63,382 nucleotides of DNA from an uncultured Bacteroidota bacterium. Lineage in GTDB: Bacteria > Bacteroidota > Bacteroidia > Chitinophagales > Saprospiraceae. Made by a program: the position numbers and the translations under genes. Under the pieces are notes generated by a model, which was given only the letters and a program-made list of their open reading frames with translations, did no database searches and was not told where the DNA came from. Below are positions 1 to 63,382 of this stretch, piece by piece; within the stretch, counting starts at the first letter, position 1, and each line of letters opens with the position of its first letter. The stretch lies in NCBI GenBank assembly GCA_937870795.1, contig CALMWS010000078.1, positions 1 through 63,382 of the forward strand, given 5' to 3'.

Positions 1-150
1 CCAACCCATGATGGATGTCCATATCCAACCCATGATGGATGTCCATGTCCAACCCATGATGGATGTCCATATCCAACCCATGATGGATGTCCATATCCAA
101 CCCATGATGGATGTCCATATCCAACCCATGATGGATGTCCATGTCCAACC
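1..150 (-). repeat. 24-bp in-frame tandem repeat inside the RAYT gene
   Basis: Six complete consecutive 24-bp units (7-30, 31-54, 55-78, 79-102, 103-126, 127-150) plus the end of a seventh at 1-6. Units differ at one position only (ccatAtcc versus ccatGtcc; units 2 and 6 carry G). Read on the minus strand they encode the octapeptide GLDMDIHH. The array continues past the window edge, so its total length is unknown. Confidence 0.97.
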
Positions 151-472
151 CTTTTATTTCATCTTTTTCTTGGTTGGAATCTGCTTTTTTTGAAATTATT
201 TCAATAATGCCATGGACATGGTTGGGCATAATAATGAATTCATGCAATGTTGTATTGGGATAATGTTGTGGTATTGCCAACCAACATTCCTGGGCAATCT
301 TTCCTGCCTGGTTTAATATCATTTTACCTTGTACCACCTCCCCAAAGAGGCAGACCTTGTCCTGGCAACAAATGGTGATAAAATATTTTCCTGGTTTGCC
401 GTAATCCCACCCCCTCAACCTAATTGACCTGCGATGATGGATGCTGGGATCGTAATTGGATTTCTTTTTCAT
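1..472 (-). CDS. REP-associated tyrosine transposase (RAYT, IS200-like Y1 family), truncated by window edge
   Basis: The open frame starts at ATG 472-470 and stays open to the left edge, so the C-terminus is missing. The visible 157 residues begin MKKKSNYDPS and contain the Bacteroidota RAYT landmarks: an RGWDYGKPGKYFIT-type beta strand, an ITICCQDK segment, and the metal-binding HUH-like motif PNHVHGI near residue 83. RAYTs are single-copy domesticated relatives of IS200/IS605 Y1 transposases that process REP hairpins. After about residue 107 the frame enters a perfect 24-bp tandem repeat encoding (GLDMDIHH)n. The catalytic tyrosine normally lies C-terminal to HUH and is outside the window, so activity cannot be judged. 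An alternative ATG two bases out of phase lies just upstream (476-478), but only the chosen frame gives family similarity. Confidence 0.85.
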   Translation of the reverse strand, partial: MKKKSNYDPSIHHRRSIRLRGWDYGKPGKYFITICCQDKVCLFGEVVQGKMILNQAGKIAQECWLAIPQHYPNTTLHEFIIMPNHVHGIIEIISKKADSNQEKDEIKGLDMDIHHGLDMDIHHGLDMDIHHGLDMDIHHGLDMDIHHGLDMDIHHGL

Positions 473-610
473 GCTTCATTGTTTCGGGTAATAAATGATG
501 TAGAAACGTAGAAATGGACATAATGGTGTCGTCCAGAATGCTATGGTTCTGTTAAAATATTAAGAACCGGAAAAAGAATAAGGTTTGAATTTGAAAATGA
601 TGATTTGAAA

Positions 611-655
611 TGCTCTGATACACCGAAACCGGTTGCTCTGATGCACCGAAACCGG
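611..655. repeat. Short direct repeat, two 22-bp copies
   Basis: Copies at 611-632 and 634-655 differ at one base and are separated by a single t. Each ends in cgaaaccgg. They lie between the RAYT gene and the tRNA genes. They are not palindromic by themselves, so they are not classical REP hairpins, and their role is unknown. Confidence 0.8.
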
Positions 656-724
656 ATACCTACGTCTGTTTCTTGGCGTATGGATCCCTATACAAGATTA
701 CTTGTGAAGAGACTCCGATAAAAG

Positions 725-808
725 TACCCCGGGCGGGACTTGAACCCGCACGACCACAACGGTCACAGGATTTTAAGTCCTGCGTGTCTACCATTCCACC
801 ACCAGGGC
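725..808 (-). tRNA. tRNA-Leu (anticodon TAA)
   Basis: The acceptor stem 5' gccctgg pairs with ccggggt (G-U closing pair), the anticodon loop cTTAAaa sits in a CAGGA/TCCTG stem, a class II long variable arm is present, and the T arm carries gttcaag. CCA is not encoded. It lies downstream of tRNA-Gly on the same strand. Confidence 0.95.
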
Positions 809-816
809 TCCAAAAT

Positions 817-838
817 AAAAAGCCCTCACTTAGAGGGC
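817..838 (-). terminator. Intrinsic terminator or attenuator between tRNA-Gly and tRNA-Leu
   Basis: On the minus strand GCCCTC-TAAGT-GAGGGC forms a six-pair G+C-rich hairpin followed at once by TTTTTA. It stands after tRNA-Gly and before tRNA-Leu, so it either ends the Gly transcript or lets only part of the transcripts run on into tRNA-Leu. Confidence 0.6.
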
Positions 839-843
839 ATTTG

Positions 844-916
844 AGCGGAAAACGAGACTCGAACTCGCGACCCCAACCTTGGCAAGGTTGTGCTCTACCA
901 ACTGAGCTACTTCCGC
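844..916 (-). tRNA. tRNA-Gly (anticodon GCC)
   Basis: The acceptor gcggaag pairs with tttccgc, the D arm is agctcagttggtagagc, the anticodon loop ttGCCaa sits in a five-pair stem, and the T arm gttcgag is present. The gene is 73 nt with discriminator U and no encoded CCA. It is the first gene transcribed from the promoter at 958-989. Confidence 0.96.
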
Positions 917-957
917 ATTTATTTTGAAGGTAAGAACGCTTTCGTTCTAAAGAGCCG

Positions 958-989
958 CAAAGTTATGAAATAGATTTAATATACTCCAA
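958..989 (-). promoter_or_regulatory. Promoter of the tRNA-Gly/tRNA-Leu unit
   Basis: On the minus strand a -33 TTG (989-987), a 21-nt spacer and TAACTTTG (965-958) match the Bacteroidota housekeeping consensus TTG-N19-21-TAnnTTTG. The transcript would start about 35 nt before tRNA-Gly. Confidence 0.7.
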
Positions 990-1238
990 TAATTGAAAGT
1001 ATTTTTTTTAAAAAGTATTTCAAATTAAGTATTATTAACATGTATAAATATTTTTTAATCAATATTTTATATTTATTTTCAGCCTGGTAACCGTTTTGTT
1101 CAAATCTTATTTGAACTTATTTTGTTTAAATGTTATGGTTTGAATATTTTCTGTTACCAAATTCAGAGAGTTGAATTTCATAGCCGTTTTCTCTGGAAAA
1201 ACTTCTTTGTTTATAGCTTTTCATTTTCTAAAATCCGC
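990..1238. other. AT-rich intergenic region upstream of the YbdK-type ligase
   Basis: This is a very AT-rich stretch between the tRNA promoter and the ligase gene. The ligase frame is open from 1122, but the translation before 1239 does not resemble the family. I see no RNA gene, repeat or clear TAnnTTTG element. Confidence 0.5.
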
Positions 1239-2369
1239 ATGATGCTAAATTTTAAAAACAATACAAAAGACCTGACCATTGGTGTGGAAATGGAAATTCA
1301 ATTGATCGATCCCGTTACACTGCGACCAATTCCAATAGCAGGTGATATCATTTCTGCCTTGAATAATCCAAAGATTACCAAAGAAATGTTTAGGAGTACT
1401 TTGGAAATTGTATCAGGTGTTGCTGAAAATGTACGAGATATTGCTGTCGATCTATCCCAATCACTTTCCTTTATTAAATCGTATGCAGCGCAACATGATA
1501 TTTTTCTTGCCTCCACAGGTACTCATCCTACTGCTGATTATAACAACCGAATTTTGAGCCCATCAGACAGGTATCAGGAATTGCTGGATAAAAATCAATG
1601 GATCATTAAAAGAATGGCCGTTTATGGCTTGCATGTTCATATTGGAATGCTTAATGCGGACGAATGCATAAAATTTAACAATTATCTTATTCAATTTCTA
1701 CCTCACCTCATTGCTCTTTCAGCCAGTTCTCCTTTTTGGAAGGGTAATGATACCGGATTGAATGCGAGTAGACCGACCACTTACGAGGCGCATCCTACCG
1801 CGGGTATGCCTATTCTGGTCGAAGACTGGCCCCAATTTCTTATTCTTTATAATCAATTGTTACAGACCCATTCCATCCAAAGTATGAAGGATGTTTGGTG
1901 GGATCTGCGACCCAGTCCCGGATATGGAACACTCGAAATTCGAATTTGTGATGCGCCCGCCACGATTCTTGAAGTTGAAAGCATTACTGCCTTTATCCAT
2001 TTATTGGCATTTCATTGCAAAAAAGAACTCAGAAAACCAAAGAGTGAAAACCATGCGTTACCCACTTCTTGGATTTTGAGAGAAAATAAATGGAGGGCTA
2101 TCAGGTCAGGCGTTGATGCTGAAATAATAAAAGAATCTTCATTGCAAATTATTTCCATAAAGAAAGATGTAATTCAATTGTTAGACAGCATGGAGGATCT
2201 CATTCAGGAATTTGGCTACCAAAAGTATAAGCAGTGTATTCTCAATATTCTTGAAAAAGGAAACAGTGCTGCTAGACAAAGGAAAATTATGGAGAAGACG
2301 GGTAACATAGCTGATGTTATTCTTCACAATATAGATGAATTTACCAAAGGTTATCCAGTTTGGCAATAA
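1239..2369 (+). CDS. YbdK-family carboxylate-amine ligase (glutamate-cysteine ligase 2 fold)
   Basis: The product belongs to the GCS2/YbdK family of ATP-grasp-like glutamate-cysteine ligase relatives; the E. coli member has weak gamma-glutamylcysteine synthetase activity. The family opening GVEMEIQLIDP appears about 15 residues in (usual form GVEEE), followed by a THPTADY segment and the LHVHIGM motif. Starting at ATG 1239 (or 1242) gives about 376 residues, close to the usual 370; the longer reading from 1122 adds 39 non-family residues. It stands alone, between divergent tRNAs and a convergent M48 protease gene. The real substrate is uncertain, since many Bacteroidota members are of unknown function. 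Confidence 0.88.
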   Translation: MMLNFKNNTKDLTIGVEMEIQLIDPVTLRPIPIAGDIISALNNPKITKEMFRSTLEIVSGVAENVRDIAVDLSQSLSFIKSYAAQHDIFLASTGTHPTADYNNRILSPSDRYQELLDKNQWIIKRMAVYGLHVHIGMLNADECIKFNNYLIQFLPHLIALSASSPFWKGNDTGLNASRPTTYEAHPTAGMPILVEDWPQFLILYNQLLQTHSIQSMKDVWWDLRPSPGYGTLEIRICDAPATILEVESITAFIHLLAFHCKKELRKPKSENHALPTSWILRENKWRAIRSGVDAEIIKESSLQIISIKKDVIQLLDSMEDLIQEFGYQKYKQCILNILEKGNSAARQRKIMEKTGNIADVILHNIDEFTKGYPVWQ

Positions 2370-2416
2370 ACGACTACTTCCTGAATTTATATTATATTTT
2401 AAAATATTTTATACTA

Positions 2417-3865
2417 TTATTTTTTTTCCAAGACCTTCAACAGTGTGCCTGCCTCAACTGTCTGAGCAGCGGTCATGGCATTGATGAGGCTCAATTCTTT
2501 CATTCTGTCTGATGTCATACCATTGTCTGTCATGATTTGCTGAAAGCTGGCTGTTTTTTTGGCTGCAACGATCTTTATCCTTTCTGGCTGCCTATTCAGC
2601 TTGGAGGCATCGGTCAATTTATTGAAGCTGCGCATGGAGGTCTGAAAGTTGTTGAAATAAATATTGAAATCTGCATTAGCCGTCAATCCCACCATTTTGT
2701 AGATCTGACCATTGTATTGAATAAAATAAGCCATCAACTTTAGGGTTTCACCACCGGTTTGTGGATCTGGTGTTTGGATGCCGTACAAGGCCATAGCCGG
2801 CATACCATTAACGGTGACACTGGCTTTGTCTTCAACCGTAAGTTTATTGCGACTTACAAAATCTGTGATAGCAGCATCTAAGGTTTGAGCTGATTCCAAT
2901 TGCAGAAACATAAGTGCTTTACCATCTTTGGGTGCCATTTGTACCTGACTTGCTGAGTTGACAACTTGCCAGTCTTTGGGTATTTCAAAGGTGAATTTCA
3001 TCTCAGGGTGATAAAAACGGGAATTTTCAACAAAGCCCTGTCTGGGATCTTCGCCATATACGAGGCCGTCAATCATTTTGAGGTAACTGTCCCGGTTCAC
3101 CTTTAGATCGGCGGCAACCACGCCTCTGATTTTTTGATACTTTACAGCAGTTTCATGTACTTTGTTGTATCGGTCTCCCGGATCGGGGTGTGTAGATAAA
3201 AATGTAGGAATAGAACTGCCGGATTCTGTGCCAATAGCTTCCAGGGTCTTGAAAAAATCACCCATCATGTGGGCATTGTAGCCGATGTTGGTGGAGTACA
3301 CAACGCCAATTTCATCTGACTCAGATTCATCACTTCTACCAAATTTTAAAAAAAGTAAACCAAGGCCGGTGCTGGCAAGATCAGAGAATTTTCTAAAATC
3401 TTCTGAGACAACCATTCCTCCCACCAGAGCTACCTGAGCCAATATTTGTTTGCTATACTGACTGGCTCCATGCCTTGCTGTAATGTGACCAATTTCATGG
3501 CCTAACACACCGGCAAACTCTGCTTCATTGTTGAAATGAGCCATTATGCCTCTTGTGAAATAGACATACCCTCCCGGCAATGCAAAGGCATTGACCACAG
3601 GTGAATCAACAATTTTAAACTGAAAGGGCAGCTTACTTCTATGAGAAATGGCAGCCATTTCTTTTCCCTTGGTGGTAATGAAGTTTTGCAGTACAGGGTT
3701 GTCATATAAACCGTATTCTGCAACAATGGAAGGGTCGGCTTCTTGTCCGAGTGCTATTTCCTGAGATTCCGACATCAGCATCAATTCTTTTTTTCCGGTA
3801 ACCGGATTTTTGGCGCATGTGGTGAGTAAAATACACGCTGAAGTCAAAAGAAGTAATTTTCGCAT
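2417..3865 (-). CDS. M48-family zinc metalloprotease lipoprotein (BepA/YfgC-like)
   Basis: A 482-residue envelope protease. A lipoprotein signal ends at Cys17 (lipobox LLTTC). The zincin motif HEIGH is at residues 123-127 followed by TARHG, and an ESDEIG segment about 60 residues later should supply the third zinc ligand. An F-P-D-P/HPDPGDRY segment near residue 225 is typical of the family. The C-terminal 50 residues (ERIKIV...TLLKVLEKK) look like a LysM-type cell-wall binding module, giving an MPN/LysM-like tail absent from the short E. coli LoiP. Family members degrade or help assemble outer-membrane proteins. Single gene, convergent with the ligase gene. Confidence 0.9.
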   Translation of the reverse strand: MRKLLLLTSACILLTTCAKNPVTGKKELMLMSESQEIALGQEADPSIVAEYGLYDNPVLQNFITTKGKEMAAISHRSKLPFQFKIVDSPVVNAFALPGGYVYFTRGIMAHFNNEAEFAGVLGHEIGHITARHGASQYSKQILAQVALVGGMVVSEDFRKFSDLASTGLGLLFLKFGRSDESESDEIGVVYSTNIGYNAHMMGDFFKTLEAIGTESGSSIPTFLSTHPDPGDRYNKVHETAVKYQKIRGVVAADLKVNRDSYLKMIDGLVYGEDPRQGFVENSRFYHPEMKFTFEIPKDWQVVNSASQVQMAPKDGKALMFLQLESAQTLDAAITDFVSRNKLTVEDKASVTVNGMPAMALYGIQTPDPQTGGETLKLMAYFIQYNGQIYKMVGLTANADFNIYFNNFQTSMRSFNKLTDASKLNRQPERIKIVAAKKTASFQQIMTDNGMTSDRMKELSLINAMTAAQTVEAGTLLKVLEKK

Positions 3866-3938
3866 TGGATTATTATTTTATCAATAATGTGTTTTAGTAA
3901 GGAGTTTTTAATGTGTTTCCTACACTCAAATATAACGG

Positions 3939-6086
3939 TTATCCACCTTTTTTTAGGATGCCGTCAAGTCCTTTTTTCAACTTATTGAGGGTCTTGATTC
4001 CTTTTGAAATGGGTTCTGCGTTGATGTCCAGGTAATTGTCGTACAATTTTAGATTGCTGTACTGCTGCGGATAAACAACAATTTTGCTGTTGTTGAAGTG
4101 TTTTTCCAACTTGCCGGGTATACTGTCTAGAATGCTGCTATGTGAGACAGAACCTTTACGGGCAGAAATGCAGACCAACAGGTCTTTTTCTCTGACATCT
4201 CTGGAAATTATTAGAAAATCTTCCCAATCGGTAAACTCTATGTACTGAATTGAAGTATGGTAGCCGAGGTAGCTCTCAATTTTGACCAACGCATCCAACG
4301 CTGCCTTGTGCGAAAAACAGACGACTTTCAAATTGAGTTCTCTTGCAAGCAGCAACATTTTATTGACCCATTGTACAAAGCCATTTTCAACTTCACCCAT
4401 AGGGGGAATGACCAGTATCATTCGTGTGTGGTAGAGCAGAGGTTGTACCAGATCTACTACAAAGATGGACTTGTCCGTGTAATTGACCACGCTTTCGATC
4501 TTGTTGATCATAAATTTGTCAAGCAAAGACGAAGGGCCGGGCCAGGGTAAAAGCACGAGGTTGGCCATCACCTCACGGGAGGTACGGGCAATGCCACTGC
4601 CAATATTTTGGTCTATAGTGCTTACATAGTTGATCCTTGTCTCTGAGGCAGCGGCCATGCTTAAACGGGAGGCAATTCTTCTCTTTTCTTTGATGATGTT
4701 GATTTCGGCCTCTTCATCAAAAGGGATGACAGATAAAACCGAAACGGGTTGGGCTGATTTTTTGTTTTTGATTAAAATGGCCAGGTTGAGCAGCTTATCT
4801 ATCACCTCGTCTTCCTCAGCGGAAATGAGAATGTGTTCACTCACCAGCTCGTATTGAACATCTTCTCTCGATAATTCATTTTTAGAGGAGGTAATCAGCG
4901 ATTTGGCAGCACTTTCGGCTGCAAAGGAAGCAACAATACAGGTAATAAGAATGAGTATAATCGTACCATTGAGGATATTTTCATCCAGGATGCCTTCCTG
5001 AAATCCTACCAGTATAATGGCAAGAGTAGCTGCAGCATGGGCTGAACTAAGTCCAAAAATGAGCTGTCTTTGATGGCCTGAAAATTTAAAAATCTTTTGA
5101 GTAACAAAAGCAGCAATCCATTTGCTGAAAAGTGCGGTCAGTGTAAGTGCCCCTGCTACGATCCAGGCTGTAGGTCCTGTCAATAATACTCTGATGTCGA
5201 CAATCATGCCCACACTAATAAGGAAGAAAGGTATAAACAAGGCATTCCCTATAAATTCAATTCTGTTCATCAGCGCCGACGAATGGGGAATCAATCTATT
5301 GAGCGCCAGGCCTGCAGCAAATGCACCAATTATGGGTTCTACTCCTGCAACCTGAGATAAAAAGGCAGCAAAAAATACGATGGAAAGTACAAAGATATAA
5401 TGCGAATAATGTTCACTTTCCAATCGATTGAAAAACCATCTTGCAAATGGCGGAATGACCAAAAACATAATCAAACCGAAAATCAACAATGAGATGCCTA
5501 GCCTTGCCAAAAGTATGTTGTTGAGTCCACCGTCTTCGCTGCCGATGACAAGGGCAAGAATGATAAGCACTGCGGTATCTGTAAGAATAGTGCCCCCAAC
5601 AGTAACGGCAACCGCCTGATTTTTGGCCACTCCTATCTTGCTAATGAGTGGATAAGCAACCAGAGTATGGGTGGCAAACATGGATGCAGTGAGAAAGCTC
5701 GCGCTTTCGTCATAACCAAGAAAGTATTTGCATATAGGATAGCCAATGGTGATGGGTATGATAAAGGTGAAAAAACCAAACCAAATGGATTTGTGTCTGT
5801 TTTTCAAAAAATCATTCATATCAAGTTCAAGTCCTGCGATAAACATAATATACAACAGTCCAATAGTGGAGAATAATTCTACAGCTGAACTTTTTTCTAT
5901 GATGTTTAAAGCATTGGGGCCAATGATTACCCCTGAAATTATCAAACCAATGATGCTGGGAATGTTGATGCGTTTGAGTATTACGGGGGCCATCAATATG
6001 ATAAAAAGAATAAGCGAAAATATCAGCACAGGGTTGCTGAGAGGTCGATGAAATTCTTCTATCAGATGTTGGAAAAAATACTCCAC
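3939..6086 (-). CDS. Monovalent cation:proton antiporter, CPA2 family, with C-terminal USP-like domain
   Basis: The N-terminal 400 residues contain about twelve hydrophobic helices with CPA2 (Kef/NapA-like) features such as GLIISGVIIGP and GLLYIMFIAGLELD, where the acidic residue sits in the ion-binding helix. The remaining 300 residues are soluble and lack a recognisable RCK Rossmann motif; they read as universal-stress-like tandem domains (for example SVIPFDEEAE and MILVIPP strands). This layout is common in Bacteroidota exchangers. Translation starts at GTG 6086; no ATG lies in frame nearby upstream and the next Met is 32 residues in, inside the first helix. Ion specificity (Na+ or K+) cannot be told. 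Confidence 0.88.
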   Translation of the reverse strand: MEYFFQHLIEEFHRPLSNPVLIFSLILFIILMAPVILKRINIPSIIGLIISGVIIGPNALNIIEKSSAVELFSTIGLLYIMFIAGLELDMNDFLKNRHKSIWFGFFTFIIPITIGYPICKYFLGYDESASFLTASMFATHTLVAYPLISKIGVAKNQAVAVTVGGTILTDTAVLIILALVIGSEDGGLNNILLARLGISLLIFGLIMFLVIPPFARWFFNRLESEHYSHYIFVLSIVFFAAFLSQVAGVEPIIGAFAAGLALNRLIPHSSALMNRIEFIGNALFIPFFLISVGMIVDIRVLLTGPTAWIVAGALTLTALFSKWIAAFVTQKIFKFSGHQRQLIFGLSSAHAAATLAIILVGFQEGILDENILNGTIILILITCIVASFAAESAAKSLITSSKNELSREDVQYELVSEHILISAEEDEVIDKLLNLAILIKNKKSAQPVSVLSVIPFDEEAEINIIKEKRRIASRLSMAAASETRINYVSTIDQNIGSGIARTSREVMANLVLLPWPGPSSLLDKFMINKIESVVNYTDKSIFVVDLVQPLLYHTRMILVIPPMGEVENGFVQWVNKMLLLARELNLKVVCFSHKAALDALVKIESYLGYHTSIQYIEFTDWEDFLIISRDVREKDLLVCISARKGSVSHSSILDSIPGKLEKHFNNSKIVVYPQQYSNLKLYDNYLDINAEPISKGIKTLNKLKKGLDGILKKGG

Positions 6087-6348
6087 GTCGATATTACGTT
6101 TTGCACAAATATAATCCTAAATATGCTTAGTGCGGGGTTAATAAAAATGGAATAGCAAAAAACAAGGCTGAATAGAGAATCGCTGAATTCGCACCACTTT
6201 AATTCAGGTTAAAAGCAAAGTGAAACTTTTATAACAAAAAATAGGCTCCTCAATCCTAAAATGAAAGAAATGAGCCGAAACGCAGCACGAAGTGAGTTTC
6301 AGTAGGTTGTGTTCAATAAATCATGCATTTTTAATCGGATTTTTTCCT

Positions 6349-6356
6349 TAATTTTG
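6349..6356 (+). promoter_or_regulatory. -7 promoter element of alaS
   Basis: TAATTTTG matches TAnnTTTG. A start about 6 nt downstream would put the transcript start near 6362, almost on the first in-frame ATG (6368), so it favours initiation at ATG 6380. No good -33 element is visible. Confidence 0.6.
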
Positions 6357-6379
6357 CACCTTTTTAAATGCAAATTGTG

Positions 6380-9022
6380 ATGACTTCCAACGAAATACGA
6401 CAAGCTTTTCTCGATTTTTTTGAATCCAAAGGACATAAAATTGTTGCTTCAGCACCCATTGTTGTAAAAAACGATCCCACGTTGATGTTTACCAATGCGG
6501 GCATGAACCAGTTTAAGGATTTGTTTTTGGGAAACAAAAAGGCAGAATTCACCAGGATAGCCAACAGCCAAAAATGCCTTCGTGTATCGGGAAAACACAA
6601 TGACCTGGAAGAAGTAGGCAGAGACTCGTATCACCACACCATGTTTGAAATGTTGGGCAACTGGTCAATTGGAGATTATTTCAAAGAAGAAGCCATCAGC
6701 TGGGCGTGGGAATTGTTGACCAAAGTTTACAAGCTCGACACCAATCGCATTTATGCTTCTGTATTTGGAGGAGATGAAAAAGAAGGACTTGAGCCTGATC
6801 ATGAAGCAGCTGAAATTTGGAAACGCTTTTTGCCGGAGGATAGAATTCTGTACTGCAGCAAGAAAGACAATTTTTGGGAAATGGGCGATACCGGACCCTG
6901 CGGGCCATGTTCCGAAATTCATTATGATATGCGAACTGAGGCTGAAATGGCTGTCGTTCCGGGCAGGGAAAAAGTCAACAACGACGACCCCCGTGTAGTA
7001 GAAATTTGGAACAATGTATTTATCCAATACAACAGAAAAGCAGATGGTTCACTGGAAGAATTGCCGGCGAAACACATCGATACAGGCATGGGTTTTGAAA
7101 GGCTGTGTCGCGCAATGCAAGGGAAAGATGCTAATTATGATACCGATGTCTTTTCTCATACCATAGAATTTATTGCAGAGAAGACGGGCATAGCCTATAC
7201 CGGTAAATACGACAACTCCTCCATGACCGATATTGCCATGCGTGTGCTGGCCGATCATATCAGGGCCGTAGCTTTTGCCATTGCCGATGGAGAAATGCCG
7301 GGCAGCGGAGGTGCAGGCTATGTGATCAGGAGGATACTAAGAAGATCAATTCGATACAACTATACTTATCTAAACTGTAAAGAGCCATTCATCCATAAGC
7401 TGCTTCCAATGATTGCTGAGCAATTTAAAGGGATTTTTCCTGAATTGTACGCACAGAAAACTTTTGTGGAAAAAGTCATCCTTGAAGAAGAAAAATCATT
7501 TTTAAGAACGCTGGAAGGGGGCTTAAAGCGACTCGACAACATGGAGGCTGTCAATGGATGTTATGATGGCAGGCAGGTCTTTGAATTGTACGATACCTAT
7601 GGTTTCCCCAAGGATCTTACCCGACTCATAGCAGAAGAAAATGGGCTGACCATCGATGAAAATGCTTTCGAAGCCGCTTTATCTGAGCAAAAGGAGCGTT
7701 CGAGAAAAGATGCCAAAAGAGAAACAGGTGATTGGGAAGTTCTCCTTGACGACAAACAAATTGTTTTTGTAGGCTACGATCAACTTACTTTTGAGGGAGC
7801 CAGGGCAGTGAAGTACCGCACGCTCAAACAAAAAGATGAAGTGATCTACCAGTTGGTTCTGGATAAGACTCCCTTTTACGCAGAAGGCGGTGGCCAGGTG
7901 GGTGACACAGGCTTTTTAAACATTGGAGGTGAAATGGTGAGGGTGACCGATACCAAAAAAGAAAATGACCTTACCATACATTTTGTGAATCGCATTCCTG
8001 AAACCATTGGTGAAACCATTACTGCAGTGGTTGATGAAAGCAGGCGAAGAGCCATAGAAAACAACCACAGTGCTACCCACCTGCTCCATGCAGCGCTGCG
8101 TCAGGTGCTGGGCAGCCATGTTCAACAGAAAGGTTCATTGGTAAAAGACGATTATCTGCGTTTTGATTTTGCCCATTTTCATAAAATGACCGATGATGAA
8201 ATTGCCAAAGTGGAGTCCATTGTCAACCAAAAAATAAGGGAAAATATTACTAAAAAAGAAGATCGCCATTTGCCCATAGATGCTGCCAAAAAGGCAGGAG
8301 CCATGATGCTTTTTGGTGAAAAATATGGTGATGAAGTGCGCATGATTACCTTTGACGACCACTATTCTATTGAGTTGTGTGGTGGATGCCACGTGCCGGC
8401 CACAGGTGTGATTGGCATGTTTAAAATCACCGCAGAATCAGCCATAGCAGCGGGAGTCAGGAGGATTGAAGCAGTAACAGCTGCAGGAGCAGAAATGTAC
8501 GTCAATGAAAAATTAGAAGAACTGGATGCCATTCGATCCATTTTTAAATCTCCCAATGTGGTAAAGAGCATTGTAGATCTGCAGGAAGAAAATAAGTCGC
8601 TGAAAAAGGAGGTCGAAAAACTACAGGCAGACAAAGCTGCGGTTCTCCAACAGACGCTTGCTGCTTCGGCTGTAAAATTAAACGGAGTCAGCTATGTTGC
8701 CTCTCACATCAGAGATTTCGACAGCAAGACGGCTAAAAACCTTGCCTACAATCTCTTAGCGAGCCTGGAAAATGGGGTGGTGGTTTTTGCCATTGAAGAA
8801 GGAGATAAAGTTCAGCTCATGGTTGCTATATCAGAGGCACTTACACAAAATACAGGCCTGCATGCCGGCAATATGGTCAAAACGCTCGCTCCACTGGTTG
8901 AAGGTGGTGGCGGTGGTCAGGCCTTTTTTGCTACTGCAGGAGGTAAAAAGAAAGAAGGTATACCTGCTGTGCTTAGAGAAGCTGCCCAACTTACTGAAAG
9001 TCTGGCGGGCCAAAAGAAATAA
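6380..9022 (+). CDS. alaS: Alanyl-tRNA synthetase
   Basis: Charges tRNA-Ala. About 880 residues, a normal length. It opens MTSNEIRQAFLDFF as in the family; an in-frame ATG four codons upstream (6368) is less likely because of the promoter position. The class II catalytic core occupies the first 250 residues (GDTGPCGPCSEIH, GxGFERL), followed by the tRNA-binding region with RRILRRSIR. The editing domain has HSATH near residue 563 and CGGCH near residue 667, together giving the four zinc/editing ligands. The C-Ala domain ends with a G-rich GGGGGQAFFATAGG stretch. Single transcription unit with its own -7 element; no frameshift or missing motif. Confidence 0.98.
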   Translation: MTSNEIRQAFLDFFESKGHKIVASAPIVVKNDPTLMFTNAGMNQFKDLFLGNKKAEFTRIANSQKCLRVSGKHNDLEEVGRDSYHHTMFEMLGNWSIGDYFKEEAISWAWELLTKVYKLDTNRIYASVFGGDEKEGLEPDHEAAEIWKRFLPEDRILYCSKKDNFWEMGDTGPCGPCSEIHYDMRTEAEMAVVPGREKVNNDDPRVVEIWNNVFIQYNRKADGSLEELPAKHIDTGMGFERLCRAMQGKDANYDTDVFSHTIEFIAEKTGIAYTGKYDNSSMTDIAMRVLADHIRAVAFAIADGEMPGSGGAGYVIRRILRRSIRYNYTYLNCKEPFIHKLLPMIAEQFKGIFPELYAQKTFVEKVILEEEKSFLRTLEGGLKRLDNMEAVNGCYDGRQVFELYDTYGFPKDLTRLIAEENGLTIDENAFEAALSEQKERSRKDAKRETGDWEVLLDDKQIVFVGYDQLTFEGARAVKYRTLKQKDEVIYQLVLDKTPFYAEGGGQVGDTGFLNIGGEMVRVTDTKKENDLTIHFVNRIPETIGETITAVVDESRRRAIENNHSATHLLHAALRQVLGSHVQQKGSLVKDDYLRFDFAHFHKMTDDEIAKVESIVNQKIRENITKKEDRHLPIDAAKKAGAMMLFGEKYGDEVRMITFDDHYSIELCGGCHVPATGVIGMFKITAESAIAAGVRRIEAVTAAGAEMYVNEKLEELDAIRSIFKSPNVVKSIVDLQEENKSLKKEVEKLQADKAAVLQQTLAASAVKLNGVSYVASHIRDFDSKTAKNLAYNLLASLENGVVVFAIEEGDKVQLMVAISEALTQNTGLHAGNMVKTLAPLVEGGGGGQAFFATAGGKKKEGIPAVLREAAQLTESLAGQKK

Positions 9023-9092
9023 TTACGGACATTTTTCTGTTAAAATGTCGTTATAAATACCTATTGTGCCCACAAATAGTAACCAGATTTGT

Positions 9093-9100
9093 TACCTTTG
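9093..9100 (+). promoter_or_regulatory. -7 promoter element of the lipoprotein gene, with inverted repeat
   Basis: TACCTTTG at 9093-9100 is a perfect -7 element. It overlaps the right arm of GTAAC-N7-GTTAC (9080-9096), a small inverted repeat that could bind a repressor. The element lies downstream of the longest open frame's first codon, which supports the start at 9111 or later. Confidence 0.6.
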
Positions 9101-9110
9101 CACCCTCATT

Positions 9111-10103
9111 ATGATGAACATGAAGATGCGCTTTTTAACATTAATTCTTGCTAGCATACTTGGAATTTCTTCTTGCTCCAATGAATTTGATTTGATTGAA
9201 GAAAAGGTGGAAACCCCTATCGTTTATGCTTTGTTGGATTACGAAGCACCTTATCAATACGTAAGACTGGAAAGAGCTTTTGCCTCTCCCACACAATCTG
9301 CCATTGAACTTGCTCAAAACCCGGATTCACTGTATTATAAAAATGCAGTGGTTAACCTTATTCTCAAAAGAGGTGGAGTTGACCAGACCTTTACCATGGA
9401 AGAAGTGGATGGCAGTGATATTGGTTATCCCCGTCAAGATGGTGTATTTGCCAAAGAACCCAACAAACTTTATAGAATTTCATCCGCACAACTCAACCTG
9501 GTACCCGGTGATGTGGTTAAACTTAATATCAACATTGGAGAAGGTGCACCCATTACATCAGAGACCACGATCATTATAAAGGCCATATCAACCTTTCCAA
9601 GACAGGGCAATCTGGTAGCGTTTTCCCCAATACAGAAGGACAATTTTAAGTGGAACCACACTGGCAATTTTCCGGGAGCGATCTTTAATCTGAAAGCATA
9701 CATCCATTATACAGAGGTACTCAATGGCACTGCAAGCCAAAAGACTCTGGAATGGAACATTGCCCGAAACGTAACCAAAGAGAATTATCTTGCGAGCCCG
9801 GGAGAGTTTTACAACTTCATTGGATCCAGCCTGGAAAAAAACCCAAACATTACCCGCTTCTTTGATGGCATGGATTATTACATCATATCCGGTGACCAAA
9901 GCATGGCCAGCTTTCTTTCCATTGGTCAGGCCAACACAGGCATTACCGGCAGTGGAGAACTGCCAACCTATACCAACCTCAGTAGAGGACTCGGCATCTT
10001 TGGATCAAAGGCTCAGACCATCATCTTAGGCCTGGGACTGGCACCTGGCACCATCTCAGAGTTAAAAAACAATAGCCTTACCAAAGAGCTCAATTTTCAG
10101 TAA
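9111..10103 (+). CDS. Uncharacterised outer-membrane/periplasmic lipoprotein, DUF4249-like
   Basis: A lipoprotein signal (MRFLTLILAS, lipobox ISSC) is followed by an all-beta protein of about 310 residues with strands resembling the start of DUF4249 proteins (PIVYALLDYEAPYQYVRLERAF-like order, truncated here). Several ATGs lie close together (9111, 9114, 9120, 9126); the signal peptide fits any of them. DUF4249 proteins usually accompany TonB-dependent receptors, but none is next door here. The end overlaps the convergent WbqC-like gene by 14 bp. Function unknown; family assignment is tentative. Confidence 0.7.
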   Translation: MMNMKMRFLTLILASILGISSCSNEFDLIEEKVETPIVYALLDYEAPYQYVRLERAFASPTQSAIELAQNPDSLYYKNAVVNLILKRGGVDQTFTMEEVDGSDIGYPRQDGVFAKEPNKLYRISSAQLNLVPGDVVKLNINIGEGAPITSETTIIIKAISTFPRQGNLVAFSPIQKDNFKWNHTGNFPGAIFNLKAYIHYTEVLNGTASQKTLEWNIARNVTKENYLASPGEFYNFIGSSLEKNPNITRFFDGMDYYIISGDQSMASFLSIGQANTGITGSGELPTYTNLSRGLGIFGSKAQTIILGLGLAPGTISELKNNSLTKELNFQ

Positions 10104-10695
10104 TAATAGAAAGGAATTGTGGGCTTTGAGGGCCCATATTCATGATCAGATCCAGACTGCTCAATTCTGGTACAAAACCTAATTTCGACATAAATATTTG
10201 GGGATAAGGCTTGTTTTCCAGTGTGGGCAATATTTCATTTTTCACAAAAGTGTCACTGGGCTTCCAAAGCAAAGGCTTCTTCAATGCTTTGCACATCCAT
10301 TCAAACGTTGTTAGGTTAAAATCAAAAAGAAAGCTTTTATGTTTGTCAAATAGTGGAAAAAGACTGTCGGCGTAATGCTCAAAAAATGGGGCGCTACCAT
10401 AACACGATCTAAGGGTCTCTTTATGCAAACGGGGCCAGGGCTGATCATAAGATATTTTTACATCTCTGATGTTCTGCTGTTGGTGTTTGCCCTTTTCTAA
10501 AGGAATGGATAGGGTGATGGTGCCATTGGGCCCGGATATTTTGTATTTGTTGCGCAGGCTTCTTTTTTGATAATTTTCATGTACATCAATGAAAACTTCT
10601 GCACTATGCCAATGAGCGGCCAGGTGAACCAGAGGGCCAAAGGTGGTTGATTTAACAATAAATGCCACAAAAACTGTTTTCACAAAGTTAAACAT
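10090..10695 (-). CDS. WbqC-like family protein
   Basis: The core VFIDVHENYQKRSLRNKY, then SIPLEKG and PWPRLHKETL...YGSAPFFEHY, matches the WbqC-like family, found in polysaccharide gene clusters and as a stand-alone gene next to signal peptidase genes in many Bacteroidota; its biochemical role is unknown. I chose ATG 10695, which follows a TAACTCTG near-consensus -7 on the minus strand; ATG 10725 would add ten residues (MFCNSGCCQQ) and fall before that element. About 201 residues. Divergent from the HerA-like gene. Confidence 0.8.
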   Translation of the reverse strand: MFNFVKTVFVAFIVKSTTFGPLVHLAAHWHSAEVFIDVHENYQKRSLRNKYKISGPNGTITLSIPLEKGKHQQQNIRDVKISYDQPWPRLHKETLRSCYGSAPFFEHYADSLFPLFDKHKSFLFDFNLTTFEWMCKALKKPLLWKPSDTFVKNEILPTLENKPYPQIFMSKLGFVPELSSLDLIMNMGPQSPQFLSIITEN

Positions 10696-10738
10696 TTGTT
10701 GACAACAGCCAGAGTTACAAAACATGTTGTGTTTTTGC

Positions 10739-10746
10739 TATATTTG
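10739..10746 (+). promoter_or_regulatory. -7 promoter element of the HerA-like gene
   Basis: TATATTTG is a perfect TAnnTTTG, 21 nt before ATG 10768. It decides the start, since the open frame otherwise extends back to 10696, upstream of the promoter. Confidence 0.65.
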
Positions 10747-10767
10747 TACAATTCAACAGCATTATCT

Positions 10768-12357
10768 ATGTCAAAGGAAAAATTCTCATCCGAAATACAA
10801 ACTGCCTATCAGTTCTCCGGGCCTTCCCTGATTTTGGGAGCCGCCATGTTTGAAACCGAAGTTTTAAAAGAACACTTTATAAGAGTACCACTAAAAACAC
10901 TAAACAGACACGGCCTGATCGCAGGAGCCACCGGTACGGGCAAAACCAAGACCCTTCAGGTAATCGCCGAACAATTGTCATCCCAGGGCGTTCCCAGTCT
11001 TTTGTTGGACATCAAAGGTGACCTTAGTGGCATTGCAGCCATGGGAACCACCAATGCAAAAATTGAGGAAAGGCACGAAAAAATTGGTCTCCCATTCATT
11101 GCAGATGGTTCTCCTGTAGAATTTTTAAGTCTGAGCCAGGACAAAGGATTGAGGCTGCGGGCTACGGTAACAGAATTTGGACCCGTACTTTTTTCGAAAA
11201 TCCTTGATCTCAATGACATTCAGACGGGGGTGGTCACCCTTGTGTTTAAATGGTGCGACGACAATCAATTGCCACTTATAGATCTCAATGATGTTAAGAA
11301 GGTATTGCAGTATTTGTCGAATGAAGGCAAGGAACAAATTGAGCAGGAATATGGCAGTATTTCTTCTACAACGGTGGGAACCATCATGCGAAAAATTGTT
11401 GAGCTCGAGCAACAGGGGGCAGAATTATTTTTTGGTGAGCCCTCTTTTGATGTTGAAGACCTCACCCGAAAGGATGAAGACGGCAAAGGAATCATATCCG
11501 TACTTAGGGTAACCGACATCCAGGATAAGCCCAAGCTGTTTTCAACGTTTATGCTGCAGATCCTTGCAGAAATTTATGCTACCTTCCCTGAAGCAGGAGA
11601 CCTCGACAGGCCCAAGCTTTGTTTATTTATAGATGAGGCCCACCTGGTATTTAATGAAGCCAGTAAAGCATTGTTGGATCAAATCGAGAGCATCATCAAA
11701 TTGATCAGATCCAAAGGCATCGGTATCTTTTTCATTACCCAAAACCCTGCTGATGTGCCAGATGCAGTGCTAAGTCAGCTCGGCTTAAAAGTGCAACATG
11801 CGCTCAGGGCTTTTACCGCCAAAGATCGCAAAGCAATCAAACTGGCTGCCGAAAACTTTCCAATCAGCGAATATTATGCTACAGACGAATTGCTCACTTC
11901 TTTGGGTATTGGAGAGGCAATGGCAACAGCCCTTAACGAAAAAGGCATTCCCACTCCGCTGGTTCATGTATTTTTACGAGCGCCCCAATCCAGGATGGAC
12001 ATACTCACCGATGAAGAGTTGGCGCATTTGTTGAGAAATTCCAAAATAGCCGCCAAATACAATCAAACCATCGACAGGGAAAGTGCCTATGAAATCCTGT
12101 CTGGTAAAATTGAGGAAGCACAGGAAGAGACTACCCAGGCAGAATTGCGCAAGCAGCGGGAAGATTACGAGGAACCGGTCAGGCGTCAGAAAGAGGAAAA
12201 ATCAACTTTTGAAAAGGTGATTACCAGTTCTACCACCCGGCAAATTGGGTCTACCATTGCCAGAGAACTCACCCGCGGTTTACTGGGTGTGCTGGGTGTT
12301 AAAACATCGACAAGAAGAACAAGCACTCGCAAAAAATCACCTTTTTCGTGGTTTTAG
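10768..12357 (+). CDS. DUF853 / HerA-like ATPase (YjgR family)
   Basis: A 530-residue P-loop ATPase of the HerA/FtsK group. Walker A GATGTGKT is at residues 53-60 and Walker B LCLFIDEAH near residue 285, followed by the sensor segment FFITQNPADVP. The tail (residues 450-530) is charged, QKEE-rich and ends in basic residues. E. coli YjgR is about 500 residues with unknown function; the fold is that of hexameric DNA/protein translocating motors. No nuclease partner (NurA, SIR2, etc.) is adjacent, so a defence role is not suggested by context. The permease gene begins 22 bp downstream, probably co-transcribed. Confidence 0.9.
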   Translation: MSKEKFSSEIQTAYQFSGPSLILGAAMFETEVLKEHFIRVPLKTLNRHGLIAGATGTGKTKTLQVIAEQLSSQGVPSLLLDIKGDLSGIAAMGTTNAKIEERHEKIGLPFIADGSPVEFLSLSQDKGLRLRATVTEFGPVLFSKILDLNDIQTGVVTLVFKWCDDNQLPLIDLNDVKKVLQYLSNEGKEQIEQEYGSISSTTVGTIMRKIVELEQQGAELFFGEPSFDVEDLTRKDEDGKGIISVLRVTDIQDKPKLFSTFMLQILAEIYATFPEAGDLDRPKLCLFIDEAHLVFNEASKALLDQIESIIKLIRSKGIGIFFITQNPADVPDAVLSQLGLKVQHALRAFTAKDRKAIKLAAENFPISEYYATDELLTSLGIGEAMATALNEKGIPTPLVHVFLRAPQSRMDILTDEELAHLLRNSKIAAKYNQTIDRESAYEILSGKIEEAQEETTQAELRKQREDYEEPVRRQKEEKSTFEKVITSSTTRQIGSTIARELTRGLLGVLGVKTSTRRTSTRKKSPFSWF

Positions 12358-12378
12358 GCCAGATAAATCATTGGGTTT

Positions 12379-14064
12379 TTGAAAAAATTAGACAAGTTCA
12401 TCCTCAAAAGTTTTGTAGGCCCTTACGTCCTATCTTTCTTCATTGCAGAGTTTGTACTCATCATGCAATTTCTGTGGAAATACATAGACGACATTTTGGG
12501 CAAAGGCTTTTCTATGCTGGATATTATGGAGTTGGTATTGTACTATGCAGCTTCAATAACCCCAATGGCTTTACCCATCTCCATCTTGTTATCCTCGGTG
12601 ATGGTATACGGTGATATTTCTGAAAAATATGAATTGTCGAGCATGAAATCCGCCGGCATTTCGCTGCTCAGGGTCATGCGTCCGGCCATCTACCTTTCGG
12701 TGGCAACAGCAATGTTTTCTGTTTTTGCTTCCAATTACGTTAAACCCATATCCACCTATCAATTCAAAAAAAGATTTGACCTCATACGCAAGCAAAAATC
12801 TACACTTTCAATAGAAGAAGGTATTTTCAACAATGAGTTTCGCGATATTATAATACGGGTTGGTGAAAAGGCCAGAAATGAGAAAGATGTCAAAGATGTG
12901 ATCATCTACGATCATTCTCTACCCGACAAGTCATTGCTCAACATGATCAAAGCCGATTCTGCTGAAATGTTTGCCACGGAAGATGGTCATTATTTTGTGA
13001 TGAATCTGCAAAAGGGAGAACAGTATCAGGAATTGGAACGAAACCGAAAAGACAATGGCCATATGGCCTACCCACTGGTGCGCACAAGTTTTGAAAAATG
13101 GTCGAAGGTGATAGATATGAGCAATTTTTATCTCAGCGAATCTGATCTCAACATCAGCCGCAACCGGGAAGACATGCTCAACACCTTGCAGTTGCTCAGG
13201 CAAATTGATACCATCAATCTCAACATCCATACCCACAAAAGCAAAGCTGTACTTACCTATGCAGCTTTTGAGGGTAAAAAATTACTCGATCAGGAAAGCT
13301 ACCAGGAAAGGATCAGGGCAGAAAAAAAAGAAGCTATACCCGTTGCTCCGGAACCAAAAGTGCAAAATCCTGCTATACAAAGACCGTTGCCCAGAAGGTC
13401 TTCACCAACTGTAAGCACTGAGAATGCCTACCTGCTTCATAAAGAAAGAATGAAGGAGTTGCAAAAAGAAATCGAAGCCCAAAAGGGTAAGGCCAATGAA
13501 CCCGTTAAGCCTTTCCAAAACAATGCCGGAAATGGTAGTTTCAGAAGGTTGCCTGAATACAACCTCAAGACAGTTTCTTCATTTTATGAGACCTTTGATA
13601 GTGTGACCAGAAACAACATAGTAATGAGGGCCATACCGGCTGTGACAGCCAACATGGATCTTGCCAATGCTGCTTTTTACAATGTAGACAATGCGGTTCA
13701 CCAAAAACAAATCTACATACTTAGATTGGGGCAACAGTACAGTTTTTCACTGGTGTGTATTTTGTTTTTATTCATAGGAGCACCTTTGGGTTCGATCATT
13801 CGAAAAGGGGGATACGGTTATCCCTTGCTGGTGGCAATCTTATTTTATATGCTGTTTATCATTTCTACCATTGTGGGCGAGAAATTGGTTAAAAGCGATA
13901 CCTTCCCCGGTTGGTTTGGCGCCTGGTTGCCTTGCTTATTGCTTTTACCTTTTGGCATCTATTTCACCTATCAGGCACTGAATGATGCAAGATTTAGCTG
14001 GATGGACAAAGTAGAACAGGCAATTTTGAAGGTTTTTAAGCCCTTTGTAACCACAAGCCGATAG
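12379..14064 (+). CDS. LptF/LptG-family permease with enlarged periplasmic domain
   Basis: A YjgP/YjgQ-type transmembrane subunit of the lipopolysaccharide export ABC transporter. Transmembrane segments lie near residues 15-37, 55-80 and 95-120 and three more after about residue 440. Family signs are KLDKFILKSFVGPY at the start and the late segment FLFIGAPLGSIIRKGGYGYP. The protein has 561 residues against about 360 in E. coli; the extra length is in the periplasmic domain and includes a proline-rich, then charged coiled-coil-like insert (about residues 318-390). The only plausible start is TTG 12379 (TTG AAA AAA TTA). A single LptF/G gene here means its partner is elsewhere. Confidence 0.88.
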   Translation: MKKLDKFILKSFVGPYVLSFFIAEFVLIMQFLWKYIDDILGKGFSMLDIMELVLYYAASITPMALPISILLSSVMVYGDISEKYELSSMKSAGISLLRVMRPAIYLSVATAMFSVFASNYVKPISTYQFKKRFDLIRKQKSTLSIEEGIFNNEFRDIIIRVGEKARNEKDVKDVIIYDHSLPDKSLLNMIKADSAEMFATEDGHYFVMNLQKGEQYQELERNRKDNGHMAYPLVRTSFEKWSKVIDMSNFYLSESDLNISRNREDMLNTLQLLRQIDTINLNIHTHKSKAVLTYAAFEGKKLLDQESYQERIRAEKKEAIPVAPEPKVQNPAIQRPLPRRSSPTVSTENAYLLHKERMKELQKEIEAQKGKANEPVKPFQNNAGNGSFRRLPEYNLKTVSSFYETFDSVTRNNIVMRAIPAVTANMDLANAAFYNVDNAVHQKQIYILRLGQQYSFSLVCILFLFIGAPLGSIIRKGGYGYPLLVAILFYMLFIISTIVGEKLVKSDTFPGWFGAWLPCLLLLPFGIYFTYQALNDARFSWMDKVEQAILKVFKPFVTTSR

Positions 14065-14091
14065 TTTTCGTAAATATTGACAAGCTTTTCT

Positions 14092-14099
14092 TATATTTG
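14092..14099 (+). promoter_or_regulatory. -7 promoter element of the NUDIX regulator gene
   Basis: TATATTTG, perfect match; a near-consensus TTTTC lies about 21 nt upstream (14065-14069). Transcription would begin near 14105. Confidence 0.6.
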
Positions 14100-14124
14100 T
14101 TAATAACATTACTTAGTGTCATTT

Positions 14125-14859
14125 ATGGAAGTGGCTACTTCAAACCAGGCAAGCAAAGAAAACATAAATACATGGATCTCACAGATCCATACCGAATTCA
14201 AATTGGCGATGTCGGTAGATTGTGTGATTTTTGGCTATACCGAAGCAGATCTTTATGTAGCCCTAATACCCTGTAACATGCCTCCATACGAGGGCGAATT
14301 GTCTTTGGTGGGTGATTTGTTGCACGCCAATGAAGACCTTGACCTGGCTGTGGGCAGGATCTTGTGGGACAGGATAGGCTTGCGAAATGTATATTGTGAA
14401 CAGGTTCAGACCTTTAGCAAGTTGGGCAGGCATCCCTTGGGTAGGGTGGTGACTGTTGCCTATTATTCTCTGATCAAGGTTGAAGATTATAAAAAGGTGG
14501 CCCCCTCCGACTGTCCTTTGGTATGGAAAAAAGTTGACGATGTGGGAAAGCTGGCCTTTGACCACAACGACATCTTTGATTTGTGTCTTGAAAAATTGAG
14601 GAGGCAATTGCGTGAACACCCCGTAGGATTTAGCTTGTTGCCCAAAAAATTTACCCTCAATCAACTTCAGCAGCTTTATGAAGTTATACTCAACATATCA
14701 TTTGATAAAAGAAATTTCCGGCGGAAACTTAAAGTATTAGATGCCATTACAGACACAGGTGAAGTGGAAAGAGACGTAAGGCACAGACCTGCCAAGTTGT
14801 ATTCCTTTGATGTTGAAAGATTTGAGGCGTCTCCCAAAAATGCATTCATGTTGCCATAA
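14125..14859 (+). CDS. NUDIX-domain transcriptional regulator (NrtR/AraR-like)
   Basis: About 244 residues: an N-terminal NUDIX-like fold (DCVIFGYTEADLYVALI, then GELSLVGDLLHANEDLDLAVGRILWDRIGL truncated here) with the catalytic Nudix box degenerated, so it probably senses rather than hydrolyses a ligand. A C-terminal winged helix follows (KKFTLNQLQQLYEVIL ... FDKRNFRRKL). Bacteroidota proteins of this plan regulate sugar or NAD genes, usually next to their targets; no such target is adjacent here. I chose ATG 14125; a GTG three codons upstream (14116) is possible. Confidence 0.85.
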   Translation: MEVATSNQASKENINTWISQIHTEFKLAMSVDCVIFGYTEADLYVALIPCNMPPYEGELSLVGDLLHANEDLDLAVGRILWDRIGLRNVYCEQVQTFSKLGRHPLGRVVTVAYYSLIKVEDYKKVAPSDCPLVWKKVDDVGKLAFDHNDIFDLCLEKLRRQLREHPVGFSLLPKKFTLNQLQQLYEVILNISFDKRNFRRKLKVLDAITDTGEVERDVRHRPAKLYSFDVERFEASPKNAFMLP

Positions 14860-14861
14860 AT

Positions 14862-14884
14862 AAAAAAGGGTCGTAAAACGACCC
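14862..14884 (-). terminator. Intrinsic terminator of trxA
   Basis: GGGTCGT (14868-14874) and ACGACCC (14878-14884) form a seven-pair stem with a 3-nt loop. On the minus strand it is followed by TTTTTT, so it terminates trxA. On the plus strand the tail is not T-rich. Confidence 0.8.
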
Positions 14885-14908
14885 CTCTATCTTAGTTACT
14901 GCCAACCA

Positions 14909-15226
14909 TTAGTTGAGCTGCGCATTTATTTTTTCTGCCAGATTGGCTTTGGTAGTAGTTCCTACATGTTTGTCAACCACCTGACCGTCTTTGATGATAA
15001 GGATGGTAGGAATTGAGCGAATGCCATACTGCATTGAGATTTGCGGGTTTTCGTCAACATTTACTTTGCCGATTTTTACCCTGCCGTCAAAATCTTTTGC
15101 CAGGTCTTCAACGATCGGACCGATCAATCTGCATGGTCCGCACCATTCTGCCCAAAAGTCAATTACTGCAACACCTCCGGATAAGGCGGTTTCCTTGAAG
15201 TTTGCATCTGTGAATTCTAATGCCAT
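14909..15226 (-). CDS. trxA: Thioredoxin
   Basis: A 105-residue cytoplasmic disulfide reductase with active site WCGPC (Cys29, Cys32), the following VEDLAKDFDGRVKIGKVNVDENP and the cis-Pro segment IRSIPTILI. The start ATG 15226 (MALEFTDANF) gives the normal length; 21 codons more are open upstream but not conserved. Followed by a strong terminator. Confidence 0.97.
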   Translation of the reverse strand: MALEFTDANFKETALSGGVAVIDFWAEWCGPCRLIGPIVEDLAKDFDGRVKIGKVNVDENPQISMQYGIRSIPTILIIKDGQVVDKHVGTTTKANLAEKINAQLN

Positions 15227-15366
15227 TGTCTTATTTGTTTGATAATTTTTTGTAAATATACAACATCTCAAACACCCATTCGGTGACAAAAGTTGCAGAC
15301 CGGTATCAGGAAGAATATTAATGCTTTGTTAAATGACCGCTGGCCGACAAATCAACATTGGCTCGA

Positions 15367-16656
15367 TCAGGCGCCGACCTTGCTTTCTCCCGCAAGAGGT
15401 ATACGATCCAGCATTTCCTTGATCTTGTCTCTGTGTTGGAAGAAAGTAGGCAATTCTGCTTCTGGCATGGGTTTGGCGGGTTGGAAAACCTCCCTTAAGT
15501 GGTTGACCTGTCTGCCATTTTTCCAGAATCGGAAACAAACATGTGGACCCGTAGCCAGACCGGTAGATCCAACATAACCTATGGTTTGACCCTGTCTTAC
15601 CCTTGTACCTCTTTTAACGCCTTTGGCATAACCCTGCATGTGCAGGTACTGGGTTTGGTAAACTTTGTCGTGTTTGATTTTTACATATCTACCGTTATTG
15701 CCGGTATAGGCTGCTTCTTCAACAACGCCATCTGCCACTGCTCTGATGGGGGTGCCATAGGGGGCAGCATAGTCTGTACCCAAATGTGGTATGGTCTTAC
15801 GGCGGATGGGGTGGAACCTTCTCATGTTAAAGCCCGATGAGATTCTTGTGAATTTAACCGGTGATTTGAGGAAAGAACTTCTTGCCGGACGGCCTTGATA
15901 ATCATAATATCCATTGAAATCACCATTTTCGTATAATACGCTGTAATGATCCCCGGATTCATTTTTATAATAGGCTCCAATCAATTTTCCCATGCCAATC
16001 TCCTGGCCGTCGATGTATTTTTTCTCAAAAACGACTTTGAACTTATCTCCTTTTTGCGTGTGGTAAAAGTCGACAGAAGAGGCAAGCGCATCTTCCATTT
16101 TATCAATAATGGCAGGATTGACACCCCTTTCTGATAATGTGTTCCATAAGCTGGTTTCGATTTCTCCGGAAGCGGTTTCAACACAGGTTTCAAATGCTCT
16201 TTCGTAAAGATTGATAGATACACTGTCTCTCAGATCATATACTACATAATGAAGAGGACTAGGTTCATATACAAGGGCGCAGGCTTTGCTGCAGCTGTCT
16301 TGCCTTACAATGTGGTATTCTCTGCCCGGTCTCAGGTTGGTTACCTTAAAGATGTCTTTTGCCTTTTGTTCCAAAAGATGGATAACATCACCTCCGATGC
16401 CATTTTCAGACAAGATTTCACCCAAAACCTCACCCTTATTTACACGATAAGTCGAAAGGTGGTAATTGCCGGTATCAAATCCAAAAATAACGGGGTTGTT
16501 TTTGTCCTGTACAATGGATTCAGCAATACCAAAATGCTGATTAGCAATACTTTCAATTTTTTTATAGCCGGATATCAGTGTCAGTGCCAGCAGACAGGAC
16601 ATCAATATGTCCACTCTTACAGCTGACTTTTTTTGCTGTATCTTGTTTTTGTGCAC
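15367..16656 (-). CDS. M23-family metallopeptidase (LytM/peptidoglycan endopeptidase)
   Basis: A 429-residue membrane-anchored or exported protein: one hydrophobic segment at residues 15-33, an OapA/LysM-like middle region, and a C-terminal peptidase_M23 domain with PHLGTDYAAP (zinc His and Asp, near residue 290), LHMQGY (near 338) and GPHVCFRFW (near 371). All ligands of the HxxxD and HxH type are present. It probably cleaves peptidoglycan cross-links. The frame opens with GTG 16656; an internal ATG at 16602 would remove the charged N-terminus. Monocistronic. Confidence 0.88.
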   Translation of the reverse strand: MHKNKIQQKKSAVRVDILMSCLLALTLISGYKKIESIANQHFGIAESIVQDKNNPVIFGFDTGNYHLSTYRVNKGEVLGEILSENGIGGDVIHLLEQKAKDIFKVTNLRPGREYHIVRQDSCSKACALVYEPSPLHYVVYDLRDSVSINLYERAFETCVETASGEIETSLWNTLSERGVNPAIIDKMEDALASSVDFYHTQKGDKFKVVFEKKYIDGQEIGMGKLIGAYYKNESGDHYSVLYENGDFNGYYDYQGRPARSSFLKSPVKFTRISSGFNMRRFHPIRRKTIPHLGTDYAAPYGTPIRAVADGVVEEAAYTGNNGRYVKIKHDKVYQTQYLHMQGYAKGVKRGTRVRQGQTIGYVGSTGLATGPHVCFRFWKNGRQVNHLREVFQPAKPMPEAELPTFFQHRDKIKEMLDRIPLAGESKVGA

Positions 16657-16807
16657 GGTTTCAGTTTTAAATTGTAATATTCGCTAACCGCGCAAAGATA
16701 GCCCTCGCGAGCTGGGAATTTTGTTTTCAAATTGTTATTGAAATCTTAAAATACCCGGTTTCTTTGCGATCGCAAAATAAGCACAATCTGCCAAAGAGAA
16801 CCAATTT

Positions 16808-17389
16808 TTATATGCCTTTTTCGAAAATAACAAACAATTCATTGCCAAAACGCGGGGGTATCGAATTATACGCATCAGACATTTCTTTAATATGAAATTT
16901 GTCTCCAAATAATATTTGGTATTCCTCTCTTGTGCCTCCAAAAGGGGGGCCATGTTTTTCGAAATGACTTTTAAAAAGTAAGCCTGCTATTTTGCCCCCG
17001 GGATTCAGCAATTGATAACATTTTTCAACATAAGCCATCCTCAATTCAGGATCCAGTGCGCAAAAAAACGTCTGCTCAACAATGAGGTCGTAACTTCCCT
17101 TCAATTCAAAAAAATTGCATTGGATAGCCCTTATTTTTTCATTGCCTTCAAATCTCTTTAACGGTACAGCAGACAGATCACAGACCGTTATGTTTTGAAA
17201 AGCTTTTTCTGAAAGATAATCTGCTTCATACGCATTGCCCGCTCCAGGTATCAGAATTGAAACTTCTTTGGACACAAGCTGATCGAAATAAGCGGTGAGA
17301 GGGGGCGAAGCCATGCCCATATCCCAGCCAGTTTCATTTTGAATGTATCGCTGTGTCCAATATTGTTCTCCAAGGTTTTCCTTATTCAT
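16808..17389 (-). CDS. TPMT-family SAM-dependent methyltransferase
   Basis: A 193-residue class I methyltransferase. The opening WTQRYIQNETGWDMG and the SPPLTAYFDQL segment are typical of the thiopurine S-methyltransferase family (also halide/thiol methyltransferases). The SAM loop is ILIPGAGNAYEADYL and motif II VEQTFFCALDPELR follows. ATG 17389 is preferred; a TTG two codons upstream is also in frame. Substrates in bacteria include thiols, selenite or tellurite. Divergent from folP. Confidence 0.8.
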   Translation of the reverse strand: MNKENLGEQYWTQRYIQNETGWDMGMASPPLTAYFDQLVSKEVSILIPGAGNAYEADYLSEKAFQNITVCDLSAVPLKRFEGNEKIRAIQCNFFELKGSYDLIVEQTFFCALDPELRMAYVEKCYQLLNPGGKIAGLLFKSHFEKHGPPFGGTREEYQILFGDKFHIKEMSDAYNSIPPRFGNELFVIFEKGI

Positions 17390-17425
17390 GGGCAAGACTT
17401 ATTTTTACAATGAATAACAAAGATA

Positions 17426-18250
17426 GTGACTATTAATTGCAGGGGAAAATTGATCGACCTAAGCCTTCCAAAGGTGATGGGCATTCTCAACATAAACGAT
17501 GATTCTTTTTATGAAGGTAGCAGGGTGCAAAACGCTAAACTTGCCCGCGATAAAGCCGAAAAAATGTTGGCTGAAGGAGCCACTTTTGTTGATGTAGGTG
17601 CCATGTCATCCAGACCCGGAGCCAGACTTCTGGACGCCCAGGATGAATGGCAGGTATTGCAGCCGATTTTGGCGGAATTGATGAACGTTACTGACATAAT
17701 AATCTCGGTGGATACAGTTTGGTCTTATACAGCACAACGAGCATTGGATCAGGGTGTGCACATCATCAATGATATCAGCGCCGGCAGCCTGGATGAAGGT
17801 ATGATGAGTACCTTAAACATGTTCAGCGATGTACCTTATATAATGATGCACATGAGAGGCAGGCCTGAAACCATGCAACAGCAAACAAATTATGAAAATG
17901 TGGTTTTGGATGTTCTCAAATATTTTTCGCATAAAATAAGACAGGCTCGCGATTGTGGTATTAAAGACCTCATCATCGACCCGGGCTTTGGCTTTGCCAA
18001 AACGAAAGAGCAAAGTTTTGAATTGCTAAAGCATCTAATGGAGTTCCAGATATTTGACCTTCCCATATTGGCCGGTCTTTCCAGGAAAAGTATGTTGTAC
18101 AAGACACTTAATGTGCAGGCAGCAGATGCACTAAATGCAACTTCGGTGGTAAACACAATAGCCCTCATCAACGGTGCATCAATATTGAGGGTACACGATG
18201 TAAGAGAAGCAGTAGAGGCTATTGAGTTTTATAAACTTGTAAAACCCTGA
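17426..18250 (+). CDS. folP: Dihydropteroate synthase
   Basis: Makes dihydropteroate in folate synthesis from p-aminobenzoate and the pterin pyrophosphate. 274 residues with MGILNINDDSFYEGSR (family form MGILNVTPDSF), DVGAMSSRPGA, the IDPGFGFAKT pterin site and GLSRKSMLY near the C-terminus. The likely start is GTG 17426; an ATG at 17410 is out of frame and soon stops. It ends directly against the stop of the convergent PorP/SprF gene with no intervening base. Confidence 0.95.
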   Translation: MTINCRGKLIDLSLPKVMGILNINDDSFYEGSRVQNAKLARDKAEKMLAEGATFVDVGAMSSRPGARLLDAQDEWQVLQPILAELMNVTDIIISVDTVWSYTAQRALDQGVHIINDISAGSLDEGMMSTLNMFSDVPYIMMHMRGRPETMQQQTNYENVVLDVLKYFSHKIRQARDCGIKDLIIDPGFGFAKTKEQSFELLKHLMEFQIFDLPILAGLSRKSMLYKTLNVQAADALNATSVVNTIALINGASILRVHDVREAVEAIEFYKLVKP

Positions 18251-19315
18251 TTAAAAAGTAGGACAGAAGGCGTCGGAATTTTCATACTGGCCAAAATAAT
18301 TGAGCGAAATTTCAAAAGTGCTCATGCCATAATGGTCATTAAACAAGTCGGATGTATTGTAATCATAGGAAAGTCCAAGATTCAGACCTTTGTAATCGTA
18401 ACCAACAATGACCATAACCGACTCAAGAGCAGTGCTGTTGAGCCTGTTCGAAAATCTCAGCCCGGGCCCGAAGTAGAACTTTTTACCTTCAGATCTGGGG
18501 TTTTTATAGGTAAACAGGGTGCTCAGCACGTACATTTTATGCTGATCCTGGCTCATGTACAATACTCTGGGCTGAAATGAAAATGCATCAGAAGTAGGCA
18601 GTGAATAAGAAGCATGCACCGACCATCTGGGGTCAAGTACTGCATTTACATTAAGGTCTTTATCTACAAAATCTTCTTTTCCAAAGAATGAGATATTGGG
18701 AGAGGTAACGTGAAATACACTGATGCCGGCATTGAATTCGCGGTCAGAGGTGGAGGTATATGAATAGTCTACACCAAGACTCATATCAAAAAAGCCGATG
18801 TTGTTGCCAGGCAACAATTCAAGCGTTTCATTGGAGTAGGCATCAATGGCGTTGAACTGATCTCCAAAAGTGAGATCTTCATAATTGAGCGACTTTTGAA
18901 AAATAGCGGCCTGATAACCCAGTCCTATGTATTGTTTGGTTTTTTTATCCAATAGCTTGTGATATGACCCGGTAAGAGCTATTTGTGTGGTATTTAAATC
19001 ATACCGGCTTATTTGGTCTGAGAAAAACATAATACCCAAAGCTGCGATATCGGGGTCATGCCTTCCAACCATAAACTTACTTTCTCCGGTGGCTGTAAAG
19101 GTAGCGTACGGTCTGTCAATGGCGGGTCTCCATTGATCTCTGTAGTTCATTCCTACTTTGAATAAGCCGTTGAAATTGCCTACCAGGGCAGGATTTACAT
19201 AGGCGGGCACCTGGTAGTATTGTGTAAAATGGGCGTCCTGGCCTTGCACCAAGTTGAATGAGCATACCAGAAGAAACAGCGTGCGGTAAACCATTTTATA
19301 GGGGGACAAATTCAT
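18251..19315 (-). CDS. PorP/SprF family type IX secretion system membrane protein
   Basis: 354 residues with a signal peptide (cut near LVQGQ), then DAHFTQYYQVPAYVNPALVGNFNG, the hallmark opening of PorP/SprF proteins, and a predicted outer-membrane beta-barrel ending in aromatic strands. Such proteins tether or secrete gliding adhesins and other T9SS cargo. No SprB-like adhesin or OmpA partner follows. ATG 19315 chosen; M8 would also precede the signal peptide. Confidence 0.92.
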   Translation of the reverse strand: MNLSPYKMVYRTLFLLVCSFNLVQGQDAHFTQYYQVPAYVNPALVGNFNGLFKVGMNYRDQWRPAIDRPYATFTATGESKFMVGRHDPDIAALGIMFFSDQISRYDLNTTQIALTGSYHKLLDKKTKQYIGLGYQAAIFQKSLNYEDLTFGDQFNAIDAYSNETLELLPGNNIGFFDMSLGVDYSYTSTSDREFNAGISVFHVTSPNISFFGKEDFVDKDLNVNAVLDPRWSVHASYSLPTSDAFSFQPRVLYMSQDQHKMYVLSTLFTYKNPRSEGKKFYFGPGLRFSNRLNSTALESVMVIVGYDYKGLNLGLSYDYNTSDLFNDHYGMSTFEISLNYFGQYENSDAFCPTF

Positions 19316-19536
19316 GCGACAAAACTATACAATTGTTTGATTTGGTCAAAATAATACATTTTGATTCTGTTAAATAGAAACACAATCTGGGAAATAAATG
19401 CTCTTTTTGGACCGTTGAACAATCAAATCGGGCTTTACGAAGCTTTCTATCCATGTAAAAACGTTCAAAAATGGGCAATATTGGTTAAAATTTGAAAAAA
19501 AATCAAAAGAACATATTACAATTATTCATAATATGT

Positions 19537-19544
19537 TAAATTTG
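19537..19544 (+). promoter_or_regulatory. -7 promoter element of the amidase gene
   Basis: TAAATTTG, perfect match. It overlaps the first in-frame ATG (19533), so translation must start downstream, at ATG 19572. Confidence 0.65.
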
Positions 19545-19571
19545 CACTATCAATACCAAAATCGATTAATC

Positions 19572-20873
19572 ATGCAGCGACTGATGTTGTGGGTGGTCTT
19601 ATTTACTACCTCATTGGGCTTATCTGCCAAAACATTTCAACCATATTACCACAGTGTAAAAGTGAAAAGTGGTGACGCCATATCGACCCTATTGGCTCGT
19701 TATGAATTGTCGGCACACGACTGTGACGTAGATAAGTTTTATGCCCTCAATGACATGAAGAAGGGGGCTAAACTATTGGCGCACAAAGAATACAAACTTC
19801 CCATTAAAATTTACCACTACAATGGCAAAAGCATTCGGACTACTCTAAAAATAGACGATGTGGATGTAGCCCTGGAAATTCAGAAATTCAACGAAAGACT
19901 CCACAAAAAAGGATTGAGAAAAGCGTCATTCAAAGACAATCGCCAATTGTGGGTACCTTACCACAAGCTGGGTTGTGGTGCTTCTGAAGAAGATGAGCCT
20001 TTGGCGGTTGAAGTAAAGAAATCAGACAAAAAAGTAGAGAAGATAAACGCAGGGGCTGACAAAAAAAAGGAGAACATTGATGAAGAAGTGGTGGTGAAGG
20101 TAAAAGCCAAATCCACCAAATCACCTTCAAAGCCAAATGGCAAATTTGAGGATCATGAGATTTTTGGTGAAAAATACAGGAGTGTCAACATGTTTGATGA
20201 TCAGCTTGCGGGTCAGGTATTTTATATTTCCAGTGGTCACGGCGGCCCGGACCCGGGTGCCCAGTGCACAGATCTGGCACATACCTTGTGTGAAGATGAG
20301 TATGCTTACGATGTTTCATTGCGTTTGGCCAGGGACCTGATCCAGCATGGAGCCACCGTGCACATGATTGTACAGGATGATAATGATGGTATCCGGGATG
20401 ACGCTTTTTTGGATTGTGATACCGATGAAAATTGCAATGGCAGGGATCTTCCACTTCGACAGCTTGATCGCCTGAAACAACGTGCCGATCACATCAACAG
20501 GCTTTACCGAAAGTACAAAAAGCAGGGCATAAAAAAACAAACAGCGGTGATGATCCATGTGGATTCCAGAAACAAAGAGCAGAGACAGGATGTATTCTTT
20601 TATCACTATGGAACAGATAAGGATGCCAAAGACCTGGCTTACAATCTGCAGGCAACTTTTGAGGACAAATACGACCAGTTTCAGAAGGGTAGGGGTTATA
20701 AGGGCTACGTTGATAATCGTGGCTTGTATATGCTTCGCAAGGTAGATCCTACCGCAGTTTACATTGAGCTAGCCAACATTCGCAACAAGAGCGATCATAT
20801 TCGTCTGATGGAAGCCGCCAACAGACAAGCCCTGGCCAACTGGCTTTTTGAGGGTTTAACCGGCATAGAGTAA
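19572..20873 (+). CDS. N-acetylmuramoyl-L-alanine amidase (amidase_3) with LysM-like domain
   Basis: 433 residues: a signal peptide (MQRLMLWVVLFTTSLGLSA), a LysM-like module (HSVKVKSGDAISTLLARYEL), a lysine/glutamate-rich linker, and an amidase_3 catalytic domain. Catalytic elements are SSGHGGPDPGAQ (zinc His), CEDEYAYD (Glu), MIHVDS (His) and YIELANIRN (Glu). It should cleave the amide between muramic acid and the peptide stem. A cysteine/aspartate-rich insert (DCDTDENCNGRD) is unusual for AmiC types. The DUF486 gene starts one base after its stop codon, so the pair is co-transcribed. Confidence 0.9.
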   Translation: MQRLMLWVVLFTTSLGLSAKTFQPYYHSVKVKSGDAISTLLARYELSAHDCDVDKFYALNDMKKGAKLLAHKEYKLPIKIYHYNGKSIRTTLKIDDVDVALEIQKFNERLHKKGLRKASFKDNRQLWVPYHKLGCGASEEDEPLAVEVKKSDKKVEKINAGADKKKENIDEEVVVKVKAKSTKSPSKPNGKFEDHEIFGEKYRSVNMFDDQLAGQVFYISSGHGGPDPGAQCTDLAHTLCEDEYAYDVSLRLARDLIQHGATVHMIVQDDNDGIRDDAFLDCDTDENCNGRDLPLRQLDRLKQRADHINRLYRKYKKQGIKKQTAVMIHVDSRNKEQRQDVFFYHYGTDKDAKDLAYNLQATFEDKYDQFQKGRGYKGYVDNRGLYMLRKVDPTAVYIELANIRNKSDHIRLMEAANRQALANWLFEGLTGIE

Positions 20874-20874
20874 A

Positions 20875-21246
20875 ATGTCAAAGGGTGGGCTTGCGCTGGC
20901 ACTCCTGACCTTTGCCAATGTATTTATGACACTGGCGTGGTATGGGCATTTGAGGTTGCATGATTATAAATGGTTTTCAAAACTTGGCCTCTTTGGCATC
21001 ATCCTTATAAGCTGGGGCATTGCATTCTTTGAATATTGCCTTCAGGTCCCGGCTAACAGAATAGGATATATGGGTAACGGAGGTCCATTCAACCTTTGGC
21101 AATTAAAAGTTATTCAGGAAGTTATTACGCTTGTTGTTTTTACCGGCTTTACACTCCTGGTATTTAAAAATGAACAATTTCGGTGGAACCATGCCATCGG
21201 CTTTGTTTTCCTGGTACTTGCCGTATATTTCATTTTTAAAAAGTGA
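20875..21246 (+). CDS. DUF486 family small membrane protein
   Basis: 123 residues with four transmembrane helices and the family signatures FMTLAWYGHL, SWGIAFFEYCLQVPANRIGY and LKVIQEVITL. Related in size and topology to the drug/metabolite transporter group, but no transport has been assigned. It starts one base after the stop codon of the amidase gene. Confidence 0.9.
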   Translation: MSKGGLALALLTFANVFMTLAWYGHLRLHDYKWFSKLGLFGIILISWGIAFFEYCLQVPANRIGYMGNGGPFNLWQLKVIQEVITLVVFTGFTLLVFKNEQFRWNHAIGFVFLVLAVYFIFKK

Positions 21247-21252
21247 GACGGT

Positions 21253-24171
21253 TTACATATCGGCACTCATGCTAATGGTCACCCTGGTGCCCTTTTCATT
21301 TTCAGTCTCCCTGTCTACAATAGAAAAACTAATGGGTGCCCCGGTTTTTTGTTCCAAAAACCTCAGCCTGTCTTTAGTGATTTGCATGCCCAGAGATTTG
21401 CCTTTGAGGCTGGCGGCTCTCTTGAGGGTCTGACTTTTATTATAGCCAATGCCATTGTCTGTAATTGTAATGGTTATTAATTGGCCGGAGGTCTGAAAAT
21501 CCACTTCAAGCAAGCCTTTGCCTTCATCAGCTGCAATGCCATGCCAGATTGCATTTTCAACTATAGGTTGCAGCAACATTGTTGGTATCCATGTATTGTG
21601 AATATCGAGTTTGGAGTCTACCGTTATTTTGAAATCAAGCTTATCATCCATCCTCATTTTTTCAGTCTCAAGGTATAAACTCAATATTTCAATTTCTTCA
21701 TCTAAAGTGATAAACGATTCGTTGATGTTTTCAAGGTTTTTTCTCAAAAGCCTGGAGAATCGGGTAAGGTAATTGTTGGCTTTTTTTGCGTCTCCACCAT
21801 GTATTTCCTGTTGAATGGCACTGAGGGAGTTAAAAATAAAATGAGGATTGATCATGGCCTGGAGCGATTTGAGCTGAAGCCGGTTGATTTCCTGTTCATA
21901 ATTGAGCTTGGTTTGCTGCTCGGATTTTAATTTTTTAATTTTCCTTCTGTAATTGAAATAAAACCAAACGAGAACACTGCTGCCCAATAGAGTATAAAAC
22001 CACCATGACAAATAGAAGGGTCTTTCGACTTCAAATCGATGTATCAGTGCTTTACTCCAGCTGCCCTTAGGATGCCTAACCCTCACCTGAAGGGTATAAT
22101 CACCGGGTACGAGCGCATTGAGTTCAAGTTGGGGAAAGGCCAGACTTAACCATGGGCTGGAATTGATTTTGTATTGAAATTGTAAAACTTCAGGCAAAGA
22201 AAAGGTAGGTGCAGAAAATGAAAATGTTACATGTCGGTCGTTATATTTCAATACCAACGCATCATCTAACTTCATTTGTTTGCCTTTGTACAGAATTTCG
22301 GTCAAATACAATTTAGGTGCTTTTCCCGAAAATTGATTGGCAGCTGCATGATCAAAGACATGAATGCCGGTGAGTGATGCAAGATATATGCGATTGTCAT
22401 TTACGAAAACATCATTTATCTGTTGGGGGCTGTTCATCATTACAGTGTTGGGTTGTGTAACCGTCCATTTGTTATCACTATTTTTATATACTTTGTTCAG
22501 TCCTTTATTGGAGCACACGTAAAGGTCCCGTTTGTGCACAAAAAAGCGAGTGCAATGGTTGCTCAGCAGGCCATGCTCGGTTGTAATTCTTGATGCAATC
22601 TTTTCATTGTGGATTACCAGAATTCCATAGCCCATGACCGAAACGAGCAGGTCTTCCCCTACAACGGCCATTTGTTCTATGCGGTTAGAAAAGGCTGCCG
22701 ACAAAGACGACAATGGATGCACGCGATGATCTTCAACTTTAACTATACCATCAATGGTACTTATCCAAAGTTGATCGGCCTCATTTAATGCAAGAGAAAA
22801 AATTCTTTTTGAAGGCATTTCAAGGCGCCTTGCAATCAAATTTTTTTCTTCCAATGAAGTTTTATGAAGTACATGGATGTTTTCCTGTGAAGCAATATAT
22901 ATATTGCCTTTCGAATCAACTGCAAAATCCTTAATGGGTTGGAGTTTCAGTAATTTATTGCCAGGCATTTCCAGAAATACTTTCTGAATGCGTTGATCTG
23001 AATTGGGATTATAAACAAAAAAACCTTCATCTGATGATATAAGCATGCTGCCACCAGGATGATTTCGGATTTTGCCAACCCTACCTACAGATACGTTGTC
23101 TTTTGTTAGCTGAAAATGATGGGCTTTGTTTTTGGAAATCACGTCCATGAATTCATATTTATGTCCTGCCCAAATTTGACCACCAGGATCAACACATACA
23201 GCAAAGGTATTGCTTTCGTACAGGCCATTTTTCTCAGAGTAATGCTGTGTTGATTCAAAGTTTCGGGGTAGCATAAATATTCCACTGCCATATGATGTAA
23301 ACCAATGATTGCCTTCTGAATCAATTGTAGTGGAAGTGATGTAATTATCCTGCAATAATTTTTCTTTTAATACATATACTCCTTTTGTTAATTCATAATG
23401 GTAAACTCCTTTTTTATCTACTGCCAGCCAAAGTGACTTTTCATCCTTGCTGTAAAAATCAATGACTGTCCTCATGGGTAAAGAGTCCAAGGCAACCAAT
23501 TTGTGATTGCCAGATGAATCTATTTTAAGTACTTGTTTTCCGTCAAAGGCCATCAGGCTGCCTGTTTCTGTCTGGGTCCAGGAATTGAATAAAAATTCAG
23601 AGAGCCGGCTTGATTTTGTGCCATATTCAGGCAGGTGGTAAATATGATTTCTGTTGAGTGTAACCCTGCCTTTTTTGTGTTGAAATACAGTAATGTGGTT
23701 TTTATTGGGAAGGACTTGTACATGATCTGGCCACCTAATCAGAGATGGATTGTTGGAGTTGTTGTACACCCATATAGAATCATGGTCATTGGCATAAAAT
23801 GTTCTGTAAAATTGGCCGTAGCCCAGTTTCTTAAGCAATGGGCTGTTTTTGATTGACAACATTTTGTTGCCTTCCATTACATTGAGTGAACCATTAAAAC
23901 AAAACAACCAGATTCTGTCTTTAGGGTCGCGGCGAATTTTTAGAATTTCATTGTCTGCCAATCCGTCGTTGACCGTGTAATTTTTCCAAAGTCGACCGTC
24001 AAATATGGAAATTCCTGTATTTGTGGCAAACCACATATAGCCAGCTTTATCCTGAAGTGCATCATATACTATATTACTGGTGAGACCGTCACTGGTGGTA
24101 TAATGCCTGATAGGATAAGATTGTGCAAGGCCAAATAGGGGAAGACACCATAGTATGAAGAAGTACTTCAT
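21253..24171 (-). CDS. Two-component sensor: periplasmic propeller plus LytS-type histidine kinase
   Basis: 972 residues. A signal peptide (MKYFFILWCLPLFGLAQ) is followed by about 600 residues of Reg_prop beta-propeller repeats (for example GYMWFATNTGISIFDG), a Y_Y_Y immunoglobulin-like domain, one transmembrane helix near residue 735, a coiled coil, and a His_kinase (LytS/YpdA) domain with the phosphoacceptor in MINPHFIFNSL and an ATPase domain (ITDNGIGYN). Its ATG overlaps the end of the response regulator gene by 4 bp, so they are one operon and translationally coupled. Kinases of this plan usually sense polysaccharides or envelope signals. Confidence 0.93.
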   Translation of the reverse strand: MKYFFILWCLPLFGLAQSYPIRHYTTSDGLTSNIVYDALQDKAGYMWFATNTGISIFDGRLWKNYTVNDGLADNEILKIRRDPKDRIWLFCFNGSLNVMEGNKMLSIKNSPLLKKLGYGQFYRTFYANDHDSIWVYNNSNNPSLIRWPDHVQVLPNKNHITVFQHKKGRVTLNRNHIYHLPEYGTKSSRLSEFLFNSWTQTETGSLMAFDGKQVLKIDSSGNHKLVALDSLPMRTVIDFYSKDEKSLWLAVDKKGVYHYELTKGVYVLKEKLLQDNYITSTTIDSEGNHWFTSYGSGIFMLPRNFESTQHYSEKNGLYESNTFAVCVDPGGQIWAGHKYEFMDVISKNKAHHFQLTKDNVSVGRVGKIRNHPGGSMLISSDEGFFVYNPNSDQRIQKVFLEMPGNKLLKLQPIKDFAVDSKGNIYIASQENIHVLHKTSLEEKNLIARRLEMPSKRIFSLALNEADQLWISTIDGIVKVEDHRVHPLSSLSAAFSNRIEQMAVVGEDLLVSVMGYGILVIHNEKIASRITTEHGLLSNHCTRFFVHKRDLYVCSNKGLNKVYKNSDNKWTVTQPNTVMMNSPQQINDVFVNDNRIYLASLTGIHVFDHAAANQFSGKAPKLYLTEILYKGKQMKLDDALVLKYNDRHVTFSFSAPTFSLPEVLQFQYKINSSPWLSLAFPQLELNALVPGDYTLQVRVRHPKGSWSKALIHRFEVERPFYLSWWFYTLLGSSVLVWFYFNYRRKIKKLKSEQQTKLNYEQEINRLQLKSLQAMINPHFIFNSLSAIQQEIHGGDAKKANNYLTRFSRLLRKNLENINESFITLDEEIEILSLYLETEKMRMDDKLDFKITVDSKLDIHNTWIPTMLLQPIVENAIWHGIAADEGKGLLEVDFQTSGQLITITITDNGIGYNKSQTLKRAASLKGKSLGMQITKDRLRFLEQKTGAPISFSIVDRETENEKGTRVTISMSADM

Positions 24172-24959
24172 ATTTTGCGGGATACAGCATTGATGGCATT
24201 CATAAAATCTTCGAGCCTTCTTCTGCTCACTGGCAACCGCTTTCCATTGGTAAGAATGGCTTCACTGCCTTCTGAAGTGCTGTAAGATTTAAGAAAATAA
24301 ATATTGATGATGCTGGATTTATGTATTCTGAAAAATTGGGCAGGATCAAGGATTTCCTCAAATTCCCTTATTGGGCGGGAGGTCATGATGCCAGGTGCAT
24401 CGATAAAATGTAAATGGGTATAATTTCCATCGGCTTCCAGGTGGGTAATATCTTGTACCTGCACCATGTGAAAGCCTGCAGAATGAGGCAGCGTTAGTTT
24501 GCCAGGATATTGCTGAGTCGGCGTTAAGTCGGCTGCCTGATCCAGTGCTTGTTTGTATTGCAACCAGGAGGACGATTTTTGAATTAACGGAAGTAAGCCA
24601 ATGCTTTTTTGTAATGCTTGCAACAACTCAAATTCGTCAACCGGTTTTAATATGTAATCTATGGCATTTGCTTTGAAAGCCCGGATGGCGTGTTCGGTAT
24701 ACGCGGTTATAAATATGGTTAAAAAGGGTGAGGTTTTGACACTGTCCAAAAATTCAAAACCATTTTCCTTTGGCATATTGATGTCGAGCAAGATGATATC
24801 TACCCCCTTTGAATTAACTATGGCTCTGGCTTCTGCAGCGCCAGCAGCCTCGTTGATAGAATCATATTGAAAATCACTTTCTTCAATGATGCGTTTTATG
24901 CCCTTCCGGTTATGGACCTCATCGTCGACGATCAAAATGCGGGGTAATTGATGACTCAT
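24168..24959 (-). CDS. LytTR-family response regulator
   Basis: 263 residues: a receiver domain with acidic pocket (LIVDDE), the phosphoacceptor in IILLDINMP, T/K switch residues (FITAY, ILKPV), and a C-terminal LytTR DNA-binding domain (VQDITHLEADGNYTHLH, FFRIHKSSIINI). First gene of the operon with the propeller kinase. The ATG is only 4 nt downstream of a perfect -7 element, so the mRNA should be leaderless; the next Met is inside the receiver core, so this start is not in doubt. Confidence 0.95.
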   Translation of the reverse strand: MSHQLPRILIVDDEVHNRKGIKRIIEESDFQYDSINEAAGAAEARAIVNSKGVDIILLDINMPKENGFEFLDSVKTSPFLTIFITAYTEHAIRAFKANAIDYILKPVDEFELLQALQKSIGLLPLIQKSSSWLQYKQALDQAADLTPTQQYPGKLTLPHSAGFHMVQVQDITHLEADGNYTHLHFIDAPGIMTSRPIREFEEILDPAQFFRIHKSSIINIYFLKSYSTSEGSEAILTNGKRLPVSRRRLEDFMNAINAVSRKI

Positions 24960-24963
24960 GTTT

Positions 24964-24994
24964 CAAATATAATGGCTTACATCCATATTTCAAA
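24964..24994 (-). promoter_or_regulatory. Canonical promoter of the LytTR two-component operon
   Basis: On the minus strand TTTG (24994-24991), a 19-nt spacer and TATATTTG (24971-24964), then AAAC and the ATG. The expected transcription start falls on or within a base or two of the A of ATG. Confidence 0.8.
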
Positions 24995-25010
24995 TAGGAA
25001 TGATGAATAT

Positions 25011-25042
25011 AAAAAGAAACAGGGGCAGTATTTGCCCCTGTT
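25011..25042 (-). terminator. Intrinsic terminator of the S8 protease gene
   Basis: A perfect ten-pair stem AACAGGGGCA (25018-25027) / TGCCCCTGTT (25033-25042) with a 5-nt loop, followed on the minus strand by TCTTTTTAT. It insulates the LytTR promoter from read-through. Confidence 0.9.
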
Positions 25043-25065
25043 CTATTTGTGTGTTTGAAGTTGTA

Positions 25066-28000
25066 TTACTCAATGATGAGTTTTTGTGTGCTGAAGTTGC
25101 CGTTTTGATGTGTAAAGCGCAGCCAATACATACCTGATGTATAAGCACTCAAGTCAAGGGTAATTTCATTGTTTCCTCTTACAGCCATTCCATTTTCTCT
25201 TTGAATCAATCTGCCCTGAAGATCGAAAATTTCGAGTAGATAGCTGCCTGTCTCAACCGAAGATACGAATAATGTGGCTTGTTGACTTGCTGGGTTTGGA
25301 TACAAATCTACTGACTCTAAAGCCATTGGATTGTACTTTGGCAATGCCGAAGTGCAGGACACAACAGATATGAACTTTGATCTAAAGGATGATACTGCCC
25401 CACAAGGAACCGATGCCTGAACAGCAATACTGCCGGAGGAAGCACCCCAGTTGACCACTACGGAATTGGAGCCTTGTCCGCTAACGATCGTACATCCGTT
25501 TGGCACGACCCAGTTATAGGTGTAACCTGGAACATTCGTTACAGAAAACACAACACCTTGAGCATTGGGACAAACAGAACTGACGGATTGTATGGCTGAG
25601 GGCTGCGCAGGATTGCGTTGAATCGTTAAGTTTCTGTTTCCACTGGATCCAATACAATTGACAGCCTTTACAGATAGTACTCCTGATGTACCAAATCCAG
25701 CGCTAAATGCGATCGTCACCGTTGTACTACCCTGACCGCTAACTACAGATGCATTGGCAGGTGCCGTCCATGTGTAGGATGTTGCATTGTTCACCGGATT
25801 GATGGTATATGTTTGAGTGGTATTGGGGCATACCCCCTGACTTAAACCACTGATGGTACCTGGTGTAGCAGGTGCATTGGTGTATCTCAATACCTGTCTG
25901 CAGAAATTGGCACTTTGGCCGCAGGCATTCACTGCTTTTACGCACAAATTGCCCGTATTGTAGGTATTTGAAAAGTTAAGGCTTATACTGTTGGTATTTG
26001 AACTCCCGGATGCTCCGGAAGGTAATGTCCAGATGTAGGATGTAGCACCAGTAACTGCTGGTACTGAAAAGACTACATTGGTTTGGTTCCTGCATGCCCC
26101 GGAAGGACCATCAATTTGAAGGGGTGTTGTGGGTGCCTGATTGGAGGATGATACTACAAAAGAGCCGGTTTTCGTACAACCATTCGCATCCGTTACTGTA
26201 ACCGAATAAGTGCCTGATCCAATATTGGCCAAATCTTCAGTGGTAGCCGTATTGCTCCATAAGTAGGTGTAAGGATTGGCTCCATTGGTTGCTGTAAGGT
26301 TGATACTTCCGGTTGCCACATTGCTGCACAAAGTAGGTGCTATTGTTGCTGATAATGTAATGTTGCAACACATTTCGTCAATTTGCTGGTTGCAATTGTC
26401 GTCAACGCCATTGCCGCAAATCTCCTGTGCAGCCGGGTTGATGGCCGCGTTGTTGTCGTCACAATCCGTATTGTTCGAAGCATAGCCCGAAGGAGGAGTA
26501 GCCGCACAAAGTGATGCCGTGGTAGAGGAACCAAAGCCGTCTCCATCTGCATCCACATAATAGGTTATCGGAGTATTTACAGCAGCATTGTTGTCGTCAC
26601 AATCTGTATTGTTCGAAGCATAGCCAGAAGGAGCTGTTGCCGCACAAAGTGAAGCTGAGGTAGTGGATCCAAAGCCATCACCATCTGCATCCACATAATA
26701 GGTTATCGGGGTATGGATAGCCGCGTTGTTGTCGTCACAATCTGTATTGTTCGAAGCAAAGCCAGAAGGAGGAGTAGCCGCACAAAGTGAAGCTGAGGTA
26801 GTGGATCCAAAGCCATCTCCATCTGCGTCTACATAATAGGTAATTGGAGTATGTACAGCTGCATTATTGTCGTCACAATCCGTATTATTGGAAGCATAGC
26901 CTGAAGGAGCTGATGCCGAACAGAGTGATGCAGTGGTAGTAGAACCAAAGCCGTCACCATCTGCATCCATATAATAGGTTATCGGAGTATTTACAGTTGC
27001 ATTATTGTCATCACAATCTGTATTATTCGAAGCATAGCCCACAGGAGGCGCAGCTGAACAAAGTGCAGCAGTAGTTGTGGATCCAAAGCCATCTCCATCT
27101 GCATCTACATAGTAGGTCAGAGGTACATGAACCACCGCATTGTTGTCATCACAATCTGTGTTATTATTGGCATATCCTGGGGGCGCTATGGCAGAACAGA
27201 AGGTGTCAATTGTTTGTGATCCAAAACCATCACCATCTGCATCCAGATAATAGGTATAAGGGGTGTAAACGGCTGCATTGTTGTCATCACAATCCTGGTT
27301 GTTGGTGACCCAGCCGGTTGGTGGAGAAACCAAACAAAATGACCCCGTTGTTTGTCCGCCGAAACCATCGCCATCGAGGTCAGCATAGTAAAGCTGAGTG
27401 TCATGGATGGCAGGATTGTTGTCATCACAATCATTGGCCAACAATACATAACCCGTTGGTTGGCTGCAGGCTAAGAGGGGAGCTTCGATTTGCCCCCAGC
27501 CGTCACCATCATTGTCAGGGTACCATGTTTGTGGAGTAGCCTGCGTTATGGTAATGGTATCGCGTCCTACACAACCCACATTGTCATAAACCCGTACACT
27601 GTATTCTCCGGGCTGATTGACAACAATCGACTGTGTATTGCCTCCATTACTCCAAAAATAATCTTGTCCTGCGGTTGCTGTGAGGGTAAGAGATTGGTTA
27701 CCACAAAGCATGGTGTCAGCAGAGGATGTAATGTTAACTGTATTGAACATATTCATATATTCACGTATGCCAAAAACTGCATAGCCACTGGATGTGTTCC
27801 AGCCTTCCAAAACAATATAGTAAGTGGTGGAAGGTGCAGCATCAAATACCATCACAGTTTGTTGCCCACAACGAGGTCCATCGTCCATAGAAGTAATATG
27901 CACACCATTGGCATCCAGAATATGGAGGTAGGTGTCAAAACCACTGCCACAGGTACCAATAATTATAGAATCTGTGCAAGCCCCAGTGGTATATCTGAAA

Positions 28001-30849
28001 AATACATCGTTAGACGCCTGATTATTAGGGCCGGTGTAGTCATTGTTGAAACCAGATCCCGCGCCTGTATTGAGCTGGGCATAGAATTCATGTTGTGCAA
28101 TGATTGGATTGGATATCAAATCTCCTATCCTCGGTATTACAGTAACGGGAAAGTCAGGTGAGTATGCATCTGCACAATTGTATGATCCTGTTACTACCCT
28201 CAATAAATAACTACCGGGAGCAGCAATGGATGTGTTGACGATGGAAGTTACCAAGCCTGGTATGGTTGTCCAGCTTGTGCCACCATTGGCAGAAATCTGC
28301 CAGTAGACATCATTACCATTCTGGCCGGTTACTGAAAATGTAGAAAGGGTGCCGTTGCCGGCGTAGATGGTAGACGGGCCACTGATCACACCTCCGTTAA
28401 GTGGGGTGTTACATGGTGACACCAGTTCAAATGTAATATCATCCAGTCGAAGATTACCCATATTTGCATTGCTGAAAACCCTGAAGCCCACATAATAAAT
28501 GCCAGTGGAGGCTGGCGTTATAACCGCCGAATTTGCTACGCTGTAAGTCGCATTACCAATGGCCGTATTGCTGAAAACTGCATTGGATGTCATTGCATTT
28601 GCATTAGGAGCATTTCCCCACTTCACTTCCAGCATTTCTGGCAGGGTAGTAGAGTTGCCTCTATACCAAAATCTGACACCATAACTATTGCCTGCTGTCA
28701 TGGATAAAGGAAGTGAAAATAACCAATCATTCGCGGCTTGCGTAGCATTTTTCGCATACGAAGGACCATAAGGAGATGTACGCGGCCCTGAATTGGAAAC
28801 AACCCACGTATTGGCATCCCCGTTTACATTTTGTACCGACCATCCGCAAGGAAGGGAAGATGCATTGAACTTTTCTGTATGGGGGTAATTTACTACCGTT
28901 GGGTCTATGTATGTAATGACTGATGCAGCGGTTGTAGTAGTATTGGAACCGCAACTAATGGCGCATCTTACCCATAAGTTGGTATTGATGGTGACTGAAA
29001 AATTGTTGGCAGTCGCTCCGGTTACAGGTGAATAAGTAAGGCCGTCTGTGCTGGTTTCCCATTGAAAACTTGTACCAGAATTGTAGGCAGATTGAAGTGA
29101 AAAAGTAACATTGGTAGGTACGCAAAAAGATGTGCTTGTAGCCAAAACAGTTGTAGTGGGTGGGGCACCATTGCAGGTCATGCCTAATGCCATTTGTACT
29201 GCTGCATAGGCATTTACCCTGCCATAACCCAAATCATTGCTCCAGGTGCCATTGGGTTGGTTGGTTGGATTGCTGATATAACCATAACCCCCTACTTTTT
29301 CGCAGGATGATTCCAGAATTTGCCTGGCCTGTGTCATGGTAAGTGCAGGATTGGCAGATAAGATCAGGGCCATCACGCCTGCTGTATTGGGACAAGCGGA
29401 TGAGGTGCCATTAAAGGTAGGATAGTAATCATCAATACTATAACCGGCGGTACCTGAAATATCGGTGGTGAATATTTTTACTCCGGGGGCAGCAACATCT
29501 GCATTGGTACCATAATTGGATCCCCAGCTTTCGCCATCGCAACTAGTATATGATTTTCGCTGATTGCACATACTCATAGCAATGACTGCAATGGTGTTGT
29601 TGTTGGAAGCAGGGAAAGACACACTGGAATTAAAATTGCCGGCAGCAAAAATAACAGGACTACCTTTTCCGTTCCTTCCTTGTGTGACTGCTCTGCCAAT
29701 GGCATCATTGATTAAGGTGGATGAAGGCCCGCCACCCCAGGAGTTGCTTAATACATCTGCTGCACCGTTGTTCCATGCCCAGTCGATGGCTGTGCTGATC
29801 CATGTGTCGTTGGTCACCCAGGAAGAGTTCGAACTGTAGGCAATTCTTATTGGAACAATTTTAACACCATATGCTACCCCCGCTAAGCCCAAACCATTGT
29901 TGCCGATGGCTCCAATGATTCCTGCACATCCGGTACCGTGGGCATCATTGCCCTGTGGGCCACCATTGCTACCCAGCCCGGTGGCATCAAAGCCCGGAAG
30001 TAGATTTGCGGCGAGATCAGGATGATTGAGGTCAACCCCTTCATCGATCACAGCTACTTTTATTGTTGATGATCCTGTGACAAGGTTCCAGGCATTGAAT
30101 ACATTCATGTCTGCTCCAGGAGTGCCGTTGTATTGATTGGCGGAGCCCGTATTGTTGAGAGACCATTGGTATCCTAAAAATGGATCATTGGTATTCATTT
30201 TGGCCAATATCCTTATTAATTCAGGTTCTACGGCCTGGTATTTACCAGTTTCATAGAGTCGCTGTGATATTTGAATGGCGTCTAGTGCACTACCCTTTTT
30301 TATTTCTCCAAAATAAACAAGTTGGTCATAGGCATAGGCTTTGGAAAGTGTCAAGCCAAATTTTTGTGCATCATTTTTCAGTTGATCCAGCGTTGAGAGA
30401 GACTTTAACTTAATTATGATTCTTTGTGTTGGAATGTGTGCTGTTTGATCTTCATACAACAAAACAGGGCTTACTGCTTCTACCAATGAAGAAGTATTTA
30501 TTTTTTCAATGAGTGCCGAAAGCGATTTTGAATCTTTGATTTTTGCATTGATTGAAAACAAGGTGTATCCCGCCAACTCGTGCAGTTGAGAACCCTCTTT
30601 TGAAGAAATGTCCCTGAATTGTTTCTCAATTTGTTGGAGGGCATCTGTTTTTGCCTCTTTGGGCAATTTTACGGCAATGCGAACATTGGAAGCACGAAAG
30701 TTTTCTTTGCCCTGAGGACTGTTGTATGAATAATCGCCTTCCAAAGTTCGTCCGGTATCGTATGGTACCAAATCTTGCTGTGCAAAGAGTGAAACCTGAA
30801 AAGATATCAGGAGCAGCATCAATGCCTGAATGGGTTTTCTGTAATTCAT
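25066..30849 (-). CDS. Secreted S8 (subtilisin-like) protease with MopE-type repeats and T9SS sorting domain
   Basis: 1927 residues from ATG 30849, which starts a clear signal peptide (QALMLLLISFQVSLFAQ); a longer reading adds 29 unlikely residues. Order: an I9-like propeptide region; a catalytic domain with Asp in VAVIDEGVDLNHPD, His in AHGTGCAGIIG and Ser in FNGTSSACPNTAG; an Ig-like domain; a choice-of-anchor/MAM-like domain (EKFNASSLPCGWSV); a prepeptidase-C-like domain (GSGFDTYLHILDANG); eight 46-residue MopE-type metal-binding repeats closed by ICGNGVDDNCNQQIDE; an SprB-like repeat; PKD/Ig-like domains; and a type A sorting domain (DLYPNPASQQATLFV ... LIIE). It is exported by T9SS and anchored or released at the surface. 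Confidence 0.95.
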   Translation of the reverse strand: MNYRKPIQALMLLLISFQVSLFAQQDLVPYDTGRTLEGDYSYNSPQGKENFRASNVRIAVKLPKEAKTDALQQIEKQFRDISSKEGSQLHELAGYTLFSINAKIKDSKSLSALIEKINTSSLVEAVSPVLLYEDQTAHIPTQRIIIKLKSLSTLDQLKNDAQKFGLTLSKAYAYDQLVYFGEIKKGSALDAIQISQRLYETGKYQAVEPELIRILAKMNTNDPFLGYQWSLNNTGSANQYNGTPGADMNVFNAWNLVTGSSTIKVAVIDEGVDLNHPDLAANLLPGFDATGLGSNGGPQGNDAHGTGCAGIIGAIGNNGLGLAGVAYGVKIVPIRIAYSSNSSWVTNDTWISTAIDWAWNNGAADVLSNSWGGGPSSTLINDAIGRAVTQGRNGKGSPVIFAAGNFNSSVSFPASNNNTIAVIAMSMCNQRKSYTSCDGESWGSNYGTNADVAAPGVKIFTTDISGTAGYSIDDYYPTFNGTSSACPNTAGVMALILSANPALTMTQARQILESSCEKVGGYGYISNPTNQPNGTWSNDLGYGRVNAYAAVQMALGMTCNGAPPTTTVLATSTSFCVPTNVTFSLQSAYNSGTSFQWETSTDGLTYSPVTGATANNFSVTINTNLWVRCAISCGSNTTTTAASVITYIDPTVVNYPHTEKFNASSLPCGWSVQNVNGDANTWVVSNSGPRTSPYGPSYAKNATQAANDWLFSLPLSMTAGNSYGVRFWYRGNSTTLPEMLEVKWGNAPNANAMTSNAVFSNTAIGNATYSVANSAVITPASTGIYYVGFRVFSNANMGNLRLDDITFELVSPCNTPLNGGVISGPSTIYAGNGTLSTFSVTGQNGNDVYWQISANGGTSWTTIPGLVTSIVNTSIAAPGSYLLRVVTGSYNCADAYSPDFPVTVIPRIGDLISNPIIAQHEFYAQLNTGAGSGFNNDYTGPNNQASNDVFFRYTTGACTDSIIIGTCGSGFDTYLHILDANGVHITSMDDGPRCGQQTVMVFDAAPSTTYYIVLEGWNTSSGYAVFGIREYMNMFNTVNITSSADTMLCGNQSLTLTATAGQDYFWSNGGNTQSIVVNQPGEYSVRVYDNVGCVGRDTITITQATPQTWYPDNDGDGWGQIEAPLLACSQPTGYVLLANDCDDNNPAIHDTQLYYADLDGDGFGGQTTGSFCLVSPPTGWVTNNQDCDDNNAAVYTPYTYYLDADGDGFGSQTIDTFCSAIAPPGYANNNTDCDDNNAVVHVPLTYYVDADGDGFGSTTTAALCSAAPPVGYASNNTDCDDNNATVNTPITYYMDADGDGFGSTTTASLCSASAPSGYASNNTDCDDNNAAVHTPITYYVDADGDGFGSTTSASLCAATPPSGFASNNTDCDDNNAAIHTPITYYVDADGDGFGSTTSASLCAATAPSGYASNNTDCDDNNAAVNTPITYYVDADGDGFGSSTTASLCAATPPSGYASNNTDCDDNNAAINPAAQEICGNGVDDNCNQQIDEMCCNITLSATIAPTLCSNVATGSINLTATNGANPYTYLWSNTATTEDLANIGSGTYSVTVTDANGCTKTGSFVVSSSNQAPTTPLQIDGPSGACRNQTNVVFSVPAVTGATSYIWTLPSGASGSSNTNSISLNFSNTYNTGNLCVKAVNACGQSANFCRQVLRYTNAPATPGTISGLSQGVCPNTTQTYTINPVNNATSYTWTAPANASVVSGQGSTTVTIAFSAGFGTSGVLSVKAVNCIGSSGNRNLTIQRNPAQPSAIQSVSSVCPNAQGVVFSVTNVPGYTYNWVVPNGCTIVSGQGSNSVVVNWGASSGSIAVQASVPCGAVSSFRSKFISVVSCTSALPKYNPMALESVDLYPNPASQQATLFVSSVETGSYLLEIFDLQGRLIQRENGMAVRGNNEITLDLSAYTSGMYWLRFTHQNGNFSTQKLIIE
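26367..27530 (-). repeat. Eight 138-bp tandem repeats (46-residue MopE-type units) in the protease gene
   Basis: Each unit carries DGDGFG, a cysteine (SLC), an SGYASNNTDCDDNN segment and a TYY turn. The five units toward the 3' end of the gene are nearly identical at DNA level; the two or three toward the 5' end (NDGDGWG, LDGDGFGG) have diverged. Spacing of equivalent bases (26543 and 26681) is 138 bp. Confidence 0.92.
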
Positions 30850-30870
30850 TGTTGAAATTTTGTTGAACTT

Positions 30871-30878
30871 CAAAGCTA
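30871..30878 (-). promoter_or_regulatory. -7 promoter element of the S8 protease gene
   Basis: TAGCTTTG on the minus strand, a perfect TAnnTTTG, 21 nt before ATG 30849. No clear -33 element. Confidence 0.6.
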
Positions 30879-31023
30879 AATACAGTTCCGGGCAGCTCTT
30901 TCCTAAATATGGAAATGGGTCAATCCCTTTCACCAACGGTTGCCTTTACCGTACCATTGGATGAATGTAAAAAAGGCGACTGTTTTAATTGTTTTTGTAC
31001 CTTTTTGAGTTATTTAGTATGGA

Positions 31024-32325
31024 TTATTTGTTCTCCAAACGGAGTACTCCCCTTGGACAAACTGCACTGCAAATGCCGCAGCCTACACAGGAAGCGCGTT
31101 TAATGTCGGCTCCTCTCTGAGCATAGGATTTTACATCGATGCCCATTTCGCAATAAGTACTGCAATTGCCACAACTAATGCACTGGCCATGATTGGTGGT
31201 AATTCTAAACCTGGAAAAATGTTTTTGTAAAATGCCCAGATATGCCGCCATCGGACAGCCATACCTGCACCAAATGCGGGCACCCAGTAATGGATAAAAA
31301 CCAACGCCAACGATGCCAGAAAAAACAGCTCCTATCAACAAGCCATAGTAGTGTGAAAGAGGATAGCTGATTGAAGACAAATAGCCTGTGGTATTCGTAA
31401 TCAGTACCAATATTGTCATAACAATCACAAAAGCCAAAATGGTGTATATCAAAGCCCTTTCCCATTGCCAGGCTTTTATGCTTTTTACAGACAAGGACCT
31501 TAATGAGTCCCCTGCTGTTTCCGCAAGTCCTCCACATCCACATACCCACGAACAATACCATCTTTTGCCAAAATAATAGGTGAGAATAGGCGTAATCACT
31601 AAAAATCCAAGGGTGCCCCAGATCAAAACAAAGATGCCAAATCGACCCGATGACAGCAATTGATGAATGTTCCAGTCAAAATAAAAATAGTACTGTAAGG
31701 GCCAGAAATTTTTAAGATCAACGTAGGGTTTATTAAGACTTTGGAGAATTTCCGGAATTAAAAAAGCAAAACACAGTTGAAAAAAAACAATGCTGAAAGT
31801 TCTGTAAACCTGGTATGGATTGTGCCTGAATTTATAAATAAATCGTATACCCATACTCAATATTACCATAGTATACAGGACTCCATATACAAACCACTCA
31901 CTTGCCGGCTTTCTTTTTAAGAAAATACTCAGGCCATCATACAATGCTATCAGGCCAGTATTATTTTCTCCCCCTGCGGAAAGGCCCAGCCATTGGGGTT
32001 TAAGATACAATAATGTGTAAAACAGGGTTAGTATTGAGGCGATTACAATCGGACTTAGTTTTTTAGATTTGGATTGGGTTTGATAAAGAGGTTGGTGATT
32101 TCTTTCTTTTTGTTTTTCGCTATGCAAGCCCAGGAGTGTGAGTCCAAAAAATGCAGCACAAAGTGAAAAAAGACCTCCCCAAGTTGCAGGTAAAAAAGAC
32201 AAATTAAACAAAGCCAAAAACTGATATGTAAGTCCAGACCAAAATAATATGTGATAGCCTGTTATGGCTGTGCGCTCACTACTTTGAGCTAAGAGGCTAA
32301 GACTTTTTGGATTCATGGACGTCAT
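31024..32325 (-). CDS. Membrane 4Fe-4S polyferredoxin (NapH/YccM-like)
   Basis: 433 residues with about six to eight transmembrane helices and two kinds of cysteine motif: membrane-proximal WYCSWVCGCGG and WCRYGCPM as in NapH-type quinol-interacting proteins, and two C-terminal ferredoxin clusters CISCGNCSTYC and CVGCGICSAVCP. It should move electrons between quinone and a soluble or periplasmic partner. ATG 32325 (MTSMNPK) and 32316 are both possible; either overlaps the end of the upstream FAD oxidoreductase gene (20-29 bp), so the two are coupled. Third gene of a DUF547-FAD-FeS operon beside the sulfur locus. Confidence 0.88.
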   Translation of the reverse strand: MTSMNPKSLSLLAQSSERTAITGYHILFWSGLTYQFLALFNLSFLPATWGGLFSLCAAFFGLTLLGLHSEKQKERNHQPLYQTQSKSKKLSPIVIASILTLFYTLLYLKPQWLGLSAGGENNTGLIALYDGLSIFLKRKPASEWFVYGVLYTMVILSMGIRFIYKFRHNPYQVYRTFSIVFFQLCFAFLIPEILQSLNKPYVDLKNFWPLQYYFYFDWNIHQLLSSGRFGIFVLIWGTLGFLVITPILTYYFGKRWYCSWVCGCGGLAETAGDSLRSLSVKSIKAWQWERALIYTILAFVIVMTILVLITNTTGYLSSISYPLSHYYGLLIGAVFSGIVGVGFYPLLGARIWCRYGCPMAAYLGILQKHFSRFRITTNHGQCISCGNCSTYCEMGIDVKSYAQRGADIKRASCVGCGICSAVCPRGVLRLENK

Positions 32326-33643
32326 TGTTAATAGTGTCTTGGTATAAACCCTCGTAATTATTTTTCGTTATAACCTGCATTTTGGCGACCATGTTGCTCA
32401 AACGATTCGCACTAAATTCTACATCATAATGGGCGGCTCCAATTTCACTTAATACTTGTTGGAGCGGTGCTTGATGTTTTATCCAATGATCACAAACGGT
32501 TTTGCGCAATCGGATGCCTAAAGAAAGAATTCCGGTGAGTTGTTGATATTCATCAAATGCCAGCCTTAGCGAGCAATTTTCATTTGGATGCTGCCAGAAA
32601 TAATGGCTTTCATTTTTTATAGGAGCCATTGACATTTGGCCATACATTTGATATTCGATATCAAAAAAACGTGCTCCATTGTAATGAATGCCAGCATCGT
32701 ATGGTCGCCCTGTACCCATGATATTTTGAGCTACCACCTCACCCATTTTTTTCGCTGTGTGCCAGATGGCTTCGACCCTGTTTTGTGTTTCTGGTCCATT
32801 TAATTCTACACAGTCACCTGCAGCAAAGATAGCATCGTCATTTGTTTTTAGGAATGGATCGACCAGGATGCCGCGATTAAGTGCCAAGCCACTTTTTTGT
32901 AACCAGCCAACATTGGGTTCAACTCCTATAGCAATGCCCAACATGTCGCATGGTATTGATCTACCCTGGCTTGTCTGTACTGATGTCAACTTGTTGTTAT
33001 TATAAATAATCGAACTTAGTGTATCTGAGCAAATCACATTAATACCTTTGCAACTGATATGGCTTTGAACCAAACGGGATTCCTGCACAGGTAAGCTACT
33101 TTTCCAAAATGAATCATCTCTGATTAGTAAGTTTACCTCCATTCCTTTGGAAAGCCACATTTCTGCCATCTCAATGCCGATCAGACCGCCCCCAACGATT
33201 ACTGCTTTTTGAGGCTTTTGGCAAAGTTGCCTGTTCATTTTTTCCAAATCGGTCAAATGGTAGAGCACGTGTACATGATCACTCATTGTGCCATCAAGAT
33301 TGGGTAATATGGGCTTTGATCCCGTGGCAATAACCAACGTGTCGTATTCAATTTTTCTGCCTGACTCCAGATCCAGTATTTTTTGGATACGATCAAGATG
33401 ACTTACCCGGTCGGTTATCATTTCAATAGGCAGATTTTTCCAAAAATCTTCACTTTGCAATAAGGTGTCTGCCCATCTTACCTGATCCATAAAGACATAC
33501 ATCAATGCAGTTCTGGCATAAGGTAAATTGCATTCATCGGAGATCATGGTGATAACAAAATCCCTCTTTTTGCCGAGGATTTCTGCTACGGTGGCACCTG
33601 CAATGCCATTGCCAATAATTACGACTCTGTGTTTGGGTGTCAT
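32297..33643 (-). CDS. NAD(P)/FAD-dependent oxidoreductase
   Basis: 448 residues with two dinucleotide folds: FAD GNGIAGATVAE at the N-terminus and NAD(P) VIVGGGLIGIEMAE near residue 155, plus IFAAGDCVE near residue 290. It resembles the FAD half of NirB and rubredoxin reductases; there is no CxxxxC redox disulfide of the thioredoxin-reductase type. Start ATG 33643 gives a 4-bp ATGA overlap with the upstream DUF547 gene; a TTG six codons earlier is less likely. Probably delivers NAD(P)H electrons to, or accepts them from, the polyferredoxin encoded next. Confidence 0.88.
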   Translation of the reverse strand: MTPKHRVVIIGNGIAGATVAEILGKKRDFVITMISDECNLPYARTALMYVFMDQVRWADTLLQSEDFWKNLPIEMITDRVSHLDRIQKILDLESGRKIEYDTLVIATGSKPILPNLDGTMSDHVHVLYHLTDLEKMNRQLCQKPQKAVIVGGGLIGIEMAEMWLSKGMEVNLLIRDDSFWKSSLPVQESRLVQSHISCKGINVICSDTLSSIIYNNNKLTSVQTSQGRSIPCDMLGIAIGVEPNVGWLQKSGLALNRGILVDPFLKTNDDAIFAAGDCVELNGPETQNRVEAIWHTAKKMGEVVAQNIMGTGRPYDAGIHYNGARFFDIEYQMYGQMSMAPIKNESHYFWQHPNENCSLRLAFDEYQQLTGILSLGIRLRKTVCDHWIKHQAPLQQVLSEIGAAHYDVEFSANRLSNMVAKMQVITKNNYEGLYQDTINNDVHESKKS

Positions 33644-34332
33644 TGGCTGTTTAATTTCCAATCATAGGGTGCATAGGTTATCATGGTATTTAAAGGCAAT
33701 GCCGGAGAACGAAATTGATTGATAAACAGGATTGTATTGCCAAAATCTTTTTGATACCAGTCAAAAATGGATGAAATTACGATCCTGTCTTTCTTAAAAG
33801 AATTTTGACTTGCATCAAGTATGAATTTGCGGGTGCGATCCATTAATTGTTTCTCCAGATTTGTTTCGGTCAAAGCCTCTGCCAAAAGAGGTGGGCACGA
33901 AATTGCAGCACAATTGAGTACAAAATGTACACGTGCATCTTTGTGAACTGCCCTGATTAACTGATTTTCAATTTCGTTGAGGCTGTATTTTTTGTCAAAA
34001 AGCAAGACACTTTTTTCATCCCATATTTTACCGTTGTTTATATCTTTTATGGATTTTATTGGATAATGGTCCACCACAGCTTTAAGGGTAGCCAGGTTGT
34101 ACACATTGATCAGAAACGACAGTTGAGCCGATGGTCTTAATTTGTAGAAATTGATGTGCTGCCAGTTTTGTAAAACTTGATCTATTTGTTTTTTGGATGC
34201 AGTCAATTTTTTGTAATCAACCTTACCCCTTGCGTCAACGTGCGATTTTAACAGCTGATTGTAGCTCTTATATTCCTGGGAGAAAGCGGTGATGCAAAAG
34301 AGGATGAATACAAAAAAAGACAAACATCTCAT
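33640..34332 (-). CDS. DUF547 exported protein
   Basis: 230 residues with a signal peptide (cut after CITAFSQ) and the DUF547 core: LSFLINVYNLATLKAV, KYSLNEIENQLIRA, and HFVLNCAAISCPPL with two cysteines. DUF547 proteins are frequent neighbours of redox genes but have no established function. First gene of the three-gene operon, with its own housekeeping promoter at 34357-34388 and a 4-bp overlap with the oxidoreductase gene. Confidence 0.88.
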   Translation of the reverse strand: MRCLSFFVFILFCITAFSQEYKSYNQLLKSHVDARGKVDYKKLTASKKQIDQVLQNWQHINFYKLRPSAQLSFLINVYNLATLKAVVDHYPIKSIKDINNGKIWDEKSVLLFDKKYSLNEIENQLIRAVHKDARVHFVLNCAAISCPPLLAEALTETNLEKQLMDRTRKFILDASQNSFKKDRIVISSIFDWYQKDFGNTILFINQFRSPALPLNTMITYAPYDWKLNSQ

Positions 34333-34356
34333 TAGTCAACATTCTTAAATTGTATT

Positions 34357-34388
34357 CAAATATAAGGAATCATTGCCAAAGGTACAAA
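34357..34388 (-). promoter_or_regulatory. Housekeeping promoter of the DUF547-FAD-FeS operon
   Basis: TTTG (34388-34385), 20-nt spacer, TATATTTG (34364-34357) on the minus strand, 24 nt before the ATG. It lacks the GTRAC palindrome seen at the neighbouring sulfur genes, so this operon seems to be regulated differently. Confidence 0.75.
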
Positions 34389-34462
34389 TGAGCGATGTTT
34401 GCTATATGATTACATTTTTGCTTTGAGTAGACTTATTAGAAATAAGTTCATCAATACCTTCA

Positions 34463-34495
34463 AATAAAAAGCCCCAGTCACAAGTGACTGAGGCC
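34463..34495 (-). terminator. Terminator of cstB-like gene A
   Basis: On the minus strand GCCTCAGTCAC and GTGACTGGGGC pair (one mismatch in eleven) around a two-base loop, followed by TTTTTATTT (34471-34463). Confidence 0.85.
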
Positions 34496-34527
34496 TCAAT
34501 GATGTTAATGGTATTCTTGTTTTGAAA

Positions 34528-35943
34528 CTACAGTAGAGTAGTAGGGCAAACGTATTCAGTTTTGGGCACATCTTGTTTAGATATAGCGCCAAAGCCACCG
34601 ATCACATCTACAAAATCATTCCATCCTCTCTGCTTGAGGATAGAAGCAGCTACCATGCTTCTGTATCCTCCTGCGCAGTAGATTACAAATGATTTGTCTT
34701 TTGGAAATTCAGCCAGATGTTGGTTGATTTGGTTAAGTGGTACGTTGATGGCATCAACAACGTGTTCTGCATCAAACTCACTCTTTTTGCGCACATCGAA
34801 AATTACTTTTTTGTCCTCTTTGTACATCGTTTCAAATTCCTGAGCCGTAATTCTCTTGAAATTATCTGTTTCTTTACCTGCATCCAACCAGGTTTGGAAT
34901 CCTCCTTTGAGATAGCCGATTACGTTGTCATATCCCACTCTTGAAAGTCTGATCAGTGATTCTTCCAATCTGCCGGGCTCGGCAACCAATAAGATTTCCT
35001 GCGTGACATCTGGAATCATTTCACCAACCCACTGTGCAAAATTGCCATCGATGCCGATGTTGATGGAGTTGGGGATAAAAGCATTGGCAAAACTTACGCC
35101 ATCTCTTGTGTCGAGGATCAAAGCCCTTGTTTCATTGGCAGCTACTTCAAATTCGATGGCATTCAAAGGAGTTTTGGCTCTTTCCAAAACAGTGTCAAGG
35201 CTTTCATACCCTTTGATATTCAACAATACGTTCTGAGGAAAATATCCCGGAGGCGTGGTCAGGCCGTCGAGTAAAACTTTGATAAATTGTTCTTTGCTGA
35301 GGCTTGGATCCAGGGCATAGTTTACCTTTTTCTGATTGCCCAGGGTGTCTGTAGTCTCTTTGCTCATCTTTTTGCCACAGGCACTTCCTGCGCCGTGATT
35401 TGGATAAACAATGAGGTCATCACTCAATGGCATGATTTTGTTTCTCAATGAATCATAAAGATGCCCTGCCAGTTTTTCCTGCGTTAGATCTGCAATTACA
35501 TGCTGAGCAAGATCGGGTCTGCCCACATCACCTATAAAGAGGGTATCACCGGTGATGAGTCCGTGTTCTTTACCATTTTCATCAATGATCATGTAGGTAG
35601 TAGATTCCATGGTATGGCCAGGTGTATGGATAACCTTAACTTTACATTCTCCTACTTCAAAAATTTGATTGTCAGCAGCAACAATGGCATCGTATCCGGG
35701 CTTAGCAGTGGGGCCAAAAACGATTTGCGCACCCGCTTTCTTTTGAAGATCAAGGTGTCCGCTCACAAAATCTGCGTGGAAGTGGGTTTCGAAAACATAT
35801 TTGATTTTGGCGTTGGCAGCAACCGCTCTTTCGATATAGGGATTTACTTCTCTGAGAGGGTCAAAGATGGCTGCCTCTCCATTGGATTCCAGGTAGTAGG
35901 CAGCGTGTGCAATACATCCGGTATAAATTTGCTCTAACTTCAT
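34528..35943 (-). CDS. CstB-like persulfide dioxygenase/rhodanese fusion, copy A
   Basis: 471 residues with three domains. An N-terminal metallo-beta-lactamase domain (residues 1-250) has [11 protein letters not shown] and further ligands in HTPGHT and [13 protein letters not shown], as in ETHE1/CstB persulfide dioxygenases. A first rhodanese-like domain (about 260-360) lacks the active cysteine (ILLVAEPGR at the loop). A second rhodanese (370-471) has the active loop CAGGYRSM, Cys near residue 422. This is the architecture of Staphylococcus aureus CstB, which converts persulfides to sulfite and thiosulfate. Own promoter, operator and terminator. Paralogous to the gene at 38640. Confidence 0.92.
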   Translation of the reverse strand: MKLEQIYTGCIAHAAYYLESNGEAAIFDPLREVNPYIERAVAANAKIKYVFETHFHADFVSGHLDLQKKAGAQIVFGPTAKPGYDAIVAADNQIFEVGECKVKVIHTPGHTMESTTYMIIDENGKEHGLITGDTLFIGDVGRPDLAQHVIADLTQEKLAGHLYDSLRNKIMPLSDDLIVYPNHGAGSACGKKMSKETTDTLGNQKKVNYALDPSLSKEQFIKVLLDGLTTPPGYFPQNVLLNIKGYESLDTVLERAKTPLNAIEFEVAANETRALILDTRDGVSFANAFIPNSINIGIDGNFAQWVGEMIPDVTQEILLVAEPGRLEESLIRLSRVGYDNVIGYLKGGFQTWLDAGKETDNFKRITAQEFETMYKEDKKVIFDVRKKSEFDAEHVVDAINVPLNQINQHLAEFPKDKSFVIYCAGGYRSMVAASILKQRGWNDFVDVIGGFGAISKQDVPKTEYVCPTTLL

Positions 35944-35984
35944 GTTTGTTTTTGTTTTATATTATGAGGTAATCATTTCGATGG

Positions 35985-36028
35985 CAAATTTGGCTGTTCG
36001 TAAAATAATAGTGTGCTACCTTGGTCAC
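35985..36028 (-). promoter_or_regulatory. Operator and -7 element of cstB-like gene A (shared sulfur-locus motif)
   Basis: On the minus strand GTGAC-CAAG-GTAGC (36028-36015), exactly 22 nt, then CAAATTTG (35992-35985). This is the weakest of four palindromes (three of ten arm bases off GTAAC-N4-GTTAC), but spacing to the -7 is identical to the others. The -7 differs from TAnnTTTG at one base. Confidence 0.55.
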
Positions 36029-36181
36029 ATAGGTCAATGACGCGAATCATTTTGGTGGGTGACTGCAGGCATCGTTTGTTGAAAAAAATATTTTATTGAT
36101 TGGATATTCATGTATTCTATTGATAATCAAATAGGTAGTAAGGTGTATTTGCAAAACAAACCGGCAGTGATGTCGCTTTAA

Positions 36182-36225
36182 TTAACTTTGGTTACCTTTG
36201 ATTAGCCCGCACCGGCAGAAATTTG
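36182..36225 (+). promoter_or_regulatory. Operator and -7 element of tauE (shared sulfur-locus motif)
   Basis: TTAAC-TTTG-GTTAC (36182-36195), 22 nt, then GAAATTTG (36218-36225), 13 nt before the ATG. A second, perfect -7 (TACCTTTG, 36193-36200) overlaps the palindrome, so two start sites, one activated and one occluded by the same factor, are conceivable. Confidence 0.55.
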
Positions 36226-36238
36226 CAAAAAACAAAAT

Positions 36239-37033
36239 ATGGAATACGTAGGATACTTTGCTTCAATTTTGATAGGCGTTTCTTTGGGCTTAATTGGCGG
36301 AGGGGGCAGTATACTAACAGTTCCTGTGTTGGTGTATTTGTTCAACATCGAGCCTGTTACTGCTACTGCATACTCTTTATTCATTGTAGGCCTTACCAGT
36401 GGCGTTGGATCGGTTAACTATTTTTTAAAACAACTGGTGGACGTCAAAACGGCCATCATCTTTGGTATTCCCTCCATCATTGCCGTATTTATGACCAGAG
36501 CGTTGATTGTGCCCGCAATTCCAGCTGAAGTATTTGAAGTAGGTGGGTTTGTGGTGAGTAAACGGTTATTGCTCATGGGCCTTTTTGCTGTGCTCATGAT
36601 TGCCGCTTCGTACAGCATGATTAAAAAAAGTGTTGAATCCACAGAAACGGCAGGACCCAGGACTTACAATTATCCTGTGATTTTGCTGGAAGGAGCCATT
36701 GTGGGCATTCTTACGGGTTTGGTAGGAGCCGGTGGTGGCTTTTTAATTATACCGGCCCTTGTTGTGCTAAGCAAGTTGCCAATGAAGATGGCAGTGGGAA
36801 CTTCTCTGGTTATCATAGCTGCAAAATCCCTGATAGGTTTTTTTGGAGAAGGGGGAGATACTATGATCGACTGGACCTTTCTTGCCATCGTTTCTGCATT
36901 TGCCATAGCAGGTATATTTATTGGCAGTGCCCTTGCAAAAAATATCGATGGCAATAAATTGAAGCCGGCATTTGGGTGGTTTGTTTTGATTATGGGTATT
37001 TATATTCTTGCCAAAGAACTATTGGGGGCATAA
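36239..37033 (+). CDS. TauE/SafE family sulfur-compound exporter
   Basis: 264 residues, eight transmembrane helices in two homologous halves, each with the family glycine signature (LIGGGGSILTVP near residue 20 and GLVGAGGGFLIIPAL near residue 165). TauE members export sulfite, sulfoacetate or related anions; in the S. aureus cst locus a TauE sits beside CstB and SQR, as here. Its own promoter carries the shared operator. Likely removes sulfite made by the CstB-like enzymes. Confidence 0.93.
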   Translation: MEYVGYFASILIGVSLGLIGGGGSILTVPVLVYLFNIEPVTATAYSLFIVGLTSGVGSVNYFLKQLVDVKTAIIFGIPSIIAVFMTRALIVPAIPAEVFEVGGFVVSKRLLLMGLFAVLMIAASYSMIKKSVESTETAGPRTYNYPVILLEGAIVGILTGLVGAGGGFLIIPALVVLSKLPMKMAVGTSLVIIAAKSLIGFFGEGGDTMIDWTFLAIVSAFAIAGIFIGSALAKNIDGNKLKPAFGWFVLIMGIYILAKELLGA

Positions 37034-37200
37034 TTTTTCAAAAAAGATTTTTACTTCTTTTTTTGTAAATTTGTTTCAAATACGATTAACAGTATAATGT
37101 TTGGTTGTCTATTAGATTTCAAGGGTAAACAAAATTTTATTTTGCAATATTCGATAATTATATTGCCAATTAGCTCTCTTTCAAAACATTAATCGGTTGT

Positions 37201-37244
37201 GTGACTTTTGTTACCTAACTTTATTTGAGATTTTCTCATAATTG
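37201..37244 (+). promoter_or_regulatory. Operator and -7-like element of sqr (shared sulfur-locus motif)
   Basis: GTGAC-TTTT-GTTAC (37201-37214), 22 nt, then CATAATTG (37237-37244), a weak -7 matching four of six consensus bases. ATG follows 17 nt later. An alternative TTTATTTG (37220-37227) lies nearer the palindrome. Confidence 0.55.
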
Positions 37245-37261
37245 CAGTAAAATTTAACAAA

Positions 37262-38461
37262 ATGTCGCAACATCACCAAATTTTAATTGTGGGCGGAGGT
37301 AATGCCGGTATTTCGGTTGCAGCCCAGTTATTACGTAAAAAAGACAATCTGGACATAGCCATTATTGAGCCTTCAGATAAACATTACTACCAGCCTGCAT
37401 GGACTTTGGTTGGTGCCGGAGAATTTGAAATCAACAAAACAGTCAGAGAGCAACAATCGTGCATGCCAACTGGTGCGACCTGGATCAAAGACGCTGTAAG
37501 TTCTTTTCAACCCGACGACAACCAGCTTACAACTGCCAAGGGAACTGTTATTTCTTATGATGTTTTAATTGTTTGTCCGGGCTTGCAGGTAGACTGGGAT
37601 AAAATAGAAGGACTCAGGGACACCTTGGGTAAAAACAATGTCAGCTGCAACTACTCATTTCAACATGCACCCTATACCTGGGAAATGATCAAAAATTTTA
37701 AAGGAGGTAAAGCGGTTTTTACCAATCCGGTTTCACCCATTAAATGTGGTGGTGCCCCACACAAAATCATGTATTTGGCTACTCACTACTGGACCAAGAT
37801 GGGCATTCCGTATGAAGTTCACTATCTTTCTGGTGCGGGTGCAATTTTTGCTGTCAAAGAATACGCAGAAACGCTCAATAAAGTGGTCAAGAAAAGACAC
37901 ATCCATACCCATTTTGGGGTCAATGTGGTAAGCATTGACGGAGATGCAAAAAAAGTCTTTTATGAAGAAAAAAATCAAAATGGCGAATTGGAAATAAAGG
38001 CCATGGATTTTGATTTCTGTCATGCTGTTCCTTCCATGAGTGCACCCGATATCATAAAGCACAGTGAATTGAAAGACAGCAACAATCCTTATGGTTATGT
38101 TGAAATCGACAAACACACCATGCAACACATTCGTTTTCCCAATGTTTTTTCTTTGGGAGATTGCACCAACGCTCCATGTAGCAAGACTGGTGCTGCGATT
38201 AGAAAACAAGCCCCTGTGGTGGTTGCCAACGTTTTGTCTTTTATGGACAACAGCCCGCTGGCCGCAAGGTATGAAGGTTACAGTGCCTGTCCCATACCAA
38301 CCCAGTATGGCAAGCTAATGTTGGCAGAGTTTGATTACACCAATACGCCAAAAATGAGTTTTCCGTTTGATCAGACAAAACCGAAAAAATCAATGTGGGT
38401 ATTGAAAAAATACGGTTTGCCATGGTTGTATTGGAATAAGATACTTAGAGGCACAGCTTAG
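37262..38461 (+). CDS. sqr: Sulfide:quinone oxidoreductase (SQOR type)
   Basis: 399 residues. N-terminal FAD fold ILIVGGGNAGISVAAQL; the two redox cysteines expected of SQR are in PIKCGGAPHKIMYLATHYW (Cys162) and LGDCTNAPCSKTGAAI (Cys301, with Cys306 near). The KCAGAPQKI-like motif matches mitochondrial/type II SQOR. The C-terminal segment is amphipathic for membrane docking. It oxidises sulfide to a persulfide, passing electrons to quinone. It has its own operator and a hairpin terminator, and lies between tauE and the second cstB-like gene. Confidence 0.93.
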   Translation: MSQHHQILIVGGGNAGISVAAQLLRKKDNLDIAIIEPSDKHYYQPAWTLVGAGEFEINKTVREQQSCMPTGATWIKDAVSSFQPDDNQLTTAKGTVISYDVLIVCPGLQVDWDKIEGLRDTLGKNNVSCNYSFQHAPYTWEMIKNFKGGKAVFTNPVSPIKCGGAPHKIMYLATHYWTKMGIPYEVHYLSGAGAIFAVKEYAETLNKVVKKRHIHTHFGVNVVSIDGDAKKVFYEEKNQNGELEIKAMDFDFCHAVPSMSAPDIIKHSELKDSNNPYGYVEIDKHTMQHIRFPNVFSLGDCTNAPCSKTGAAIRKQAPVVVANVLSFMDNSPLAARYEGYSACPIPTQYGKLMLAEFDYTNTPKMSFPFDQTKPKKSMWVLKKYGLPWLYWNKILRGTA

Positions 38462-38480
38462 ATTTATTCACTAAATAAAA

Positions 38481-38512
38481 ACGGGGTGCAGTAAATAAAT
38501 TCTGTACCCTGT
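38481..38512 (+). terminator. Hairpin after sqr
   Basis: ACGGGGTGCAG (38481-38491) pairs with CTGTACCCTGT (38502-38512), eleven pairs with two G-U, followed by an AU-rich but not T-only tail. Separates sqr from the next promoter. Confidence 0.6.
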
Positions 38513-38549
38513 TAATAATTATATTAGTGCCAGACAAAAACAAAAATGT

Positions 38550-38593
38550 GTAACAAAGGTTACTCGTTGATGTAATCCACTAGTATAATTTTG
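38550..38593 (+). promoter_or_regulatory. Operator and -7 element of cstB-like gene B (best copy of the shared motif)
   Basis: A perfect palindrome GTAAC-AAAG-GTTAC (38550-38563), 22 nt, then TAATTTTG (38586-38593), a perfect -7. The palindrome centre is 36.5 nt from the last base of the -7, about -43 from the likely start, a class II activator position. A TTG at 38567-38569 is only 16 nt from the -7. Confidence 0.7.
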
Positions 38594-38639
38594 CATCGAT
38601 AATTCAAGGTAATACTTCAACAACTATAAAATCACGATT

Positions 38640-40055
38640 ATGCAAATTGAGCAAATTTACACAGGCTGCCTTGCTCAAGGGGCCTATTATATTACATCCA
38701 ATGGCGAAGCAGCCATTATAGATCCACTCAGAGAAGTTCAACCCTATCTTGCCAGACTTGAAAAAGATGGGGTTCAATTGAAATACATTTTTGAAACCCA
38801 TTTTCATGCCGACTTTGTTAGCGGCCATCTCGACCTGAGTAGTAAAACAGGAGCCCCTGTAGTCTATGGACCCAATGCCAAACCCAATTTTGATTTTATA
38901 TCAGCTGCAGATGGTCAGACCTTCAAAGTAGGTGATGTCACCCTGGTGGCTTTGCACACTCCGGGGCATACGATGGAAAGTACCTGTTATCTTTTGCGCG
39001 ACAAAGATGGCAAAGACCATGCTTTGTTTTCCGGTGATACCCTTTTCATCGGAGATGTAGGCAGGCCGGATCTTGCTCAAAAGGCAGCATCCATGACCCA
39101 GGAAGAACTGGCAGCTACCTTGTACCACTCACTGCGCAACAAAGTTATGACTCTTGCAGACGATGTAATTGTTTACCCAGCCCATGGAGCCGGCAGTGCC
39201 TGTGGAAAAAATATGAGCAAGGAAACAGTATCTACCATTGGAGAACAAAAGCGAAACAATTATGCATTAAGGGCCAATATGACCGAAGCAGAATTTATCA
39301 AAGAAGTTACCGATGGACTCTTGCCTCCTCCGGCTTATTTCGGCGCCAATGTGGCTATGAATAAAATGGGCTATGAAAGTTTTGAAAAAGTGTTGAACCA
39401 GGGGCTGCGAGCTTTAACACCCGCAGAATTTGAAGTGGTAGCAGAAGAGACAGGGGCCCTGATATTGGATACCCGGGCCAATGGTGCTTTCTGGCAGGGC
39501 TTTATACCACAGAGTATCAACATTGGCCTTTCAGGTGATTTTGCTCCCTGGGTAGGTGCCCTCATTGCAGATGTAAAACAACCGATCTTATTGGTAACAG
39601 AAAACGGCAGAGAAGAAGAAGCCGTCACCCGATTGAGCAGGGTAGGTTTTGACAATGTATTGGGACATTTACAAGGGGGATTTGAAGCATGGAAAAACAG
39701 TGGCCGCAAGATTGATACAGTAAACAGGATTACAGCCGATCAATTTGCAAATGCAGTAGTCATTGGCACAGACAAAGTGTTAGACATTAGAAAAGAAAGT
39801 GAATACGCAGCTGAACATATTGAAGAAGCATATAACCGTCCCCTAGCTTATATCAACGATTGGGTTAAGGACATCCAGCCGGGAGAGCATTTTTACATGC
39901 ATTGTGCAGGGGGATACAGGAGTATGATAGCCGCGTCAATTCTTCAGGCCAGAGGGTTTAGAAATTTTTCTGAGGTGGAAGGTGGATTTTCAGCCATCTC
40001 CAAAACGGAAGTTCCCAAAACTGACTTCGTATGTCAAAGTAAAGTGATGGGATAA
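38640..40055 (+). CDS. CstB-like persulfide dioxygenase/rhodanese fusion, copy B
   Basis: 471 residues, same three-domain plan and same length as the gene at 34528-35943 and collinear with it throughout. The MBL domain has [11 protein letters not shown] and [13 protein letters not shown]; the central rhodanese loop reads ILLVTENGR with no cysteine; the last rhodanese has [10 protein letters not shown], Cys near residue 422. Differences are scattered, so the duplication is old rather than recent. It has the best operator of the four. The following YeeE gene starts 123 nt later behind a hairpin. Confidence 0.92.
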
Positions 40056-40100
40056 TATATTGGATGTAGTGAATTAAGATTGTTAAAAGGTTTTGAAGGT

Positions 40101-40138
40101 CCCGTCATCCCGGTTGAAAAGCCATTCGGGGTGGCGGG
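40101..40138 (+). other. 12-bp hairpin between cstB-like B and yeeE
   Basis: CCCGTCATCCCG (40101-40112) and CGGGGTGGCGGG (40127-40138) pair over twelve positions with two G-U wobbles, loop 14 nt, then AAATTTTG. It may be a partial terminator, an mRNA stabiliser or a REP-like element; there is no solid T tract. Confidence 0.6.
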
Positions 40139-40178
40139 AAATTTTGTATTGAGATTTTTACAACTAAAAACAACTAAA

Positions 40179-40748
40179 ATGGGTATACTTGAAATGATCA
40201 AACAGCCTTGGCCCTGGTACGTAGCCGGGCCTTTGATTGGGCTAACGGTGCCCGCGCTTCTGATTTTGGGCAATAAATCGTTTGGCATAAGTTCTTCATT
40301 GCGGCATGTCTGTGCCATATGCCTACCCGCTAATATTCCTTTTTTTAAGTACGACTGGAAAAAAGAAATTTGGAATCTTTTTTTTGTAGCTGGCATTGCC
40401 ATAGGTGGCATAGTGGCCATTACCTTGCTCAAAAACCCCCATCCCATGTTAATTCACCCGGATCTTGCCATTGAATTGGCTGGTTTTGGCATCAATGATT
40501 TTCACGGCCTGGTGCCGGCGCAACTCTTCAATTGGGGTGAGCTGATGTCAGTAAAGGGAATGATCATGATGGTAGTCGGTGGTTTTCTAGTAGGTTTTGG
40601 TACCCGATATGCAGGGGGATGTACCAGCGGTCATGCCATTATGGGTATATCCAACCTACAGTGGCCCTCTTTGGTTGCTACCTGTTGTTTTATGGCCGGA
40701 GGTTTTCTAATGGCCAATTGGATACTGCCTTTCATCTTGTCACTTTAA
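40179..40748 (+). CDS. YeeE/YedE-family transporter, first half
   Basis: 190 residues from ATG 40179 ([21 protein letters not shown], the usual opening); the longer reading from a TTG at 40080 crosses the hairpin and is not family-like. Four or five transmembrane helices, signature [16 protein letters not shown] with the conserved cysteine. YeeE proteins import thiosulfate in Spirochaeta and E. coli. The family is often split into two short genes, as here with the gene 10 bp downstream. Confidence 0.9.
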
Positions 40749-40758
40749 AACGAAAACG

Positions 40759-41295
40759 ATGAGTAAAGAAATTATAGCTTCAGATGAATTTGTGTCTTCC
40801 CAAAATGCAGAGGAACAAAAAGATTATCAACTTCGATCTACCGATGCGGTTTGTGTCAATGAAAGCCACTTACACCACAAATGGTACTACAACTTTAAGT
40901 ACATGGCGGTGGGCTTATTGTTTGGTGTCATTTTTGTGAAGGCTGAAATAATCAGCTGGTTTAGAATCCAGGAAATGTTCCGCCTTCAGTCCTTCCATAT
41001 GTATGGTGTCATTGGCAGCGCCATTGCTGTAGGTCTTGTCTCAGTACTTTTAATTAAAAAATTCAACATCAAAACCATCCATGGCGAAACCATAGAATTT
41101 CACAAGAAAGAATTCAATCGGGGGCAAATCTTTGGTGGGATACTTTTTGGCCTGGGTTGGGCCATAACGGGTGCATGCCCCGGACCCTTGTTTGCACAGA
41201 TAGGAACCGGGGCAACGGTCATCATAGTTACTTTGTTAAGCGCTCTGGCAGGTACCTGGATTTATGGATATTTCAGAGAAAAATTGCCACATTAA
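40759..41295 (+). CDS. YeeE/YedE-family transporter, second half
   Basis: 178 residues. A soluble N-terminal 50 residues precedes four transmembrane helices; the key GWAITGACPGPLFAQIG segment carries the second conserved cysteine. It pairs with the preceding gene to make the two-half transporter. Its stop codon TAA directly abuts the ATG of the cytochrome gene. Confidence 0.9.
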   Translation: MSKEIIASDEFVSSQNAEEQKDYQLRSTDAVCVNESHLHHKWYYNFKYMAVGLLFGVIFVKAEIISWFRIQEMFRLQSFHMYGVIGSAIAVGLVSVLLIKKFNIKTIHGETIEFHKKEFNRGQIFGGILFGLGWAITGACPGPLFAQIGTGATVIIVTLLSALAGTWIYGYFREKLPH

Positions 41296-42387
41296 ATGAG
41301 CATGGAAGCACAAAAACCAAAGCCAGGCAGTAATGAGATAGAAGCAAAATTCCGTGCCATTCGAAGGGCGATGGTGTTGATTCAACTTTTGATAGCTGCT
41401 GTCATTGTATTTCCGCTCTATATGTATCTTATGCCACAATGGAATAACCATAAACAAAAAAGGGCAGAAACAACAAAGCTGGCTCTTCAAATGCAAGCGG
41501 AGGCTACTGAGAAAAAGGAATATGAAGCACTTTGGAAGGGGGACATCGGAGACAGCACCAACTTAACCAAAGATGAATGGCAGCTCATTCAATATGGCAA
41601 AGAACTGGTTGCCAATACAGCCCGTTATCTGGGACCCAAGGGGTCGGTAATGCAGGTAAGCAATGGCATGAATTGTCAGAATTGTCACCTCGATGCGGGC
41701 ACTAGGCCCTGGGGAAATAACTATGGCGCGGTGGCCTCTACCTATCCAAAATACAGAGCCCGCAGTGGAGGAATTGAAGACATAACAAAAAGAGTCAATG
41801 ATTGCGTTGAAAGGAGCCTAAATGGCAAAGGTCTAAAGGCAGATTCCAAAGAAATGTTAGCCTTTGTTGCCTATATCCGCCATTTGGGAAGAGACGTTGT
41901 CAAGGGAAGTAAGCCACCGGGTAGTGGTATTTATGAATTGGCACTGCCAGCGTCAGCGCTGGATTCTGCAGCAGGCCATGCCGTTTACCTGACCAAATGC
42001 GCCAGCTGCCACCAGGTTGATGGGCAGGGCTTAAAAGATGCGGAAGGCATCACCTATACCTATCCACCCTTGTGGGGAAAAAATTCCTACAATCAAGGCG
42101 CAGGCTTGTACCGTATGAGTAGATTTGCAGGCTATGTTCGTTACAATATGCCTCAAGGTGCAACTTTTCTCAAACCACAACTCACCGATGCGGAGGCGTG
42201 GAACCTGGCAGCCTTTGTCAATTCACAACCCAGGCCAACGTTGGATTTGTTAAAAGATTGGCCCAAAATCGAAGAGAAGCCGTTTGACCATCCCTTTGGG
42301 CCCTATGCGGATACTTTTTCTGAGCAGCAACACAAATATGGACCTTTTGGACCCATAAAAGCATTTTATAAAAAAGACAAAAAATAA
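41296..42387 (+). CDS. Thiosulfate dehydrogenase-like dihaem c-type cytochrome (TsdA-like)
   Basis: 363 residues with an N-terminal membrane anchor (residues 26-52) instead of a cleavable signal. Two haem sites: CQNCH near residue 127 followed by LDAGTRPWGNNYG, and CASCH near residue 235. RVNDCVERSLNG (Cys near 169) matches the TsdA cysteine that serves as distal ligand of haem 1 and is a hallmark of the family; NMPQG supplies a Met candidate for haem 2. TsdA reversibly oxidises thiosulfate to tetrathionate. Begins directly at the stop of the YeeE second half and precedes the DsrE-like gene. Confidence 0.88.
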   Translation: MSMEAQKPKPGSNEIEAKFRAIRRAMVLIQLLIAAVIVFPLYMYLMPQWNNHKQKRAETTKLALQMQAEATEKKEYEALWKGDIGDSTNLTKDEWQLIQYGKELVANTARYLGPKGSVMQVSNGMNCQNCHLDAGTRPWGNNYGAVASTYPKYRARSGGIEDITKRVNDCVERSLNGKGLKADSKEMLAFVAYIRHLGRDVVKGSKPPGSGIYELALPASALDSAAGHAVYLTKCASCHQVDGQGLKDAEGITYTYPPLWGKNSYNQGAGLYRMSRFAGYVRYNMPQGATFLKPQLTDAEAWNLAAFVNSQPRPTLDLLKDWPKIEEKPFDHPFGPYADTFSEQQHKYGPFGPIKAFYKKDKK

Positions 42388-42413
42388 ACTCGTTTACCTT
42401 CAAAATTTTTTTC

Positions 42414-42830
42414 ATGAAAAAATTGATTCCTTTTTTAATTTTGTTTTTTACCCTTACCATATCAACGATATATGCACAGGGTAAAGACCACAAAGTTGTT
42501 TTTCAGTTTACCCTGGCCGATTCCATGCAACAAAAAGCATTTAGCAACCAATTGAAAAACCTAAGAAAACACTGGCCGGATGCCCAGATAGAGGTTGTTG
42601 CTTATAACCAGGGTATTGATTTTTTGATGACTAAACGTACCCGTCATCACGACATCATTGCAGAGCTGAAAAGTAAGGGAGTAAGATTTGTGGTGTGTCA
42701 GAATACCATGAATCAGCGAAACATTAAGGCAGATGAGCTGATACCAGAAGCAGAAATTGTGCCTGCTGGCATCGCGGAGATCGTCGAGAAACAGGAACAA
42801 GGTTGGTCATACATCAAAGGTGGTTTCTGA
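42414..42830 (+). CDS. Exported DsrE/DsrF-like protein
   Basis: 138 residues: signal peptide (MKKLIPFLILFFTLTISTIYA, shown in part: cut near IYAQG) and a DsrE-fold domain with a single conserved cysteine in RFVVCQNTM (near residue 95). DsrE/TusD proteins carry sulfur as cysteine persulfide, normally in the cytoplasm; an exported form is a periplasmic sulfur-carrier candidate. The TGA stop overlaps the ATG of the soxB-like gene by one base (TGATG), indicating coupled translation. Confidence 0.88.
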   Translation: MKKLIPFLILFFTLTISTIYAQGKDHKVVFQFTLADSMQQKAFSNQLKNLRKHWPDAQIEVVAYNQGIDFLMTKRTRHHDIIAELKSKGVRFVVCQNTMNQRNIKADELIPEAEIVPAGIAEIVEKQEQGWSYIKGGF

Positions 42831-44515
42831 TGGCAGGGTCTAACAGAAGAAACTTCCTCAGGCAGCTTTCGCTATTAAGTGCTGCAGCTGGTACTTCATT
42901 GCCGGCCAAATGGGTTTTGGAAACCGATGAAAAAAGTACGCCAAAAAGCAAAGGAAAAAAGACGACTAAAATCGGTATTTTTCAAACCACAGATGTGCAT
43001 TGTCAAATCCACCCGCACGATGAGATGTTTTGGGAAAATGAGGGAATGGTTTTCAGAAAGACGGGTGGTTATGTGGCTTTGAAGTCAACCCTCAAACAAC
43101 TCAGATCGAAGTACAGGCATAGCTTTGCCATCGACACTGGCGATATGTTTCAGGGCAGTGAACTCAGCGTAAAAACCACAGGCGAGGCCTTTGTGCCCAT
43201 TTTGAATACCATGGGGTATGATCTGTATTTACCGGGAAATTGGGAGGTAATTTACGGTAAGAAAAAAATGCAAACATTATTGGGAGGCCTCAATGCTCCT
43301 AAGGTATGTGCCAATATGTACCACGACATTGGTGCTGGCGTAAAAGGTGAATTGATTTTTCCACCATATTATATTTGGTATGTGGAGGGCGTTAAAATTG
43401 GTTTCCTGGGTTATACAGATCCACTGGTGCCATTGCGCCAAAGCCCCAATTACAGCAAAGGCATCATCTATACCAAGCCCGAAGAAAACTTAAAACATTA
43501 TGTTGAAATTCTGAAATATCAGGAACAATGTGATTTGGTGATCATCGTGGCCCATCTGGGCTTATCTCAGCAACTGGCGCTTGCCAACAATGAAGATTGT
43601 GCAGGTGTGGATTATATCTTTGGAGGCGACACTCATGAAAGGGTGCGAAAGCCCATTGAGGCAAAGTTTGCTAAGGTGGTGGAACCCGGGGCTTTTGGGT
43701 CATTTATTGGCAGACTTGAACTCACCCTGGAAGAAGGCAAAATTGTAAAGGATAGCTATGACCTTATTGAGGTGGATGCAGCAAAGGCAAAGGATGACCC
43801 AGAGATGAAAGAGCTGATCGAAAAAGCAGAAGCGGTATTCAAAAAAGATATTCATACCGTAGTGGGGTATAGTACTGTGCCTTTGTACCGATATTTTGTA
43901 ATTGAGAATACAATAGACACGATGGTGGTAGATGCACTCAACTGGAAATATCCCGGAGTTGATGTTGTGCTTTCCAATGGCTTTCGGTTTTGCCCACCGA
44001 GTGCTACCAAAGACCATACGGGCAATTACCCTATTACCCATGGTTATATATATGATATGCTGCCGGTCGATAGTCCCGTAAGATCTGGCAAGGTAAAAGG
44101 CAGCATCTTACTCGAATGGCTGGAAAAAGAACTCAACAATGTTTTTGCCAAAGATGCTTCAAAAAGATTTGGTGGCTGGGTGGTGAAATTTAAAGGTATG
44201 CAACTTAAGTTTTATGCCTTTGGAGAGATGGGCAAAAGAGTCAAAGAGGTTCAAATCAAGGGTCAGGATCTTGATGCCGAATCTTATTACACAGTTTTGG
44301 CATGCGAAAGAGATGGCGATCCGGCTGATGTCATTTGCAGAATTAAGGGCATCACGGAGGCAAAAAATACAGGAGATACTTTGCACCAGGTAATGTTGGA
44401 GTATCTGTCAGTAAACTCACCTGTAAGTCCACTGCCACACCACAATGCTGTGGCTCTTGATGCACCGGAAACACTCTTGACACAAGTGAGTGGCGTGCCA
44501 TATAATTTTCATTGA
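42830..44515 (+). CDS. soxB: SoxB-like dimanganese thiosulfohydrolase (5'-nucleotidase fold)
   Basis: 561 residues with a Tat signal (NRRNFLRQLSLLSAAAG). Metallophosphatase motifs: TTDVHCQIHPH, IDTGDMFQGSE, LPGNWEVIYG (Trp instead of the His of nucleotidases, as in SoxB), VAHLG and GGDTHERV. The C-terminal 5'-nucleotidase domain follows (residues 330-561). SoxB removes the terminal sulfonate from sulfur bound to SoxYZ. No SoxYZ, SoxXA or SoxCD gene is in this window, so either these are elsewhere or another carrier, perhaps the coupled DsrE-like protein, replaces SoxYZ. Confidence 0.87.
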   Translation: MAGSNRRNFLRQLSLLSAAAGTSLPAKWVLETDEKSTPKSKGKKTTKIGIFQTTDVHCQIHPHDEMFWENEGMVFRKTGGYVALKSTLKQLRSKYRHSFAIDTGDMFQGSELSVKTTGEAFVPILNTMGYDLYLPGNWEVIYGKKKMQTLLGGLNAPKVCANMYHDIGAGVKGELIFPPYYIWYVEGVKIGFLGYTDPLVPLRQSPNYSKGIIYTKPEENLKHYVEILKYQEQCDLVIIVAHLGLSQQLALANNEDCAGVDYIFGGDTHERVRKPIEAKFAKVVEPGAFGSFIGRLELTLEEGKIVKDSYDLIEVDAAKAKDDPEMKELIEKAEAVFKKDIHTVVGYSTVPLYRYFVIENTIDTMVVDALNWKYPGVDVVLSNGFRFCPPSATKDHTGNYPITHGYIYDMLPVDSPVRSGKVKGSILLEWLEKELNNVFAKDASKRFGGWVVKFKGMQLKFYAFGEMGKRVKEVQIKGQDLDAESYYTVLACERDGDPADVICRIKGITEAKNTGDTLHQVMLEYLSVNSPVSPLPHHNAVALDAPETLLTQVSGVPYNFH

Positions 44516-44528
44516 TGAAAAAATTTGA

Positions 44529-45965
44529 ATGATACCACAAATACCAGGTTGGATGAAGTGGATGATAATTGGCTGCTTCATCCCTTTTTCTCAGTTTGTA
44601 TACGGACAACACCAGGAGGTGAATGATAAGCCGGAGATATGGAAAAATCAGGAAGCCAGCGGAGATACTCAAAAATTAATGGATGTATTCAAACGCGGGC
44701 ACATTAGCGGACATTTCCGAAGTTTTTTTATGAACACCCAAAATGCAGGAGCTTTGAAAGATGATTATGCTTTGGCCATGGGAGGAGGCTTAAAATTTGA
44801 AAGCAAAACCCTTTATGGATTTCAGCTGGGCTTGAGCGGTGTTTACGTTTTTAATGTTGCTTCTTCTGCGCTTTTGCAATCAGATTCTTTGACAGGGCAG
44901 AACAATAGGTATGAGCTTGGCTTGTTTGATATTTCTCCGCGCGACAACAATTTGAATGTAAGCAGGTTGGAGGAATTGTACCTTCGGTGGAAAAATGAAA
45001 AGCTCAACATTACATTGGGCAAACAACACATCAACACCCCTTTCATCAATTTGCAGGATGGCAGAATGAGACCTACTGCTGTTGATGGCATTTGGGTGGA
45101 ATGGAAGCCGCGAAACGAATTGAATGTAGTCGGGGGTTATTTATATGGCATGTCCCCACGTTCCACGTCGCGATATTTCAGCATCGAAAATTCTATAGGC
45201 CTCTATCCTTCCGGGGTAGACACTGCTGGAAAACCTTCAACTTATAAAGGCAATCTCCAAATCCCCGGTATCGCTTATGCAGGATTGATGGGTAAGATTG
45301 GTAAAAGCATAAGATGGCAAAGTTGGCAAATGTGGGTAATGCAACTTTACTATTCTTCCCTTTACCAGTGGGAAGGCAACATTAAAACAAAGGGCAGGAG
45401 TCAGTTTTTGTATGCAGCCCAACTGATATATCAGAAACAAGTTGGAGGCGGCAACCAAACCAAAAACTATACATACATAGATTCGGGGGCCTCTTCTCTT
45501 GTTTATGGTGGAAAGGTGGGGCTTGGCGGTGCGCATGGAACACTGCATTTAGCATATACACATATTACGGCCATGGGTCGTTACCTTCTACCGAGAGAGT
45601 GGGGAAGAGATCCTTTCTTTACTTTTATGGCCCGAGAAAGAAATGAAGGATTTGGGGATTTGCACGCCATGGTGGTTCAATGGTCTGCGCAAACCAAAGT
45701 CAAAGGATTAAAATATACTTTGGCATTGGGTTATTTTGATTTGCCTGATGTTAAGAATTTTGCCTTAAACAAATATGGTATGCCATCTTACTGGCAGGGA
45801 AACCTGGATGTACGTTATAGCTTTGGTGGCTTCCTCAAGGGTTTGGAAAGCCAGCTTCTCTATCTCCATAAATGGAAAACTGGTGAGGATTATGGCAATC
45901 TGAAGTATGTTTACAACAAAGTAGACATGTCTAACTTAAATGTGGTTTTAAATTTCTATTTTTAG
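44529..45965 (+). CDS. OprD-like outer-membrane porin
   Basis: 478 residues with a signal peptide (cut near FVYGQ) and a beta-barrel pattern of alternating aromatic strands ending VVLNFYF. The segment GHISGHFRSFFMNT and LYLRWKNEKLNITLGKQHINTPF resemble the OprD family. It begins 13 bp after the soxB-like stop, so it is in the same operon and probably passes thiosulfate, tetrathionate or sulfate across the outer membrane. Confidence 0.8.
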   Translation: MIPQIPGWMKWMIIGCFIPFSQFVYGQHQEVNDKPEIWKNQEASGDTQKLMDVFKRGHISGHFRSFFMNTQNAGALKDDYALAMGGGLKFESKTLYGFQLGLSGVYVFNVASSALLQSDSLTGQNNRYELGLFDISPRDNNLNVSRLEELYLRWKNEKLNITLGKQHINTPFINLQDGRMRPTAVDGIWVEWKPRNELNVVGGYLYGMSPRSTSRYFSIENSIGLYPSGVDTAGKPSTYKGNLQIPGIAYAGLMGKIGKSIRWQSWQMWVMQLYYSSLYQWEGNIKTKGRSQFLYAAQLIYQKQVGGGNQTKNYTYIDSGASSLVYGGKVGLGGAHGTLHLAYTHITAMGRYLLPREWGRDPFFTFMARERNEGFGDLHAMVVQWSAQTKVKGLKYTLALGYFDLPDVKNFALNKYGMPSYWQGNLDVRYSFGGFLKGLESQLLYLHKWKTGEDYGNLKYVYNKVDMSNLNVVLNFYF

Positions 45966-45990
45966 GACACTGATAAAAATAATATTATCG

Positions 45991-46056
45991 TCCTCCTTTT
46001 GGATGTGAGTGAGCTGATTTTTAACTTGCTTATTGAAATCGCGGTGGAAAGGAGGA
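45991..46056. repeat. Inverted repeat between porin and PAP2 genes
   Basis: TCCTCCTTT (45991-45999) and AAAGGAGGA (46048-46056), nine pairs around a 48-nt loop. The right arm contains a Shine-Dalgarno-like AGGAGG, but it lies about 27 nt before the next ATG, too far for normal use. Confidence 0.5.
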
Positions 46057-46082
46057 TAGGTTGATGAATTGAAATTGCAGAA

Positions 46083-46712
46083 ATGATGTCCACCTTAAAG
46101 CTTTCCCTTTTTTGTCTGTTCATGCTAATCTTGCATGGCAATTGGATGTATGCTCAAAACTTGGATATTTCGATCCTGAAAGACATTCATTTAAAACGTA
46201 ATCACGGATGGGATCCTTTTTTTCGTCACCTTTCAAATTCGGTACTTCCGCTTACGCTGGCCATTCCTATAGGTGTTTACGGCTATGAAAAAGGTATTTC
46301 AAATACTGCCGATGCCAAAAGGCGGGGTACAGAGATGTTGGCAGTGGCAATGGCTACCGTGGCATTATCGCAAAGTTTAAAATGGACCCTCAACCGACCA
46401 AGGCCTTACGAAAAGTATACCTACCTGCAACCGGTTTACCTCGCTGACGATCCCTCATTTCCTTCTGGTCATACCGCATCTGCCTTTGCACTGGCTACCT
46501 CAGCTACACTTATCTGGCCCAAATGGTATGTGGGTATTCCGGCTTATGTGTGGGCAGGTAGCGTAGGATATTCAAGAATGCACCTGGGACTTCATTACCC
46601 TTCTGATGTATTGGCAGGTGCTCTGCTAGGCACGGGTACTGCTTTTCTCGGACACTATCTCAATAAAAAATGGTTCCGACCCAAAGTCCAAAAGCAGGAG
46701 GTACTGTTTTGA
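46083..46712 (+). CDS. PAP2-superfamily phosphatase
   Basis: 209 residues with a signal-like N-terminus and several helices. The three acid-phosphatase signatures are present: KWTLNRPRPYEK, PSFPSGHTASAF and SRMHLGLHYPSDVLAG. Likely a membrane lipid phosphatase (undecaprenyl or phosphatidyl phosphates). Start at 46083 or the adjacent ATG 46086. It follows the porin gene by 117 bp and may or may not belong to the sulfur operon. Confidence 0.9.
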   Translation: MMSTLKLSLFCLFMLILHGNWMYAQNLDISILKDIHLKRNHGWDPFFRHLSNSVLPLTLAIPIGVYGYEKGISNTADAKRRGTEMLAVAMATVALSQSLKWTLNRPRPYEKYTYLQPVYLADDPSFPSGHTASAFALATSATLIWPKWYVGIPAYVWAGSVGYSRMHLGLHYPSDVLAGALLGTGTAFLGHYLNKKWFRPKVQKQEVLF

Positions 46713-46798
46713 GGTTGCAAATTAAACTACCTAATATCAATGAGATAAGTATTGGGAGGACCTAACCGGAAATTAATCTGAATTTTTTTTTAAATAAG

Positions 46799-46858
46799 TT
46801 GTAAGCATTGAAAAAATCAATTATCTTTGTTAACCAAATGGTTAAACCAAATAGTTGA
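46799..46858 (+). promoter_or_regulatory. Promoter and TetR operator of the export operon
   Basis: TTG (46799-46801), 20-nt spacer, TATCTTTG (46822-46829): a canonical promoter. Immediately downstream lies TTAACCAAATGGTTAA (46830-46845), a palindrome with one central mismatch, followed by a partial second copy AACCAAATAGTT (46845-46856 region). A repressor bound here would cover the start site, as expected for an autoregulated TetR. Confidence 0.75.
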
Positions 46859-46899
46859 AATTAATAATTTATATTCATAAAGACCAATAAATCAGGGTT

Positions 46900-47514
46900 T
46901 TGGAAGAAGCTATCAGCACGGAGGAAAAGATCAAAAAGGCAGCAGAAGGCATTTTTTTATTGCGCGGACTGGAAGGAGCCCGGATGCAGGAAATTGCAGA
47001 TGCCGCTGGAATCAACAAAGCCATGTTGCATTACTATTTTCGAAATAAAGAATCATTGTTTGAAGTTATTCTCAATGAAAAGCTGATAAAAGTATTTGGT
47101 GTTTTTCAAATTTGGTTCCAGACAGAGTTGCCATTGGGTCAGCGTTTGCGCCAGTTTGTTCATGCAGAAATTGACATCATCAGTGAGTTTCCCATCCTTC
47201 CGCTATTTGTGCTTACCGAGGCGAGAAAAAACCCCGATTTAATACCCCAAAAAATGGGACACCTGCCCATAGCAGGCCTGAGAGCCAGCCTTGAAAAAAT
47301 GTTTGAAGAAGAATACAGACAAGGCAACATGCGTAAAACAACCATAGAAGAACTACTGGTCAATACGGTGTCCTTGTGTATCTATCCAATAGTGGCGTCG
47401 CCTGTATTTCGATTCATCCTCGATTTATCCGATGAGCGTTATCAACAGTTCATAAAAGACAGAAAAGAACTGGTAGCCGATTTAATGATCCGTGAATATC
47501 AAATCCAAAATTAA
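46900..47514 (+). CDS. TetR/AcrR-family transcriptional repressor
   Basis: 204 residues. The N-terminal helix-turn-helix is typical: TEEKIKKAAEGIFLLRGLEG then MQEIADAAGINKAMLHYYFRNKESLF, truncated here. The C-terminal domain is family-variable. The start is TTG 46900 (TTG GAA GAA GCT); no ATG is available in frame upstream of the HTH. Only 3 bp separate it from the tolC-like gene. It most likely represses this operon through the palindrome at 46830-46845 and releases it on binding a toxic ligand, as CecR does for ybhGFSR. Confidence 0.9.
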   Translation: MEEAISTEEKIKKAAEGIFLLRGLEGARMQEIADAAGINKAMLHYYFRNKESLFEVILNEKLIKVFGVFQIWFQTELPLGQRLRQFVHAEIDIISEFPILPLFVLTEARKNPDLIPQKMGHLPIAGLRASLEKMFEEEYRQGNMRKTTIEELLVNTVSLCIYPIVASPVFRFILDLSDERYQQFIKDRKELVADLMIREYQIQN

Positions 47515-47517
47515 ACG

Positions 47518-48792
47518 ATGGTAGAAAAAAAACTAAACTTAAAATTAAACCTGACCGTACTGGTGTTGCTTTTGGTAATATCGGTCAGATCACAAAATCA
47601 GTATAGCCTGGATCAGGCAATAAAGGATGCCCGCTCCCATTGCGCAGTGTCGGGTATGTCGGTGTGGATGGACAAAGAACACGAAATTTTAATATCCAAT
47701 CTTAATAAAAAATGGTTGCCACAGGTCAATCTTTCTGCTCAGGCTAGTTACCAGTCTGAAACTTCCGGTATTGATCTATCTTTTCCCGGGATCAACATAC
47801 CCCGACTTTCAAAAGACCAATATAAAATCCAGGCCGACATAAGCCAAATGATCTACGATGGGGGCACCAATGCAGCTTTAAAAGCATTACAAAAGGAAAA
47901 GTTAAACATGGATCAAAACGGCATAAGGTTGGAAGTTGACGCCATGGTAGAAAACACCATCCTTACCTACTTTACTGTCATGGAAACGGGCATTAGGATT
48001 CAGCAGACCGATTTGGCAATCCAAAATTTGGAAGCCGTCATAAAAAAAGCAAATGTTGCGGTGGAATCAGGTGTCATGCTGCGTTCAGAAAGTGACCAAT
48101 TGCACGCAGAAGCCATCAAGCTGAGAAATCTAAAAGAGGAAATTCAGGGTGCGCACCAGTCAGCATTAGACGTACTTGTTTTGCTTACAGGTAAAGACCA
48201 GTTGAGCCCATTGACCAATGTTTCCATATTACCGGACAGTACAATTAATATTTCCGCCAATTTTCTAGCCCAATTGGATTTGCAAAAAAACCTGATATCG
48301 CAAAACCTCTCTCTTGAGCAGAAAAACATCGTTCCCAAACTGGCAGCATTCGCACAAACAGGCTATGGCAAACCAGGCTTGAATTTTCTAAAAAACGAAT
48401 TTGCTCCCTATTACCTGGTTGGTTTGAAACTCACCTGGCAACTATCAGCCTTTTATACCTATCAAAATCAGCAGCAGTTGTCGAAGTTCGCCATGGAAAA
48501 AACCGATGTAAGAAAGCAGGACATTTTGCAGAAAAAACAGATGAGGTACCAGCAGTTACTGCGCGATTGGCAAAGGTTAGAAAAATCGGGTCCCAAAGAT
48601 GCAGAGTTGGTTGAACTACGCAAGCGCATTCTTGCTACTTCTGAGGTTCAGTTGGCCAATGGCACCATAACAGCATCCACCTATCTTACCCGTCTCAACG
48701 ATGTAACCGAAGCCAGCCTGACCAAAGAAATCAACGAAATTAAAATGAATAAAAACGCATGGTTGATGCAATTAACCATGGGGTGGTTATAA
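47518..48792 (+). CDS. TolC-family outer-membrane efflux protein
   Basis: 424 residues with a signal peptide (cut near SVRSQ) and two OEP domains rich in long amphipathic helices (for example VEKVIKK and LRKRILATSEVQLANGTITASTYL, truncated). It should form the outer-membrane duct for the ABC exporter encoded downstream. Confidence 0.9.
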   Translation: MVEKKLNLKLNLTVLVLLLVISVRSQNQYSLDQAIKDARSHCAVSGMSVWMDKEHEILISNLNKKWLPQVNLSAQASYQSETSGIDLSFPGINIPRLSKDQYKIQADISQMIYDGGTNAALKALQKEKLNMDQNGIRLEVDAMVENTILTYFTVMETGIRIQQTDLAIQNLEAVIKKANVAVESGVMLRSESDQLHAEAIKLRNLKEEIQGAHQSALDVLVLLTGKDQLSPLTNVSILPDSTINISANFLAQLDLQKNLISQNLSLEQKNIVPKLAAFAQTGYGKPGLNFLKNEFAPYYLVGLKLTWQLSAFYTYQNQQQLSKFAMEKTDVRKQDILQKKQMRYQQLLRDWQRLEKSGPKDAELVELRKRILATSEVQLANGTITASTYLTRLNDVTEASLTKEINEIKMNKNAWLMQLTMGWL

Positions 48793-48819
48793 TATACTAA
48801 AATACTAAAAGCAGAAGAA

Positions 48820-49824
48820 ATGTACCAAGTAAATTTCAAATACTTAGCAACACTCACCTTCTTTCCTTTGTTGTTTGCGATCGGATGCAAAGAGGATGGT
48901 ACCCAACACGATGCCAGCGGCAGTTTTGAAGCCACAGAAATTGTGGTTTCTGCGGAAGCCATGGGTAGGATATTGCAGATGCCGGCTGAAGAAGGCAGTA
49001 AGATTGACAAAGGTGGCCTCATTGCAGTAATTGATTCTATACAATTGCAGCTACAGAAAGAACAGGTTAACGCAAGTATGGAAGCATTGAAACAAAAACA
49101 AAATGAAGCGGGCCCGCAACTGGCCGTTATTAAAAAACAAAGCCTGGCTGCTACTAGAGAATGGGAAGCTGCAAAAATTCAACTAGCCACCCTCAAAAAT
49201 GAGCAGCAACGAATTCACAAGCTCTTCAAAGGAGAAGCTGCCACACTTCAGCAAAAAGACGACATCGATGGCAAAGTTGCCGCTTCCGAAAAACAATTGG
49301 AGGCCTTGCACGGCAAGATAGAGGTTTTGCAGGCTCAATACGAAAGTACACAAGCTGCTGTTCGCATTCAAAACAGAGGCATCATCAGCGAAGAAGGCCC
49401 CCTTCAAAAAAGAGAAAGCTTATTGGAGGACCAATTAGTACGCACCCGCATTACGGCTCCCATACAGGGAACCATACTTACCACCTACGTGAAAGAGGGA
49501 GAATGGGTGAGCCCGGGCAAAGCGGTTTGTAAGCTGGCCAATCTCAGTGAAATGACGCTCAGAGCTTATATTACCGGCAGTCAGTTGCCTGCTGCAAAAT
49601 TGGGCCAAAAGGTAAACGTATATATCGAAGTCGGAGAAGGCAAAGAAAAGAAATACGAAGGTGTGCTCATCTGGATAGCTGATAAAGCCGAATTTACACC
49701 CAAAACCATTCAGACCAAAGATGAGAGAACTCAGCTTGTTTATGCCGTTAAGATCAAAGTGATCAATGATGGCAACATCAAAATGGGAATGTATGGTGAA
49801 GCTGACCTCAGTTCCGGCAAATGA
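48820..49824 (+). CDS. HlyD-family periplasmic adaptor (YbhG-like) lipoprotein
   Basis: 334 residues with a lipoprotein signal (LLFAIGC). Biotinyl-lipoyl halves flank a long coiled-coil hairpin (residues 75-200, rich in Q, K and E), with the beta-barrel segment TRITAPIQGTI...VKEGEWVSPG. Its stop overlaps the ATG of the first ABC gene by 4 bp. It links the inner-membrane pump to the TolC-like protein. Confidence 0.9.
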   Translation: MYQVNFKYLATLTFFPLLFAIGCKEDGTQHDASGSFEATEIVVSAEAMGRILQMPAEEGSKIDKGGLIAVIDSIQLQLQKEQVNASMEALKQKQNEAGPQLAVIKKQSLAATREWEAAKIQLATLKNEQQRIHKLFKGEAATLQQKDDIDGKVAASEKQLEALHGKIEVLQAQYESTQAAVRIQNRGIISEEGPLQKRESLLEDQLVRTRITAPIQGTILTTYVKEGEWVSPGKAVCKLANLSEMTLRAYITGSQLPAAKLGQKVNVYIEVGEGKEKKYEGVLIWIADKAEFTPKTIQTKDERTQLVYAVKIKVINDGNIKMGMYGEADLSSGK

Positions 49825-50753
49825 TTTCGGTATCTCAACTATCCAAATATTATAGCGCCAAACCACCGGTGGTAGCTTTGGACAATATCAACCTTGAAAT
49901 TGAGGAAGGTGAATTGTTTGGGCTTATCGGACCAGATGGCGCAGGCAAAACGACCTTGTTCAGAATCCTGACTACCTTAATGGTTCCAGACCTTGGAAAA
50001 GCTACGGTGATGGGTTGGGACGTGGTAAATGATTACGATAAAATCAGAAAACACATTGGATACATGCCTGGCAGATTTTCATTGTACCAGGATCTGTCAG
50101 TGATTGAAAACCTTGAATTTTATGCCACCCTTTTCAACACCACCATTGAAGAAAATTATCACCTGATCAAGCCCATTTATGAGCAGATAGCGCCATTTAA
50201 AGACAGGAGAGCGGGGGCTCTTTCAGGGGGAATGAAACAGAAGTTAGCGCTAAGTTGCGCACTGATACACAAACCAAAGGTTTTGTTTTTAGATGAACCT
50301 ACAACCGGAGTGGATGTGGTTTCGCGCAAGGAGTTTTGGCAAATGCTCGAGGGACTAAAAAAAGAGGGTATCACCATTTTGGTTTCCACACCCTATATGG
50401 ATGAAGCCAGTATGTGCGATCGCATAGCACTCATCCATGAAGGAAAAATTTTGCAGGTAGCTCCCCCGCATCAGATTGCTGCTTCTTCCAGTGCTAATTT
50501 ATGGGAAGTTCGTTCAGAAAAAATATACACAGCATTGCAATTGTTGGACGGATACGAGGGCATCCAGGGCGTTTTTCCTTTTGGCGATTGTCTGCATGTA
50601 CAATTGACAGACCCTACTGTGGATGGTACTTTTATAGCAGCCTGGCTGCAAAGGGCAGGACTCATCGATGCTACCGTGAAACAGATCCAACCGGGCATTG
50701 AAGATGTCTTTTTGATGCAGCTTAGTTCATCACAAAAACACCAGGCATCATGA
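49821..50753 (+). CDS. ABC exporter ATPase 1
   Basis: 310 residues, DrrA/CcmA type. Walker A GPDGAGKTT, Q-loop region GYMPGRFSLYQDL, signature LSGGMKQKL, Walker B VLFLDEPTTGVD. The 4-bp overlaps on both sides show tight coupling. In E. coli YbhF the two ATPases are fused in one chain; here they are separate genes. Confidence 0.93.
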   Translation: MISVSQLSKYYSAKPPVVALDNINLEIEEGELFGLIGPDGAGKTTLFRILTTLMVPDLGKATVMGWDVVNDYDKIRKHIGYMPGRFSLYQDLSVIENLEFYATLFNTTIEENYHLIKPIYEQIAPFKDRRAGALSGGMKQKLALSCALIHKPKVLFLDEPTTGVDVVSRKEFWQMLEGLKKEGITILVSTPYMDEASMCDRIALIHEGKILQVAPPHQIAASSSANLWEVRSEKIYTALQLLDGYEGIQGVFPFGDCLHVQLTDPTVDGTFIAAWLQRAGLIDATVKQIQPGIEDVFLMQLSSSQKHQAS

Positions 50754-51499
50754 CACATTCCTATTCCATCGTTGCAGATAAGCTTACCAAGCGGTTTGGT
50801 GATTTCACTGCAGTAGATGCCATTAGCCTTGAAGTAAATAAAGGCGAGATATTTGGTTTTCTAGGGGCCAATGGAGCCGGTAAAACTACGGCCATGCGCA
50901 TGTTTACCGGCTTGAGTCTTCCTACTTCCGGCAAAGCCTCCGTTGCGGGTTTCGATGTGTACCTTGAAAACGAAAAGATAAAGCGCAACATTGGTTATAT
51001 GAGCCAGAAATTTTCATTGTACCAGGATTTGACCGTTATGGAGAATATCGAATTTTATGGCGGCATCTATGGCGTTTACGGACCACGGCTCAAAAAAGTA
51101 TCTGACGAAATGTTGAGCCAGCTGGGCATGATGGGTGAAAAAAAGACAAGGGTGGGAGAACTGCCTTTGGGATGGAAACAGAAATTGGCATTTTCGCTTT
51201 CTATAATACATGAACCAGGTATTGTTTTTCTGGATGAACCCACCGGAGGCGTAGATCCCCTTACCCGCCGCCAGTTCTGGACACTTATCTATGAAGCCGC
51301 AGAAAGGGGAATCACAGTCTTTGTGACTACACACTATATGGATGAAGCCGAATATTGTAATCGCATTGCCATTATGGTAGATGGTAAAATTGAAGCCATG
51401 GGCAAACCTTCAGCTTTAAAACTTGAGCACGCCACCGATTCTATGGACGATATGTTTTACAGACTGGCCCGCAAAGCCAAAAGAAGCGATATGGTATGA
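50750..51499 (+). CDS. ABC exporter ATPase 2, degenerate signature
   Basis: 249 residues. Walker A GANGAGKTT, Q-loop GYMSQKFSLYQDL, Walker B IVFLDEPTGGVDP, H-loop TTHYMDEAE. The signature reads LPLGWKQKL instead of LSGGQ, as in the second half of YbhF, so one of the two ATP sites of the heterodimer is likely non-canonical. Confidence 0.93.
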   Translation: MTHSYSIVADKLTKRFGDFTAVDAISLEVNKGEIFGFLGANGAGKTTAMRMFTGLSLPTSGKASVAGFDVYLENEKIKRNIGYMSQKFSLYQDLTVMENIEFYGGIYGVYGPRLKKVSDEMLSQLGMMGEKKTRVGELPLGWKQKLAFSLSIIHEPGIVFLDEPTGGVDPLTRRQFWTLIYEAAERGITVFVTTHYMDEAEYCNRIAIMVDGKIEAMGKPSALKLEHATDSMDDMFYRLARKAKRSDMV

Positions 51500-52602
51500 G
51501 TACATTTAAGTCATTTGTAAAAAAAGAGGTTAGGCACATCCTGCGTGATAGAAAGACGTTGCTGGTTTTATTGGGCATGCCCATAGTGCAGATAATTTTA
51601 TTTGGGTTTGCCTTAAGCAATGAAGTAAAAAATACAGTTATTTACGTGGCCGATCTAGCGCATGATGAGATGTCTGCTTCCCTTATACAGCAGATAGATG
51701 CCAGTAAATATTTTGATGTAGGTGGTGTGATTACACAAACTTCTGAAGCTGATGCCCTCTTGCGTACAGGCAAGGCAAAGGTAGTAATGGTGGTACCCAC
51801 CCGCTTTTCAGAGGATCTGCAGCACCAGAAAGAAGTGACCCTACAGCTATTGACAGATGGCACCAATCCCAACCTTGCCTCTACCGTCAATACCTACTTG
51901 TCAATCATTGTCAGGGATTTTAGAAACCGGACGTTGGGTGATCTCAAGCTGCCCATGGCGCTAAAGGTAGAGCCCAGAATGTTGTACAACCCACAACTCA
52001 AGGGAGAATATACTTTCGTGCCGGGCGTGATAGCCATGGTCTTGATGATCATTTGTGTACTCATGACATCGGTGTCAATCGTCAAAGAAAAAGAATTGGG
52101 CAATATGGAACTTGTGTTGGTTTCACCCACACGACCGCACATTGTCATTTTGTCTAAAGCCATACCTTATTTTGTACTGGGCTTAATCTTAGTTACGGTT
52201 ATCTTGCTTATGAGTCGGTTTTTGCTCCACATTCCAATTAGGGGTAATTTGTTATTGCTTTATGGTGTGTCAGCACTCTTTATCATAACAGCTCTTTCAC
52301 TGGGACTGGTTATTTCAACCATCACCAATTCTCAGCAGGTAGCCATGTTGATTTCACTGATGGGTATGATGCTGCCCACCATTATGTTTGGGGGCTTTAT
52401 GTTTCCTATTGAAAACATGCCATTGCCCATGCAGGTCATTTCCAACATCATTCCGGCAAAATGGTTTTATTATGCCATCAATGACATTATGATCAAGGGC
52501 CAGGGTTTTGCTGCCGTGCGTTTTGATGTACTTATATTGTTCGGATTTACTTTGTTGTTTTTGTTTATTAGTTATAAAAAATTTAACATCAGGCTGTCAT
52601 GA
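51496..52602 (+). CDS. ABC-2 type permease 1 (YbhS-like)
   Basis: 368 residues: one N-terminal helix (residues 22-42), a large periplasmic domain, then five helices with the ABC-2 feature SIVKEKELGNMELVLVSP. Overlaps its neighbours by 4 bp. Pairs with permease 2. Confidence 0.92.
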   Translation: MSTFKSFVKKEVRHILRDRKTLLVLLGMPIVQIILFGFALSNEVKNTVIYVADLAHDEMSASLIQQIDASKYFDVGGVITQTSEADALLRTGKAKVVMVVPTRFSEDLQHQKEVTLQLLTDGTNPNLASTVNTYLSIIVRDFRNRTLGDLKLPMALKVEPRMLYNPQLKGEYTFVPGVIAMVLMIICVLMTSVSIVKEKELGNMELVLVSPTRPHIVILSKAIPYFVLGLILVTVILLMSRFLLHIPIRGNLLLLYGVSALFIITALSLGLVISTITNSQQVAMLISLMGMMLPTIMFGGFMFPIENMPLPMQVISNIIPAKWFYYAINDIMIKGQGFAAVRFDVLILFGFTLLFLFISYKKFNIRLS

Positions 52603-53717
52603 AAAATATATGGTTTTTGGTGGTGAAGGAATTCAGGCAAACATTCAGGGACCCGGCCATTCTCAGGATGATTTTTATTATGCCGGCCCTGCAATTGCTG
52701 ATTCTGCCCTTTGCTGCTGATTATGAAGTGAAAAATATTGACATCGCCATTGTAGATTATGACCGTTCTGCAGAATCGGCCAGGTTGGCAAATAAGTTGG
52801 CACACTCAGGCTATTTTCATTTGATTGGGCACGCCCGGTCCAATGCAGAAGCCATGCAGTGGGTAGGAGATGACAAGGCAGATATGTTTGTAGAAATCCC
52901 ACTTGGCTTTGCCAAAAACTGGGTAAAAATGGATGAAGCATCACTGGCACTGGTTGTCAATGCTGTCAATGGCACCAAAGGCAATCTGGGTGCAGCTTAT
53001 GCGGCATCAATATTTTCAGAATACAATGATGAAATCAGACAGGAATGGATTCAGATGCCTAGGATTTCTCCTTTTCCGTTAATCAGGGTTACCAACAGCA
53101 ATCGATACAACCGATTGGCCAATTACCAGCATTTTATGGTTCCGGGCATCCTTGCGGTATTGCTAACCATGGTTGGAGGCTTTTTATCGGCGCTCAACAT
53201 TGTCAGGGAAAAAGAAATTGGCACGATCGAACAGATCAATGTTTCGCCCATTCGTAAATATGAGTTTGTTGCGGGTAAGTTGATTCCTTTTTGGGTGATG
53301 GGTTATGTCATCCTTACCATCGGTTTGGTGATTAGTTTTTTGATTCATGGCATCGTTCCAGGATCCAATTTATGGGTCTTATATTTATTTTCAGGTGTTT
53401 ATCTCATTGCCATCCTGGGGTTTGGACTTTTGATATCCAATTTCACCAATACACAGCAGCAAGCCATGATGATTGCATTTTTCTTTATGCTGATATTTAT
53501 TTTGTTGAGTGGCTTGTATACCCAGATTGAGAGTATGCCGCCCTGGGCACAGACACTAGCCTGGATCAATCCGGTAACCTACATGGTAGATGCCATGCGA
53601 ATGATATTGTTAAAGGGAGCTGTATTATCTGACCTGACCCTACACTTTAAAAACATCTTTATTGGGGGGCTGGTTTTGAATGCCCTTGCAATATGGAGTT
53701 ATAGAAAACGATCCTGA
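52599..53717 (+). CDS. ABC-2 type permease 2 (YbhR-like)
   Basis: 372 residues, same topology as the preceding permease (helix, periplasmic loop, five helices) with NIVREKEIGTIEQINVSP. Last gene of the seven-gene export operon. Substrate unknown; relatives export cationic drugs or other toxic compounds. Confidence 0.92.
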   Translation: MKNIWFLVVKEFRQTFRDPAILRMIFIMPALQLLILPFAADYEVKNIDIAIVDYDRSAESARLANKLAHSGYFHLIGHARSNAEAMQWVGDDKADMFVEIPLGFAKNWVKMDEASLALVVNAVNGTKGNLGAAYAASIFSEYNDEIRQEWIQMPRISPFPLIRVTNSNRYNRLANYQHFMVPGILAVLLTMVGGFLSALNIVREKEIGTIEQINVSPIRKYEFVAGKLIPFWVMGYVILTIGLVISFLIHGIVPGSNLWVLYLFSGVYLIAILGFGLLISNFTNTQQQAMMIAFFFMLIFILLSGLYTQIESMPPWAQTLAWINPVTYMVDAMRMILLKGAVLSDLTLHFKNIFIGGLVLNALAIWSYRKRS

Positions 53718-53990
53718 CAACCGGGATTTCATCCATTTTTGGAAATGGGGGTTAGCACGTAAGGCAAAGAACAGTTGCCTGCAAAAGGCGTCATGATGTG
53801 CATCATGGGTGCAAGTGGGGGGTAAAAATGTCCTTCGAAAGTGTTGTATTTGCTTATAAATCAGCCGATAAAAAATAGAAATAACGTTAATATCAAAATA
53901 AAATTTGCCGGAGGGGGTGCGAATAATAATTGCCAAAAGGCCGTTTTTTTTCTCAAAAAATAAGAAAAATAAAAATATTTAAAAAACTAT
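53718..53990. other. Intergenic region after the export operon
   Basis: No gene is supported. It contains a perfect palindrome CATGATG-TG-CATCATG (53792-53807) and a weak GCC-AAAA-GGC hairpin followed by T8 near 53940, which could terminate the export operon. Confidence 0.5.
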
Positions 53991-54020
53991 TTTGTGGTAA
54001 CTGAAAATGTATTATTTTTG
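53991..54020 (+). promoter_or_regulatory. Promoter of the tRNA-tuf operon
   Basis: TTTG (53991-53994), 18-nt spacer, TATTTTTG (54013-54020): close match to the Bacteroidota consensus, 77 nt before the first tRNA. Confidence 0.75.
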
Positions 54021-54097
54021 CATCGCTTTTTGCGGCAGGTAAAAAGAAGATTTGTATTTATTGAATATCCGGAGTTACCGTCTTATTAAAAAATAAT

Positions 54098-54174
54098 GCC
54101 AGTGTAGCTCAGTTGGCCAGAGCAGCTGATTTGTAATCAGCTGGTCGGGGGTTCGAATCCCTCCACTGGCTCCA
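54098..54174 (+). tRNA. tRNA-Thr (anticodon TGT)
   Basis: Acceptor gccagtg/cactggc, anticodon loop ttTGTaa in a GCTGA/TCAGC stem, T arm gttcgaatcc, discriminator U and CCA encoded (54172-54174). First gene of the tRNA-tuf unit. Confidence 0.96.
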
Positions 54175-54222
54175 TTAGTATGGAGACATACGATGAGGAA
54201 AACTCCGGAAGTTTTTATCGCA

Positions 54223-54305
54223 GGGGGTGCGCCGGAGTAGGAGAGCCGGGCCAGACTGTAAATCTGGTGTCTCTGACTGAGTAGGTTCGAATCCCACCAC
54301 CCCCA
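54223..54305 (+). tRNA. tRNA-Tyr (anticodon GTA)
   Basis: Acceptor gggggtg/caccccc, anticodon loop ctGTAaa in a CCAGA/TCTGG stem, long class II variable arm, discriminator A, no CCA. The T stem has one A-C mismatch. Confidence 0.95.
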
Positions 54306-54323
54306 CGAAAAAAGCAAAAATAG

Positions 54324-54396
54324 GCGGGAGTAGCTCAGTTGGTAGAGCATCAGCCTTCCAAGCTGAGGGTCGCGGGTTCGAGTCTCGTCTCCCGCT
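54324..54396 (+). tRNA. tRNA-Gly (anticodon TCC)
   Basis: Acceptor gcgggag/ctcccgc, anticodon loop ctTCCaa in a TCAGC/GCTGA stem, T arm gttcgag, discriminator U, no CCA. Confidence 0.96.
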
Positions 54397-54426
54397 CTAT
54401 AAAAAAAAGGTGACACTTTTTTTATC

Positions 54427-54498
<72 letters not shown>

Positions 54499-54551
54499 CA
54501 ATGGAATTACACATTCATTAACATATTTAAATTACTGAAAAATTTCAAGCA

Positions 54552-55748
54552 ATGGCTAAAGGAACATTTGACAGGTCGAAACCACACGTAAACATAGGTA
54601 CCATTGGTCACGTTGACCACGGAAAAACGACCCTTACAGCTGCAATCACATACGTTTTGGCAGAAGCTGGACTTGCAGAGAAAAAAGATTATGACTCTAT
54701 CGATGCGGCTCCTGAAGAAAAAGAAAGGGGTATCACCATCAACACGGCTCACGTAGAGTACCAAACTGCCAACAGACACTACGCACACGTTGACTGTCCG
54801 GGTCACGCCGACTATGTGAAGAACATGGTAACGGGAGCAGCACAGATGGATGGTGCCATCCTTGTGGTAGCAGCTACTGACGGTCCAATGCCTCAAACAA
54901 GGGAGCACATCCTTTTGGCAAGACAGGTTGGGGTTCCAAAAATCGTTGTTTTCATGAATAAAGTTGACCTCGTTGACGATCCAGAAATGTTGGAACTCGT
55001 TGAAATGGAGGTTAGAGAATTGTTGGACACTTACGGCTTTGGTGGCGACGACGCTCCAATCATCAAAGGTTCTGCAATCAAAGCTTTGGAGGGAACTCCT
55101 GAAGGCAAAAAAGCAATCGAAGACTTGATGGCAGCTGTGGATTCACACATCCCGGAACCAACACGTGAAGTTGACAAACCATTCCTGATGCCTATCGAAG
55201 ACGTATTCTCTATCACTGGTAGGGGTACAGTTGCCACTGGTAGAATCGAAAGAGGAGTTATCAACGTTGGTGATCCTGTTGAAATCATCGGTATGATGAA
55301 ACCAGGAGAAAAACCATTGACTTCAACTGTAACCGGAGTAGAGATGTTTAGAAAACTTCTCGACAGAGGTGAGGCTGGTGACAACGCAGGTATCCTTCTT
55401 CGTGGTATCGACAAAGAGGCGATCAGAAGAGGTATGGTTATTTGTAAGCCGGGTTCAGTACAACCACACATGAAGTTTAAGTGCGAGGTATACGTTCTTT
55501 CAAAAGAAGAAGGTGGACGTCACACTCCATTCTTCAACGGCTACCGTCCTCAGTTCTACTTTAGAACTACTGACGTAACCGGTGATGTTAAACTTCCAGA
55601 AAACGTAGAAATGGTAATGCCAGGTGACAACATCTCAATCGAGGTGACACTGGTGAGCCCAATCGCGATGGAGAAAGGTCTTCGTTTCGCGATCCGTGAA
55701 GGTGGTAGAACAGTAGGTGCCGGTCAGGTTACTGAAATTATACAATAA
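54552..55748 (+). CDS. tuf: Elongation factor Tu
   Basis: 398 residues. G-domain motifs GHVDHGKTT (G1), DCPGHADYV (G3) and NKVDLVDD (G4); domains II and III complete, ending VGAGQVTEI. Delivers aminoacyl-tRNA to the ribosome. Co-transcribed behind four tRNA genes and closed by a strong terminator. Confidence 0.99.
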
Positions 55749-55772
55749 GCATTCGGTAAAATATGTTTGAAA

Positions 55773-55811
55773 GAGATTTAAGCACCTAAAAGGTGCTTAA
55801 TTCTCTTTTTT
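55773..55811 (+). terminator. Intrinsic terminator of tuf
   Basis: Ten-pair stem TTAAGCACCT/AGGTGCTTAA (55778-55787, 55791-55800) with AAA loop, extendable by GAGA/TCTC across a T-T mismatch, then CTTTTTT. Confidence 0.9.
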
Positions 55812-55902
55812 AGTATATACGAATTTCACATTCAAAAACTTATTAAAGTATAAGTTTCGAATATTGAAGGAGTTAAAGAGGAGAAATCCTTATTGATCAC
55901 TT

Positions 55903-55978
55903 AGGGAAGTAGTTCAATTGGTAGAGCAGCGGTCTCCAAAACCGCAAGTTGCAGGTTCGAGTCCTGTCTTCCCTGCCA
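55903..55978 (+). tRNA. tRNA-Trp (anticodon CCA)
   Basis: Acceptor agggaag/cttccct, anticodon loop ctCCAaa in a GCGGT/ACCGC stem, T arm gttcgag, discriminator G, CCA encoded (55976-55978). It sits between the tuf terminator and secE, a conserved Bacteroidota order. Confidence 0.96.
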
Positions 55979-56007
55979 ATCCCTGCGAAGGGTAAAAATC
56001 AATTGTA

Positions 56008-56202
56008 ATGGATAATATCAGATTGTACATTAAAGAAAGTATTCACGAGTTGCTCAACAACGTGACTTGGCCAACGTGGGGAGAATTGATTTCCCATACC
56101 AGAATCGTTTTGATAGCAACCGTAATTTTTGCGCTGGTGACCTTCCTTATGGATACCATATCAAACCAGGCACTTTCTCTTATTTATGGCTTGGGATCAT
56201 GA
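56008..56202 (+). CDS. secE: Preprotein translocase subunit SecE
   Basis: 64 residues with a single transmembrane helix near the C-terminus and the amphipathic VTWPTWGEL segment typical of SecE. Its stop overlaps the nusG start by 4 bp. Confidence 0.95.
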   Translation: MDNIRLYIKESIHELLNNVTWPTWGELISHTRIVLIATVIFALVTFLMDTISNQALSLIYGLGS

Positions 56203-56750
56203 GTGAAACTACAGCGAGGTGGTACTCCCTGAGGGTGATCAGCGGAAAAGAAAAGAAGATCAAAGAAAAAATTGATCTTGAAGTTTCCAGGAACGAATGG
56301 ACAGACATCGTTCTTCAGGTCATCGTTCCTATTGAGAAGGTATATAAAATGCGCAATGGTAAAAAACAAACCATTGAGCGCAACATCCTTCCGGGATACA
56401 TCCTGGTTGAAGCCATCCCTGAAAAATTTTCAGGCGAGATCATCAATGCGATCTCAAACCTTACGAATGTTATCCATTTCCTGGGAAAGACCAATCCAAT
56501 ACCTATGACGCAGCAGGAGGCAAACCGAATGCTGGGCAAGGCAGACGAATCACAGTTGGGTGGTGAAGCCATGTTGGATCCATTCCTGGTAAATGAAACC
56601 GTGAAAATCATCGACGGTCCTTTCAAGGATTTTGTAGGTGATATCAAAGAAGTGAACGAAGAGAAAAAGAAGCTCAAGGTCATCGTAAAGATCTTTGGCC
56701 GGGGCACAGAGGTAGAACTCAATTTTGGACAAGTAGAAAAACAGGCGTAA
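56199..56750 (+). CDS. nusG: Transcription termination/antitermination factor NusG
   Basis: 183 residues: NGN domain (RWYSLRVISGKEKKIKEK, LPGYILVEA) and KOW domain (VKIIDGPFKDFVGDIKEV). Start ATG 56199 overlaps secE (ATGA); a longer frame exists upstream but runs through secE. Confidence 0.97.
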   Translation: MSETTARWYSLRVISGKEKKIKEKIDLEVSRNEWTDIVLQVIVPIEKVYKMRNGKKQTIERNILPGYILVEAIPEKFSGEIINAISNLTNVIHFLGKTNPIPMTQQEANRMLGKADESQLGGEAMLDPFLVNETVKIIDGPFKDFVGDIKEVNEEKKKLKVIVKIFGRGTEVELNFGQVEKQA

Positions 56751-56824
56751 TTCGATACCGGCTTTAAATGCTTCCACGGATAGAAAAACGCCCAATATAA
56801 TTTGATCGATACAAAAAATTTAAA

Positions 56825-57274
56825 ATGGCAAAAGAAATTGAAACGTTTGTAAAGTTGCAGGTTAAAGGAGGTGCTGCCAATCCGGCTCCACCAGTAGGTC
56901 CTGCACTCGGTTCCAAAGGTGTCAATATCATGGAATTCTGCAAGAGATTCAACGCTGCAACCCAGGACATTCCGGGTAAGCTTGTTCCTGTGCTGATTAC
57001 CGTGTACAAAGACAAGTCATTCGACTTTGTTATCAAGACACCGGCTGCCGCCATTCAATTGTTGGAAGCAACCAAGCTAAAATCTGGCTCCGCTCAGTCT
57101 AACCGTAACAAGGTGGGATCTGTAACATGGGATCAGGTGAAAGCGATTGCTGAAAACAAAATGCCTGACCTCAATGCGTTTACGCTGGAGTCAGCCATGA
57201 GCATGGTAGCAGGAACAGCAAGATCTATGGGTATTACCGTTACCGGTACACCACCCTGGAGCAACGAAAATTAA
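56825..57274 (+). CDS. rplK: 50S ribosomal protein L11
   Basis: 149 residues; begins [16 protein letters not shown], with [11 protein letters not shown] and the C-terminal RNA-binding segment [10 protein letters not shown]. Part of the secE-rpoC operon. Confidence 0.98.
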
Positions 57275-57286
57275 TATTTTTTAACC

Positions 57287-57323
57287 GGTAGGGAGTCTCG
57301 TCATTGTACGAGGCGATATTACC
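57287..57323 (+). promoter_or_regulatory. Hairpin before rplA
   Basis: GTCTCGT (57295-57301) and ACGAGGC (57308-57314) form a seven-pair stem; an outer GGTA/TACC (57287-57290, 57320-57323) can extend it across an asymmetric internal loop. It lies 15 nt before rplA, so it could be an L1-binding or processing site. Confidence 0.4.
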
Positions 57324-57338
57324 TCAAAACTTATCATA

Positions 57339-58031
57339 ATGGCTAATCTTACAAAAAAGAGAAAAGCAGTCGAGGGTAAGGTTGATTCCAACAAACTTTA
57401 TGCCCTTGCCGACTCTGTAGCCCTGGTAAAAGAAGTAAACACCGCAAAATTTGATGCATCAGTTGACCTGCACATCAGATTGGGTGTTGACCCTCGTAAA
57501 GCAGACCAGGCCATCAGAGGTACCGTAACCCTTCCTCACGGTACAGGTAAAACCAAAAGAGTATTGGTACTTTGTAACCCCGATAAGGAAGCAGAGGCCA
57601 AAAACGCGGGTGCCGATCACGTAGGTTTGGATGATTATATCAACCAGATCAAAGGCGGTTGGACCGATGTAGACGTTATCATCGCTACACCAGATGTAAT
57701 GGCAAAAGTAGGTCAGGTGGGTAGGATTCTGGGTCCAAGAAACCTGATGCCAAACCCCAAAACGGGTACCGTTACTTTAGACGTTGCTTCTGCAGTAGAA
57801 GATGTGAAAAAAGGAAAGATTTCTTTCAGGGTGGACAAGTATGGTATCATCCACACCACAATTGGAAGGGTTTCATTCAGCAAAGAAAAATTGGCAGACA
57901 ACGCAAAAGAATTGTTGTCTACACTTGAGAGAATGAAACCAAGTACTGCCAAAGGTACTTATATGAAATCCATCAGTGTGGCTTCTACCATGAGTCCTGG
58001 GATCAAAGTAGATCCAAAAACCATTCATTAA
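57339..58031 (+). CDS. rplA: 50S ribosomal protein L1
   Basis: 230 residues; [15 protein letters not shown] and [15 protein letters not shown] signatures. L1 represses its own operon in E. coli. Confidence 0.98.
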
Positions 58032-58051
58032 TCATCAAAAATCTATTCAAA

Positions 58052-58579
58052 ATGAAGAAAGGAGATAAGGCCTTAATGATAGATGAGCTGAAGGAAAAAT
58101 TTGCTAACAACCCATTTTTTTATATCACTGACTCATCTGCACTTACTGTTGAGGCCATCAATAAATTCAGAAGAATTTGTTTTGAGAAAGGCATCGAAGT
58201 ACATGTGGTTAAAAATACCCTCGCCAAAAAGGCTATGGAGCCTAATGCTGAGGAAAAGAACTATGTAGCCATCTACGATGCGCTTCACGGTCCTACAACC
58301 TTGTTATTCTGTGAGACAGCCAACCTGCCTGCAAAAGTCATTAAAGAATTCAGAAAGACCAATGCAAAGCCTACGTTGAAAGCGGCTTACATCGATAGCG
58401 GAGTATTTATCGGAGACGACCAACTGGATGCACTGGCTGCACTCAAGTCCAAAAACGAACTCATCGGAGAAATCGTTGGCTTGTTGCAATCACCTGCTAA
58501 AAATGTTATTTCTGCCCTTAAATCAGGTGGAAATACCATTGCTGGCCTGGTCAAAGCCCTCGAAGAAAGGGCAAACTAA
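58052..58579 (+). CDS. rplJ: 50S ribosomal protein L10
   Basis: 175 residues; N-terminal VEAINKFRRICFEKGIEVHVVKNTL-type region (abbreviated) and a C-terminal helix for L7/L12 dimers. Only 20 bp follow rplA, leaving no room for a long E. coli-type L10 leader. Confidence 0.97.
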   Translation: MKKGDKALMIDELKEKFANNPFFYITDSSALTVEAINKFRRICFEKGIEVHVVKNTLAKKAMEPNAEEKNYVAIYDALHGPTTLLFCETANLPAKVIKEFRKTNAKPTLKAAYIDSGVFIGDDQLDALAALKSKNELIGEIVGLLQSPAKNVISALKSGGNTIAGLVKALEERAN

Positions 58580-58645
58580 TTTTGGCTTCCAAGACAACGC
58601 CATAATAATTAATTCATTATTGTTAAAAATTTAAAACTCAGAAAA

Positions 58646-59026
58646 ATGGCTGATTTAAAAGCATTTGCAGAGCAACTTGTAAACTTGACAGTTAAAGAAG
58701 TTAACGAACTTGCTCAAATTTTGAAAGACGAATACGGTATCGAACCAGCTGCTGCTGCTGTTGCCATCGCTGCTCCTGCCGGAGGAGGTGGAGAAGCTGC
58801 TGCTGCTGCTGAAAAAACTGAATTCGACGTAGTTTTGGCTTCAGGCGGAGCCAACAAACTTGCGGTTGTTAAAGAGGTGAAGAACTTGTTGAACCTGGGC
58901 TTGAAAGAAGCCAAAGACATGGTTGACGGAGCTCCATCTACTTTGAAGACCGGTGTGCCTAAAGCTGAAGCAGAACAAATCAAAACTGTTCTTACAGAAG
59001 CAGGTGCAACTGTAGAATTGAAGTAA
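58646..59026 (+). CDS. rplL: 50S ribosomal protein L7/L12
   Basis: 126 residues; N-terminal dimerisation domain, an alanine/glycine-rich hinge, and the C-terminal domain [19 protein letters not shown] ... [13 protein letters not shown]. Binds translation factors. Confidence 0.98.
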
Positions 59027-59035
59027 TTCTGTATG

Positions 59036-59115
59036 AGAGACTTAGTCTCTAAGTCTTACAAATAAATGGAACGGCTTGGTCTCCTCACGCAGGAGACTAA
59101 GCCCGTTGCCATTTA
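59036..59115 (+). promoter_or_regulatory. Competing hairpins in the rplL-rpoB gap (processing site or attenuator)
   Basis: A large hairpin pairs 59063-59085 with 59091-59115 (about 23 pairs, two single-base bulges and one G-U) around loop CACGC. Upstream, AGAGAC-TTA-GTCTCT (59036-59050) makes a small perfect hairpin. Segment CTTAGTCTC (59041-59049) can alternatively pair with GAGACTAAG (59093-59101), the 3' arm of the large hairpin. The position matches the E. coli rplL-rpoB attenuator/RNase III site. Confidence 0.75.
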
Positions 59116-59180
59116 TACTTTTGTGGAAAATTCAGAACATCGGACACTTTCCGGTGTTTCAATCAAATAAAGATTTTAGG

Positions 59181-63382
<4,202 letters not shown>

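Follow-up and report, generated by a model that had tools for sequence, protein, structure and literature searches.

PgRsp of P. gingivalis appears in excerpts of the published work as a possible novel Crp/Fnr family of unknown function, unassigned and redox-linked; reported heme binding has led to its discussion as a heme-binding redox sensor, the binding survives the single alanine exchange of Cys76, Met78 or His85, and it shifts the hmu and bcp promoters (PMC6955866), while a cAMP analogue is not bound (PMC12040651). Neither an operator motif nor a sulfur regulon is named for PgRsp in the excerpts of PMC6955866. Another member of the Crp/Fnr superfamily, HcpR2, has the motif GTAACnnnnGTTAC, hcp targets in nitrogen-oxide metabolism and Pro at position 181, and the motif difference is said to be in keeping with a substitution at this position (PMC1274295, in excerpt).

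The operator described here, in a window of 63,382 nt (the whole stretch of DNA analysed), has the same motif as HcpR2, with site D a perfect copy, but it precedes sulfur genes, and the residue at position 181 is Val or Glu. At the class II promoters of E. coli CRP and FNR, the activator is centred near -41.5 on a palindrome; the palindrome is common to both systems, whereas the promoters here have a Bacteroidota -7 element (consensus TAnnTTTG) and other targets. The regulators CstR, SqrR, FisR and SoxR, which control sqr, cst and sox-type sulfur genes, belong to other protein families. A word search of the open-licence literature found no earlier report linking this operator and regulator to sulfur genes, and the excerpts of PMC13014561 and PMC11582611 hold nothing bearing on the regulator.

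Operators and genes in the window

The original prediction placed one palindrome with one spacing at four sulfur-gene promoters. All four palindromes agree with it letter for letter, each followed by 22 nt and a -7-like element, and this arrangement is real. A fifth operator, overlooked earlier, lies at a thioredoxin promoter and is among the top five window matches to a scoring matrix trained on 73 non-redundant promoters, all from other genomes. The operators (with matrix scores) and -7 elements are as follows.

36028-36015, minus strand: operator A, GTGAC-CAAG-GTAGC, cstB-like A promoter (22.7)
35985..35992, minus strand: -7-like element CAAATTTG of cstB-like A, 22 nt past operator A
36182-36195, plus strand: operator B, TTAAC-TTTG-GTTAC, tauE promoter (20.7)
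36218..36225, plus strand: -7-like element GAAATTTG of tauE, 22 nt past operator B
37201-37214, plus strand: operator C, GTGAC-TTTT-GTTAC, sqr promoter (23.1)
37237..37244, plus strand: weak -7-like element CATAATTG of sqr, 22 nt past operator C
38550-38563, plus strand: operator D, GTAAC-AAAG-GTTAC, perfect palindrome, cstB-like B promoter (30.0)
38586..38593, plus strand: -7 element TAATTTTG of cstB-like B, a perfect TAnnTTTG, 22 nt past operator D
15283..15296, minus strand: fifth operator, GCAAC-N4-GTCAC, thioredoxin promoter, 22-nt spacing (22.4)
15253..15260, minus strand: -7-like element TATATTTA of the thioredoxin gene

The genes behind them are listed next; we take CstB to be the name for metallo-beta-lactamase plus rhodanese genes.

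34528..35943, minus strand: cstB-like A, metallo-beta-lactamase plus rhodanese, of the persulfide dioxygenase/sulfurtransferase type
36239..37033, plus strand: tauE, sulfite exporter of the TauE/SafE family
37262..38461, plus strand: sqr, sulfide:quinone reductase-like protein
38640..40055, plus strand: cstB-like B
14909..15226, minus strand: thioredoxin gene (PF00085)

The nearest NCBIfam model to the sqr product is type III SQR, at 233.6 bits and so below the cut-off of 525. On the 3' side of cstB-like B, up to 45965, lie two YeeE/YedE halves and SoxA/TsdA-like cytochrome, DsrE, SoxB-like and OprD-like genes.

The copy at cstB-like A had been called the weakest. It departs from the strict palindrome at three positions, but by the wider logo it is not poor, because the Chryseobacterium loci that have a site usually carry GTAGC as the right half; the earlier view of the sqr -7 as poor is one we share. 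The -33 element, described as missing from these promoters, is so only roughly, since a TTG stands near that place at B (17 nt ahead of the -7) and D (16 nt), at spacings that we take to be acceptable. Each operator lies in the -35/-33 place at a fixed distance ahead of the -7, which is the class II arrangement, with the TTG remaining nearby at B and D. The promoters of the DUF547, LytTR and TetR genes lack the operator by the 73-promoter matrix, as predicted, because no further window match reaches 12 (the best after the top five scores 11.2). Operator B can also be read in the other direction, toward cstB-like A on the minus strand; the -7 at 36152-36159 then matches 5/6, and the score is only 11.2.

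Conservation in related loci

The composite of palindrome, N22 and -7 was found in 98/146 tauE and cstB upstream regions from 80 related loci versus 7/618 control regions, the enrichment that the original prediction had called for; it was absent at 22 nt from 48/146 target regions. Across the 80 loci, the spacing was examined with 134 distinct palindromes (at most two mismatches) ahead of tauE or cstB. A -7 match of at least 5/6 followed at 22 nt in 97 of the 134, and no other offset between 5 and 38 gave more than 7. The arrangement is conserved across genera.

A PgRsp-like regulator is linked to the operator

The window holds no regulator gene of this kind. In the rest of the window's own genome, two PgRsp-like genes were found.

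G000:C187:5725-6375: PgRsp-like regulator, 216 aa
G000:C317:3-446: second PgRsp-like regulator, partial, cut by the contig edge

This type of regulator is present in 43/80 related loci and is the immediate upstream neighbour of tauE or cstB in 36/80, and in 33 of these 36 the composite operator is inside the gap between the two genes. It occurs in 42/60 loci with a site versus 1/20 without, so that one Crp/Fnr gene type is tied to the operators, as had been anticipated. The stretch covered has no PgRsp-like regulator for 37/80 loci, where it may lie elsewhere, as it does here. Among 296 genomes, the regulator was found in 59/62 operator-positive versus 58/234 operator-negative ones (Fisher p 2e-25), and within the class (73 genomes) in 48/50 versus 14/23 (p 3e-4); the strict pattern was unmatched in 58/117 regulator-positive genomes. 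A reversed-pattern control matched 37 genomes, of which 22 were regulator-positive versus about 15 expected; the co-occurrence therefore owes something to base composition. The 17-kb C187 contig of the regulator carries no operator scoring at least 15 that would point to autoregulation.

A cNMP-binding domain occurs at 12 places in the window's genome. Besides the PgRsp-like protein and L007, five other Crp proteins were used as queries against the 80 loci; they gave 7 matches, all more than 600 nt from tauE or cstB, and these five were set aside as regulators because none had a match within 600 nt.

The regulator protein L009 of this genome scores 39.9 bits against PF00027 (cut-off 27.5) and 31.9 bits against PF13545 (cut-off 27), which places it in the Crp/Fnr superfamily. 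FNR with its Fe-S centre carries an N-terminal cysteine cluster, which is lacking here: Cys9 and Cys30 of L009 are each found in 2% of 42 rows. The CRP equivalog model gives 70.2 bits versus a cut-off of 266, and the region aligned with the cAMP phosphate-binding cassette differs from CRP, the alignment being gapped there. The regulators of this genome and its relatives have about 207-216 aa and a Cys at the position of PgRsp Cys76, like PgRsp. Counted from Met20, the P. circumdentaria member has 207 aa, Cys76, Met78 and His85, the length and positions published for PgRsp (PMC6955866, in excerpt). From these published values we infer that PgRsp belongs to the same subfamily as the operator-linked regulator.

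In the alignment of 50 sequences, R190 and R195 are invariant and align with CRP Arg180 and Arg185, while position 191 aligns with CRP Glu181. A G half-site goes with 32/32 Glu rows and 1/36 Val rows at this position, although the rows are related: on the tree the association is clustered, with at least 5 changes and 3 supported pairs that are independent of each other, of which an average of 2.9 run in the same direction and 0 opposite (sign test p 0.25). The equivalent residue is Val in the C187 regulator and Glu in the C317 regulator. The C187 regulator is thus Val-type, yet a G half-site is present in operators A and C and at the thioredoxin promoter; these three may be served by the Glu-type C317 gene.

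The 50 sequences share 8 invariant columns, and Cys85 is among them. A Cys at the PgRsp Cys76 position is found in all 72 rows (some duplicate) except one that is truncated at this point, and Met two residues further on is common but not invariant. The best PDB sequence match is 3dv8 (63 bits), an uncharacterised Crp/Fnr protein from E. rectale (source as given in PMC6955866, in excerpt). In the alignment it has a Cys opposite Cys85 and another opposite Cys91, and since it comes from another phylum the invariant-position cysteine is not confined to the subfamily.

Proposed mechanism and alternatives

We propose, with a probability of about 0.8 on sequence evidence, that the palindromes are sites of a PgRsp-type Crp/Fnr dimer acting as a class II activator of sulfur-handling genes. 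Each palindrome would be bound by a dimer from one distinct subfamily, widespread in Bacteroidota, about 41 bp upstream of the inferred start (the centre lies 36.5 nt ahead of the last -7 base), where the dimer would substitute for the -33 element and contact RNA polymerase; binding, activation and the transcript start are all predicted positions or roles. The targets (cstB-like, sqr, tauE and yeeE/yedE genes, rhodaneses, thioredoxin, peroxiredoxin and OsmC) would remove or handle the sulfur of sulfide, persulfide and thiosulfate. Because of the enrichment, linkage, co-occurrence and residue-base association, the promoters are very probably of class II, served by a Crp/Fnr subfamily to which PgRsp seems to belong, and placed at sulfur and thiol genes; the original reading of a class II Crp/Fnr activator gains support, as promoter geometry and helix-operator covariation agree with these lines. 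The published heme binding of PgRsp and its hmu and bcp promoters, with sulfur genes not mentioned in the excerpts, count against this proposal.

A chance origin of the four sites, as AT-rich palindromes that happen to lie close to promoters, is scarcely credible. Site A has three mismatches and the sqr -7 is weak, but the window has five matches scoring at least 20 (the five listed), versus 3 in 300 first-order Markov windows, with a top score of 19.5 among 20 such windows, and conservation across genera also argues against chance. In the 4.53-Mb genome, the N22 composite has 3/5/11/42 matches at 0/1/2/3 mismatches, where a simple count that takes all 42 three-mismatch matches as chance expects about 0.003/0.13/3 at 0/1/2 mismatches; the N23 composite has 2/0/4/64. 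A backwards-read control, counted up to 3 mismatches and not divided by mismatch class, exceeds the pattern in total (172 vs 61 for N22, 255 vs 70 for N23), a point in favour of chance, so only the matches with 0-1 mismatch stand out.

Binding by an HcpR2-type nitric-oxide regulator would account for the motif, since GTAACnnnnGTTAC in Bacteroides, Clostridium and others is identical to the operator, and the P. gingivalis HcpR2 has Gln at 181 (PMC1274295, in excerpt), as do, by eye, four Crp proteins of this genome (L003, L006, L008, L012). However, the GTAAC motif goes with Pro at 181, and the Gln and Ser forms with other motifs (PMC1274295, in excerpt). Pro was found in 0/10 Crp helices read by eye in this genome (L002-L004, L006-L012). 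No hcp (PF03063) was found in this 97% complete genome by a search that was positive in 5/14 control genomes, and the operator-linked gene is the PgRsp-like one; we consider this explanation quite improbable. Somewhat less improbable, though still unlikely, is that the regulator represses: oxidative-stress genes are up in a pgrsp deletion (PMC6955866, in excerpt), and in another phylum SoxR, a sulfane-sulfur regulator that controls sulfur oxidation, is a repressor (PMC10451225, title). Against repression, the operator stops 22 nt short of the -7, its overlap being with the -33 place and not with the -7, and the spacing is rigid at 22 nt, as expected for polymerase contact.

For the PgRsp-type activator that we favour, sensing of thiols or sulfane sulfur is plausible in view of the invariant cysteine; that this Cys of the ligand domain senses reactive sulfur is more speculative. 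Tentatively, the subfamily might sense sulfane sulfur directly by this Cys and activate a phylum-wide sulfur and thiol regulon, with some genomes, perhaps this one, running two paralogues side by side, a Val-type recognition helix reading A-type operators and a Glu-type one reading G-type operators. Through the cysteine, sulfane-sulfur sensing by a Crp/Fnr protein becomes directly testable, and the Val/Glu association is a testable specificity code. For a major bacterial phylum, the analysis supplies a specific operator and promoter geometry of sulfide and persulfide handling together with the likely regulator, and it gives regulators of the PgRsp type a likely role.

Operator targets elsewhere in the genome

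Besides thioredoxin, the operator targets in this genome include three rhodaneses, OsmC, a 1-Cys peroxiredoxin, MerC and DUF983. The bcp gene of P. gingivalis encodes a peroxiredoxin. When operator matches were sampled blind to the genes, sulfur or thiol genes stood behind 15 of 19. At two of the 14 exact sites (L023 and L024), no -7 was found near 22 nt. One further match with 1 mismatch (C201:1086-1129) was rejected as an operator, having no convincing gene downstream; it probably arose by chance or belongs to a DinB promoter whose spacing is 24 nt. The site on C229 precedes a gene that we read, from its protein, as kelch/galactose-oxidase-like.

A conserved operator geometry at sulfur-gene promoters

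The original prediction placed one palindrome 22 nt before a -7 element at the cstB-like A, tauE, sqr and cstB-like B promoters, and all four sites and their spacing are as it described. A matrix scan of the window, using a matrix trained on other genomes only, found a fifth operator ahead of a thioredoxin gene, again with 22-nt spacing and with TATATTTA as its -7 element. The tauE and cstB-like B operators have two GTAAC-type half-sites (A/A sites), and the cstB-like A, sqr and thioredoxin operators each carry a GTGAC-type half. The sulfur genes of the window encode:

cstB-like A and cstB-like B, metallo-beta-lactamase plus rhodanese paralogues 57% identical to each other
TauE
37262-38461, SQR-like protein, 233.6 bits (curated NCBIfam cut-off 525)
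two YeeE/YedE halves
SoxA/TsdA-like cytochrome
DsrE
42803-44515, SoxB-like protein, 230.6 bits (curated NCBIfam cut-off 550)
OprD-like protein, 22.2 bits, under the Pfam cut-off of 25

Since the SQR-like and SoxB-like proteins score well under the cut-offs of their nearest NCBIfam models, they may belong to divergent subfamilies.

Among the best 80 of 591 confirmed cstB loci, many of them from Flavobacterium, the composite of palindrome, 22 nt and -7 element was present in 98 of 146 upstream regions of tauE (43/58), cstB (52/83) and cstB-A (3/5) genes. The corresponding count for unrelated ORFs of these loci was 7 in 618 upstream regions; this is the enrichment that the original prediction called for. 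No other offset between 5 and 38 nt gave more than 7 in these loci, and the -7 criterion was identical at all offsets, so the 22-nt peak is not its product. A logo built on 73 non-redundant promoters gives T-GTAAC-aaat-GTnAC-tGT-N19-nAnnTTTG; its palindrome and -7 bases are inflated by selection, and its flanking bases are free of that inflation. Outside the palindrome, the logo also shows T at -2 and 0, A-rich stretches on either side and, 19 nt ahead of the -7, a GT (positions 16-17), which may be a -33 remnant or a polymerase contact.

A linked Crp/Fnr regulator

One Crp/Fnr type, homologous to a PgRsp-like gene of the window's own genome (C187:5725-6375; PgRsp is a Porphyromonas gingivalis Crp/Fnr protein), occurs in 43 of the best 80 of 591 loci. 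It lies directly upstream of tauE or cstB (at most 600 nt away, same strand) in 36 of the 80, and the gap holds the composite operator in 33 of these 36. The expected linkage to one Crp/Fnr gene was borne out, with the regulator present in 42 of 60 loci with the 22-nt site vs 1 of 20 without it. Across 296 genomes of the phylum, operator and regulator co-occurred in 59, with regulator only in 58, operator only in 3 and neither in 176; the reversed-pattern control matched 40 times, in 37 genomes, of which 22 encode the regulator. The association persists among the 73 genomes of the class (48, 14, 2 and 9, respectively; p 3e-4), although these statistics ignore kinship among genomes.

When 19 downstream genes were sampled from phylum-wide pattern matches regardless of gene identity, nine encoded metallo-beta-lactamase plus rhodanese proteins (five of them from a single genus, g18). 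Further sulfur or thiol genes were YeeE (2), TauE (1), a sulfate-permease family member (1), an OprD-like protein (1) and a thioredoxin-like protein (1); the other four encoded a Tll0287-like protein, another Crp/Fnr protein, an AAA protein and a ferritin 270 nt off. Comparison strongly supports a real regulon of Bacteroidota in which sulfur and thiol genes are under a Crp/Fnr protein; activation by this protein and the transcript starts are predicted.

The site type is not new, since in the accessible text of PMC1274295 the motif of HcpR2, a Crp/Fnr regulator of hcp genes, has the same palindrome letters. The window operators share this palindrome, but their targets and probable regulator subfamily differ. 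No report of these targets, this subfamily or the phylum-wide fixed promoter geometry was found in the open-licence literature.

Candidate further targets in the same genome

The regulon reaches further than the original prediction claimed. The 4.53-Mb assembly contains 14 distinct exact copies of GTRACNNNNGTTAC. Six of those outside the window lie ahead of a gene of interest, with a TAnnTTTG element, perfect or matching at 5 of 6 bases, 22 or 23 nt on. The composite search adds two targets, both read on the other strand. The targets encode:

exact site, 22 nt: small membrane protein with no Pfam match; 83-aa rhodanese; OsmC; DUF983
exact site, 23 nt: rhodanese lipoprotein; MerC-like protein
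composite search: 1-Cys peroxiredoxin; rhodanese followed by an HMA protein

Matches with three mismatches were no commoner than in a backwards-read control, and therefore weak single sites are not trustworthy. For GTRACNNNNGTTAC, 63 and 59 matches came from this control and 12 and 9 from the unreversed pattern; operator letters seem to be avoided, or mirror letters favoured, in this genome.

Recognition residue and candidate sensor cysteine

Position 191 of the C187 protein aligned with Glu181 of CRP, and residues 180 and 181 are correlated with motif bases in the Crp/Fnr superfamily, as the accessible text of PMC1274295 states. At least one GTGAC-type half-site was found in 32/32 rows with Glu at 191 vs 1/36 with Val, these rows being related. 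The tree holds at least five residue changes and three independent supported pairs, with none opposite (corrected p 0.25); with only three such pairs, the tree-corrected test cannot reach significance. Three genomes with an operator near both regulator types (G202, G088 and G002) show the expected Val/Glu operator difference, with the reservation that an A/A site, too, lies in the region around the Glu-type gene of G088, some 4 kb from that genome's Val-type gene. The window's own genome has the Val-type gene (C187) and a Glu-type PgRsp-like gene (C317, L210:3-446) cut by the contig edge. Directly after the latter lies GTGACCAAAGTCAC (443-456) with a -7 at 23 nt, and the next 800 nt of the same strand contain no clear gene.

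In 50 aligned regulators, eight columns are invariant (G60, Y77, C85, S98, F152, H179, R190 and R195), with Cys85 the sole cysteine among them. Many regulators also have C91/C92, which the CIMSFLGG group lacks, and the FNR cysteine set was absent from the regulator sequences. PDB 3dv8, from another phylum, likewise has Cys at alignment positions 85 and 91, and the PgRsp-like subfamily is therefore not alone in having this cysteine. From its length and three residue positions, we infer that PgRsp is a member of the subfamily. Its heme binding reportedly persists after single changes of Cys76, Met78 or His85 (accessible text of PMC6955866), so that the invariant cysteine remains available for a different function. 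It is therefore plausible, but unproven, that this cysteine senses sulfur directly.

Additional observations

The tauE palindrome also has a 5/6 -7-like element 22 nt off on the opposite strand, facing cstB-like A (the two together span 36152-36195); this reverse-strand reading has a matrix score of only 11.2. A palindrome in another genome, G269 (C1:2653669-2653742), is flanked on each side, at 22 nt, by a perfect -7 element. In both cases two divergent promoters may share a single operator. Genome G289 has an operator-like site ahead of a gene for a different Crp/Fnr protein (L262:82-840), and a regulatory cascade is possible there. Two contigs titled as Rhizobium sp. and Bifidobacterium breve MAGs (L115 and L153) carry cstB-tauE loci that match the window's protein, which is of Bacteroidota type, at 76% and 69%, and are probably mislabelled or misbinned.
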